Virus record (IMG/VR): IMGVR_UViG_3300036979_000302
Location: 1-40,779 of that record
Length of the DNA: 40,779 bases
Reading direction: 5' to 3' (one strand)
Source of the DNA: a virus
The translations under genes were made by a program, and so were the position numbers. The notes under the pieces were generated by a model. That model had not been told where the DNA came from. It did not search any database and saw only the letters and a list, made by a program, of their open reading frames with translations. Shown here piece after piece: positions 1 to 40,779 of the stretch. Within the stretch, counting starts at the first letter, position 1. Each line of letters starts with the position of its first letter.

Positions 1-127
1 TCGAGATCGAATACCCCTGGCGCTTGGCCTCGACAACGAGCTTGCGCACAACTTCGTTGATGCCCTTCTTGTTGAGGTTCTCAACGATCTTCATGGTCTT
101 GCCGTTGAGGAACCGCACGATCTCCTT
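1..127. repeat. Left copy of 127-bp terminal overlap
   Basis: These bases are identical to 40653-40779. They lie inside the portal-MuF gene, and that gene is intact only when the two ends are merged. A 127-base overlap is what a de Bruijn assembler run at k=127 leaves on a circular contig, so this is probably an assembly overlap and not a physical terminal repeat of the virion DNA. Confidence 0.93.
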
Positions 128-1756
128 GCGTCCGATTTCGAAATCGAACGGCTTCCCCGCCTCGCGGATGTGCCGCTCGATCATGGGGCCGAGGGACACG
201 GCGAGCTGCTTGTAGTACTTGCTCGCCATGGCGGCCAAGTCCTTGTCGAACTCTGGCGCGAGCTTGAGGAAGTCCGCAGGCAGGTCGGCGATCGCGCCAT
301 TCCAGCCATCGAGCTTGGCCTTGAGCCAGCGCTTGACGCGGTTGAGGTAGATGCGGGCCGACTCGTTGAACCTCCGTTCGATCGAGTTGCGGCGCGCCTC
401 GCGTTCCTCCCATTCCTTAAGCTGTCGCGGCGTATGAGGAAGCTTGCGGGTAATGACGGCGAGGGCGGACTTTTTCGGCTCGTCCGTCGAGTTGTCCGCT
501 GCCGGCGCGTCGGGATCCGTACCCGCTGGCACCAGGCCAATAGGGATGTACCCGTCGTCGCCCCAAGGCTGATCCTGGAAACCAAGCGCGAGCACGCGGT
601 TGATCTCGTTAAACGGGACCCCGATGTTGAAGAACTGTCCCGCGATGATCGCCTTCTTCTCGTAGTCTTCTTGCAGCGCCTCGACACCGCTCAAGTCGAA
701 CGAACTCCATGTGGACCCACAGTTGTACGGCATGAAGAAGTGCGAGTAGAGTGTGTCCTCGATCATCTTGAGGCGCGGCTTGACCGTGTCGGTCCAGAAA
801 CCCTTCTCGACGGCCTTATCGAGCGCCTTGTCGAGGTGCTCGAAGATCCCGAGCTTGTTGGGTGGCACGGCAAAGCAGGACGCGATCTTCTGCATGTCCC
901 ACTTGGCGAGCTCGACAAAGCACATGTCATCGTGCGACAAGGAGATCGGATCGAACTTCGAGCCACCAGAGAGCGCCGCAATGTTGAACGAATTCTTGAC
1001 GCCCTTGTGCTTGCCGAACCACCTGGCCTTGAGCTTTTCCCATTCGGAATCGCTTATGTTCCCGGGCGACGTGATGATGCCGCCAGGGATCGCGCTGTTC
1101 TCAAAGAAGCTCTTGTTGTACTGCTCGGCGGCGTAGTCCTGATCAGCCGTCAGGCGTGCAACAGTGAGCGGCGCCAGCCCCCAGATCATGCTCGTGGGAT
1201 TGAAGTTCCTGAAATGCAGGACTTGATATGTCTCGAGACGAATGTCGCGACCGCCGTCGATGCGATAGGTCCAGTAGTCGATCGACCACATGCCCGGGCG
1301 GAACACCGGCCGGAAGTTATCCGGGCCAAACACGAAGATCTCGATCGGATCTTCAGTGGGTGAGCCGCGCTTGAGCACCCACATGGCGTTGCCATGCAAG
1401 TCAAGCAACGATGAGGTTGCCTCAATGAGCTGGTAGCCAGACCACAAGTCGTTCGGCCGAGCGAGCAGATCATAGAGCGGCCCGCCTTCGATCACGCGCG
1501 GGTCCTTTCCGGTGCCCATGTAGATCCGCAGCGGCGTCCCGGCAACTGCTGTGGCGATCGCGCGCACCGCGGCATAGACCCACACGACTTGCGTGTAGGG
1601 GTCCTGCAGCTTCTCGGTATCACCGAGGAACTTCGCCAGTGGGATCTTCGCATTCGACGGGCCGGGCAAGTGGAAGTATTCCGTGGGGACGGCGCGCTCA
1701 CCGATCCTCTTTGCCAGGCCCTGCAGAACGTGTGCAACAGCAGTTCGTACACTCAT
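1..1756 (-). CDS. Portal protein fused to MuF domain (N-terminal part; continues at 40652-40345)
   Basis: This frame starts with ATG at 1756, overlapping the terL stop (TGATG), and stays open to the window edge. It resumes at 40652 and stops at 40345, giving 2064 nt and 687 residues. The first ~430 residues are an HK97-type portal: the start reads MSVRTAVAHVLQG, followed by segments such as WVYAAVRAIATAVAGTPL, LEATSSLLDLHGNAMW-like text and FAVPPNKLGI. The portal forms the dodecameric DNA channel at the capsid vertex and docks terminase. The region after about residue 430 is charged and helical and leads into the MuF domain described at the other window end. Order terS-terL-portal-protease-capsid is the usual head module. 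It is absent from simple ORF lists only because the edge cuts it. Confidence 0.93.
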   Translation of the reverse strand, partial: MSVRTAVAHVLQGLAKRIGERAVPTEYFHLPGPSNAKIPLAKFLGDTEKLQDPYTQVVWVYAAVRAIATAVAGTPLRIYMGTGKDPRVIEGGPLYDLLARPNDLWSGYQLIEATSSLLDLHGNAMWVLKRGSPTEDPIEIFVFGPDNFRPVFRPGMWSIDYWTYRIDGGRDIRLETYQVLHFRNFNPTSMIWGLAPLTVARLTADQDYAAEQYNKSFFENSAIPGGIITSPGNISDSEWEKLKARWFGKHKGVKNSFNIAALSGGSKFDPISLSHDDMCFVELAKWDMQKIASCFAVPPNKLGIFEHLDKALDKAVEKGFWTDTVKPRLKMIEDTLYSHFFMPYNCGSTWSSFDLSGVEALQEDYEKKAIIAGQFFNIGVPFNEINRVLALGFQDQPWGDDGYIPIGLVPAGTDPDAPAADNSTDEPKKSALAVITRKLPHTPRQLKEWEEREARRNSIERRFNESARIYLNRVKRWLKAKLDGWNGAIADLPADFLKLAPEFDKDLAAMASKYYKQLAVSLGPMIERHIREAGKPFDFEIGRKEIVRFLNGKTMKIVENLNKKGINEVVRKLVVEAKRQGYSIS

Positions 1757-2994
1757 CAATCGTCAAAAGTCCTGAAGCTGAAGGTCGGCGCCGTCGCGCC
1801 GCGATACGCCACCGTCGTGCCGTCGACCTGGTCGTCGTGCCCCTTGCCGTCACCGCAAAACGTGCACACTTCGTCGAGGTAGGCCGAGTTCCACGCCCCG
1901 CGCAGGAGGTAGACCTTCCCGGCCTGCGCCTTGCTGGCCACGGGCAGGGCGTGCGAGAGCTTGTCGCGTGCGACCTTGACCTCGCTGATCACGTGGTTCC
2001 CGAGCTCGCGAACCTCATGCAGTTTCTGGATCGCCGCGAGCTGGAACGCCACTGACTCGATGCACACCTGCGCCTGGGGACCGTCGAGAAGCGCGGTCTG
2101 GATGATCACGCGTTCGGCGGCAGGCCACTCCCAGCGGCCACGCACCACGTCGAGTATGTAGACGTCCTGCTCGGCCGTGATCCCGATCAGGACACCTACC
2201 GTGTAGTCCGAGGTCGTCTTCGTCGTGCAGGCAAGATCCCAGCCGCGGTACATGACCGCGAACTCGGGTGCCTGATCGACGACCTTGAACCACTCGCGGT
2301 GGAAAAGCGAGCCCTCAGGTTCGCAGAACTCGCCGGCGAGTTCCTGCCTGGCGTACCAGCCAACGCCGTAGGCTGTCTGCAACGCCTTCTTGTAGTCCGC
2401 GGCAGTGAACTCATTATCCTTCATGTGTGACGTGAAGAGCTCGTAGTCGGGATCCTGCGCGACAACGAATCGATCGTGGATCCAGCCCTTGCCTCGCGGC
2501 GTCGTCGTGAGCCACGCGCGCCCCATGCGCCCATGCTCACGCAACGTCGCGATGAGGATCTTCCATGCCTGGTCGCCGTCGGCGACGTGTGCCGCCTCGT
2601 CCATCCAGACCCATGACGTGCTAAGCCCGCGTAGACGCTGGATGTGCTCGACGTTGCTGGCGCTGCGGAAGAGGATCCGAGAGCCATTGATGAGATCCGC
2701 AGCCATGTCCGAGCGATTGAGGTGCGCGAGCAGCGGCCCCGCGAGCTCCTCGAACACCGGGAGCACGTCGTCGGTCACCATCGGGTAGGTAGGGGCGACG
2801 ATCGCACCAATGCAGCGCCGGCGCCCAGCCTCGGCCAGCGCGGCGTAAGTGCCGGCGTACGTCTTCCCCGAACCGCGGCCGCCAACGAAAGCACGGAAGG
2901 TCGCCGGCGAGGCTAAGAATGGGAGCTGCTTCCGGCCGACGGTGCGCCGCCCACGCAGACCCGAGAGGCCGAGCATGGGCACGAGGCCGATCAT
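1756..2994 (-). CDS. terL: Terminase large subunit (packaging ATPase/nuclease)
   Basis: The 412-residue protein is the DNA-packaging motor. Walker A (GGRGSGKT) is at residues 38-45 and Walker B (WVWMDEAAH) at about 128-136. A coupling motif TTTPRGKGW follows. The C-terminal RNase H-like nuclease half shows its acidic residues in YRGWDLA, CIESVAF and GHDDQVDG. It is translationally coupled to its neighbours: its start overlaps the end of terS and its stop overlaps the portal start by one base. The length is at the short end of the family. Function is certain from motifs and context; the packaging strategy (cos or headful) cannot be read here. Confidence 0.97.
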   Translation of the reverse strand: MIGLVPMLGLSGLRGRRTVGRKQLPFLASPATFRAFVGGRGSGKTYAGTYAALAEAGRRRCIGAIVAPTYPMVTDDVLPVFEELAGPLLAHLNRSDMAADLINGSRILFRSASNVEHIQRLRGLSTSWVWMDEAAHVADGDQAWKILIATLREHGRMGRAWLTTTPRGKGWIHDRFVVAQDPDYELFTSHMKDNEFTAADYKKALQTAYGVGWYARQELAGEFCEPEGSLFHREWFKVVDQAPEFAVMYRGWDLACTTKTTSDYTVGVLIGITAEQDVYILDVVRGRWEWPAAERVIIQTALLDGPQAQVCIESVAFQLAAIQKLHEVRELGNHVISEVKVARDKLSHALPVASKAQAGKVYLLRGAWNSAYLDEVCTFCGDGKGHDDQVDGTTVAYRGATAPTFSFRTFDD

Positions 2995-3389
2995 TCGTCG
3001 CCTCCCTGCTCGGGTACCGCCGCGGGGATCTCCACGGGTGGCTCGGGCGGCGACTCGAAGACGAATTCCCAGCCGGGGCCGAAGCTCGTCTGCAACCGTT
3101 CTGGGACTTTGCCGTCGATCCGGTCGAGGATTTCGCGGAAGAAGTTGAATTCGGCGTTCTCCGCGGCCAAAAGAGCGATTTCCATGAGCTGGTCGGCGCG
3201 CGTCTGCGTGGAGCCCTCGGACATCGGTTGACGCAGCAGATCCTTCAGGATCGTCGTCAACGAGAGCGCGCCCTTCGGCCTGCCTGACGGATTCCCCGAC
3301 TCGCCCGGCAGAAAGTACCCGCGCTCATCGCGCTTGGGAGGATCATGTTTCCGCGAGTTTAGCTCGACTTCGGAACGTTCGTCCACCAT
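2991..3389 (-). CDS. terS: Terminase small subunit candidate (DUF5681-like)
   Basis: The protein is 132 residues from ATG 3389 (MVDERSEV). The frame is open further upstream to a TTG at 3425, but that extension is just the translation of a trinucleotide repeat. Residues about 20-45 carry GYFLPGESGNPSGRPKG, the signature of DUF5681, a DNA-binding domain common in proteins placed just before TerL. The rest is helical, with a Pro/Glu-rich end. It overlaps the terL start by 4 nt. The role, recognition of the packaging site, follows from position and the DUF5681 motif. No strong Shine-Dalgarno precedes either start, so the exact N-terminus is uncertain. Confidence 0.8.
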   Translation of the reverse strand: MVDERSEVELNSRKHDPPKRDERGYFLPGESGNPSGRPKGALSLTTILKDLLRQPMSEGSTQTRADQLMEIALLAAENAEFNFFREILDRIDGKVPERLQTSFGPGWEFVFESPPEPPVEIPAAVPEQGGDE

Positions 3390-3392
3390 GCC

Positions 3393-3406
3393 ACTACTAC
3401 TACTAC
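3393..3406. repeat. ACT/AGT trinucleotide repeat in terS leader
   Basis: Four and a half copies of ACT (AGT on the transcribed strand) lie just upstream of the terS ATG at 3389, where a ribosome binding site would be expected. Such a tract can slip, so it could vary the terS leader length between isolates. That role is inference only. Confidence 0.7.
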
Positions 3407-3431
3407 ACGCAGTCGTGGTAGTCAACTAAAA

Positions 3432-3460
3432 TATCTATGGGTAGTGGTTGGAATTATCAA
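3432..3460 (-). promoter_or_regulatory. Candidate promoter for the terminase/head operon
   Basis: On the minus strand TTGATA (3460-3455) is followed after 17 bases by TAGATA (3437-3432), a sigma70-like arrangement with a good -35 and a weak -10. It lies upstream of terS, at the divergence between the minus-strand head genes and the plus-strand small genes. The adjacent 16-bp palindrome suggests repression or activation. Confidence 0.4.
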
Positions 3461-3461
3461 T

Positions 3462-3477
3462 ACACTATAGATAGTGT
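3462..3477. promoter_or_regulatory. 16-bp palindromic operator-like site
   Basis: ACACTAT and ATAGTGT are perfect 7-bp inverted arms separated by AG. The site lies between divergent genes (terS leftward, small genes rightward) and covers a -10-like TATAGA for the plus strand. It has the form of a site for a dimeric HTH regulator. Which regulator binds is unknown; its sequence differs from the palindrome at 5392-5414. Confidence 0.55.
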
Positions 3478-3494
3478 CTCGGCGCGCGAGCGTC

Positions 3495-3629
3495 ATGCGC
3501 GCAGCCATAGAGCGCGGAGACGAGATCGCGTCCGACGGAGCCATGCGTGCCGAGTACCGCCGCATGGATAGGCTACGGGAGCAGCACGTCAGCGCGCACG
3601 TCGAGGCGCAGGCGGACGGGGAGGTGTAG
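3495..3629 (+). CDS. Small hypothetical protein, 44 aa
   Basis: The frame runs from ATG 3495 to TAG 3627-3629, two bases before the ATG of the HTH gene at 3632. It is also open upstream to a GTG at 3474, inside the palindrome, so a slightly longer form is possible. The product is charged and helical (MRAAIERGDE, YRRMDRLREQH) and rich in Arg, Glu and Ala. It resembles nothing I can name. The tight spacing to the next gene and the absence of stops suggest it is translated as the leader gene of a two-gene unit. Confidence 0.5.
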   Translation: MRAAIERGDEIASDGAMRAEYRRMDRLREQHVSAHVEAQADGEV

Positions 3630-3631
3630 CC

Positions 3632-3820
3632 ATGCTGACCGTGATCCAGCTCGCGGCACGCCTGGGCTGCTCGGTGCGTCGGGCCCAGGAGCTCTGCGCG
3701 GCGGGGCTGCCCGGCGTGGTGCAGCTTGGCCGCGCGTATATCGTGGCTGACGAGGACGCCGCGGTCGCGGCCGGCAGCACGCGATGCACGCGACGCGGCC
3801 GCAAAGCGCGGCAACCGTAG
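3632..3820 (+). CDS. Excisionase-like HTH DNA-binding protein
   Basis: The 62-residue protein fits the short winged-helix excisionase/MerR-like domain: LTVIQLAARLGCS followed by VRRAQELCAAGLPGVVQLGRAYIV, the usual helix-turn-helix-wing layout with an Arg-rich C-terminus. GGGGAGG at 3618-3624 serves as ribosome binding site. It lies next to the integrase and its lipoprotein, so a role as recombination directionality factor (Xis) is plausible. A transcription regulator of the divergent head operon is the alternative. Confidence 0.65.
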   Translation: MLTVIQLAARLGCSVRRAQELCAAGLPGVVQLGRAYIVADEDAAVAAGSTRCTRRGRKARQP

Positions 3821-3879
3821 GTGCGCGCCCATTCAACCATTGAACGTTAAATTTATCGCCGAGGATAGCGCCACGACAC

Positions 3880-4230
3880 CTAACGATTTCCGACAATTCC
3901 AATTGCCTTCACCGCGTTAAAATCAAAATATGCTACCAGGATGTGAGTACTGCGATCCCACGCAAACTCATCTGTCAACGCGCCGGGTCTAAATCCACCA
4001 AACGCCATGTCAAAACGCATTCTGTTGCGACCGCTAATCACCGATTGCGGTGCACCCAACAGCTCGATACATTGGGCAGCAGTCATGCCCAGCGTGACAT
4101 CGAGAGGCACAACTTTTCCGCTCGCGTCATGACGGTAGCTATGGTACGTCGCGACCATCTCTGCGCTCTCGCGGAGAGGGATTGAACATCCCACACACAA
4201 CATCGACACAAAGAGCAGCACCTTACGCAT
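3880..4230 (-). CDS. Predicted lipoprotein with BamE/SmpA-like domain
   Basis: The start chosen is ATG 4230 (MRKVLLFVSMLCVGCS), preceded by AAAGGACG; the frame is open 7 codons further. A short basic and hydrophobic signal ends in a lipobox-like VGC, so the mature protein would be lipidated. Residues about 45-65 read LDVTLGMTAAQCIELLGAP, the pattern of the SmpA/OmlA (BamE) fold, and the protein ends in beta-rich text (THILVAYFDFNAV). It overlaps the 3' end of the integrase gene by 8 nt, so it is probably expressed from the prophage. An envelope lipoprotein beside an integrase is a typical place for a lysogenic conversion or superinfection-exclusion gene; that role is inference. Confidence 0.7.
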   Translation of the reverse strand: MRKVLLFVSMLCVGCSIPLRESAEMVATYHSYRHDASGKVVPLDVTLGMTAAQCIELLGAPQSVISGRNRMRFDMAFGGFRPGALTDEFAWDRSTHILVAYFDFNAVKAIGIVGNR

Positions 4231-5251
4231 GGTTCGTCCTTTCTGCGTCAATACGATTTATCGCCTGCTTCGTCTCCGATGCGTTCACGCGTCGGTAGTA
4301 TTTCATCATCGTCCGCACGTCTTGGTGATCGGACAGCGCCATCGCTACCTCAAGATCCACGTGCACGCGTCGCGCCAGCGTCACAAACGTGCGCCGCAGA
4401 TCGTGCTGCTTTATGCCGTCGACGCCAGCGTCCTTGCGTATGCGTGACCAAATACGGCGTGCATAGGTGCCGAAAATCTTGCCCGCCGCCTGGACGTGAT
4501 CGCCCAACCACTTGTACATCGACGGCGCTATCGGCTGGTGGTACTCACGTCGGCTCTTAAGCATCGACGCTGGTATGCGCCACATGCACGCGGGGAGATC
4601 AACGTGCGGCCACTCAACGTGCGACGCCAGGTGCGAGCGGAATCCGGTGGTAAGAAGGCACAGCACATACCCATATGCTCGCTCGGATACGCGCGCCGCG
4701 GCGGCAAGTAGTCGTTCGTCTTCACCGGCGTCGAGCACGCGCGGCGTAGACATCGGCTCAGGCATGCGTAGTCGGCGCGATACGGGACTGCGCGTGATCA
4801 TACAGCGCTCGACACACCACGAGAAAAACAGCCGCAAGAGGCGCAGATCGAGGTTCACGGTTCTCGGCGCTTTGCCGTCGCATACCTTGCGCATGATGTA
4901 CTGCGTTACCACGTCTTCCGTTATCGCGGACACCGACAATTGGCCGTACTCTGCAGTCCACCGCCTGGCGGCCGATCGCAGGCACTCGCCGTATCTGCGA
5001 CTGTGTCCTATCGATGTCTGCTCTACCCACATGCGAATCGCCTCGGCCGTCAGCACGTTCGACGGTGCCGGCGTTCTTGTCCCGGTGATCACCTCAAGCT
5101 GCCAGCGGTGCACGATGGCCTCTGCCAGTTCTCGATCTGCAAAGCCGGTGCATTTCCAAGTGTTGTGCGCGCCGTCCACCACGCGCACGTAATATTTTTC
5201 ACTCAACCGCCCCCTCCACGTCATCCGTCTGATATCGCCATATCGCGTCAT
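4223..5251 (-). CDS. int: Tyrosine recombinase (phage integrase)
   Basis: Integrates the circular phage genome into the host chromosome. The start is ATG 5251, preceded by AGGGAG at correct spacing; a GTG two codons upstream is also possible. The 342 residues have an N-terminal arm-binding part, a SAM-like core-binding domain (about 65-155) and a catalytic domain. Catalytic residues visible: Arg205 (TTGFRSHL), Lys232 (SMLKSRREY), His283 and Arg286 (HDLRR), His309 (LSDHQDVRTMMKYY) and Tyr318 or 319. The usual Glu after Arg I is replaced by Leu-Ala. The gene points away from the Cro-like operon, and attP is probably nearby but no core could be identified. Confidence 0.95.
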   Translation of the reverse strand: MTRYGDIRRMTWRGRLSEKYYVRVVDGAHNTWKCTGFADRELAEAIVHRWQLEVITGTRTPAPSNVLTAEAIRMWVEQTSIGHSRRYGECLRSAARRWTAEYGQLSVSAITEDVVTQYIMRKVCDGKAPRTVNLDLRLLRLFFSWCVERCMITRSPVSRRLRMPEPMSTPRVLDAGEDERLLAAAARVSERAYGYVLCLLTTGFRSHLASHVEWPHVDLPACMWRIPASMLKSRREYHQPIAPSMYKWLGDHVQAAGKIFGTYARRIWSRIRKDAGVDGIKQHDLRRTFVTLARRVHVDLEVAMALSDHQDVRTMMKYYRRVNASETKQAINRIDAERTNHA

Positions 5252-5360
5252 GCGCACTCCCTCCCTCGTCTAGACGCTGATCACACGGTGACTGCCATCC
5301 ACCATACCGGAAAACGCATTCACACTCAATATATTTTTTACTTTTAACCACGTATTGCTG

Positions 5361-5389
5361 TTGACAATCGTCATGGATTCCGATAGATT
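5361..5389 (+). promoter_or_regulatory. Sigma70-like early promoter
   Basis: A perfect TTGACA (5361-5366) is followed after exactly 17 bases by TAGATT (5384-5389, four of six consensus matches). The predicted start point near 5396 lies in the palindrome at 5392-5414. It would drive the HTH gene at 5468 and the early operon behind it. The AT-rich stretch just upstream (5330-5348) may hold the divergent integrase promoter. Confidence 0.7.
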
Positions 5390-5391
5390 GA

Positions 5392-5414
5392 GTACGTGTG
5401 CGGTGGACACGTAC
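5392..5414. promoter_or_regulatory. Palindromic operator over the early start site
   Basis: GTACGTGT and ACACGTAC form perfect 8-bp inverted arms with a 7-bp centre. The site sits immediately downstream of the -10 box, where a bound repressor would block transcription. The natural candidate is the HTH protein encoded at 5468, which would then be autoregulated, or a repressor supplied from elsewhere. Confidence 0.65.
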
Positions 5415-5467
5415 GCGCAATAAGCGCGACGCCGCACGGGAGTGTAAGAGAGACAGGAGGCCGCGCG

Positions 5468-5755
5468 GTGATCGGCGATCGCATCCGGAACAAGCGTACG
5501 CGACTTGGGCTATCGCTACGCCAACTTTCGTCCGCGGTTGGCTGTTCACCGTCGGCGCTGTCGCTTTGGGAATGCGGCAAGCGCACGCCTGGCGCGTACT
5601 GGGTGCACGTACTCGAGCGCGAGCTTGGGTATAACGCCGGATCGCTCGCTAGACGTATCCAGCCGCGAAGGGAGGTTTCATGCAAGACGGGTGGTTCGGA
5701 TCACGCAACAGATCCTGGAACGCGGACGCGATCGAGCGCGAGCGAGCAGACGTAG
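5468..5755 (+). CDS. Cro/CI-family (XRE) HTH regulator
   Basis: The start is GTG 5468, placed 7 bases after AGGAGG (5455-5460). Residues 1-62 form an HTH_3 domain: IGDRIRNKRTRLGLSLRQLS, VGCSPSALSLWECGKRTPG and a helical end LERELGYNAGSLARRI. With no dimerisation or cleavage domain it looks Cro-like. The last ~25 residues overlap the next gene in another frame and look unstructured. It is the first gene after the promoter and operator, so it probably controls the early operon and possibly the lysis-lysogeny choice. No separate CI repressor is visible. Confidence 0.8.
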   Translation: MIGDRIRNKRTRLGLSLRQLSSAVGCSPSALSLWECGKRTPGAYWVHVLERELGYNAGSLARRIQPRREVSCKTGGSDHATDPGTRTRSSASEQT

Positions 5756-5838
5756 CGCGACGCGAGACGGCGCTGGAGCGCGAGTACGCGCAACTGGACG
5801 CCGAGCGCGAACGCAAGGAAACGGAAGAGCGCCAGTAG
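5680..5838 (+). CDS. Small coiled-coil protein, 52 aa
   Basis: The frame runs from ATG 5680, four bases after GGGAGG, to TAG 5836-5838. It overlaps the end of the HTH gene by 76 nt in a different frame. After MQDGWFGSRNRSWN the product is one charged helix (IERERADVARRETALERE, then AQLDAERERKETEERQ), with the heptad spacing of a coiled coil. The function is unknown. The good ribosome binding site and the position between two real genes are the reasons for calling it. Confidence 0.6.
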   Translation: MQDGWFGSRNRSWNADAIERERADVARRETALEREYAQLDAERERKETEERQ

Positions 5839-5856
5839 GCGCAGAAGGAGTGGATC

Positions 5857-6306
5857 ATGAGTAGGACGATCACGGCTGAAGAGGCGAAGGCTGCCCGCGA
5901 GGCGCTCAAGACGTATCGCGCGGCGGAGGCTGCGGCGCTTGCCGCACGCAAGGCACGGCGAGAAGAACGCGCCGAGGCGATAGCACAGCACCGCGAGGCT
6001 ATCGAGCACACGCAACACCAGATCGAGGTTTGTCGAGAAAGCCGCGACGCATACGCCGCTGCCATACGCGGTGTGCGCATCGAGATCTGCGAGCGGCAAG
6101 AGAAGATCGTCGAGATCGAGAAAAAAGACGCCGCCGAGGGTGAATTGCTGCGGCTCGCGTACTCAACAAGAAGCGCGGCTGTCTTTGCGCTACGCAAGCT
6201 CAACGCCGAGATCCGCGGCGACAACGGCGACGACACGGACGCGGCCGACGCTGAGGCGCTCGTGTGCGAAGCAGAACACGCACGCGATATGCGCGAGGGG
6301 AGGTAG
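5857..6306 (+). CDS. Hypothetical coiled-coil protein, 149 aa
   Basis: AGAAGGAGTGGATC precedes the ATG. The product is almost entirely helical, rich in Ala, Arg and Glu, with long heptad-like stretches (about residues 10-110) and an acidic patch near 125-135 (GDNGDDTDAADAE). No family is recognised. It lies directly before the annealing protein gene and ends two bases before that gene's ATG. A role in early recombination or host takeover fits the context, but nothing in the sequence shows it. Confidence 0.75.
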   Translation: MSRTITAEEAKAAREALKTYRAAEAAALAARKARREERAEAIAQHREAIEHTQHQIEVCRESRDAYAAAIRGVRIEICERQEKIVEIEKKDAAEGELLRLAYSTRSAAVFALRKLNAEIRGDNGDDTDAADAEALVCEAEHARDMREGR

Positions 6307-6308
6307 CC

Positions 6309-7235
6309 ATGACAAACGAAAATAGTCTTGAGTCGCTCGCTGCTACCGGCGGTAGCGCATGGATGGCGGTAACGCACTACGCGGCGCTGTCGCAGCTCGC
6401 CACCGCGATGGTGCGTGCCGGGATCGCGCCGCGCAACATGAGCGTCGAGCAGGCGCTCGGCGTCATGGCGTACGGACTCGAACTCGGCCTTGGCCCCGTT
6501 GCGTCGCTCAACTCGATCGCGTTCATCAACGGCAGGCCGACGATGTACGGCGATGGCATATCGGCTCTGCTGCTGCGATCCGGCGAGTGCACAGATATCC
6601 AAGAGGAGAAGTCTGGCAGCGGCGACGACATGGCAGTCACCGTCACGCTGGCACGCCGCGGCGTGACGACGCGGTTCACGCGTCGGTTCTCGGTAGCCGA
6701 CGCCAAGACGGCCGGGCTCTGGGGTAAGGCTGGCCCGTGGACGACGTACCCCGAGCGCATGCTGCGGTGGCGTGCGTTCGGCTGGGCGGCGCGCGACGGG
6801 TTCTCTGACGTGCTGCGTGGACTCTGGACACGCGAAGAGGCGCAAGACATCCCGGCCGTCACCGTGGACGCTGGCGCGGCAACAGTGCGGACGGCGACGC
6901 CGGTTGTCGATGCGAACACCGCGCCGTGGGATGTCGCACCCGGCCCGGTGCCCGTCGCCAAGCCCGCGCCGGCCGCCACGCTTACGCCCGAGCAGACGCA
7001 GCTGCGCACCGAGCTGCTGTACCTGGCGCACGGCGACGGCAGCGAGGCACGCAAGTTGCTCGCAGGGTTCGGCCAGCGCAATGGCGGCACTCCGCCACGT
7101 TCGGTGTCGGAGATGGATGCGGAATGGGTGACGTCCACGCTGCGTGCGGTGGAACCCGCGTACCACGTCGCCATGCGCCAGGCTGAGGACATGGCCGTCG
7201 TGGATCAGCGCGCGAAGGAAGGACGTGCGGCATGA
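6309..7235 (+). CDS. RecT-family single-strand annealing protein
   Basis: The 308-residue protein starts at ATG 6309 behind GGGGAGG. Residues about 30-190 match the RecT/Red-beta-like annealing family: SVEQALGVMAYGLELGLGP, INGRPTMYGDGISALLL, FSVADAKTAGLWGKAGPW and YPERMLRWRAFGWAARDGF, ending at DVLRGLW. The C-terminal third is a Pro/Ala-rich linker plus a small helical domain. Such proteins coat and pair single-stranded DNA during phage recombination and genome circularisation. The usual exonuclease partner is not adjacent; the PD-(D/E)XK protein at 9878 is the only candidate in the window. It overlaps the next gene by 4 nt. Confidence 0.88.
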   Translation: MTNENSLESLAATGGSAWMAVTHYAALSQLATAMVRAGIAPRNMSVEQALGVMAYGLELGLGPVASLNSIAFINGRPTMYGDGISALLLRSGECTDIQEEKSGSGDDMAVTVTLARRGVTTRFTRRFSVADAKTAGLWGKAGPWTTYPERMLRWRAFGWAARDGFSDVLRGLWTREEAQDIPAVTVDAGAATVRTATPVVDANTAPWDVAPGPVPVAKPAPAATLTPEQTQLRTELLYLAHGDGSEARKLLAGFGQRNGGTPPRSVSEMDAEWVTSTLRAVEPAYHVAMRQAEDMAVVDQRAKEGRAA

Positions 7236-7483
7236 CAGAAACGCTGCAGACGCCACAAGTCCCCACCGCCGTGATCGCGCTGGACGAGCAGCATCTATTT
7301 CGACTTGCCATTCTCGCCATCATGACATGCCGGGACCAGGACATCGGATTGCTGCGCAACCAGGCGCGCGATGTGCTTGCGGGCGCGCTGTCGCCGATGG
7401 ACTTTGCCGACGTGCTCGAGTATTTCGGCGGCCACGACTCGTACGTAACGTCACTGCGCGAGACGTTGCGCAGCAGTGCATGA
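7232..7483 (+). CDS. Hypothetical protein, 83 aa
   Basis: It is translationally coupled to the RecT-like gene by an ATGA overlap. The product looks like a compact helical protein (DEQHLFRLAILAIMTCRDQD, then NQARDVLAGALSPMDFADVLEYF). No motif is recognised. A conserved hairpin begins about 13 bases after its stop codon. Confidence 0.75.
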   Translation: MTETLQTPQVPTAVIALDEQHLFRLAILAIMTCRDQDIGLLRNQARDVLAGALSPMDFADVLEYFGGHDSYVTSLRETLRSSA

Positions 7484-7491
7484 TCCACTCC

Positions 7492-7543
7492 TTTGTGGCG
7501 GCCGGCGTCGTTACCGCCATTACACGCCGGCCGCCTATCTTGC
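7492..7543 (+). terminator. Conserved hairpin element, copy A
   Basis: Arms 7497-7508 and 7524-7535 are perfect 12-bp inverted repeats (GGCGGCCGGCGT / ACGCCGGCCGCC) around a 15-base loop. The flanks TTTGTG before and ATCTTGC after are shared with a second copy at 18567-18620 on the other strand. Both copies stand just downstream of a gene, so a transcript-end or terminator role is likely, but there is no clean T-run. The loop differs between copies while the stem is kept. Confidence 0.65.
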
Positions 7544-7592
7544 GAGTGTGGGTTGAGGAGATCAGGTTCTTAGGAGAGAAGGAAAGAGATAA

Positions 7593-8024
7593 ATGGAAAA
7601 GAAAGCAATAGATATCGCGGCGTGGGTTGGGTTTATCGGTTTCTGCGCGCTCGGCGTCGCGGCGGCGTATGCGTACACGACGCTGCCGAACGCGGCCGCA
7701 GCTGACGACGGCGCGATCAGCGGTAAGGCGAGCTGGTACTCGCGCGCTGAGTGCGTGAGCAAGTCAAACCCGAATGCTCTCATGGCGAACGGGAAACCGC
7801 TCAATGACGCGGCTCTTACATGTGCCATGTGGGATGTACCGTTCGGCACACGCGTCGTGGTGCGCAGCGGCGATCGCTCGGTGACGTGCACCGTAACCGA
7901 TCGCGGCCCGGCCAAGCGGCTCGTGCGCAGCGGACGCGTCATCGATCTGTCGCGTGCGGCATTCCAGCGCATCGGCGATCTGCGTGCCGGGTTGATCCCG
8001 GTGACGGTTGAGGTGCAGCAATGA
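7593..8024 (+). CDS. RlpA-like (double-psi beta-barrel) cell-wall enzyme with N-terminal anchor
   Basis: The 143-residue protein has a hydrophobic segment at about 8-30 (IAAWVGFIGFCALGVAAAYA), acting as signal anchor or uncleaved signal, followed by an RlpA-like double-psi barrel. Conserved blocks: GKASWYS, ALMANGKPLN, WDVPFGTRVVV, CTVTDRGPAKR, VIDLSRAAF and LRAGLIPVTVEV. RlpA proteins are lytic transglycosylases acting on glycan strands. No conventional lysozyme or amidase was found in the genome, so this may be the lysis enzyme, exported by its own N-terminal segment. Its place in the early region is odd for an endolysin. AGGAGAG and AAGGAAAG lie upstream as ribosome binding sites. Confidence 0.85.
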   Translation: MEKKAIDIAAWVGFIGFCALGVAAAYAYTTLPNAAAADDGAISGKASWYSRAECVSKSNPNALMANGKPLNDAALTCAMWDVPFGTRVVVRSGDRSVTCTVTDRGPAKRLVRSGRVIDLSRAAFQRIGDLRAGLIPVTVEVQQ

Positions 8025-8176
8025 CACGCGAGAACCGCAAGGACATGAGCGCCATGTGGGCGCGACTCGACAACTTGGAAGAGATCGTGAACATCATCGT
8101 GGGGAAGCTCGAGATCGATCTGGTGGCGGAAGCCGTAACTGATGAGGAACTCGTTGATAGGGAAAGCGAGGTGTAG
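8021..8176 (+). CDS. Small acidic protein, 51 aa
   Basis: ATG 8021 overlaps the RlpA-like stop (ATGA) and TAG lies at 8174-8176. The product is helical and acidic towards the end (MWARLDNLEEIVNIIVGKL, then VTDEELVDRESEV). The function is unknown. Its coupling to the wall enzyme suggests it could be a partner or modulator. Confidence 0.65.
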   Translation: MTRENRKDMSAMWARLDNLEEIVNIIVGKLEIDLVAEAVTDEELVDRESEV

Positions 8177-8178
8177 TG

Positions 8179-8736
8179 ATGCAGAACGTCGTGATGGTTA
8201 TTTGTCTGTGCATGGGTGGAGCGTTGCTGTACATGAACCGCGACGAGCTTGCGCGGTTCATTCCGCCGCAGGTGCGCGAGAGCGAGCGCGTGCAATACGT
8301 AGAGCGTGAGTCCGCGCCGCAGTCGATGACGTGGCTGGAGGAGTGTCGCCTGTACTCGATCCAGTCCACCGCTGATAGCCGTGCGCGGCGGCAATACGAG
8401 TGGGAGGCGACTCAGGGAATGCGGCCGACCGGCATCCAGGATATCGACGACGCGCAGGTAGCGTCCACGCGGCTGGACATGATGGATCGCGGTTTCTGGC
8501 CGAAGCGCTGGCGCGACAAGAGCGACGAGGGCCATCGCTGGACGGAAGGCAGACGAGATAAGTCTGGGCCGAGCGAGGAGCGCGTCGGTGCGTCTGAGTC
8601 GAAGTCGCCGGCGTGGGCTGGCAAGCCGCTCGGCGTCGGAGAGGACGAACGCGAAGAGCCGCAGCGTGGTAGCGGCGTCAGTACGGGCAAGGCAATGAGT
8701 AGGTTTCTGTTTGGCACGCAGGACGAGAGGTTGTAA
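8179..8736 (+). CDS. Hypothetical single-pass membrane protein
   Basis: The start used is ATG 8179; a GTG lies one codon earlier. Residues 2-19 form a membrane segment (QNVVMVICLCMGGALLYM), followed by a long charged region with no recognised fold (WLEECRLYSIQST, FWPKRWRDKSDEGHRW) and a low-complexity Ser/Glu/Gly-rich tail. Membrane anchor plus basic, Trp-containing tail suggests an inner-membrane protein with a cytoplasmic or periplasmic domain. It follows the wall enzyme gene, so an accessory lysis or exclusion role is possible but unproven. Confidence 0.7.
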   Translation: MQNVVMVICLCMGGALLYMNRDELARFIPPQVRESERVQYVERESAPQSMTWLEECRLYSIQSTADSRARRQYEWEATQGMRPTGIQDIDDAQVASTRLDMMDRGFWPKRWRDKSDEGHRWTEGRRDKSGPSEERVGASESKSPAWAGKPLGVGEDEREEPQRGSGVSTGKAMSRFLFGTQDERL

Positions 8737-8787
8737 GTAACGCGCGCTTGCGTACCGCGCTCGGATGGTAAAGAGAAAGGCGAGGAA

Positions 8788-9891
8788 ATGACTGACGTTC
8801 GCATCGACAAGGAATTCGCGGCGCTGATACCGCCGCTGACCGACGAAGAACTCGCAGGACTCGAAGAAAACATCCTGCGCGATGGAATCCGCGACGCGCT
8901 CGTCGTCTGGCAAGGCGAGGGTCTTCTGCTCGACGGGCACAACAGGTTCGCTATCGCTCAGAAGCACAGCGTCACGTACCGCGTCAAGCACCTGGAGTTC
9001 AAGACGCGAGACGAGGCGAAGGCGTGGATGATCTCCAACCAGCTCGGGCGGAGGAACCTCACGCCGGATCAGGCGAGCTACCTGCGCGGGAAGGAATACG
9101 AACTGACGAAGAAGGCGCAGGGCGGCACGGGCGCGAACCAGCACACAGAGCAGAGTGGTAATAGCTGCCAGTCTGCGACGGCACAGAAGCTGGCCGACAA
9201 GCACGGCGTCAGCGAGAAGACGATACGCAACGACGCCGAGTACGCGCGCGCCGTGGACGAGCTCGAGGAAGTCGCGCCTGGGTTGCGCGCGAAGGTGATG
9301 CGCGGTGAGGGGCCAGCGAAGAAGGTGATCGTCGAAGCGGCGAAGCTGGAAGACAAGGAAGAGGCGAAACGGCTCGTCGATACCACGCCGCACGTTGCGC
9401 ACAACAGTGGAAACAACGAGTGGTACACGCCAGAGGACATCGTCGAGGCTGCGCGTTCGGTGCTCGGACGCATTGATCTTGATCCGGCGTCATCGGCCAC
9501 CGCCAATTCAGTGGTAAAAGCCAAGAAGTTCTATACCACAGACGACGACGGGCTCTCTATGGCGTGGGAGGGACGCGTGTGGATGAACCCACCGTATGCG
9601 TCCGATCTCGTGTATAGGTTCTGCGAGAAGATCACCGCCTGTGTAAAGAACGGCGCGATACCAGAAGCCGTAGCGCTCGTGAACAATGCCACCGAGACGA
9701 AGTGGTTCCAGCTCATGTGTAGCGTGGCGTCGGCGATATGTTTTCCAGCAAGCCGCATCAAGTTCTGGCATCCAGAGAAGACGCAAGCCGCGCCGCTGCA
9801 AGGCCAGGCAATTTTGTACTTCGGGAAGAACTCGAGGAAGTTCTACGCGTCGTTCATCCACATGGGAACTATCGTCGATGTCAGAAGTTAG
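8788..9891 (+). CDS. ParB-like domain fused to phage N6-adenine DNA methyltransferase
   Basis: Residues 1-90 match the ParB/sulfiredoxin fold (LTDEELAGLEENILRDGIRD, GLLLDGHNRFAIA). Residues 90-195 are helical with an HTH (AQKLADKHGVSEKTIRNDAEY). Residues about 210-367 match the phage Dam-like adenine methyltransferase family: EWYTPEDIVEAARSVLG, IDLDPASSATAN, GRVWMNPPYA (catalytic NPPY near residue 267) and LQGQAILYFG. The enzyme would methylate adenine in phage or host DNA, protecting against restriction or marking the origin. The HTH could direct it to specific sites. It overlaps the next gene by 14 nt. Confidence 0.9.
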   Translation: MTDVRIDKEFAALIPPLTDEELAGLEENILRDGIRDALVVWQGEGLLLDGHNRFAIAQKHSVTYRVKHLEFKTRDEAKAWMISNQLGRRNLTPDQASYLRGKEYELTKKAQGGTGANQHTEQSGNSCQSATAQKLADKHGVSEKTIRNDAEYARAVDELEEVAPGLRAKVMRGEGPAKKVIVEAAKLEDKEEAKRLVDTTPHVAHNSGNNEWYTPEDIVEAARSVLGRIDLDPASSATANSVVKAKKFYTTDDDGLSMAWEGRVWMNPPYASDLVYRFCEKITACVKNGAIPEAVALVNNATETKWFQLMCSVASAICFPASRIKFWHPEKTQAAPLQGQAILYFGKNSRKFYASFIHMGTIVDVRS

Positions 9892-10435
9892 TCGTTGTTT
9901 CGACCAACAATATTCTTTCGGCTTTATCGCCGAGAGCGCTATTGCGAAGTGGCTGCAAAGTCGAGGCGCAATAATTCTTCCCGTCTACGAGAAGATGGTG
10001 GACGACAAAATAGGTCCGCGTGTCTTTTCCGCCGAGAGAAACTACGTTGCGCCAGACATGCTTGTTTACTCGCACGGTAAGTTCAAGTGGATTGAGGTGA
10101 AGCACAAGAGCGCGTTCAGCTGGTACCATATTGGCTGTTGTTGGGTAACGGGAATTGATCAACACCACTTCCGTGACTACCTTGATCTGCGAAAGGCGCT
10201 CAACACACCCGTGTGGTTACTTTTTCTGCACGAGTACGGTGTCGCTAAAGATACCCCGACTGGCATGGTGAGTCCAACTGGATTGTTCGGAGATGAACTG
10301 CTCGTGCTCGCCGCGAAGATCAATCATGTCAGCGAACGCTACGGACGACACGGCATGGTGTACTGGAAGCACACTGATCTTCGGAAGGTAGCTACTCTGC
10401 GCGATGTCTTGGGCGCTCTTGAGGTGTCCGCGTGA
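9878..10435 (+). CDS. Putative PD-(D/E)XK nuclease
   Basis: The start is ATG 9878, inside the end of the methyltransferase gene, giving 185 residues. The nuclease core pattern is visible: Glu19 in FIAESAIAKWLQSRG, Asp60 in VAPDMLVY, and Glu73 and Lys75 in WIEVKHK, in the order and spacing of PD-(D/E)XK enzymes. The remainder has aromatic and His-rich text (WYHIGCCWVTGIDQHH) and a C-terminal helical region. It could be the exonuclease partner of the RecT-like protein, a resolvase-like enzyme, or a restriction-type nuclease paired with the methyltransferase. I recognise the fold pattern, not the family. Confidence 0.6.
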   Translation: MSEVSRCFDQQYSFGFIAESAIAKWLQSRGAIILPVYEKMVDDKIGPRVFSAERNYVAPDMLVYSHGKFKWIEVKHKSAFSWYHIGCCWVTGIDQHHFRDYLDLRKALNTPVWLLFLHEYGVAKDTPTGMVSPTGLFGDELLVLAAKINHVSERYGRHGMVYWKHTDLRKVATLRDVLGALEVSA

Positions 10436-10486
10436 GGAGGTAGACGCGTGGATGGCGACGAAGAGATAAGTGAAGAAAGGAAATAG

Positions 10487-11410
10487 ATGAGCGCGACAAA
10501 GAAGTTGTATCCATGGTTCTGGTTTTACCCGGCTGACTTTCTGTCGTCACAAAAAGTGCGCGTGATGAACTCGTCAGAAGTCGGCGCGTACTTCACGCTG
10601 CTGTGCTACGCGTGGATGAATGACCCACCAGCGCATCTTCCAAACGACGAGGACCACCTGCGAGAGCTGTGCAGGATGACGCCGGACGAGTGGAGCGCTG
10701 CACGCAAGCATATCATGGCGTGCTGGAAAGAGACCGATGACGGCAAGTTCGTCTACAACCAACGGTTGCTATTGGTGCGGGAGGATGCCGAAGCGTTCAG
10801 CTCACGGCAAAAGGCACGCGTAGACAAGCGCTGGAAATACCGGATCGATACCGGATCGATACCGGATTATACCGGATCGATACCGGATTATACCGGATCG
10901 ATACCGGATTATACCGGATCGATACCGGATTATACCAGAACACATTCATCTTCACATTCACATACAGACAAGGCAGACACCGCACCCGGTGATGCTAGCG
11001 TTCTAGGCGCGGCACCCGCCATAGAAGACCCGGCGTGTGTGGTGTCGAGCGGCCTTGCCATGGAATTCGTGACGGCATGGAACTCTCTCGGCGCACCCTT
11101 CGCGCACCTCAAGAGCCTAGGACCGCGCCAGAACGCATTAGCGGCTTGCTGGCGCGACGCGACGTTCCGCGAGTCTTGGGACGCAGCCTTGCGCCGCATG
11201 GCCGCCAGCGCGTTCTGTAGTGGCTGTGGCGATCGCGGCTGGGTAGCTGATGTTGGCTGGTTTCTCAAGCCAACGACGGTACACGAGCTGATGGAAGGCA
11301 AGTACGACAACCGATCACCGGCCGTGGCCGTGGCGTCGGTGAAGCCAATTTCTGGCCGGCGCAGCGAGATGAACGAAAGCGACAAATGGAAGGACGTGGT
11401 AGGCGCATGA
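10487..11410 (+). CDS. DUF1376-type replication initiator (O-like)
   Basis: The 307-residue protein begins YPWFWFYPADFLSS, with SSEVGAYFTLLCYAW and DEDHLRELCRMTPDEW, the DUF1376 signature of phage replication proteins with a winged-helix fold. Residues about 117-149 contain the heptapeptide TGSIPDY repeated four times, encoded by the iterons at 10837-10940. The C-terminal half includes a CSGCGDRGW patch and a helical region that could contact the loader. The helicase loader gene overlaps its stop, as with lambda O and P. Its probable role is binding the repeats in its own gene to open the origin. Confidence 0.85.
   Translation: MSATKKLYPWFWFYPADFLSSQKVRVMNSSEVGAYFTLLCYAWMNDPPAHLPNDEDHLRELCRMTPDEWSAARKHIMACWKETDDGKFVYNQRLLLVREDAEAFSSRQKARVDKRWKYRIDTGSIPDYTGSIPDYTGSIPDYTGSIPDYTRTHSSSHSHTDKADTAPGDASVLGAAPAIEDPACVVSSGLAMEFVTAWNSLGAPFAHLKSLGPRQNALAACWRDATFRESWDAALRRMAASAFCSGCGDRGWVADVGWFLKPTTVHELMEGKYDNRSPAVAVASVKPISGRRSEMNESDKWKDVVGA
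10837..10940. repeat. Iteron array, probable replication origin
   Basis: Nine tandem copies of ATACCGGAT start at 10837, 10848, 10859, 10869, 10880, 10890, 10901, 10911 and 10922, with a degenerate tenth at 10932. Spacing alternates between 11 and 10 bases, about one helical turn, so a protein would bind them on one face. The period keeps the reading frame (21 bp for two copies). The following 10936-10975 stretch is AT-rich and asymmetric (A and C on this strand), a possible melting region. The layout matches lambda ori inside gene O. Confidence 0.85.
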
Positions 11411-12084
11411 ACACGCAGAAACCAAGAGACGACGACGGGATTGAGCACAGCGTTGGTGACGCGATAAATATATTCCGTTTGATGCGAGACAACGCGCCGG
11501 CCGCGGCGCCAGAGTCGTCCGAGCCACCGACAGCTGAGGACTACGCAACGACGTGCATCGAGCGCCAGCAGCGCTACCAAGTTCCGATAGCGTACGTCGG
11601 TGCGCTCGTGAGCGACTTTCTCCGGACGGACATCGATCCGAGCTGCGATGCGGCGTGGCTCTGGCAGCGTCCGATGTGCGTCGCACGCGACGTGTTTATC
11701 TCTGGCGGCAACGGCGGCGGCAAGACGCACATGGCGGCGGCGCTCAGCGGCGAGTGGGGATTGACGTGGCGTGTCGCGTCGGACGTGCTGCGCAAGGTAC
11801 GCGGATCGTACAACGGCGGCGACGAGACGGAAGACATGATCGTCAGTGACTTGCAGCGCCGCCGGGTGCTGCTCATCGACGACATCTCGGCGATCGCCAA
11901 GACAGAGCACGGCGTGAGCTTGCTGCTCGCTATCTTGTCCGGCCGCATCGACTGGCAGCGTCCGACGGTTGTCACGTCGTATCTCGGACTGCGTGCGCTT
12001 GACGGCATCGACAGCTCGATAGCGTCACGGCTCGCGTCGTTCTCGCAGATACGACTCGTGTGTAGCGATAGACGTTTACGGTAA
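11407..12084 (+). CDS. DnaC/IstB-like helicase-loader ATPase
   Basis: The ATG at 11407 overlaps the initiator stop (ATGA). The 225-residue AAA+ protein has Walker A GGNGGGKTH at about 100-108 and Walker B VLLIDDISA at about 154-162. Sensor-type text follows (TVVTSYLGLRAL, IASRLASFSQIRLVCSDRRLR, with the arginine-rich end typical of DnaC-like loaders). It would place the host replicative helicase at the iteron origin, because the phage encodes no helicase. Confidence 0.9.
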   Translation: MNTQKPRDDDGIEHSVGDAINIFRLMRDNAPAAAPESSEPPTAEDYATTCIERQQRYQVPIAYVGALVSDFLRTDIDPSCDAAWLWQRPMCVARDVFISGGNGGGKTHMAAALSGEWGLTWRVASDVLRKVRGSYNGGDETEDMIVSDLQRRRVLLIDDISAIAKTEHGVSLLLAILSGRIDWQRPTVVTSYLGLRALDGIDSSIASRLASFSQIRLVCSDRRLR

Positions 12085-12111
12085 CGAACGGATAGCTTGA
12101 AAGGTGGAACG

Positions 12112-12537
12112 ATGAACCAGGTACTCATCAGCGGATCGATCGTAGGCCCAGTCATGTCGAAGACGCTCAACGATGGCCGCGTTGTAGTCAATGCCGTCGT
12201 CTGCGTCGAAGGGTTCAAGCCGAAGGACGGCCCGGCGCGTTTCGACAACGTGCATATCAGCGCGTGGGGCGACGCCGCAAAGGCGCTGCTCGCGTGCGCT
12301 GCCGGTGTACGCGTTTTCGTGTCTGGCCGTGTCAGCGTCAAGGAAGGCCGCCGCCAAGACGGTACGCCGAGCGCGTTCACCGACATCGTGGCGAACAGCG
12401 TCGAGCGTCTCGCCAGTAGCGGTGCAGACACGACGCCGCAGCCGACTGCGCAGCGCCAGCCTGGCAACGACTACGAAGAGATCGCCGCGGCGGCACCGAC
12501 GGCGGCGGCAGCGGTTGGCGACGAGATTCCGTTTTAA
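12112..12537 (+). CDS. ssb: Single-stranded DNA-binding protein
   Basis: The 141-residue protein starts at ATG 12112 after AAAGGTGG. The OB-fold occupies about 1-105 (VLISGSIVGPVMSKTLNDGR, FDNVHISAWGDAAKALL, VFVSGRVSVKEGRRQDG). A Gln/Ala-rich linker then leads to the acidic tip DEIPF, the SSB peptide that docks partner proteins. It protects single strands at the fork and in RecT-mediated annealing. Confidence 0.95.
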   Translation: MNQVLISGSIVGPVMSKTLNDGRVVVNAVVCVEGFKPKDGPARFDNVHISAWGDAAKALLACAAGVRVFVSGRVSVKEGRRQDGTPSAFTDIVANSVERLASSGADTTPQPTAQRQPGNDYEEIAAAAPTAAAAVGDEIPF

Positions 12538-12543
12538 GCGGTG

Positions 12544-12897
12544 ATGCACATGCGCATGGAACTGCCATATCCACCGGCAAGCGGGAACCACCAGCACGGC
12601 ATGCGTCGTGACGGCAAGCGCTTCACGCTGCCGGTGATCGCGGCGTACCGTTCGTCGGTGTACATGGCGTTCCTTGCGGCTCGCGGCGTACGAGTATCCG
12701 GCGCGGTGCGAGTCATGATGGACTTGCACCCGCCGGACGCTCGACGACGCGACAGTGACAACGTCGAGAAAGTCGTGTTCGACGCACTCACGCGCGCTGG
12801 CGTTATCGACGACGACTCGTGCATCCGCACGCACACGACGACATGGTGCGCGCCGGTGCGTGGCGGACGTGTGGTTGTAGCCGTAGAGGTGCTGTAA
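12544..12897 (+). CDS. rusA: RusA-like Holliday junction resolvase
   Basis: It begins with a family-typical MRMELPYPPASGNHQ (starts at 12544, 12550 and 12556 are all possible). The catalytic region reads VMMDLHPPDARRRDSDNVEK followed by FDALTRAGVIDDDS, with the clustered aspartates that bind metal in RusA. The length of about 115-118 residues is normal. It would resolve branched recombination and replication intermediates before packaging. It follows ssb by only a few bases and has no strong ribosome binding site, so it is probably translated by coupling. Confidence 0.92.
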   Translation: MHMRMELPYPPASGNHQHGMRRDGKRFTLPVIAAYRSSVYMAFLAARGVRVSGAVRVMMDLHPPDARRRDSDNVEKVVFDALTRAGVIDDDSCIRTHTTTWCAPVRGGRVVVAVEVL

Positions 12898-12898
12898 C

Positions 12899-13222
12899 GT
12901 GACGACGTTTCGAGTGCTGTGGCATCACCACGTGGACTACGTGTGCACGGAGCTACGGCGGGTGTCGTGGTGGATGGAAGGTTCGTTTCGGCGGCTGCGT
13001 GTGGTTTACCACGTGGACACACTCGAGGCGTGGATCGAGATCCGCCTACCTGGTGGCAACTGGAAGTCTATCGAATGTCGGCGCTGGGCGGCGCAAGGGA
13101 AGGTAGTGTTACCCGCGGATGCGGAGCTGTTAGCACGCGCTTGGTTGGCGGAAGAGTCGGCCAAACGGTTTCCGGCAGCCGTGTACGTCGTTGACCTGGT
13201 GCATTTGCACAACTCAAAATGA
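12899..13222 (+). CDS. Hypothetical protein, 107 aa
   Basis: A GTG start at 12899 directly after the rusA stop is the only reasonable start. The product is rich in Trp, Arg and Val with alternating beta-like text (FRRLRVVYHVDTLEAWIEIR) and a final VYVVDLVHLH. No motif is recognised. Its place between rusA and a small membrane protein gives no clear clue to function. Confidence 0.65.
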   Translation: MTTFRVLWHHHVDYVCTELRRVSWWMEGSFRRLRVVYHVDTLEAWIEIRLPGGNWKSIECRRWAAQGKVVLPADAELLARAWLAEESAKRFPAAVYVVDLVHLHNSK

Positions 13223-13236
13223 CAAGGAGGTGACGA

Positions 13237-13461
13237 GTGTTCTGGTGGATCGTAGGAATCTGGGGCGCGTTGGTGGCCGGGACGGTGGCTGGCGTGGCGA
13301 TCTGCGGGCTGCTGACGGCGGCGAAGGTGGCAGACTTGCACGCGGAACTGGACGAGGCGCGGAACACCATCGACGGTTTGCGACACTACGTGCGCGCGTC
13401 GGCAGAGGAAGAGCGGAAGACCGTCGCGCGCCAAATCAGACGGACGGCGTGGGAAGCATGA
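13237..13461 (+). CDS. Small membrane protein with coiled-coil tail
   Basis: GTG 13237 follows AAGGAGG at good spacing. Residues 2-29 form a hydrophobic segment (WWIVGIWGALVAGTVAGVAI), followed by a charged helix (LHAELDEARNTIDGLRHYV, EEERKTVARQIRR). The N-in/C-out layout and size resemble phage membrane-anchored accessory proteins, including i-spanin-like ones, but it sits far from the holin-like gene. Its end overlaps the next start (ATGA). Confidence 0.7.
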   Translation: MFWWIVGIWGALVAGTVAGVAICGLLTAAKVADLHAELDEARNTIDGLRHYVRASAEEERKTVARQIRRTAWEA

Positions 13462-14168
13462 ACATGAGCATGACGACAACAGTCCCATCGATCAGCGAAC
13501 ACTGGGGGCGGCACTTCGGCGCGGATATCTTCTGCTGCGGTTTCGGCTCGTCACTGCTCGACTTCGACTGGGGCATGCTCGAGGGACGCACCGTGATCGC
13601 GTGCAACGGCGCGATCACCAAAATCCCGCACGCGTCTTACCACCTATGGGCAGACGGGTGCCTTTACAAAAACTACTGGCAAATCCCGTATGGAGAGGAC
13701 ACGACGATTGTGCTGCAGCCGTCGGGGACGCGTCGCATGCTCACCGCCTACGCATGGGCGCATCACAACAAGTTGCGCCAGTTCTCGAGGTGTAAGGAAC
13801 CTGGATTCTCGCACATCACACGCGAGTCGGACGAGTTGTGGGTACGCACGACAGTAATGACGAGTGCGATCATGCTCGCCTGGAAGCTCGGGGCGGCACG
13901 CGTCTATCTCCTTGGGGTAGACGGATACGGTCCACTCGATGCACCGTACTACGCCGATGGTACGCGGTGCCCGGCGGGCTTTGGTGCCGTCACGGCGGTC
14001 GACGACGGCGCCATCGGCATGCAGGGACGGCACCACGAATGGGTGCGGGACATGCGCGAACTGGCCGCGTATCTCAGGTGCCAGCCCACCGCGCCGACGG
14101 TCATCAATCTGAACCCGCGGTCCACGATCGACGCCTGGCCGAAGACAGCGCGCAAGGAGGTGCTGTGA
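13458..14168 (+). CDS. DUF115/GT42-like Rossmann protein (possible glycosyltransferase)
   Basis: The 236-residue protein starts at ATG 13458, overlapping the previous stop. An N-terminal nucleotide-binding-like motif reads ADIFCCGFGSSLLDFD, then VIACNGAITKIPHASYHLWAD, and later TSAIMLAWKLGAARVYLLGV followed by DGYG. This is the pattern of the DUF115 / 6-hydroxymethylpterin pyrophosphokinase-like and sialyltransferase-like (GT42) proteins found in phage accessory regions. It is coupled by a GTGA overlap to a methyltransferase gene, so the two probably modify one substrate, such as a surface glycan, nucleotide or small molecule. The exact chemistry is not evident. Confidence 0.65.
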   Translation: MNMSMTTTVPSISEHWGRHFGADIFCCGFGSSLLDFDWGMLEGRTVIACNGAITKIPHASYHLWADGCLYKNYWQIPYGEDTTIVLQPSGTRRMLTAYAWAHHNKLRQFSRCKEPGFSHITRESDELWVRTTVMTSAIMLAWKLGAARVYLLGVDGYGPLDAPYYADGTRCPAGFGAVTAVDDGAIGMQGRHHEWVRDMRELAAYLRCQPTAPTVINLNPRSTIDAWPKTARKEVL

Positions 14169-14776
14169 CGCACGACGAGCTGGTGAAACAGTACACCCAC
14201 ATGCACGAGCACTCGCACTACGGGAACTGCCCGAACGACAGCGCTCGAGCTATGGCGGCGGCACAACTGCTGCTCGAGCGCATGCAGAAGGGCGAGCAGG
14301 TGCTCGACTGCTCTGCCGGCCGCGGGCATTTCCTCGAGATCATGCGGCGCCGCGGCATGCAGTGCTCAGCCACCGAGGCCGATCCATGCCTGCTCGGACG
14401 CGAGCTCGCCGAGTACGAGACGTGGCAGCTGCGCTACAACGAGCTCGACAAGCTGGCGCCGCGGCAATGGGACGCGGTGGTGAGTATCGAGGTGCTCGAG
14501 CACCTGCTCAGCGAGGAAGAGGCGCGTGCGGCGCTGCGTGCGCTGGCCGAATTGACGCGCAAGTGGTTGTTGATCTCGGTCGGGCTCTTTGAGTCGTCGT
14601 GGCACGGGATCGACGGCGAGATCGTGAAACTTCACTTCGTGGTCAAGAGTTGGCTGTGGTGGCTGGATCAGATATCCGAGGTGGCTACGGTGCTCTACGA
14701 GAATGTGGGGAATGGATCGTTGATGGTGCTGGCAAAGGTAATCGACACGCGCGAGGGCGAGAAGAAGCACGCATGA
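14165..14776 (+). CDS. Class I SAM-dependent methyltransferase
   Basis: GTG 14165 follows AAGGAGG and overlaps the previous stop. Motif I is VLDCSAGRG at about 46-54, the acidic end of strand 2 is SATEADP, and motif IV-like text is WDAVVSIEVLEHLLSEEEA, the methyltransferase_11/23 pattern. Residues after about 150 (SSWHGIDGEIVKLHFVVKSW) form the substrate part. No NPPY-type DNA motif is present, so it is not an obvious DNA adenine methylase. Its partner gene upstream suggests a small-molecule or glycan substrate. Confidence 0.82.
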   Translation: MTHDELVKQYTHMHEHSHYGNCPNDSARAMAAAQLLLERMQKGEQVLDCSAGRGHFLEIMRRRGMQCSATEADPCLLGRELAEYETWQLRYNELDKLAPRQWDAVVSIEVLEHLLSEEEARAALRALAELTRKWLLISVGLFESSWHGIDGEIVKLHFVVKSWLWWLDQISEVATVLYENVGNGSLMVLAKVIDTREGEKKHA

Positions 14777-14961
14777 GTGACACGAAGGTTTATCTCGGCG
14801 ACGGATTATACGCGGACTTCGACGGGAATATGGTGATCCTCACTGCCGAGGACGGCACGAAGATCACGAACGTGGGCTATCTGGAGCCTGCGGTGCTGGC
14901 GGCGTTGTTGCGAACGCTGGCACTGTGGGGGCTGACGCAGAAGGAGGACGCGCATGAGTGA
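14773..14961 (+). CDS. Small hypothetical protein, 62 aa
   Basis: ATG 14773 overlaps the methyltransferase stop (ATGA). The product has beta-rich text (KVYLGDGLYADFDGNMVILT, then DGTKITNVGYLEP) followed by a helix (AVLAALLRTLALWGLTQKED). It could fold as a small barrel plus helix. The function is unknown. It overlaps the next gene by 8 nt. Confidence 0.75.
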   Translation: MSDTKVYLGDGLYADFDGNMVILTAEDGTKITNVGYLEPAVLAALLRTLALWGLTQKEDAHE

Positions 14962-15406
14962 CAATACGAAATGGTACTACGACAAAACAGACCATATGCG
15001 GTGTGGCGAGAACTACGAAGTGTACCACTTCTTACGTGGCGATGACCCAAAAGAGTGGACGTTACAGGAAGTCACCGTGTATCTTGGCAACATAGAGGCA
15101 GAGAACGTGCGGATGCACGGTGAGAACGACAAACTGCGAGCCGAGAACGAGCGTCAGGCGAATGTGCTCGACAACTGCGCACACGAGTGCGCCGAGGAGA
15201 AGATACGGCTGGAGTCGATCATATCTGACATGTGCAATGAGGCCCGAGAGTTGCGCGCCGAGGTGGCGCGGCTGCGTGCGGCGATGCAGGACAGCATCGA
15301 TGACCTCACCACATACGCAGAGGGGAAGGCATCGTTTGCGTTGGAGGATGTTGTGTTCTACGTACGCGCCGCCCTCGGGGCGGGGAAGGAGGAGATCGAT
15401 GCCTAA
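14954..15406 (+). CDS. Coiled-coil protein with Cys-containing ends, 150 aa
   Basis: AGGAGG precedes ATG 14954. The N-terminal 50 residues contain aromatic text (WYYDKTDHMRCGENYEVYHF). Residues about 50-120 are a long coiled coil (GENDKLRAENERQANVLDN, MCNEARELRAEVARLRAA). Cysteines occur at HMRC, NCAHEC and DMCN. It opens the run of small Cys-containing genes that continues to 17.9 kb. The function is unknown. Confidence 0.75.
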   Translation: MSDNTKWYYDKTDHMRCGENYEVYHFLRGDDPKEWTLQEVTVYLGNIEAENVRMHGENDKLRAENERQANVLDNCAHECAEEKIRLESIISDMCNEARELRAEVARLRAAMQDSIDDLTTYAEGKASFALEDVVFYVRAALGAGKEEIDA

Positions 15407-15599
15407 GAAGATTAGCGCCTGCCGCACGGAGGTGCTGGTGGTGTACCACTGCGACTTCAGGGACAAGTGCGACTACTTCATCCGTAACTACGCTGGGACT
15501 CTTTGCGACTATCTGCATGTAGAGGATAACACTTGTACCCTTCGCGCCGCACAGAGGGCGGGCCGCAAAGCGGCGAGGCAGAGAGGAGCGGCGAAGTGA
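15399..15599 (+). CDS. Cys-cluster small protein, 66 aa
   Basis: The frame runs from ATG 15399 (after AAGGAGG) to TGA 15597-15599. Cysteines at 8, 18, 24, 36 and 46 (YHCDFRDKCDYF, TLCDYLH, NTCTL) suggest a zinc- or iron-sulfur-stabilised fold, followed by a basic tail (RAGRKAARQRGAAK) able to bind nucleic acid. It is one of a set of short Cys-rich genes in this operon. No family is recognised. Confidence 0.75.
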   Translation: MPKKISACRTEVLVVYHCDFRDKCDYFIRNYAGTLCDYLHVEDNTCTLRAAQRAGRKAARQRGAAK

Positions 15600-15730
15600 G
15601 CGAGTTCTTGATCATCCTATCAAAGCTTTTTATCGGCGCGGTTGCTGGAATGGTGCTGACCGTAGCAGTCATTGTATTTTATTTGTGCTTTTCAAAATGC
15701 ATGGACAGGATATACAGGAGGAAGGCATGA
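15596..15730 (+). CDS. Small single-pass membrane protein, 44 aa
   Basis: GTG 15596 overlaps the previous stop (GTGA), and the end overlaps the next start (ATGA). Nearly the whole chain is hydrophobic (IILSKLFIGAVAGMVLTVAV, then IVFYLCF), with a basic end (RIYRRKA). The coupling on both sides supports translation. It could be a pinholin- or antiholin-like protein or a membrane anchor for the neighbouring Cys proteins. Confidence 0.65.
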   Translation: MSEFLIILSKLFIGAVAGMVLTVAVIVFYLCFSKCMDRIYRRKA

Positions 15731-16035
15731 GCACCGGAGATCATCCCATGTACTGCCCGTGCCCCAAAGGCAACAGGGATCAGTGCATCTACCACGATCA
15801 TGGGAAATGTGAGTACGTTAAGCCCGAGACCGAAATAGCAGAAGAAACCGATCGCTACGAGGCGCAGATCGCGGCGCAGTCCGCTGAGATCGAGCGGCTG
15901 CACGAGCACATCTACGCCGCATTTGGGATCCTTGAAGATACGCAGAAGCATTCCGATACCGAAGACGATCCGGGCGTTGGCGCACGGATAAGGTACTGGA
16001 TGCACGGAACCAAAAAAGAGATGCGAGCGCTGTAA
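15727..16035 (+). CDS. CxCx7Cx7C zinc-ribbon-like protein, 102 aa
   Basis: ATG 15727 follows ACAGGAGG. Residues 9-31 contain cysteines at 10, 12, 20 and 28 (MYCPCPKGNRDQC, then HGKCEYVKPET). The same spacing, and Ile after the third Cys, recur in the product of 16391-17221. A helical region follows (AQIAAQSAEIERLHEHIY). Four cysteines in this pattern usually hold one metal ion. The role is unknown; it may bind nucleic acid or protein. Confidence 0.78.
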   Translation: MSTGDHPMYCPCPKGNRDQCIYHDHGKCEYVKPETEIAEETDRYEAQIAAQSAEIERLHEHIYAAFGILEDTQKHSDTEDDPGVGARIRYWMHGTKKEMRAL

Positions 16036-16038
16036 TGG

Positions 16039-16209
16039 ATGGAATGCACTCCCACAACGACAGAGGCGCGGATCGGACTGCTGGAGAACTCCGTCGCCTC
16101 GCTCAAGCTCTGCGTGCCGCCACTGGAGGTGGAGAGCGTGCGGTGCGACTGTAATAAGACATCGTTCGTGGGACACGCAGAGAAGGCACAAACCAGGAGC
16201 GACGAATGA
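16039..16209 (+). CDS. Small protein sharing a motif with the 276-aa neighbour, 56 aa
   Basis: The frame runs from ATG 16039 to TGA 16207-16209, whose ATGA overlaps the next start. Its LLENSVASLKLCVPPLEVE closely matches KIETAVASLKLCTPPPEPE near the end of the 16391-17221 product. The C-terminus adds CDC and other polar residues. It looks like a partial duplication of the downstream coiled-coil gene that has kept its reading frame. A competing frame from ATG 16035 has no such similarity and was set aside. Confidence 0.6.
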   Translation: MECTPTTTEARIGLLENSVASLKLCVPPLEVESVRCDCNKTSFVGHAEKAQTRSDE

Positions 16210-16394
16210 GGGACACTAATCATTGCCGCCGCGAGACATGGTATCGCTGTTCCACCGCAGAGCGTGCCAATGATTGCATTTACAGAGAGCAATACGAAGA
16301 TAACGATCTCCTGTCCTGTAAGTACCGGATGGGCAATCAATGTTTGTCGTTAAAGGCGAAGAGGGCTTTGTTGAGCAAAAGGAGGAAGGCATGA
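16206..16394 (+). CDS. Cys-rich small protein, 62 aa
   Basis: ATG 16206 overlaps the previous stop and its own end overlaps the next start. Cysteines lie at 7, 15, 24, 38 and 46 (WYRCSTAERANDCIYRE, LLSCKYRMGNQCLS). The Cys-Ile-Tyr step and the final G-x-x-C echo the CxCx7Cx7C proteins on both sides. A basic end follows (KAKRALLSKRRKA). It is probably a metal-binding member of the same small family. Confidence 0.75.
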   Translation: MRDTNHCRRETWYRCSTAERANDCIYREQYEDNDLLSCKYRMGNQCLSLKAKRALLSKRRKA

Positions 16395-17221
16395 GCAAAG
16401 AATACATAGAACTGTCACAGCGCATCGAGCGGCTTGAGAAAGCAGCGAAGGAGCGTCACTCTGACGCGCAGCTCGATGCGCTCGTAGACATAGTGCGCGA
16501 GTCCAATACCCCACGTCCACATCCGACAGCAGAAGAGATGCGAGCCAAGCCCGCGCCCGAGGCGAACCGTAGCCTCTGCGCGTGCCCCATCGGAGCGGAG
16601 GAGCGGTGCATCCATCTCAATCAAGGACGTTGCGAGCACAGCAAGCCTGACACCGGCGCGCACGACGAGGAGGAGGTGACGCAGATGGGGATGGAGGAGC
16701 GGATCGCGAAGCTGGAGGAGACCGCTGACTCTCCATCGCTTCGGGGATGCAAACTGTGGGCGGACTGCACCACGCTGCTGCAACGCACCGCCGCGTTGGA
16801 GAAGATCACCTGCATCAAGGGGAACGAAAACGCGAACGCCATCGCGTCTGCCACCGCGAGGGTAGCGGCGAACGAGGTTCGCATCCTCGCGCTGGAGGAA
16901 AGACTCCAGACGGTATGGATCGCTCCGATAAACGCGCTGAAGGAGCGATGCGATGCGCTGGAGAGTATCGTCAAGGGCGACGACATCGCCACATCCTTTG
17001 TGAAGGATGCATGGCGCAAAGATATCAATGAGCGCATCGAGAAGATAGAGACAGCCGTCGCCTCGCTCAAGCTCTGCACCCCGCCGCCGGAGCCGGAAGT
17101 AGACGCGCGTGCAGATGAGCTCAAGTCAGCGCTCGCCGAGCTGCCCGAGAAGTTGCGAAAGGTCATCGCCGAAGAGCTGCCGCGGAGAGTTGTCAACCGA
17201 CGTATGGATCGGCGGGGGTGA
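16391..17221 (+). CDS. Long coiled-coil protein with CxCx7Cx7C insert, 276 aa
   Basis: ATG 16391 follows AAGGAGG. The chain consists of coiled-coil segments (IELSQRIERLEKAAKERH; RIAKLEETADSPS; LALEERLQTVW; INERIEKIETAVASLK) broken by a metal-site-like region at residues 62-88 with Cys 63, 65, 73 and 81. This has the same spacing as in the 15727 product, and both continue K-P-[DE]-T. The C-terminus is Pro/Glu-rich and then basic (EELPRRVVNRRMDRRG). It looks like an elongated oligomer displaying metal-binding knobs. Function unknown. Confidence 0.78.
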   Translation: MSKEYIELSQRIERLEKAAKERHSDAQLDALVDIVRESNTPRPHPTAEEMRAKPAPEANRSLCACPIGAEERCIHLNQGRCEHSKPDTGAHDEEEVTQMGMEERIAKLEETADSPSLRGCKLWADCTTLLQRTAALEKITCIKGNENANAIASATARVAANEVRILALEERLQTVWIAPINALKERCDALESIVKGDDIATSFVKDAWRKDINERIEKIETAVASLKLCTPPPEPEVDARADELKSALAELPEKLRKVIAEELPRRVVNRRMDRRG

Positions 17222-17225
17222 GCAG

Positions 17226-17576
17226 ATGAGCGACATTGGCAAGAAGCACGACGACGGCAAGCCCCGCATGGACCTGCTGCCACCGGACGCGATTTTCGCG
17301 GTGGCCGACGTGTTCACCTACGGCGCCGAACTGTACGGTGCGCGCGATTGGGAGAAGGGCCTGCCCTACGGACGCCTCTTCGCGGCTATTCTGCGACATC
17401 TTTTCGCCTGGTGGATGCGCGAAGAGGTCGATCGCGAGTCCGGCAAGTCGCACCTCGCGCATGCGGCCACCGGGGTACTCATGCTGCTCGCGATGTCACG
17501 ACGCCGACAGGATCTCGACGATAGGCCGAAAAATGTTTGTGCCGGCGTACCCATTGATACAAGTACGCAAAATTGA
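17226..17576 (+). CDS. MazZ/DUF5664-like dATP/dGTP pyrophosphohydrolase
   Basis: The 116-residue protein carries the family pattern: GKPRMDLLPPDAIFAVADVF, then YGAELYGARDWEKGLPYG, ILRHLFAWW, EVDRESGKSHLAHAATGVLM. The Glu, His and Asp residues in these blocks form the metal site of all-alpha NTP pyrophosphohydrolases. The family hydrolyses dGTP or dATP to the monophosphate and pyrophosphate; in aminoadenine (Z) phages the MazZ member supplies dGMP to PurZ. No PurZ-like gene or phage polymerase is present here, so a general dNTP-pool role is more likely. Confidence 0.87.
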   Translation: MSDIGKKHDDGKPRMDLLPPDAIFAVADVFTYGAELYGARDWEKGLPYGRLFAAILRHLFAWWMREEVDRESGKSHLAHAATGVLMLLAMSRRRQDLDDRPKNVCAGVPIDTSTQN

Positions 17577-17582
17577 TAATAT
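17554..17582 (+). promoter_or_regulatory. Sigma70-like internal promoter
   Basis: TTGATA (17554-17559) and TAATAT (17577-17582) are 17 bases apart. The element lies over the last codons of the pyrophosphohydrolase gene and would start transcription near 17589, giving a leader of about 110 bases before the gene at 17698. The two last plus-strand genes therefore may be expressed separately from the operon. Confidence 0.55.
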
Positions 17583-17584
17583 CC

Positions 17585-17656
17585 CCCGCCGCCGGGTTGC
17601 CGTTATGCTTGAAACCACGGAGCACTTGTTCTGCACTGAAGGCCGATGGCGGCGGG
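17585..17656 (+). other. Inverted repeat in the leader before 17698
   Basis: CCCGCCGCC (17585-17593) can pair with GGCGGCGGG (17648-17656), closing a 54-base loop. If transcription starts near 17589 the left arm is partly missing, so the pairing would matter mainly for readthrough transcripts from the upstream operon. This may distinguish the two messages; it is an inference from position only. Confidence 0.35.
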
Positions 17657-17697
17657 AATTTATTGCAAAAACTAGTAGCGAAACACGAGAGGTGAGA

Positions 17698-17949
17698 ATG
17701 CAAATTCACGAGACGTTTTCGAAAAAACCAGCATGGTTACTGTGCCCGCTACAGCGCCCACAGGATAACGACGTGGCGCTGTGCATGGCAGCATGGCAAG
17801 ATAGCCGCGCGTGTACGTTCGGCGCTTGCGGGGTGTACCGCGAGCTTGCCGGCGTGCTGAACGCACGAGACATTCTGTTGCGTCGTGTCGCCGAACTCGA
17901 GAATGATGCGATCGCGGCAGAGCATAGAAAGGTAGAAGCTGATGAGTAA
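17698..17949 (+). CDS. Cys-cluster protein, 83 aa
   Basis: ATG 17698 lies 5 bases after a GAGAGGTGA ribosome binding site; the frame upstream is open but is a shadow. Cysteines at WLLCPLQ, ALCMAAWQ, RACTFGACGVY give a four-Cys pattern like that of the other small proteins of the operon, followed by a helix (AGVLNARDILLRRVAELEND). It is the last recognised member of the Cys group. Function unknown. Confidence 0.72.
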   Translation: MQIHETFSKKPAWLLCPLQRPQDNDVALCMAAWQDSRACTFGACGVYRELAGVLNARDILLRRVAELENDAIAAEHRKVEADE

Positions 17950-18277
17950 AGAGCGCGAAGTCGTTAAAAAGCTGAGCCAGTTGATCGCCCGCGTAGAAAC
18001 CGCTGAAAAACTACCGATGCCCGACGAGGAGACGTTCCGAAGTAGAATTGTCCTCGGCTACGGCGTGACGGGGAGCGCCTTGGGGCCGGTGCATGTGGCC
18101 CTGCAGGAATGGCTTGCCACCGCCGGATCAGACTTGATCTGGAACGGTTTCCGTCAGTGGCTGGACTCGCGGAAGGTTGAGCTGTCGCACGAGATCGCCG
18201 TGACCAAGGACGAGCTACAGACGGAGTGGAAAGCCCTCGAGGCAGAAGCGGTCGTCGAGGACGTGAATCCAGTGTAG
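17942..18277 (+). CDS. Hypothetical protein, 111 aa
   Basis: It overlaps the previous gene by 8 nt and has a clear ATG. Text is helical at both ends (KEREVVKKLSQLIARVETAE; DELQTEWKALEAEAVVEDV) with a middle part LGYGVTGSALGPVHVALQEW. No family is recognised. It is the last gene of the plus-strand module, before the convergent junction with the late minus-strand genes. Confidence 0.75.
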   Translation: MSKEREVVKKLSQLIARVETAEKLPMPDEETFRSRIVLGYGVTGSALGPVHVALQEWLATAGSDLIWNGFRQWLDSRKVELSHEIAVTKDELQTEWKALEAEAVVEDVNPV

Positions 18278-18302
18278 TGCGCGGCTGCGGGGCGCGGCTT
18301 GC

Positions 18303-18533
18303 TCACGAGGTGATCATGTCGTGTCCGCCTTGCACGGGAGAGCGTTCGCGCATGGGGATGTTGCAGACCCCGCAGTGTAGCCGGTCGCGGCGATCACCGT
18401 GGAAGATGGGCTCGCAGTGCTCAAGGTCAGGCATTGTGGCATCGTCGGACATCTGCAGGCGCAGCACGCACGCGGCGTGGTAGTAGATCGTGTAGCCGTT
18501 CTGCACGGCCTTGTAGCCCACAATGTCTAGCAC
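18303..18533 (-). CDS. Small Cys/His protein, possible zinc finger
   Basis: The start used is GTG 18533 (reading LDIVGYKAVQNG after it); an ATG at 18587 is also in frame but lies inside the hairpin. The chain contains YHAACVLRLQM, HCEPIFHGDRRDR and LHCGVCNIPM, so several Cys and His residues are spaced as in treble-clef or ribbon metal sites. It is the most distal gene of the long minus-strand operon, 25 bases from the convergent plus-strand end. Only 60% of this call rests on the metal-site text; expression is unproven. Confidence 0.5.
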   Translation of the reverse strand: MLDIVGYKAVQNGYTIYYHAACVLRLQMSDDATMPDLEHCEPIFHGDRRDRLHCGVCNIPMRERSPVQGGHDMITS

Positions 18534-18566
18534 GCCTGCGATTGTACCAAGTCGCGCCGCGGAAGG

Positions 18567-18620
18567 CAAGATGGGCGGCCGGCGCATGGGTGCGCGCCAG
18601 CCGCCACAAAGAAAGAAGGA
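18567..18620 (-). terminator. Conserved hairpin element, copy B
   Basis: On the minus strand the arms 18605-18594 and 18585-18574 pair over 12 positions, one of them a G-U wobble, around an 8-base loop. The flanks TTTGTG before and ATCTTGC after match copy A at 7492-7543. It starts about 37 bases after the stop of the holin-like gene. The single arm difference from copy A keeps pairing in the minus-strand transcript but not in the opposite transcript, which supports an RNA role in this direction. Confidence 0.65.
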
Positions 18621-18641
18621 GTGAAAAGGAGCCGTTGATGG

Positions 18642-18845
18642 TTACTTTTTCGTTGGCTTCTTGTCGCCGTTACCGCTCAGCGCGCCAACCGACTTCTCTA
18701 TTGCTATCACGCCAGCGCCACCAAGCGCCAGATAGACGATCATCTGCACGTCGGCATCGCTTATCCGTAGCAATTCGTGCATTGCGATAATTATCATTGA
18801 CGTAATGATAATTATCGACTTTCGGCCACCGAGGAATTCGGTCAC
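18642..18845 (-). CDS. Holin-like two-helix membrane protein
   Basis: GTG 18845 overlaps the previous stop (GTGA). The 67 residues show two hydrophobic segments, about 10-28 (SIIIITSMIIIAMHELL) and 33-53 (VQMIVYLALGGAGVIAIEKS), a short loop between them and a basic, polar tail (NGDKKPTKK). Size, topology and position at the end of the tail module fit a class II-type holin that would release or trigger the wall enzyme. No sequence signature is specific enough to exclude another small membrane protein. Confidence 0.65.
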   Translation of the reverse strand: MTEFLGGRKSIIIITSMIIIAMHELLRISDADVQMIVYLALGGAGVIAIEKSVGALSGNGDKKPTKK

Positions 18846-19183
18846 AGTGTCACCGCCGCCGCGATGAGCGCCTTGAGCGCGATGCGTGCCGCGATTTCGA
18901 CGATTTCCGTGAGGCGTGCTATCGTTTCGCGTTCGACGATGATCTCGCGGCGGACAGCAATAAGCAGCACTTGCGCCTTCAAGTCCTTGAGGTTCTCGCG
19001 TGCCACATCGTCGCCACTTTGGTACGCACGCCAGAGGTACTTGCCGAACTCTTGCGTAAGCTGCTGGTCGTAAGCTCTGACGTCACCCTTGGCGTCGGAC
19101 AAAGTGTCCTTCACGATGTCCTCGAACTCAGACTTGATCGCTGCGACGATGTCGTTCTTGATGTTGTCGTTCGTCTCGCTCAT
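18842..19183 (-). CDS. Helical protein with hydrophobic C-terminus, 112 aa
   Basis: ATG 19183 overlaps the lipoprotein stop (ATGA). Residues 1-80 are soluble and helical (KNDIVAAIKSEFEDIVKDTL, YDQQLTQEFGKYLWRAYQSG). The last ~25 residues are a hydrophobic helix (IVEIAARIALKALIAAAVTL). It stands between a lipoprotein and the holin-like gene, so it could be part of the lysis set as a tail-anchored membrane protein. The function is unproven. Confidence 0.7.
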   Translation of the reverse strand: MSETNDNIKNDIVAAIKSEFEDIVKDTLSDAKGDVRAYDQQLTQEFGKYLWRAYQSGDDVARENLKDLKAQVLLIAVRREIIVERETIARLTEIVEIAARIALKALIAAAVTL

Positions 19184-19395
19184 TGCCGCGCCTCGTCCAG
19201 CGTGGCCTTCCACTCGGTGATCGTGCGAATACGCGTGGCCTTGTCGTCGATGCCGAGTGTCGTGTCGGTTTCGACGTACTTGACGTAGCGTTGGCCAATG
19301 GCATCATACGTCGCAACCTCGGCCGCGACGAATTGGCTGTTAAGCGCGCAACCGCAAGATAGCGCGAGCGCGAGCGCCGCAAGCATTGTCTTCAT
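19180..19395 (-). CDS. Small lipoprotein, 71 aa
   Basis: The signal reads MKTMLAALALALSCGCALNS, ending in adjacent Cys residues compatible with a lipobox, so it is probably anchored by lipid. The mature part is short and charged (VKYVETDTTLGIDDKATR). It resembles o-spanin (Rz1-like) proteins in size and lipidation and lies beside the holin-like gene, but it is not proline-rich. The i-spanin would have to be the 112-aa protein next to it, which has the wrong topology, so the spanin idea is weak. Confidence 0.7.
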   Translation of the reverse strand: MKTMLAALALALSCGCALNSQFVAAEVATYDAIGQRYVKYVETDTTLGIDDKATRIRTITEWKATLDEARQ

Positions 19396-20096
19396 ATCTT
19401 TGAACTCCCAACGTAATTCCTTGCCACTCGAGATCTCCCGACTACGTTTCGAGACACCCGAGAATTTGCAACACCGATAGACTGCGGAAGTATCGCATTG
19501 ACGTATGCGTTCCGCACCTGCACAGTGATTGTTGCTACCTGTGACGTGACGGTGATCGCCGTGACGATCGTGGCGTTATGCCCAGAAATTGAGATTACCA
19601 CGACATCGCAAGTGACGGACTGCGGTGCGTTCGCCGCCGTCGCTGTCGCATCGCGGACCTGCAGCGTGATTGCGGCCTTGTCGGCTGTCACGCTCGCGGC
19701 AGCGATGGATGTGGCATCGCGCGCCTGAACGATGATTGCTGCCTTTTGCGCGGTGACGGCGACGGCGGTCGTTATCGTGGCATCGCGCGCCTGAACGGTG
19801 ATCGTGGCCTTGTCGCAAGTGACGCTCTGTGGAGCGTTGGATGCGCTCGCCGTGGCGTCGCGCGCCTGCAGGACGATCGTCGCTTTGTCAGCGGTGACGG
19901 TGACGCCGCCAGGTGTCGCCGTGGCGTCGCGCGCCTGCAACGTGATTGCCGCCTTTTGCGCGGTGACGGTCTGCGGCTCATTTGCCGCCGCCGCGGTGGC
20001 ATCGCGGGCCTGCAGCACAATCGCGGCCTTGTCGGCCGTCACATTCTGCGCCGTGCCGAAGATATTCTGCAGTGTACGTAGAAGTAAGAGCGACAT
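19392..20096 (-). CDS. Eight-repeat beta-type structural protein, 234 aa
   Basis: After a short leader the chain is eight tandem repeats of 22-26 residues (about residues 18-205). The core is V-T-[AC]-[DQ]-K-A-[AT]-I-x-[LV]-Q-[AV]-R-D-A-T, followed by a variable small-residue spacer. Repeats 7 and 8 are degenerate. The alternating hydrophobic pattern suggests one beta-hairpin or solenoid rung per repeat. The basic C-terminus (NSRVSRNVVGRSRVARNYVG) is separate. It follows the fibre genes, so it is probably a virion surface or fibre protein. No family is recognised. Confidence 0.75.
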   Translation of the reverse strand: MSLLLLRTLQNIFGTAQNVTADKAAIVLQARDATAAAANEPQTVTAQKAAITLQARDATATPGGVTVTADKATIVLQARDATASASNAPQSVTCDKATITVQARDATITTAVAVTAQKAAIIVQARDATSIAAASVTADKAAITLQVRDATATAANAPQSVTCDVVVISISGHNATIVTAITVTSQVATITVQVRNAYVNAILPQSIGVANSRVSRNVVGRSRVARNYVGSSKI

Positions 20097-20097
20097 A

Positions 20098-21771
20098 CTA
20101 CCGGTTGATGATCACTCCCGTAACGCCAGCCTGCGGAATCCCTGTAAACACGTCACCGCTCTTGAGTGTCACGACGCCATTCGTGTCCGCGAAGTCCCCG
20201 ATGGTTTTGACTTGCCCATTGAGCGCCCCGCTCGTGAGCTGAACCATCGCTCCAATCCAGTAGTCGTCCGCCCCGGCGAGATCAGTGCCGAACACCGATG
20301 TGGTGTTCGCGCTGCCAGGGTTGGCGACCGTGAACCCGGTATACGACGCCAAGTTAAGCGGCAACGCAGTGAGTCCGGCGCCAGCCGTACCGATAGTCGT
20401 AGCAATCGCGTCAATTGCCGTGTCTGCGGTTGCGACCGGCGCGTTGAGGTTGTCGTACACTATCTTGGCGAGAGAGTTTGCCGTGGCGTGCCCGGTACTG
20501 ATCACCTCGTCGCAGACAGCGTCGGCAATCTCACCGGCAGCATCGGCGGCAAGCGCTGCGGCATCAATCGCTCCCGCCGCGAACTTTGCTGCCGTGATAG
20601 CACCTGTCGCTATCGAAGCTGCGACGATACCGCCGGACGCAATTGATCCTACCGAACCATTAATGTTTCCACTGACATTGCCCGTTACACTACCAACAGC
20701 ACCAGTGACTGAACCAACCGCGCCAGTCACCGATCCGACGGCGCCGGTTACGCTGCCCACTGCGCCGGTCACGGACCCGACGGCGCCCGTGACGCTCGCC
20801 GCTACAATCGCTCCGCCGCCGACGTTCCCACTCTCGACGAGCGCGCCGTACGTATTAGCCGTTCCATAGGTGGCCGTTGCCGCATTCCAAATTGCGTCAG
20901 CGATCACGGAGTCTGAGGTAGAATCCGCAATTGAGTACCCGGTTTTGTCGCTCACGGTCGAGGCGGTATACCCAGTCTTGTCGTTGTTGGTGCCGACGGT
21001 AACAGTCCCGCTCGACAAGCTCACCTGCCCCGTGCCAGTACCAGAACTCAAGAGGACGCTTGCGCCGAGATCTCGCGCCGTTTGTACGGTGGTTCCGACT
21101 TGAACGACGTTCACGCCGATCTGTGCAGTGGACGTCGAGACGGCGGACCCCGCGATGTAGGACGTATTAACCGCTGGTCTACCAGACGCGAACGAACCTG
21201 CGCTGCCGCCGTAGTTGACTACATTCACGCCGAGCTGCGCAGTTCCCGTGGCGACGGCGGAACCAGCAATGTTAACGAGGTTCACGCCAAGTTGAGCGGT
21301 CGAGGCGCTGACAGCACTACCCGCAATGTGCGACATGTTTATCTCTGGGCGACCACCAGTCGCCGTGAGGTTCGTTCCGCCAAACTGGGTGACGTTTACC
21401 GAAACAGGTCCAGTGCCGAACCACGCATCGTACGTCACCGCTGAGATGATCTGGAACTCGTGGAATACCGGTAGGCATAGATCGGTATCAAAAATGGTGA
21501 GCATCGCTCGTCCATAGCGATTCAGGTTCGCCGCGGTAAACGCCAGCGTACACATACCAGCGTCATCGTTGGTGATGTGTACCATCGCGTTGTCGCCAGT
21601 TGCTGCGAGGTCAGCGTCGAGCACCAAGGTGGTCGTCGCTCCATCTTCGCAGACAAACGACATGTGGCATCCAGTCACCGTCGCCATCCCGAGCGGCGTT
21701 ACCCCATCACCCACGGCGAGAAACGGCCCCACCGTGACGCTGGCCGCTGTATTTGTTCGCAAAAACCGCAT
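20098..21771 (-). CDS. Large fibre-like protein with VTGAVGS repeats, 557 aa
   Basis: Residues 1-115 look like a beta-sandwich attachment domain (FLAVGDGVTPLGMATVTG, LTIFDTDLCLPVFHEFQIIS). Residues about 125-240 contain loose repeats (V-N-x-x-x-I-A-G-S-A-V-x-x-x-T-A-Q-[LI]-G-V-N). Residues 327-361 are five exact heptads VTGAVGS, then related Ala/Gly-rich helix text, and a small C-terminal domain (YWIGAMVQLTSGALNGQVKT). The low-complexity shaft is typical of phage tail or neck fibres. It may carry host contact, but no enzyme motif is present. Confidence 0.8.
   Translation of the reverse strand: MRFLRTNTAASVTVGPFLAVGDGVTPLGMATVTGCHMSFVCEDGATTTLVLDADLAATGDNAMVHITNDDAGMCTLAFTAANLNRYGRAMLTIFDTDLCLPVFHEFQIISAVTYDAWFGTGPVSVNVTQFGGTNLTATGGRPEINMSHIAGSAVSASTAQLGVNLVNIAGSAVATGTAQLGVNVVNYGGSAGSFASGRPAVNTSYIAGSAVSTSTAQIGVNVVQVGTTVQTARDLGASVLLSSGTGTGQVSLSSGTVTVGTNNDKTGYTASTVSDKTGYSIADSTSDSVIADAIWNAATATYGTANTYGALVESGNVGGGAIVAASVTGAVGSVTGAVGSVTGAVGSVTGAVGSVTGAVGSVTGNVSGNINGSVGSIASGGIVAASIATGAITAAKFAAGAIDAAALAADAAGEIADAVCDEVISTGHATANSLAKIVYDNLNAPVATADTAIDAIATTIGTAGAGLTALPLNLASYTGFTVANPGSANTTSVFGTDLAGADDYWIGAMVQLTSGALNGQVKTIGDFADTNGVVTLKSGDVFTGIPQAGVTGVIINR
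20689..20793. repeat. Five 21-bp repeats encoding VTGAVGS
   Basis: Five in-frame copies of a 21-bp unit, identical at protein level and diverged at wobble positions. Selection on the protein shaft therefore explains the repetition, and there is no spacer structure. Confidence 0.85.
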
Positions 21772-21781
21772 GTGCTATCTC

Positions 21782-22747
21782 CTACTGTGCGCGCAGTGCG
21801 CGGTAGTGTTTCATCGCTATAGGGATCTTGAGCGCCGCTCCTGCCGCCACGTACTCGTCCGCGCCGATGTCCCATGTAGCACGAGTATTTCCGTCTATAT
21901 CGTCGGTGAATACGCCACTTTGATCCGATCCAGCGTTGACAAGAACAGACGTTGATTGGATGTGATAGTCTTCACTCGACGCATTGACCCAGTCGAGGTC
22001 TCCAGCCACTAAGTTAGTAAGATTCCCTGACCCTACGTTTGGCGTGGTGTCCGATGCAGCATTGTTTGTTGACCCAGAATGAAGCGTGTAGAAACACGCA
22101 CCATACCCAATACTTACGCAGTTGATAAAGGTGCCACGCAACATACCATGATTGTCTGTTCCAATCACAGTACAATTATAGAAAAATTGTACTGAACTAT
22201 CGCCGGCGTCGTTGTCTACACCACGATAGCAATCAATAATGATACAGTTACGCGCTTTTCCCCTAGTGCCTGTAGAGACGAAGTTTATTCCACGATAACA
22301 ATCAGTAATGATGCAATTTATAACTTCGTTATCGTGGGTTCCATCGGTAGCGCGTATACCAGCATAATCTGCTGATTTACTTACTCGCCTAACTTGTAGA
22401 TCAACAAACCGTGTGTATTGCTCGTCAGAAGTAATCGCGTTATTGCTTGAGGAAACATTTAGTCGATACCGAGACGTGGACCATTTCCCAGTGGTTGAGG
22501 ATGATTTGTCGCTTGGATTCCCGATAATGTTGATGTAATAGGAGCTACTCACGGTGTAACCAGTGCCAGTGCTCGCTGCTGTAGTGTCTTCAAAGTTGTT
22601 GCACTGTACAGTAAGGATTCCAGCGCTACCAGTTGCGTGGCAATTAGTTGTTAGGTTAGGGTTATTAGCTGCTTCGTCTGTTAGCGCATGGTTAAGAGTG
22701 TCGTAATCTCCCCCCGAACTCGCTACTGAAACAGTCGCATTAGACAT
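21782..22747 (-). CDS. Right-handed beta-helix (pectate-lyase-like) spike protein, 321 aa
   Basis: The chain shows the Asn/Ile/Cys ladder of a parallel beta-helix: HDNEVINCIITDCYRGINFV, KARNCIIIDCYRGVDNDA, FFYNCTVIGTDNHGMLRGTF and INCVSIGYGACF, at about 20-25 residue spacing. This fold is used by tail spikes and surface glycan-binding or -cleaving proteins. No catalytic triad could be assigned. The C-terminal part (DIDGNTRATWDIGADEYVA) matches the closing motif of such proteins. It is a good candidate for host-surface recognition. Confidence 0.82.
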   Translation of the reverse strand: MSNATVSVASSGGDYDTLNHALTDEAANNPNLTTNCHATGSAGILTVQCNNFEDTTAASTGTGYTVSSSYYINIIGNPSDKSSSTTGKWSTSRYRLNVSSSNNAITSDEQYTRFVDLQVRRVSKSADYAGIRATDGTHDNEVINCIITDCYRGINFVSTGTRGKARNCIIIDCYRGVDNDAGDSSVQFFYNCTVIGTDNHGMLRGTFINCVSIGYGACFYTLHSGSTNNAASDTTPNVGSGNLTNLVAGDLDWVNASSEDYHIQSTSVLVNAGSDQSGVFTDDIDGNTRATWDIGADEYVAAGAALKIPIAMKHYRALRAQ

Positions 22748-23225
22748 CTTCGTGCCTTGACAGATCTATATTAACAGATTCAGTCATAGTGTTAAAGACC
22801 GACTCAACCTCCCACTTTGTGAGCCAACAACCACCGGTCTGTTCTAGGTACAGTTTGTGCCTGAGAGCGAGGGCGTCAATGTCAAGCCAACAGCCTCTCA
22901 CCCATGCAGTGGTTGGTGTGGGTTTTCTCCCACGTTCACTATGCTCTATCCTCTGCATCCATAGAGGAGCATCATGCAGCTCCTGCTGGGCCATGAGATC
23001 TGTTCTGTTGTCAGGAATTTCAGGAACGTGGATCTGATAGGTAGTCCATTTTCCGTGTGTACGTCCAACGCGAGTGTCACGAGCCCATCCACATCCAACG
23101 GCACTGTTAACATAATGCGAATTTTTTCTTACTTCAAAGATGTCGCCCACCTCGTGTGGCAACGGAGCTGGATGAGGCTTGACAACAGCATCGTCGAAAG
23201 ATGCGCGCACCAGAAGTATAGCCAT
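22740..23225 (-). CDS. Hypothetical protein of the fibre region, 161 aa
   Basis: It ends 8 bases into the beta-helix gene, so the two are coupled. The text is mixed alpha/beta (VGDIFEVRKNSHYVNSAVGCG, TTYQIHVPEIPDN, VRGCWLDIDALALRHKLYLE). It begins with IRVS-like short beta text and contains a basic, His-rich middle. I recognise no family. The gene order suggests a virion or assembly accessory protein. Confidence 0.65.
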   Translation of the reverse strand: MAILLVRASFDDAVVKPHPAPLPHEVGDIFEVRKNSHYVNSAVGCGWARDTRVGRTHGKWTTYQIHVPEIPDNRTDLMAQQELHDAPLWMQRIEHSERGRKPTPTTAWVRGCWLDIDALALRHKLYLEQTGGCWLTKWEVESVFNTMTESVNIDLSRHEDV

Positions 23226-23227
23226 TA

Positions 23228-23518
23228 CTAGAAGATTACCGGACTGGCAAATTGCTTGACGACGTATGATGGGTCACTAGATCCAGTCTTCGTCGCGTTC
23301 ATATATGCTTCCTGCATGTTCAGAAGTGCTACACGAAACGCGCCAATAAACTGGCGCGAAGTTTCGTCATACCCCAATGTGGTGAGGTCTGCATCGCTAA
23401 GACCAAGCAGGTAGGTAGAGAACCGCGCCCATCGGGCAACGCTGCGATCCACCTCGTCCGCGATATTGCGAAGCGTTGCGTCAAGATTAGCTTTAGTAAT
23501 CGGGTTAATGTTCAGCAT
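23228..23518 (-). CDS. Hypothetical helical protein, 96 aa
   Basis: A compact helical protein (NPITKANLDATLRNIADEVD, YLLGLSDADLTTLGYDETS, FIGAFRVALLNMQEAYMNAT) with an ATG start and a stop two bases before the next gene. The text resembles small accessory proteins often found between fibre genes. Function not known. Confidence 0.7.
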   Translation of the reverse strand: MLNINPITKANLDATLRNIADEVDRSVARWARFSTYLLGLSDADLTTLGYDETSRQFIGAFRVALLNMQEAYMNATKTGSSDPSYVVKQFASPVIF

Positions 23519-23527
23519 AATTCCTCT

Positions 23528-23947
23528 CTATGAAACAGTTCTGCAGCCACCGGGGGTCGGCAAAGTCCGCCATTGTTTTGATACCCACAACGTCTCAGAC
23601 CATGCCGAAACGTTCCCATACCCATCCCATACACGAGCTCTGATTTGATAGTCTCCATTGGCCATCGCTGAAACAAGAGTGCGGATAGGGATTTTCCACG
23701 CACCAGCAACAAGAGACCATCCAGTCGTTAACTGCCACATGGCCACTGGGGCGCCGATAGCCGACAAGACCTCTACATCGACTCTCGCTAGTATTACTGG
23801 CGGGATCGCCGAGGTATATACGTCATCGAACACAATCGATATTGTCTCCGTGTTGTACACTAGGCACGGGTCCGACTGTGTCGCACCGGCACCGAGGATC
23901 AGCATGGCGAAGACGCAGGCGAGAAGAGCCTTGTGTGTATATCTCAT
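23528..23947 (-). CDS. Secreted beta-rich protein with signal peptide, 139 aa
   Basis: The start is ATG 23947, preceded by GAGGAATGGA. Residues 1-22 form a signal peptide (ALLACVFAMLILGAGATQS). The mature part has a fibronectin-III-like pattern: ISIVFDDVYTSAIPPVILAR, WQLTTGWSLVAGAWKIPI, GDYQIRARVWDGYGNVSAWS. A secreted FN3-like protein among fibre genes could decorate the cell surface, block superinfection, or assist adsorption. These roles are conjecture; the signal peptide is clear. Confidence 0.7.
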   Translation of the reverse strand: MRYTHKALLACVFAMLILGAGATQSDPCLVYNTETISIVFDDVYTSAIPPVILARVDVEVLSAIGAPVAMWQLTTGWSLVAGAWKIPIRTLVSAMANGDYQIRARVWDGYGNVSAWSETLWVSKQWRTLPTPGGCRTVS

Positions 23948-23955
23948 TCCATTCC

Positions 23956-24426
23956 TCACATGTTCACCGTGGCGATGCCGTCCGCGTTGAATGTCACCGT
24001 AAAAGTTCCACCGTTCGTGGCCGTATCGGTAAAATCCACATAGAAGATCAGGCGACTGGTGGTGTCGTTCGCCGCGCCTTCCTTTAAAATGATCGCGGCG
24101 ACGACGGTCTGTCCGCTGGCGAGCGTCCAGGCGGACGGGTCGGCGGCGTCGATTTTGACCCAGTTGTTCGTGTTGTCCACAGTCATTGTCTTGCTTGCGA
24201 GCGCCTTGCGGCCGGCGCCGCCCCAACCTCGCACGTAGCCCGAGACGTTCGTCTCTGCGTCCACTGGATCGTTCGCGCCGCCAGTATCGGCAACGAGATG
24301 ATCTGGGTCGTACGTGTACGAGGTTGCATTCGACAGTAGCATTAGCTTGATGGTGCTGTCGCCAACGAAGTCGATCGTGCGATCGAGGATCTCTTTTACG
24401 CCTGTGGTGTAGCCGTAAGATGCCAT
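23956..24426 (-). CDS. Virion-associated hypothetical protein, 156 aa
   Basis: The start reads MASYGYTTGVKEILDRTIDF and the chain continues with STIKLMLLSNATSYTYDPDH, a pattern often found in small structural proteins of phage tail regions. The rest is beta-rich with Gly and Asn turns (WVKIDAADPSAWTLASGQTV, FTVTFNADGIATVNM). It is probably a decoration or fibre-associated protein. No name is secure. Confidence 0.7.
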   Translation of the reverse strand: MASYGYTTGVKEILDRTIDFVGDSTIKLMLLSNATSYTYDPDHLVADTGGANDPVDAETNVSGYVRGWGGAGRKALASKTMTVDNTNNWVKIDAADPSAWTLASGQTVVAAIILKEGAANDTTSRLIFYVDFTDTATNGGTFTVTFNADGIATVNM

Positions 24427-24442
24427 GTTTTACCTCTCTGCC

Positions 24443-24787
24443 TTAGCTGCCGGCGGCAGCTACCTTTATTTCCAAGGAAAACGACTGTCCGGGCAGCTTG
24501 CCCGTCGGAAAATTCGCATACACTTGCCCAGCCCAACGCCCGATGCGCGTGGCCGCCCAGCCGCTCGCTATGGTGGCCTCGACGCCGTAATCTGCCGCGA
24601 CGATGGGGTCGCTGAGCGTCCCCGCTGGATACGAGGATATCGCCGTGGCCGCGAGCGAGACGGCAACGTCGGTGTCGAGGTTCCTGAGGTCGATCGTGAT
24701 CGATGTCGCCGAGGCGATCTCAGCCAGCCAGGTACGTACCTGCAGTTTCTGCCCGTAGCCGGTTGAGTAAAGTTCGATGTCAGCCAT
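24443..24787 (-). CDS. Virion-associated hypothetical protein, 114 aa
   Basis: The ATG at 24787 follows AGGTG; starts three and two codons upstream (GTG, ATG) are possible. The text is beta-rich (ELYSTGYGQKLQVRTWLAEI, ITIDLRNLDTDVAVSLAATA) and ends SFSLEIKVAAAGS. The neighbour at 23956 shows a similar size and style, so the two may be partner proteins of the tail tip or fibre. Function unknown. Confidence 0.7.
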   Translation of the reverse strand: MADIELYSTGYGQKLQVRTWLAEIASATSITIDLRNLDTDVAVSLAATAISSYPAGTLSDPIVAADYGVEATIASGWAATRIGRWAGQVYANFPTGKLPGQSFSLEIKVAAAGS

Positions 24788-24799
24788 ATTCATCACCTA

Positions 24800-25885
24800 T
24801 TAAAACGTGGTACACCAGAGAACTGCATTGCTCATGGACCTTGTGATGCCGCCGGTGGCTTTGAGTTGTACGGTGAACGTTTCATTTCCAACCGCTCCTG
24901 GAACCCATGCATATGCGAACGACAACGTAAAATTTTCATAGCCCCCCGCCTCAAGGATACTGTATGTTATGTTCGTGTACTCCGCCTGCGTGGCGTTGGC
25001 CGCATTCAATATACGCAGATCACATTGTATTACAGCAGCGTCTCCGCCGCTGTTATTGAACACGAGGTTGCAGTTAAACTGTCCATAAATTTTGTTTGTT
25101 GTTATTGGAATTGCGATCGTCGCCTCTACGATATCGGTAAACGATGTTGTTAGCGTCGGCGAGCCAACACGCGTCACCACAGTCGGAACATATCCCGTCG
25201 CGTCGAGGTTCGTCATCAATACCCGCTTGCTGTCGCTGCCGTCGTGATCGTGTCCCGTGCTCGTGTCGAGCTTTCCGCGCAGATAAGAACAGCTCGCGGC
25301 GTTGGCGCCGTCTGTGCCGTCTGTCTGCGTCGGCAGCCCGGTGATGGCATTGGCTCCCATGGCGATCGCGCCAGACATGGTGCCGCCGCTTTTTGTCAGC
25401 ATCAAGTCGGCGTAGTCCTTGCGAATCAGTTCGGTAGCGTCGTTGGGTGAAGAGCGCGAGCTGGTGATCTTGTTCGCACCCATGACGACCGCACCCGTCA
25501 GCGTCCCGCCCGCGAGTTTCAAATATGTCGCGTCGGCGTAGGAGACGTTCACGCCGTCGGTGCTTGTCGTCGGGTTCGCCATACCCTTGACTTGCTGCGT
25601 GCCCATGTAGAGCGCGCCAGACATCGGGTTCCCCGCGCCGCCCGCCTTTGGTAGCAGCCCGAGGTTCGTCAGGTTGGCATCGCCGATAAGCCGCCACGTC
25701 GCGCCATCGTAGACGTAGATCAGCTTGTCGTCAGTGTCGTAGAAAAGCTGCCCGGCAACGGGCGTTGATGGTGCAGTCGTGCCAGAGAACATCGTCCGCA
25801 ACGCCGCGTAAGCATCGTTCAGGTATGTGCGCGAGTCACTCAGTGTGTCCGTCGTGAGAAGCGGTAGGTGCCAGGTTTGCGACAT
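24800..25885 (-). CDS. Tail fibre protein with collar repeats, 361 aa
   Basis: The N-terminal segment (FYDTDDKLIYVYDGATWRLIG) is common in tail fibres. The shaft has three phage-fibre repeats of the form G-G-x-x-[ST]-G-A-[IVL]-x-M-G-[AT], such as GGTLTGAVVMGANKI and GGTMSGAIAMGANAI. The C-terminal 150 residues are a beta-rich head (YVPTVVTRVGSPTLTTSFTD, FTVQLKATGGITR). Adjacent to the J-like gene, it is the probable side or central fibre carrying receptor contact. Confidence 0.85.
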   Translation of the reverse strand: MSQTWHLPLLTTDTLSDSRTYLNDAYAALRTMFSGTTAPSTPVAGQLFYDTDDKLIYVYDGATWRLIGDANLTNLGLLPKAGGAGNPMSGALYMGTQQVKGMANPTTSTDGVNVSYADATYLKLAGGTLTGAVVMGANKITSSRSSPNDATELIRKDYADLMLTKSGGTMSGAIAMGANAITGLPTQTDGTDGANAASCSYLRGKLDTSTGHDHDGSDSKRVLMTNLDATGYVPTVVTRVGSPTLTTSFTDIVEATIAIPITTNKIYGQFNCNLVFNNSGGDAAVIQCDLRILNAANATQAEYTNITYSILEAGGYENFTLSFAYAWVPGAVGNETFTVQLKATGGITRSMSNAVLWCTTF

Positions 25886-25886
25886 A

Positions 25887-28800
25887 TCAATACCCCTGCG
25901 CCATAAAGTTCATGTAGCCGGCGACGTTCGTGCCCGCGCCGTTCCAATACCGGACTTGCATCTGCGTGCTACTCACACTGTAGATCTCTATCATGTCCCC
26001 GGCACCACCGCCACTAGCAATCGCAACTACTTTCGGCGTGATGTTGAACCCAGGTCCATAGTTGGTCCAGGTGATAGCGATCAATCCAGTGCTGAGAGAT
26101 ACCGCCCGCGCCGAAACCACGAAGTCGGGAACGTCGATTGTGGTAAGCATTTGCTCTATCGTGGCTGAATACGCTATAGAGTCAACCGTCACGGTGACAC
26201 GGAACCTATAATAGCGCGCCGTGTACTCGCCTGGCACGAAAGGTTGATATGCACCAAGCGCCCCCGACGTGTTGCCGTACTTAAACTCGAGCAACACGGT
26301 GATGTGATCGGTGCTCGCGCCTGACCAGCCGGACGCCACTGCCGTTGCGCTGCCCCAGGTAAACGTCGATACGGCCCATGTTACACTCAGGTCTACCTGC
26401 GACGTACTCACCAAGCAGGCCACGATCGAGCGCACCACGGCCGCGCAGTCCAGTTCAGGTGTCTCGTAACTGCCGGTCACCTGGCCCGAGTTGAGATCCA
26501 AGAACGACCCGTCAACAGTCATCTGTGTCTTGGTACCCGTCCACCCTGCCGTGGACTCATCACGTTCGATCACCAAGTTCTCGGCGATCCGACCGTCGAT
26601 CGTCGGGTTGACGTACCCCGCTGTGGCGCTATAGATCCCGCTTGTGTTGTACGCCTTGATCAGGAAATACTGGCTGCCGGGGGAAAATGACACTGTGTCG
26701 TAATCTGTGCCGGTGATCCCGGTCGCCAGCAGCTGCGCCGCTGTCCAGGACGAGACGCCGTATCTGACCTCGTAGCCGGCCAGGTCAGGGCAATCAACAG
26801 CTGTCCATGTCAGATGTAACGAGTTCCCCGAGCGAGTGACGGCCAAACCGGCGACGTTCGGGGGGGCTGTCGTGCGCCCTTGGATCACAATCGTAGAGTA
26901 CGGACACAAGTCGGCGGACTTGTGTAATCCCCATGGGCTCACTGCGGCCACGGCCACACGATACGTGGTTCCGTAGACTACGCCCGAGTCAATCGTGTAC
27001 ACGCCCGCCTTGCTGGTCCCTACGTACTGCCAGGCCGTCTTGTCGGATTCTCGCCACCACACCTCTGCCGCCGCGGCGTCAATCGGCAGCGAGTATGTGA
27101 CGTCGATCACGTTCTTGATCGTCCCGTCCTTCTCGATCTGTGCTCGCTCGGTGACGACCAAGTTTTCGACGTCGCCAGGGATCTTGTTAGGTTTCGGCAA
27201 TGTTGTGTAGGTGATCTCGCCCAGGTCGGTGATCGTATCGTCGTAGAGCTGTGCATCGTACTCGACACACTCAATCTTGCATTCTAGGTCGCTTGTGCGC
27301 TCGATCGACGTGATCAGGAACGGCCGTGTCGAGATCGCCTGCAACCCGAATGAGAACACGTCGCCGGCGGCGGGGATCGCCGTCCAGTCTGGGCCGACGA
27401 TGATAGACGTGTATGTGCCTGCGGATGTCGATACCAGGCGCGTCTCGATGGTGTCATTGGCATGACGCACCATGACCTCGTAGGTGCTACCTGCGGCAAT
27501 TGTGACCGGCGCGTCGAATGCGACCGTGTTGTTCGATCCACTCACAACGCGTCCGCCCTGGCCCCAGGCCGGGGTGTCGAACTGGACCTCGATCCTGTCG
27601 CCTGGTTCACAGGCCAAGGCCTCGATCGACGTCTCAAATGAGCACATCGCCGTGAGTAGGCGATTCGCCCGTGCCAGGAAGCGCGACTCGCGTAGTGCGT
27701 GCGCACGCCTGGTGATTCCCCACATCGTCGTAGTCTGGCATCTGTATGGCTCACCCGCGTCGACACCAGGATCGACGTACGACTCGTAGTCCTGCTCGTA
27801 GTCGGACGCCTCGTTCAGGAATTGAACTTCCCACACATTGGCCGATGTCTTGGGCGATTGGTAGGAGAGAGCGAACGACCCGCGCTTGATGTTCCCGATC
27901 GTGAAGAGCTGCACCGCGGTTACCGGGGCCTGGAAGACCGCCCTGACAGAGTCGGCCTGCATGACGATGGACGCTCTCGCGCAGCGCGCCAGCTCTTGCA
28001 CGCGATCCCATGCCGAGCTCGCCGAGTCGATCACCACGTCCATGCAATGACGTCGGTGATATCCGCTGGACCCGTTTGTCACCAGAGTATTGCAGTAGTC
28101 GGCGAAATTGATAAACGATGAGAGGGTGATCTGCGTGGGGTCAAGGTGCGCCCCGATGCCGTAGTGCGTATCCGTCAGTACGTCGTAGATGATCCATGCC
28201 GGGTTGCGCGTGCACTCGATACTGTAAGCCGTCGAGTCAACGAACGCGAACCCTCTGAAAGTAGATCTGTGCGTTCCTGTTGTGTCGAGTGTTGTCCCGC
28301 TCGCACAGCCCACTCGTACGCTCGTGGGCATATCGGCGCGTGTAAATTGAGCTCGTTGCGTCCAGGTCGAGCCGTCGACAGACGTGTAGCAGGTGAACAC
28401 ACTACCAGCGCGTGTGATCCTGAAATAGCTGTCGGTGGACGTCGCGTAGTCATTGAGGATGTTGCTGCCGTCGGCGGCGTGCCTGACATACCACCGCTGC
28501 GTCGGCGTGGGGTCGTATTGGTATGATCCGACCCAGATCCAGTCCGACAGATCACTCGGCGACTGGACGAGGAGCATCGTCAAGACACCAGCGGTACCGC
28601 CGGCAGCGACGCCGCATACGCGCACATCAAAGTTTCCCGTCACATCCTTGTAAACGTAGGGTCCATCCCTCGTCGTGTTATTCCATGTCGTTGTTGCTGT
28701 TGTGTGCAGAATCGACAAGTTGCGTGTGGCCCAGGAATGCGTATTGATGCTTGTCGCGTTGGCGGTGTTCGTCGCCGACCAGCCCCACAAGGCCTCCCCG

Positions 28801-30089
28801 TCAGCGGATATCGCCTGCTGCGTGTCCTCGCCGAAGTCGTCATCAGGGCGGTACACCACGCACTTCTTGCCGTGTACCAGGCTGGTGATCGTCGGCATCG
28901 CACCGCTGAGCTCTTCGCTGGCGATCGCCTTCAGGCTCACCGTAGCAATCCCGTTGTAGGCGACGTCGTCGTAATTGATCTCTTGAACGCCGATCAGGTA
29001 CGTTGACGAAATTTCTAACGCGCCGTCGGCGGCCGTCACACGCTCAATTTGCAGCTCGTACCTGCACGCCGCCCCAAACTCGATCCGATAGGCGCAGCTG
29101 TACGCCGAACGCGTCTGGGCGCTGATCGAGATCGTCTGCCACTGACTGTACGATGCCGCGCCCTGCTGGCGGTATCGCGCCCGGTGCTGCACTTCATATG
29201 CCAAGAACGCGCCATAGTTATTCATGCGGTAGAGGCCACTTGAACATCTGAGCTGTATCTCAACCGCCTGGCAGTCATCGCTCGTCGTGTACGAATACGC
29301 GGATGCCGTAATCTCGGTGTTCTGTGCAATCTGCACAATCGCATCGTCGAATCCCGGCACCACTGCTTGATCCCACGATCCCCTACGATAGGATACGGAC
29401 AAGCTGCCAAACGACGACGCAGGGTTGTCATTGATCTTGAGCGTGTCTCCAATCGCCGCGCCAGTCAGGTCGTCGGCGTCTACAGTCTTGCCGTTGATTG
29501 CGCTCACAGGCCCCGCGCCCAAGCCTACCTGGACGTAGAGCTCGTTCTTCCCGTCAGCCTTGGCCTTGGTGAACGACGCCAGTATGTGCCCGCCCATGCG
29601 GTGCCTGCCGTACAAGAGAGGTATTGGCGTGCCGTTGGCGGTCGTGTTCTGAATGCCGTCCCAGCCGTATGTCTGAGACTCGACATCGCCACGGTTGGAC
29701 TCGACTTTGGGCGTCGGAAGTAGAGCACGCACAAGCGCTGAGATTCCGATCGACACTGCTATGGCGATCGCGATGTTGGTGACGATTGCGGCAATACTTC
29801 CGGCCACGCTCACGCCCGCAGCAAAGGCCGAAGCGCCCCCGATGAAGATCGCCTCGCCGATGCCGAATCCGGGTTGCGCCCGCAGGATAACCTGGTCGTG
29901 TTCGCCGAACCGGAAGGCATCGAGGAAGGCGGTGCTGTCCTGCACTACCACCCCGTTGTGGATGATCCGCACATGCTGCGTCTCGACGCCCTGCGGCAAG
30001 AGGTCGCGTACCGACTGCCCTACTTCCGCTCTCACAGAGTAGCGGTTGTGTAGCAGGATCGGGTCGCGGATTACGATCAGTTCTGGCAT
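25887..30089 (-). CDS. Tail tip protein: gpI-like N-terminus fused to J-like host-specificity protein, 1400 aa
   Basis: Residues 1-70 are a ubiquitin-like segment, 75-120 a glycine-rich hydrophobic stretch (FIGGASAFAAGVSVAGSIAA), and 130-190 read ANGTPIPLLYGRHRMGG. These three features match lambda gpI, which is missing as a separate gene. From about residue 195 the J pattern begins and continues with NPAWIIYDVLTDTHYGIG near 629-647. Residues 430-618 are an extra lectin-like domain interrupting J. FN3-like domains follow at about 970-1170 (VAGLAVTRSGNSLHLTWTAV) and a C-terminal fibre head. It forms the tail tip that contacts the receptor. It overlaps gpK by 13 nt. Confidence 0.9.
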   Translation of the reverse strand: MPELIVIRDPILLHNRYSVRAEVGQSVRDLLPQGVETQHVRIIHNGVVVQDSTAFLDAFRFGEHDQVILRAQPGFGIGEAIFIGGASAFAAGVSVAGSIAAIVTNIAIAIAVSIGISALVRALLPTPKVESNRGDVESQTYGWDGIQNTTANGTPIPLLYGRHRMGGHILASFTKAKADGKNELYVQVGLGAGPVSAINGKTVDADDLTGAAIGDTLKINDNPASSFGSLSVSYRRGSWDQAVVPGFDDAIVQIAQNTEITASAYSYTTSDDCQAVEIQLRCSSGLYRMNNYGAFLAYEVQHRARYRQQGAASYSQWQTISISAQTRSAYSCAYRIEFGAACRYELQIERVTAADGALEISSTYLIGVQEINYDDVAYNGIATVSLKAIASEELSGAMPTITSLVHGKKCVVYRPDDDFGEDTQQAISADGEALWGWSATNTANATSINTHSWATRNLSILHTTATTTWNNTTRDGPYVYKDVTGNFDVRVCGVAAGGTAGVLTMLLVQSPSDLSDWIWVGSYQYDPTPTQRWYVRHAADGSNILNDYATSTDSYFRITRAGSVFTCYTSVDGSTWTQRAQFTRADMPTSVRVGCASGTTLDTTGTHRSTFRGFAFVDSTAYSIECTRNPAWIIYDVLTDTHYGIGAHLDPTQITLSSFINFADYCNTLVTNGSSGYHRRHCMDVVIDSASSAWDRVQELARCARASIVMQADSVRAVFQAPVTAVQLFTIGNIKRGSFALSYQSPKTSANVWEVQFLNEASDYEQDYESYVDPGVDAGEPYRCQTTTMWGITRRAHALRESRFLARANRLLTAMCSFETSIEALACEPGDRIEVQFDTPAWGQGGRVVSGSNNTVAFDAPVTIAAGSTYEVMVRHANDTIETRLVSTSAGTYTSIIVGPDWTAIPAAGDVFSFGLQAISTRPFLITSIERTSDLECKIECVEYDAQLYDDTITDLGEITYTTLPKPNKIPGDVENLVVTERAQIEKDGTIKNVIDVTYSLPIDAAAAEVWWRESDKTAWQYVGTSKAGVYTIDSGVVYGTTYRVAVAAVSPWGLHKSADLCPYSTIVIQGRTTAPPNVAGLAVTRSGNSLHLTWTAVDCPDLAGYEVRYGVSSWTAAQLLATGITGTDYDTVSFSPGSQYFLIKAYNTSGIYSATAGYVNPTIDGRIAENLVIERDESTAGWTGTKTQMTVDGSFLDLNSGQVTGSYETPELDCAAVVRSIVACLVSTSQVDLSVTWAVSTFTWGSATAVASGWSGASTDHITVLLEFKYGNTSGALGAYQPFVPGEYTARYYRFRVTVTVDSIAYSATIEQMLTTIDVPDFVVSARAVSLSTGLIAITWTNYGPGFNITPKVVAIASGGGAGDMIEIYSVSSTQMQVRYWNGAGTNVAGYMNFMAQGY

Positions 30090-30478
30090 GGAACGCCCTT
30101 GTGCCTGTAGATCGCGGTCACGAACTTCTGATACCTGGCATACGACGAGATCGCTACGCCGATCTTGTCGAGCGTGTGTAGCAAGCGCCCACCGTGCAGG
30201 TAGATCCCGCAGTGCGTTGCGACGCCTGCGTTGTTGTAGGCCATGCAGACGAGGTCCCCGTCGGAAGGATCGGCAACAAGATACCAGTCGGGGGTGCGAT
30301 ATTTCTCAAAGACGTTTGACGCCGGCGTCGCGAATAGGTCGTGATACTCTTCCAGGGGGTCTACCACTTCGATGCCGCGCTGCTTGTAGAACTCAAGACA
30401 TAGTCCCCAACAGTCGAGTCCCGCGAGCGTGCGGCCGCCGAAGACGAACGGGATTCCGATCAGGTCAGCGTGGCTCAC
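30077..30478 (-). CDS. NlpC/P60 peptidase, gpK-like tail tip protein, 133 aa
   Basis: The start is GTG 30478 (SHADLIGIPFVFGG follows), overlapping the L stop (GTGA) behind GGGGGAGG. The NlpC/P60 core shows Cys23 in LDCWGLCLEFYKQRG and His89 in ATHCGIYLHGGRLLH, with the usual spacing. In lambda, gpK carries such a domain after an N-terminal part; here only the peptidase half is present. It may cut peptide cross-links when DNA is delivered through the wall. Confidence 0.9.
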   Translation of the reverse strand: MSHADLIGIPFVFGGRTLAGLDCWGLCLEFYKQRGIEVVDPLEEYHDLFATPASNVFEKYRTPDWYLVADPSDGDLVCMAYNNAGVATHCGIYLHGGRLLHTLDKIGVAISSYARYQKFVTAIYRHKGVPCQN

Positions 30479-31704
30479 ACGATCCTCCCCCGCGGTATCG
30501 CCGGCGCCCCACCATACATGAGCGTATTCTTGTGCGCCCTGCATCCGTTGGCGCCATCGAACGACTGGTCGCAGGTATCGAGCCCGCCAGAGTTGACGCG
30601 CAGGTAGTCGAAGTACATGGCCTGCGTGCTCGCCGCTGCGTCATTCGTCCCTGCGAACCCGATTCGCAGCACCGTCGGTAGGCTGGCGTATGTGCCCGTG
30701 CCCTGCTGCGTCCACGCGTCAGCCGCGGCGGCCTTGCTGTACCACGTCACCGTTGAGCCAGAGCGCACAATCCTAGCATACTGGTGGATAGAGCCAACCG
30801 CAGTCACTGTGCTTGTGCCGCTTGCCGTGCTTATCCTGGCGAGTTGTTGCGTTGGCCCGGTGGTGCAGCGCCACCTAAAACCCACCCAATTCGCCGAGTC
30901 TGCAGAGGCAGCCAAGAAGAGCACGCCGGTGTTGACAACTGAGATACTAGTCGGCGTGAAGTACGTCTCGATGTCGAAGTAGCTCGTGAGCTCACGATAG
31001 ACAAACAGCCCCGCATGGTTGGCGTTCAGCCACTGGCGGTTCGCGCCAACAAGATTCAGCATCAGGCTGCCAGACACCGAGACGGCTATGTCGGCCGTAG
31101 CGGTGTCGGCGTGATCGACGAACCAGCCACCGAGCTTCTCGAACGGCCCGCCCGAAGTGCGGGCGTCTGCCAGGTTTTGCTTGCTGCTCGGGCCGAACTC
31201 GTCGCTCGGATAGCCGCAATGCGCATCCTTGAACTTGTGTCGGCAACGCGAGCGGATGTATCGGTTGCGTGGTAGACGCTGAGCAAAGAGGTTATCTCGT
31301 CCCAGTTCGAAAACCGCGATTTCGTCTGTAATTGTCACCTGGTCGATGCGATATATGAAGTTGATCTGCGCCGCCGCGTTGGAGAGTTGTGTGGAATGCA
31401 CCAGGCGGACAGTCACGTTGCGTCCGAGCAGTTCCGAGTTCTCAAGGTATGCCGACACTTGGCGCGTAGCATTGCTCACGCTGATCCGCAGTCCCTCGAT
31501 CCGGCCCTGGTTTGTTTCTGTGATCGTCTCGACGTAGGCCGGCAGCGCCGTGTATAGGTCGCCGTTGTACGTGACGTCCTCGGGGTAGATAGCCCATCTG
31601 ATGGTGGTGCTACCGTCCAGATCGAGCAGCAAAAGCCGGACGTAGGCGTCAGTGCTGTAGAGCCGGTTCTTCGCGAGGATCAGGGTGCTGTCGAGCGCCT
31701 TCAT
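30475..31704 (-). CDS. gpL-like tail tip protein with inserted lectin-like domain, 409 aa
   Basis: The start is ATG 31704, overlapping the previous stop (TAATG). Residues 1-165 match minor tail protein L (VRLLLLDLDGSTTIRWAIYP, VSAYLENSELLGRNVTVRL). In lambda a Cys-rich end binds an iron-sulfur cluster; here the first pair is at 154 and 163 (SRCRHKFKDAHCGY) and the second at 378 and 388 (DTCDQSFDGANGC). Residues 172-372 between them form a beta-sandwich domain resembling the one in the J-like protein. The four Cys should still meet in space. Confidence 0.85.
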   Translation of the reverse strand: MKALDSTLILAKNRLYSTDAYVRLLLLDLDGSTTIRWAIYPEDVTYNGDLYTALPAYVETITETNQGRIEGLRISVSNATRQVSAYLENSELLGRNVTVRLVHSTQLSNAAAQINFIYRIDQVTITDEIAVFELGRDNLFAQRLPRNRYIRSRCRHKFKDAHCGYPSDEFGPSSKQNLADARTSGGPFEKLGGWFVDHADTATADIAVSVSGSLMLNLVGANRQWLNANHAGLFVYRELTSYFDIETYFTPTSISVVNTGVLFLAASADSANWVGFRWRCTTGPTQQLARISTASGTSTVTAVGSIHQYARIVRSGSTVTWYSKAAAADAWTQQGTGTYASLPTVLRIGFAGTNDAAASTQAMYFDYLRVNSGGLDTCDQSFDGANGCRAHKNTLMYGGAPAIPRGRIV

Positions 31705-32378
31705 TACCAGACCTCGATCAGGTTTGCTCGGCATGACCACGCCACGCCCGAGCCTTTGGTGAACTTCATACTGTCCTCGGCGAAGCAGGCCGTGACCGTC
31801 TCAACCAAGCCGTTGACCGTCTGCGGCGCCGCGCCACCCGAGTCATAACCACCTACCGGTTCTGTCCAAGTCCCGGCGGGGAGCGTGATCTCCGTTGCCT
31901 GCTTGCACAGAGTGATCGCCGTCGCGCCCACGTAGACCCATGCACGATCGACGCCAACGGGAAACCACGGCACCGTGGCCGTGAGCAGGTAGCCGCTCGA
32001 CGCTGCGAGCGATGTCGTCACATAGCTGGGTGTCGTCTCTGCCGTCGCCGATGCCCACGAGAACCTGACGTACCGTGTACGCGCACCAAGCGCCCCGCCG
32101 GCGGACTGCCCCAGCACGGGACCAGCATACGGCCGCGGAACCTTCTCGCCGGGCGTCCAGTAGAACGGGTTGGCGGCCCCCTTGTGCTCGCGGTAGAACG
32201 CCTGCAGCACCTCGGCTTCGTCGTTGGTGGCGATGTTCCACACCAGCTCCCAACGACGCCGCGAGCGCGGCCATTGCGATCGAGTCTGGAAGACGCCGTT
32301 CTGGAACTCGCTTCGGATCGTGTAGTTCTCGTACTCGACATCGAGCGGGAACTCTGGAACGATCGGTAGCGTTTCCAT
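31704..32378 (-). CDS. Distal tail / gpM-like tail tip protein, 224 aa
   Basis: The N-terminal half (RSEFQNGVFQTRSQWPRSRR, WELVWNIATNDEAEVLQAFY, NPFYWTPGEKVPRPYAG) is the pattern of short distal tail proteins that sit between tape measure and L. The C-terminal half is beta-rich (VRFSWASATAETTPSYVTTS, FPVGVDRAWVYVGATAITL). Position between tape measure and L fixes the role as an adaptor of the tail tip. The sequence identity to lambda gpM cannot be measured here. Confidence 0.78.
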   Translation of the reverse strand: METLPIVPEFPLDVEYENYTIRSEFQNGVFQTRSQWPRSRRRWELVWNIATNDEAEVLQAFYREHKGAANPFYWTPGEKVPRPYAGPVLGQSAGGALGARTRYVRFSWASATAETTPSYVTTSLAASSGYLLTATVPWFPVGVDRAWVYVGATAITLCKQATEITLPAGTWTEPVGGYDSGGAAPQTVNGLVETVTACFAEDSMKFTKGSGVAWSCRANLIEVW

Positions 32379-32381
32379 CTT

Positions 32382-34031
32382 CTACACCACCTGTAGCGCG
32401 CCGCGCAGTTGCTGGTCGCGCCCCATGGCCTCCTGGATGATCTGCGAGATCGTGTTGCGCTGGCCGACAAGCATGCGCTGCACACTCGGGCCGTCCACCG
32501 CATTGATGTTGAAGTTGACCGTCACGCCTCGCCCCCCGCTGCCCTTGAGGTCGACGGGAATCCTGCGTCCGTCTGGCAAGGGTACCACGGCCTCGGGGCC
32601 GGATTCGCCCGCGATTGACATACCCTGCGTAACGCCACCCTCGGCCAGCCGTGCAGGGAAACTACCAGTGGACGCTCCCGCGCCGCCGAACATCCCTCCA
32701 ACGCCAGACGCCACGCCCTGGATCGCGAGCTGCATGACGTAGCGCGACATCATCTGCGAGATCGTACGGCCGATGTCCTGGACGAACGCCGATAGGTATT
32801 CCTTGAACGACTTCATTTTTCCCATCATGGCGTCGAAGAACACCGACGACATGTTGTCCTCGATGTTCCGAAACGTGTTCGTCACGGCATCGTTGACGAG
32901 CACCATTGAGTCTACAACCGTCTCGTAGTATCTCGTTGCGCCCTCGCCCATCGCATTCCACACAGCGAGCGTGTTTTCTTTCATCGATTCCTGTCGATCG
33001 TACTCGCGTTCGTATGCTGAGCGCTCGCGCTCGAAAACTTTGTTCCACGCCGCATCAGTCTCGCCCTCGAGTCTTTCGCCCATGCGTGGCAGCAGCGCCC
33101 GATCATTTCCCACCTTGATTGCGGCACGGAACCTTTCGTTTCGTGCAGTCGCGGCGGCGGCGCCCGTTGGCGGCTTCGGTAGAGCCTTCTCGATTTCTTG
33201 CTTGACAAACGCGCCCGGGTTCTTTTGCAGTCGGTACAGCTCGGCCATCATTCCAATGCCGGCAAGCGACCGCTCCATGACGCCCATAGCCGCCTTCTGT
33301 TCGTCTTCCGTCGCCGCATAGACGTGGAACTTCATGTTCTCCCACGCCGCCTGCAGTTTTCCAACGCGTTCGGCCGTCTGCGCCGTAGCGGTTCCGAGCC
33401 GCTGCATGGAACTCTCGGCCTTCTTCCATGTGGCCTCGGCAAACTGCTCTCGAGTAAGCTGGGCCGTGGTAATCCCCAGCTTTTTTGCCACCTCATCCAT
33501 CTTGATTACGATGCCGACGCCGTCGAGCATTTCTGCCGACTGCTTGGCAATGCCCATGGCGAGCTTGTCAACGCCCTCGGCCGCGGTGAGCCCCATAGTA
33601 TTGCCCAGGCGCGTCCCGTAGAGCACGAGTCGTTTTAGCTCGTCACCAGTTTGAACGGCCCCGAGCATGATCGCCTTGTTGGCCGAGGCCATTAGGTCGA
33701 GATCAGATACCGTCCCGCGGGATGCAGCACCCATCTCGCCAAGCGCCCTTGTTGCGTCTACGCCAATGCGCGTTGACAACGTGGCAAAGGCGGTGCTCGT
33801 CAGATCGGCAGATTGCGCGAACTCCGCCATTTTCACAACCGTCTGCGCCGCCTGCCCCGTGAGCCAGCCGACAACAGATGCCTTCGCCACCATGATGCCG
33901 GCGCCAAGCTTGTTCCATGACGACTCCATCGTCTTGGCGCTTTTGCCCGTATGCTGCACGATTTGGTCGAGCTGCTTCGTGAACAGGTCACGCAGCTTCA
34001 CGACAATGGCGAGCTCGGCTTCGGTGCTCAT
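32382..34031 (-). CDS. Tape measure protein, 549 aa
   Basis: The ATG at 34031 overlaps the T-frame stop (ATGA). The chain is helical with repeated Ala/Gly patterns, a hydrophobic stretch (IMVAKASVVGWLTG, about residues 46-60) and a Gly-rich C-terminal part with PARLAEGGVTQGMSIAGESG, the usual ending of tape measures. At about 0.15 nm per residue it would set a tail of roughly 80 nm, a short siphovirus tail. It controls tail length and is ejected with DNA. Confidence 0.93.
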   Translation of the reverse strand: MSTEAELAIVVKLRDLFTKQLDQIVQHTGKSAKTMESSWNKLGAGIMVAKASVVGWLTGQAAQTVVKMAEFAQSADLTSTAFATLSTRIGVDATRALGEMGAASRGTVSDLDLMASANKAIMLGAVQTGDELKRLVLYGTRLGNTMGLTAAEGVDKLAMGIAKQSAEMLDGVGIVIKMDEVAKKLGITTAQLTREQFAEATWKKAESSMQRLGTATAQTAERVGKLQAAWENMKFHVYAATEDEQKAAMGVMERSLAGIGMMAELYRLQKNPGAFVKQEIEKALPKPPTGAAAATARNERFRAAIKVGNDRALLPRMGERLEGETDAAWNKVFERERSAYEREYDRQESMKENTLAVWNAMGEGATRYYETVVDSMVLVNDAVTNTFRNIEDNMSSVFFDAMMGKMKSFKEYLSAFVQDIGRTISQMMSRYVMQLAIQGVASGVGGMFGGAGASTGSFPARLAEGGVTQGMSIAGESGPEAVVPLPDGRRIPVDLKGSGGRGVTVNFNINAVDGPSVQRMLVGQRNTISQIIQEAMGRDQQLRGALQVV

Positions 34032-34351
34032 GCCTTCGTCTCCTTGCGAAACTCGCCGCGAATTCCGAGTGCCGCGAGGGCTCCCTCGCAGAACGACGCC
34101 GCTTGATCGAGCCAGCCGCCGGGGTCAGGCAGCACCCCGCATTCGATGAGCGACGCACTCTGGATGACGCGGAACTCCCGCGGGCCGGCCAGAGCATAGG
34201 GGCAGCGCTTGATCACCACGTCGCACTCCATGCGCAGCCAGTGTTCCTGGCGCTCTGTGTCTTCCGTGCAGCCGTACTCACGTCGCTTCGCCTCGTCACA
34301 GTTCACGCATGACCGCCGCGGGACGCGACCTTCGCTGATCGCGACGGCCAT
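34028..34351 (-). CDS. T extension of the tail assembly chaperone (made by -1 frameshift)
   Basis: The frame is open upstream through the slippery site at 34357-34363, so it can be read from the G frame. An ATG at 34351 exists, but classic G-T proteins are made by slippage and not by a new start. The fused product is about 230 residues. The T part carries clustered Cys (RRSCVNCDEAKRREYGCTED, LRMECDVVIKRCPYAL). It would recruit the tube protein to the tape measure during tail assembly and is not part of the virion. Confidence 0.85.
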   Translation of the reverse strand: MAVAISEGRVPRRSCVNCDEAKRREYGCTEDTERQEHWLRMECDVVIKRCPYALAGPREFRVIQSASLIECGVLPDPGGWLDQAASFCEGALAALGIRGEFRKETKA

Positions 34352-34353
34352 GG

Positions 34354-34719
34354 TCAGTTTTTTCGATCCGCGTCGCTTAGCGCCGAACGCGAGAAAATCT
34401 CCCAGGCCAGTTCCATCTGCACCTGCGAGGGTAGGCGCGCCAACGTGTCGTCCTGCGGTATACCGTTGCGGTCGAGCACGCACGCCACTTCTCGTCCGCC
34501 GGCGTCCCGTAGATTGCGCCACCCCGCGAGCCCGGCCTTGAGCACCTTCACCTTCCAGGTGCCCATCGGGACGTCCTTGAAGTCACCACGCATCAAGTCT
34601 TCAATTTCCGACCTGGCGCGCAGTGTCAATGGTCGCAGGACGAACACCGTCGGGTTCTCGGTTTCGCGCTCTTCCGCGAGCTTGAAATCCCACTCTTCGC
34701 GTGCGCTCAGTGCTATCAT
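34354..34719 (-). CDS. Tail assembly chaperone, G-type, 121 aa
   Basis: ATG 34719 follows AAGGAGG. The protein (MIALSAREEWDFKLAEERET, FVLRPLTLRARSEIEDLMRG, then LPSQVQMELAWEIFSRSALS) is the short chaperone that precedes the tape measure in siphophages. It ends RKN-stop at 34354, immediately after the slippery heptamer. Most copies terminate here; a fraction shifts into the T frame. It overlaps the T ORF start region. Confidence 0.87.
   Translation of the reverse strand: MIALSAREEWDFKLAEERETENPTVFVLRPLTLRARSEIEDLMRGDFKDVPMGTWKVKVLKAGLAGWRNLRDAGGREVACVLDRNGIPQDDTLARLPSQVQMELAWEIFSRSALSDADRKN
34357..34363 (-). promoter_or_regulatory. Slippery heptamer A AAA AAC for -1 frameshift
   Basis: In the G frame the codons are CGA AAA AAC then TGA, so the heptamer lies exactly in the X XXY YYZ phase, one codon before the stop. 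The T frame is -1 relative to G (start offset 368 nt, 2 mod 3). A AAA AAC is among the most efficient bacterial -1 sites, and the position is the one conserved in G-T genes. Confidence 0.9.
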
Positions 34720-34730
34720 CCCTGTCCTCC

Positions 34731-35672
34731 TTACGAATGCGTTATCGTGAGCTCGTCCTCGCCCGCCGCCGCCGATCCGCGCAGGTGGTAGGCGATCTGC
34801 GCCGTGGCTACGCCATCGCGGTCGCCCTCGGTGATATCCGTGATCTGCAGCGCCGGCGCGGCAAACGCGATCGTGTTGCCCGCGGCACTTCCGAGATTCA
34901 TTGCCAACGATCCCGTCGTCGGCGTGTGCCAATAACTATAGAGATCCTGCGTCGCCTTGAGCACCAGGTCGAGGTCGAACGATCCGTTCGGATCCCTATC
35001 GACGATCTGCGCGTAGGCAAGGCCTGTCGTCGAGTTGGCGTTGCTTCTGAGCGACACCGAATTGCCCAGGTCGAGCTCGAACTGCGAGAAGATCGACGTA
35101 GTCCACGCCGTACCGAAGTTGAACGTGCACGCCGAATTCCTGAACGCCGCCGGCGTCGTCGTCTCGTAGGTGACACCCGTGAAGAGCGCCGTATCAGACT
35201 CTGCCGAGAAGATCCCCTGGAACGAGAACTCGGCGTACATGATCTGGTTGGCCGTCCCGCTGAACTTCACGTTGCCGCGGGCACCGTACATGAGGTAGTT
35301 CTTGCCGTCGATCCGCGCGCACATGGTCAGCGTGGACGAGTCGGCATCGTCGCTATCCGGGGCGTAGATGACATTGGCAGCGATCGTCTGCGAGAAACCG
35401 CAGCCACGCAGAAGGACGCCGAAACTCGGCGGCGTCGCCGCGGTGCCACTGCCCTTGATCTCGACCTTGCAGTCCAGCGTCATGGTTTTGACACCGGGCA
35501 GGGACTTGATTCGCGACAGCGTCGCCCTGATCGGCGACCTCGGCATGGGCTCGGCGTTGACCTTCCAGCTGACGACCTCAGCGAGGATGCCCGCATCCGC
35601 CGCCGCCAGCGTCTCGAGTGAGCCCTTGGTCGCCTCGACCTTCGCCGCGATCTGACATTTCCTGCGAAGCAT
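34731..35672 (-). CDS. Major tail tube protein, 313 aa
   Basis: The chain is beta-rich (CQIAAKVEATKGSLETLAAA; LSRIKSLPGVKTMTLDCKVE; YAEFSFQGIFSAESDTALFT), the pattern of the tail tube fold found in siphophage. Late sections include ITEGDRDGVATAQIAYHLRG. The position just before the chaperone G-T gene and the size support the assignment. It stacks in rings to form the tail tube. Confidence 0.85.
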   Translation of the reverse strand: MLRRKCQIAAKVEATKGSLETLAAADAGILAEVVSWKVNAEPMPRSPIRATLSRIKSLPGVKTMTLDCKVEIKGSGTAATPPSFGVLLRGCGFSQTIAANVIYAPDSDDADSSTLTMCARIDGKNYLMYGARGNVKFSGTANQIMYAEFSFQGIFSAESDTALFTGVTYETTTPAAFRNSACTFNFGTAWTTSIFSQFELDLGNSVSLRSNANSTTGLAYAQIVDRDPNGSFDLDLVLKATQDLYSYWHTPTTGSLAMNLGSAAGNTIAFAAPALQITDITEGDRDGVATAQIAYHLRGSAAAGEDELTITHS

Positions 35673-35684
35673 GAGTCTGTTCTC

Positions 35685-36131
35685 CTATGCCGTGTACGGG
35701 TCGCCGACGCGGTGCCTGTACTTGATCTCGATTTCCAATACCGTGCCGCCCAGGCCCTCGAGCTCCTCGCTCACGGCCTCTCTGGCAGCCATTACCTTCG
35801 TGTCGATCGCAAGTCCGCCGAGGCTCGGATCGACGCCGAGCGCTTTCTCGATGTCCGCCTCGATCGCGTCGATCGCCGCCTCGAGCTCGCGCCGTTCCTC
35901 GACCATGGCGAGCAGCGTCACCGTCATGGTTGCCACCGTGCACGAGACGAGGTGATCCTTGCGCACGTCGGCCGAGAGAATGCACACGGCGTCCATGTTG
36001 GCCATCGCCGGGATCCCCGTGGCCGAGCGGTGGACGCTCTTCACCGTCCGGCTATAGCCGTTCGTCGTCGTCACGGTAGCCAGGCTTGCGAGCAGCGCGT
36101 CGAGGATCTGTGTCTTACGGGCGTCCGCCAC
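35685..36131 (-). CDS. Tail terminator-like protein, 148 aa
   Basis: The text (ILDALLASLATVTTTNGYSR, TVATMTVTLLAMVEERRELE, DPSLGGLAIDTKVMAAREAV, VLEIEIKYRHRVGDPYTA) is that of the small tail terminator/tail-completion family, with a late beta-strand ending in a basic motif. It is placed between the HK97 gp10-like gene and the tail tube, where gpU-type proteins occur. It caps the tube and joins it to the head. Confidence 0.75.
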   Translation of the reverse strand: MADARKTQILDALLASLATVTTTNGYSRTVKSVHRSATGIPAMANMDAVCILSADVRKDHLVSCTVATMTVTLLAMVEERRELEAAIDAIEADIEKALGVDPSLGGLAIDTKVMAAREAVSEELEGLGGTVLEIEIKYRHRVGDPYTA

Positions 36132-36777
36132 GGAAGATCCTTTCCGCCGTCTGGGCGAGCTTGCCTGAGAACACCTGGACGTAGAGCCTGATCGACTCGG
36201 CGAACTTCATGCGCGGCTTGATCGTCACGCTCTTCTTGAGCTGGTACCACGCCTGAGCGCGGCCCTTCTTGGAACGCGACGCCTTGCCTCCTTCGGTCTT
36301 CTTCGCGCCCATCAGGAACACCTTGCCGCTTGGCGCCTTGTACACCCAGAACGTGTAGTCCTTGGGCAGCGTGTTCCTAAGCGATCGCCCATGCCCGCTT
36401 GGGTAGCGCGGGACACCCGCGGGGGTCACCGCCGGGCTGCCCATGAGCGGAATCGCCAGCGCCTTCGCCTTCTTGGCAGTGATCTTCCCGCCGTGTTCCT
36501 GCAACCTCGCGTATGGCGCATCGGTCGCGAACCGCGTCTGCGAATCCAGGCCCTTGCCTGAGACCTCGAATCTGAAACTCCTCGCGAGGCTTCCGGTACG
36601 GCGCCTGAGCGCCCCGGATCCGCCGCTGAGTCTACTTGCCACGAAGCGCTTGAGTGCGTAGCGCGACCAGTCGACGAGGCTTGTACGCGTGCCCGTAGAG
36701 AAGCTCTGCGACATCTTCTTGAGCGTGGCGTTGAGCTTCGCGTGCGCGACCTCGAGGGTGGCGCTCTCGGCACTCAT
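36115..36777 (-). CDS. HK97 gp10-like head-tail/tail completion protein, 220 aa
   Basis: ATG 36777 overlaps the connector stop (ATGA). It contains a short helical start, a basic middle (SGALRRRTGSLARSFRFEVS), a segment ATDAPYARLQEHGG typical of HK97 gp10-like proteins, and the closing MKFAESIRLYVQVFSGKLAQ. It is longer than the usual ~140 residues because of a Lys-rich insertion. It probably joins connector and tail. Confidence 0.82.
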   Translation of the reverse strand: MSAESATLEVAHAKLNATLKKMSQSFSTGTRTSLVDWSRYALKRFVASRLSGGSGALRRRTGSLARSFRFEVSGKGLDSQTRFATDAPYARLQEHGGKITAKKAKALAIPLMGSPAVTPAGVPRYPSGHGRSLRNTLPKDYTFWVYKAPSGKVFLMGAKKTEGGKASRSKKGRAQAWYQLKKSVTIKPRMKFAESIRLYVQVFSGKLAQTAERIFRGGRP

Positions 36778-37361
36778 ACCGCTGCCCTCCGATACGACTT
36801 GAGCACTTCCTCGACGCCGGGCAGCCAGGCAACGTCGCCCTTCCATGACACCGAGGACTCGCCAACGCTGATCGAGTCGGCGCCGATCTGCTTACGCGTG
36901 TTGTACAAGAACATCGCCTGCCGCGCCGCGGCCTGCGCCAGGTCGGGATACGTGGCCATGAGCTTCTCGGTCGTCGCCGCCATGCCGCCTGTGTACACGA
37001 CCTTGAGCGCCTGGGGGCCGGGTGCAAGACCGGCTCGGACGTACAAGATCCCCGTCTCTGTGGCCACTCTGTACGTCGTGGCGTCCACCGCAGACGTGAA
37101 CAGCCACATCGGATCGTTCCAAATTCCCTCGCCAGCACCCACGATTGACGTCACCGGCGTCGAACGTAGAGCAAAAACGAAGTCGCCAGCGTCGACGTCG
37201 AAATATTGCGTCTGTTGTACGCGTTGCACGGCGCGGTTCATGAACCGTTCGGCTTGTGTCGAGACAGCCTCGATCATGTGCTCGATGAGCGCGTCGTGCT
37301 CGGTCTCGTCGCCCTTGATGCCGACGAGGGCCTTGACGTAGGCGAGGGTCACGAACTCCAT
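36774..37361 (-). CDS. Head-tail connector (gp6-like), 195 aa
   Basis: The start is ATG 37361 (MEFVTLAYVKALVG), the first after the 53-aa gene; the frame is open to 37421. The N-terminal helices (DETEHDALIEHMIEAVSTQA, RFMNRAVQRVQQTQYF) and DLAQAAARQAMFLYNTRKQI match the gp6-like connector family. It forms the ring beneath the portal that receives the tail. Positions in the module confirm this. Confidence 0.85.
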   Translation of the reverse strand: MEFVTLAYVKALVGIKGDETEHDALIEHMIEAVSTQAERFMNRAVQRVQQTQYFDVDAGDFVFALRSTPVTSIVGAGEGIWNDPMWLFTSAVDATTYRVATETGILYVRAGLAPGPQALKVVYTGGMAATTEKLMATYPDLAQAAARQAMFLYNTRKQIGADSISVGESSVSWKGDVAWLPGVEEVLKSYRRAAV

Positions 37362-37369
37362 GGCGTTAC

Positions 37370-37531
37370 TCACATCTGCCGGTTGAAAGGCGTCACCATC
37401 GCACGGTTGCGATAATGGCACACCATTTTTCTCTTCACGTCCTCTCTGGGCGTGAACTCCTCACATCGCCTGCGCTTCTTCTCGCAGTACGTCGTCTCTT
37501 CTTCTCGCACTATCTGTGTCTTCTGCCCCAT
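37370..37531 (-). CDS. Small basic hypothetical protein, 53 aa
   Basis: ATG 37531 is chosen because the longer open frame overlaps the capsid gene and hairpin. The chain is very basic (YCEKKRRRCEEFTPREDVKR, MVCHYRNRAMVTPFNRQM) with Cys residues at three places. It lies just after the 14-bp hairpin and 9 bases before the connector start. It may be a small head-associated protein or an unused frame; the spacing and length support translation only moderately. Confidence 0.55.
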   Translation of the reverse strand: MGQKTQIVREEETTYCEKKRRRCEEFTPREDVKRKMVCHYRNRAMVTPFNRQM

Positions 37532-37558
37532 GTCATTGCCTTTGCGTGTAAGCCCGGC

Positions 37559-37594
37559 GCCGGGTCGAGCGTTGCTATTCACGCTCGACCCGGC
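37559..37594 (-). terminator. 14-bp perfect hairpin after the capsid gene
   Basis: Arms 37559-37572 and 37581-37594 pair perfectly over 14 bp around an 8-base loop, starting 15 bases after the capsid stop on the minus strand. There is no T-run. The structure would stabilise capsid mRNA ends or partly terminate transcription, which would raise capsid output relative to connector and tail genes. Confidence 0.8.
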
Positions 37595-37608
37595 CCAAGC
37601 CATTGAGA

Positions 37609-38913
37609 CTAGGACGTAGTGTCGTCGATCAGGCAGATAGAGTTCGGGTTGCGTGCTCCGAAATCGCAGGAGTACGTCGCCCTGATCTCGATCGAGTTCT
37701 GCGCCCAGGCGTTGCCGCCCGTGTCCGTCGCAGCGAGCTCGACACCGCCCCACTCGGCCAGCAGCATGTCCGTCATACGAGCGAGAACGAGATTCGCCAG
37801 ATTCGTCCCGCTTCCCTTCGTCTCGGCAATCGAGACGTTGGTGCTCAGGTGCACCGGAATCCCGCGGATTTGCTTGAGCGGTGCCATCTGGATGTTGCCA
37901 GGGACTCCGCTCTGCGGGTTATAGAGGAAGTTGTTCGCCTCGGACGCGACGATGAGTTGCGTGATGTTATGCCACGTCCGCGGGTGCATGATGAACGCGC
38001 GCCCGTCCTGGGGAACGTTGTCCAGATCGAGTTCCAGGATCATGTCGTCGAGAAGCGCCTGCGTGATCACGCCACCATTCGTGCCGATGTCCACGTTATT
38101 GATCGATGCCATGTTGGCCATTCCGGTGGGACACGGGGAAGCGGTCGTCGCCAGGCCTTCAATGCACGCCTCGTCGACTGCGGCCGCCAGCGCGTTCGCC
38201 ATGTCCTCTCGGACGATCTGCTCGGCCGCTCCGGCCGAGGTGTTAACGAGGAACTTGCTGAGCTGCACGCGGTGCGCCGCGAACTTCGGGCTCAAGGAAA
38301 GCTGGCCGGGGGTCGGCGCGCTTTCAGTGATCGACCCGTTCTGCGCGAGCCAGTACACCGTACCGCCTGCCGTCGCCTTCGGGATCAGTACCGGGGCGCC
38401 GGTGCACGGCAGGATGCGCATGCCGGCCTGACGGCATACCATCGCCGAACGATACACGGCGATGAACTCCTCGGGCAGAAACTCTGTGCCAACCCAGTAT
38501 CCGCCGGCAGAGCCGCTCGCCCATGCGATCGCCTTCTCTTGCAGACCCGCGAACTTCTCCGCGGTCTTCTGCATGCAGCGATACTCGTAAGGCGCGATCG
38601 CCGGGTTGCGCTGAACCTGCGCTTTGAGGAACCGGATGATCGAGAACTTGTCGGGAGGCGGGAGGTCCGACGGCGACTTGCTCTGCGCCTCACGGATCCG
38701 CTGCTCAAACAGCTTCTCCATCGGGTCACACGCCGTGCCCGGCAACGTAGGCTGGGCGGAATCCTCGGCAGTCGGCGGAATCAGCGCCTTGCCGTTTTTC
38801 TCGATCGCCGTGACGCGCTCGCGAATCTTCGCGTTATCCTCGATCATCGGCGCAGTAGCCTTGGCCACGGCGTCCGTGACCAGTTGTCCAAACTCGTCTT
38901 TGGTGAACTTCAT
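37609..38913 (-). CDS. Major capsid protein (HK97 fold), 434 aa
   Basis: The N-terminal ~110 residues are charged and coiled-coil-like, a delta/scaffold-type domain removed by the protease. The capsid part has the HK97-type sequence pattern (ASGSAGGYWVGTEFLPEEFI, TVYWLAQNGSITESAPTPGQ, LSPKFAAHRVQLSKFLVNTS, IVREDMANALAAAVDEACIE, RAFIMHPRTWHNITQLI). It forms the shell. It is followed by a strong hairpin and preceded by the protease. Confidence 0.94.
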   Translation of the reverse strand: MKFTKDEFGQLVTDAVAKATAPMIEDNAKIRERVTAIEKNGKALIPPTAEDSAQPTLPGTACDPMEKLFEQRIREAQSKSPSDLPPPDKFSIIRFLKAQVQRNPAIAPYEYRCMQKTAEKFAGLQEKAIAWASGSAGGYWVGTEFLPEEFIAVYRSAMVCRQAGMRILPCTGAPVLIPKATAGGTVYWLAQNGSITESAPTPGQLSLSPKFAAHRVQLSKFLVNTSAGAAEQIVREDMANALAAAVDEACIEGLATTASPCPTGMANMASINNVDIGTNGGVITQALLDDMILELDLDNVPQDGRAFIMHPRTWHNITQLIVASEANNFLYNPQSGVPGNIQMAPLKQIRGIPVHLSTNVSIAETKGSGTNLANLVLARMTDMLLAEWGGVELAATDTGGNAWAQNSIEIRATYSCDFGARNPNSICLIDDTTS

Positions 38914-38943
38914 GTTTCTCCTAGCCTTTCAGGCTATGGGTTG

Positions 38944-39936
38944 CTAACTTTCGAAGACGCTCTCGTACAGGGATTTCTCGGCACCGGCGTCTTCCTCGGC
39001 ACCAAGGTCCAACTCGATCAGGTCGTCACTACACTCGACGATCTCCACATCAGAGTCACTGTCACCGTCCGCGGTCCCAACGTCATCGCCGGCGTCTTTA
39101 GCGCCTTCGCCGGCGGCGGCGTCATCAGCTTGCGCGTCGGATAGCGGCTCCCGTGGTGCCGTCTTGGTCGTGAGACCATCGATCTTCTTTTCCAAATCCG
39201 CGAACCTCGCCTCGCAGCGCGTGAGCGCGGTAAGCACATCGCCGAGGGTAGGCGCGGTCGCCTCCTCGGTAGTCTTCTCGGTTTCGTCCTGAACTTCCGG
39301 AATCTCTTCCTTGCAGGCGTCCGCAAGCGCGTCCTTGACCGTGGCGGAGGCCTCGAGGCTCTGCGTGTCCTCGTGCGCGTCGGTAAGCCACACGTCGAAC
39401 GCACGGCGCTCGTTCTCTGTCGGTTCCGCCTCGAGCGCCTTGTTCGTGATCAGCGCCTCGGGATTCGCGCCCACCGGGCAGGCCGAGAGCTCGAGCAGCT
39501 CCTGCTTGAGAAACTTCCTCCCCGGCCACAGATCCGGCTTGGCCTTCTTGCGCTTGAGCTCTTCTTCGCTGACCTCGTCAATGCGCTCGCTCTTTTGCGA
39601 CTGGAAGCCAACCGAAACGCCCTTGAGAAACCCCTGCTGGTAGTGCTGGAAAACTTGCTCGGCGAACTCGTTGATATCCGCCGGGGCGAACTCGATCTCG
39701 AACTTGAGCTTCTCGCCATCCTGCACGACGTTTACCGCACGTCCGATGGGCAGCAGATCTCGACGATGCGCCCAGAGGAACACGGGGTTCCGCTTGTAGT
39801 TCTTCGTGTCCCAGCCCTCAACCGCAATCTCGTCGCCGTAGCGGTCACGCGTCGCGGTGGAGCCTACAAACTTGAGAATGCGATTATTCGCACCCGTGGC
39901 CTTAATTTCGCAATCTCGCAGTTCGAACTTATCCAT
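38944..39936 (-). CDS. S78 prohead protease with acidic scaffold-like tail, 330 aa
   Basis: The catalytic His57 lies in LWAHRRDLLPIG and Ser108 in GFLKGVSVGF, with SACPVGANPEAL at 151-162, the HK97 gp4-type pattern. Residues after about 165 are an added coiled-coil (LTRCEARFADLEKKIDGLTT) and a highly acidic end (DSDSDVEIVECSDDLIELD). The tail is probably a fused scaffold that directs assembly and is cleaved off during maturation. Confidence 0.93.
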   Translation of the reverse strand: MDKFELRDCEIKATGANNRILKFVGSTATRDRYGDEIAVEGWDTKNYKRNPVFLWAHRRDLLPIGRAVNVVQDGEKLKFEIEFAPADINEFAEQVFQHYQQGFLKGVSVGFQSQKSERIDEVSEEELKRKKAKPDLWPGRKFLKQELLELSACPVGANPEALITNKALEAEPTENERRAFDVWLTDAHEDTQSLEASATVKDALADACKEEIPEVQDETEKTTEEATAPTLGDVLTALTRCEARFADLEKKIDGLTTKTAPREPLSDAQADDAAAGEGAKDAGDDVGTADGDSDSDVEIVECSDDLIELDLGAEEDAGAEKSLYESVFES

Positions 39937-40003
39937 GACTACTCCTTGCGCGTCGCGCGCGTGATTATCAGTAGGAGATCGAGTTTCTCTTCGCTTTTTG
40001 TGC

Positions 40004-40345
40004 TCACGGCCTTACATGTTTCTTTAGATCATCCGACATAGTTTTGACTGCTTCGAGAATGGCGACAATATTTGTTTCGTTGCGCACGCCTCGAATGAGC
40101 AACTGATCGAGTACTTCGTCTACCTTCGCCCAGCGTGTCAGAGCGATTGACTCACACCATTCTTGCCGATCAGCGATGGCCTTGACCGCCAACGTGGTCT
40201 GCTCGCGCAATTGAACCAGCGATACCGACGTCTGCTCGCCTCTGGCGCGTACGTCGTAGTACCCGCCGACAGCAGTGGTCAGTGTCGCCAACAGCGCTAC
40301 GGCAGTCGCTACAGTGCCAAGCCAGTTGGCACTACTCTTCGCCAT
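40004..40345 (-). CDS. Small membrane protein between portal and protease, 113 aa
   Basis: The start is ATG 40345, overlapping the portal-MuF stop (TAATG). Residues 6-30 form a hydrophobic segment (WLGTVATAVALLATLTTAVG) followed by a coiled-coil-like part (SVSLVQLREQTTLAVKAIAD). It resembles small accessory proteins inserted in head operons; a holin role is possible from topology but the position is unusual. Function unknown. Confidence 0.72.
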   Translation of the reverse strand: MAKSSANWLGTVATAVALLATLTTAVGGYYDVRARGEQTSVSLVQLREQTTLAVKAIADRQEWCESIALTRWAKVDEVLDQLLIRGVRNETNIVAILEAVKTMSDDLKKHVRP

Positions 40346-40779
40346 TAACTCACCGCCATCATTGAACAACGACAATTGATAACTTCACCAGGTGGACCGT
40401 TGACGTCGCTCGGATACAGACACCCGTTGGGATATTCCTTGCCAATCGGCCACGCGCCGAGTGCCATGCACGCCAGGTGACTTTCTCGCGTGACCTCGTC
40501 TCTGGCCGCGATCCACATATGCTTCTTGACGCCGGCGATGACCTCGCACTCGCGTTCGACGCCGTTGGCCGCCTGCGCGGTCTCGGTTCTCGCGATCGTC
40601 AATGCTCGTGCGCGCGAGTCCCGCATGGCCGTGAAGACGTTCTCTTGCAGGGTCGAGATCGAATACCCCTGGCGCTTGGCCTCGACAACGAGCTTGCGCA
40701 CAACTTCGTTGATGCCCTTCTTGTTGAGGTTCTCAACGATCTTCATGGTCTTGCCGTTGAGGAACCGCACGATCTCCTT
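40345..40779 (-). CDS. Portal-MuF fusion, C-terminal part (continues from 1)
   Basis: This is the same gene as 1-1756, completing residues about 547-687; bases 40653-40779 repeat 1-127. The MuF (SPP1 gp7-like) domain is recognised by TIARTETAQAANGVERE, MWIAARDEVTRESHLACMA and the ending EVINCRCSM. MuF proteins are minor head components delivered with DNA or needed for assembly. In most phages they are a separate gene after the portal; here they are one protein. Confidence 0.92.
   Translation of the reverse strand, partial: KEIVRFLNGKTMKIVENLNKKGINEVVRKLVVEAKRQGYSISTLQENVFTAMRDSRARALTIARTETAQAANGVERECEVIAGVKKHMWIAARDEVTRESHLACMALGAWPIGKEYPNGCLYPSDVNGPPGEVINCRCSMMAVS
40653..40779. repeat. Right copy of the 127-bp terminal overlap
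   Basis: Exact copy of bases 1-127 inside the portal-MuF gene. One copy should be removed to obtain the circular sequence. Confidence 0.93.

Follow-up and report, generated by a model that had tools for sequence, protein, structure and literature searches.

In phage lambda (NC_001416), the nin region lies between P and Q and comprises ren and the genes NinB-NinI, which overlap one another. Two of its products, NinD and NinF, are micro-proteins of 56-57 aa with five Cys each (about 9% Cys), and NinC is a PAPS reductase. The region can be deleted without loss of plaque formation (PMC10695390). Two further systems offer points of comparison, namely Ea22, an early coiled-coil protein with variable parts that combines high diversity with a preserved pro-lysogenic function (PMC7093339, PMC10834534), and TraR, whose homologues occur in phages, lambda Orf73 included; both TraR and Orf73 target RNA polymerase, and both have the motifs CxxC-17-CxxC and DxxDxA (PMC9239242). 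Some CxxC-type micro-proteins bind no zinc, and the prediction of zinc binding from Cys motifs or by AlphaFold2 is unreliable (PMC11241148); the literature on phage zinc micro-proteins provided analogies only.

Here we set beside these systems a chain of small overlapping genes in an uncultured temperate phage. Our favored reading, to which we assign a probability of roughly 0.55, is that the distal early operon is a nin-like accessory region whose overlapping genes encode individually acting early modulators rather than the parts of one complex. The proteins are new, but they are arranged in a way that is ordinary for lambda-like early operons.

Position of the gene chain in the virus record

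The window, by which we mean the whole stretch of DNA analyzed, is the entire IMG/VR virus record IMGVR_UViG_3300036979_000302 (40,779 bases, classed as linear). It encodes a temperate siphophage, with a head protease and a lambda J-type tail protein in addition to the landmark genes listed in Table 1, and no DNA-level similarity was found between it and the phages of the annotated collection. Within the plus-strand early operon the chain occupies the distal end, downstream of the O/P-like and RusA-like genes and co-oriented with them, and this operon converges on the minus-strand late genes. The gene that ends the operon (17942) gave no Q-like match in Pfam or PHROGs, and the late genes lie on the opposite strand. 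Two other viruses entered the comparison: L008, a 7.6-kb sequence closely related to the window that stops short of the chain region, and IMGVR_UViG_3300031834_000898 (loci L003 and L006; hereafter the relative), in which the window capsid protein was not found.

Several observations were made around the chain and elsewhere in the record. Two genes sit upstream of the chain at 13191-14776, one glycosyltransferase-like (sialyltransferase PHROG) and one methyltransferase-like, and a 94-aa ORF on the minus strand (18303-18587), ending in HCEPIFHGDRRDRLHCGVC, looks like a small zinc-ribbon-type phage protein. Within positions 1-1750, a long plus-strand ORF (170-1363) sits beside the terminase gene and its frame is well conserved in L008; a clear minus-strand portal gene was not recognized there. 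A small protein that we take to be RlpA-like from our own reading of its sequence (7593-8024) adjoins a conserved protein (8176-8736; ~80% identity across 147 aa in the relative) in all three viruses (window 7593-8736, L006:7208-8154, and L008:5181-6272), with the order inverted in L006.

Table 1. Landmark genes, chain genes, and modules of the window, with the observation attached to each (L003 and L006 are loci of the relative)
Feature	Position	Strand	Observation
Terminase large subunit	1759-2994	minus	
Integrase	4226-5257	minus	
Replication initiator and helicase loader, O/P-like	10487-12081	plus	
RusA-type (RusA-like) resolvase	12541-12894	plus	
Acidic coiled-coil protein, 150 aa; first chain gene common to the relative	14954-15406	plus	C-terminal 56 aa match L003:6319-6600, E 3e-17
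Cys micro-protein, 66 aa, 5 Cys, predicted basic C-terminal helix	15399-15599	plus	orthologue in the relative
Single-span membrane peptide, 44 aa, GTG start	15596-15730	plus	4-bp overlap on either side; translation
CxCx7Cx7C protein; 5' part of diverged tandem copy of 16391-17221	15727-16035	plus	sequence comparison
SLKLC module; 3' part of tandem copy, same frame, past in-frame TAA	16039-16209	plus	repeat comparison
Cys micro-protein, 62 aa, 5 Cys, basic tail	16206-16394	plus	8.1% Cys
Modular coiled-coil protein with CxCx7Cx7C, 276 aa	16391-17221	plus	homologue L003:7698-8822
Module S1 of coiled-coil gene	16862-16962	plus	80% DNA identity to L006:10338-10438
Module S2 of coiled-coil gene	16958-17034	plus	87% DNA identity to L006:10260-10336
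dATP/dGTP diphosphohydrolase N-terminal domain protein	17226-17576	plus	PF18909 E 3e-31; phrog_801 E 2e-37
Small Cys4 protein, 83 aa, helical tail	17698-17949	plus	no relative found
Last early gene, 111 aa, no Cys	17942-18277	plus	8-bp overlap with 17698
Major capsid protein	37612-38913	minus	

Composition of the overlapping chain

The sequence-only reading had described at least five overlapping genes for short Cys-patterned proteins, none of them recognizable. The five ORFs concerned (15399, 15727, 16206, 16391, and 17698, each named by its first position) are real, with ATG starts and, in most, a recognizable RBS, and the chain is mostly held together by start-to-stop overlaps of 4-8 bp. 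The overlaps are not continuous, however, since 17698 starts 121 bp past 17576, outside the chain on its 5' side, and 16039 and 17226 begin 3-4 bp after the preceding stop. The membrane peptide gene 15596 differs from the window in base composition (GC 44% versus 60%), and its product matched no family in searches that included Pfam and PHROGs. The description as unrecognizable held for the Cys proteins, which matched nothing in Pfam, PHROGs, NCBIfam, or PADLOC, but not for 17226 (17226-17573), which carries the diphosphohydrolase domain.

Against a background of 1.4% derived from large genes, Cys was enriched in 15399 (7.6%, P 0.002), 16206 (8.1%, P 0.002), 17698 (4.8%, P 0.03), 16391 (3.3%, P 0.015), and 15727 (3.9%, P 0.05). 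The motif CxxC is absent from all five proteins and, because these knuckles are missing, metal binding is less certain than had been assumed. In shuffle tests, the similarity of 16206 and 17698 to 15399 and to the CxCx7Cx7C pair did not rise above that of shuffled sequences, and the two were therefore rejected as homologues of 15399. Searches of phage and plasmid collections with the Cys proteins by tblastn gave nothing or chance matches, and searches of solved structures and Rfam returned nothing significant.

The small size of these proteins, their helical tails, and their content of at least four Cys invite comparison with small Cys4 phage proteins with helices of the TraR/DksA kind, Orf73 among them (PMC9239242), which would make them modulators of RNA polymerase or transcription with a helix entering the secondary channel. 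This is highly improbable, given that the C4 zinc finger CxxC-17-CxxC and the N-terminal DxxDxA are missing from all five and that the TraR/DksA family gave no Pfam match at E up to 1.

Duplication and splitting of the CxCx7Cx7C gene

The claim that CxCx7Cx7C appears twice with identical spacing, each time before K-P-[DE]-T, was confirmed. The motif lies at 15754-15810 and 16577-16633, in both cases followed by x3-K-P-[ED]-T, and these are its only occurrences across the six frames of the window; in 60 dinucleotide-shuffled windows the mean was 0.2, and two occurrences were reached in 1 of the 60. What the pair represents is apparent from the DNA around it. Positions 15716-15733 and 16380-16397, which contain the RBS and start, agree at 18 of 18 bases. 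The alignment of the Cys motifs spans 27 residues, 12 of them identical, and the SLKLC tail, a block of 66 nt at 16068, recurs at 17032 (74% identity). In a single reading frame, 15727-16209 has one interruption, an in-frame TAA at 16033-16035 that separates the Cys part from the SLKLC part. Genes 15727 and 16039 are therefore one diverged, nonsense-split copy of 16391-17221, and the two CxCx7Cx7C copies go back to one tandem duplication and are not independent subunits.

Such a split raises the alternative that 15596, 15727, and 16039 are decaying remnants of the duplication, carried as passengers, with 15399, 16391, and perhaps 16206 as the only functional genes. This alternative, tentative and rather unlikely, draws on the TAA, on the lack of a convincing RBS before 16039, on the weak constraint on the module shared by 16039 and 16391 (dN 0.31 versus dS 0.43), and on the failure to find counterparts in the relative. 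It is countered by 15727 itself, which keeps the Cys, Gly, and KPxT positions at 39% identity and retains both its RBS and the 4-bp overlap with the preceding gene. In an AlphaFold2 model of 15727 (mean pLDDT 76), a long helix comes after a small hairpin.

Conservation of the 15399 family in a second virus

Homologues of three chain genes (14954, 15399, and 16391) occur in the relative, where their order is kept and their ends overlap. The orthologue of 15399 (L003:7510-7698) shares 49% identity and retains all five Cys, and the comparison of the two gave dN 0.41 and dS 2.5, the latter near saturation; 15399 is a real family under purifying selection. Beside this orthologue lies a paralogue of 15399 (L003:7332-7523), whose score was reached by 0 of 1,000 shuffles. 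The gene immediately upstream of these two Cys micro-proteins belongs to the PAPS-reductase family. The neighborhood is thus conserved for a portion of the set in one other virus. The 16391 homologue there lacks CxCx7Cx7C at that spacing. Counterparts of 15596, 16206, and 17698 were not found in the relative.

Scans of the viral and genome collections with several queries and patterns identified only the relative as a carrier of these genes. A scan of viral contigs for CxCx7Cx7Cx3KP[DE]T returned one match (L005), rejected as low-complexity and out of frame, and a stricter motif scan returned none. The Cys4 spacing of 15399 recovered the known relative only among viral contigs; its three matches among genome contigs were rejected, none of them lying in a small Cys protein gene. 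The 16391 alignment gave no match in genome contigs. In the relative, a further small Cys-cluster ORF on the minus strand (L006:960-1127; CSSKCHFYDLWACSIGCDRDGSC) has no significant similarity to those of the window. The model of 15399, whose confidence is low (61), has three strands plus a basic helix, and fold searches with the 15399 and 15727 models found nothing at E 0.001 or better. The dGTPase inhibitor T7 Gp1.2 appeared at an E of about 0.4 and was set aside because of the low confidence of the 15399 model.

These results bear directly on the proposal that the Cys, membrane, and coiled-coil proteins form one multi-part metal-binding assembly for anti-defense or host takeover. The start-stop overlaps and the conserved order of the 14954, 15399, and 16391 homologues would fit such an assembly, which we nevertheless regard as very unlikely: the shared motif is a local, stop-split duplicate, its spacing is not kept in the relative, three of the genes have no counterpart found there, and PADLOC defense models gave only noise-level coiled-coil matches, in a library whose coverage leaves anti-defense proteins outside. 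The single-assembly and anti-defense readings have no positive support.

A smaller unit is less improbable, though still unlikely, namely a functional pair of a 15399-type Cys micro-protein and the adjacent modular coiled coil, inherited and duplicated together. A 4-bp overlap joins the two genes in the relative (L003:7510-7701 and L003:7698-8825), and both coiled-coil copies of the window have a Cys micro-gene ahead of them (15399 before 15727, and 16206 before 16391). Set against this, 16206 is not demonstrably homologous to 15399, the membrane ORF separates 15399 from 15727, and just two viruses are known.

Module order in the coiled-coil gene

Comparison of the coiled-coil genes of the two viruses revealed that their modules occur in different orders. 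The window reads S1 (101 nt), S2 (77 nt), and SLKLC, and the relative reads S2, S1, and SLKLC, with the SLKLC block occurring four times over the window and the relative together. Synonymous divergence is 0.95 in S1 versus 0.28 in S2 (small counts), which suggests different histories for the two modules. S1 and S2 meet at a shared CTGGA(G); this Leu-Glu codon pair is frequent in the 16391 coiled coil, and recombination may have taken place at this point.

Within S2, a 47-nt block (16988-17034; L006:10290-10336) has a single mismatch between the viruses, versus ~20% divergence in the adjacent S1, and may reflect a recent exchange or a constraint at the DNA or RNA level. The block contains an 11-12 bp hairpin that looked like an operator; 128 sites in the window are equally stable, so no operator is claimed.

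The exchange of modules could be extended to a bolder, quite improbable proposal, an undescribed two-protein phage unit in which a basic-helix Cys micro-protein works with an oligomeric coiled coil, its short DNA cassettes being duplicated, split, and re-ordered between phages at repeated coiled-coil codons so that target specificity changes fast under arms-race pressure. What retains interest beyond the nin-like reading is this possible two-gene unit of Cys micro-protein and coiled coil with re-ordered modules. In any event, the locus clearly illustrates how a coiled-coil accessory gene can diversify: by being duplicated, by being split by a nonsense codon, and by having short DNA modules change places.

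Comparison with Ea22 and the nin region

The early coiled coil of the window resembles Ea22 in having a central coiled coil and parts that vary between phages, as indicated by the long helix in the model of the duplicate and by the swapped modules. It differs from Ea22/Ead in its operon position, in its Cys4 motif, and in the swapped order of its modules, and no Ead/Ea22 family model was listed for 14954 or 16391 in Pfam or PHROGs at E up to 1.

Under the nin-like reading, the chain would consist of translationally linked, fast-turning-over genes for small Cys-cluster and modular coiled-coil proteins, linked because they share one transcript and not because they build one complex. The Cys micro-proteins would fold around a structural metal, probably zinc, and the Arg/Lys-rich C-terminal helix of the 15399 family may serve to contact either nucleic acid or an acidic surface of the host. 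The coiled-coil proteins would oligomerize, with exchangeable modules setting the binding partner by analogy with lambda Ea22. Each protein would act singly and be individually dispensable, modulating host or phage processes such as gene expression, replication, recombination, or the choice between lysis and lysogeny. The partial, reshuffled conservation between the two viruses fits independent accessory genes of this kind. The retained order of 14954, 15399, and 16391 in the relative speaks against it and could reflect a functional unit, and the role as early modulators is one that we infer from position. If the 15399 family does bind a metal and a host target, it would represent a new family of early phage modulators.

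The likeness to the lambda nin region extends to several features. The window chain likewise lies behind the replication genes and co-oriented with them in the early operon, it forms a chain of start-stop overlaps that includes Cys-rich micro-proteins (56-60 aa in lambda), and the NinC of lambda has a parallel in the PAPS-reductase-family gene of the relative. The two regions differ in that Q follows nin in lambda, whereas Q was not identified in the window, and in that the window instead has a modular coiled-coil gene, a membrane peptide, and a dGTP diphosphohydrolase domain gene, and no CxxC motifs. The Cys proteins had no PHROG or Pfam match to Nin proteins, and pairwise comparisons with NinD and NinF were negative. 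The chain is thus laid out in the manner of nin and composed of new sequence families, so that the resemblance is one of design and not of family membership. This analogy suggests that an uncultured temperate phage shares the nin layout, in which overlapping Cys-rich micro-genes follow the replication genes, and fills it with unrelated sequences.
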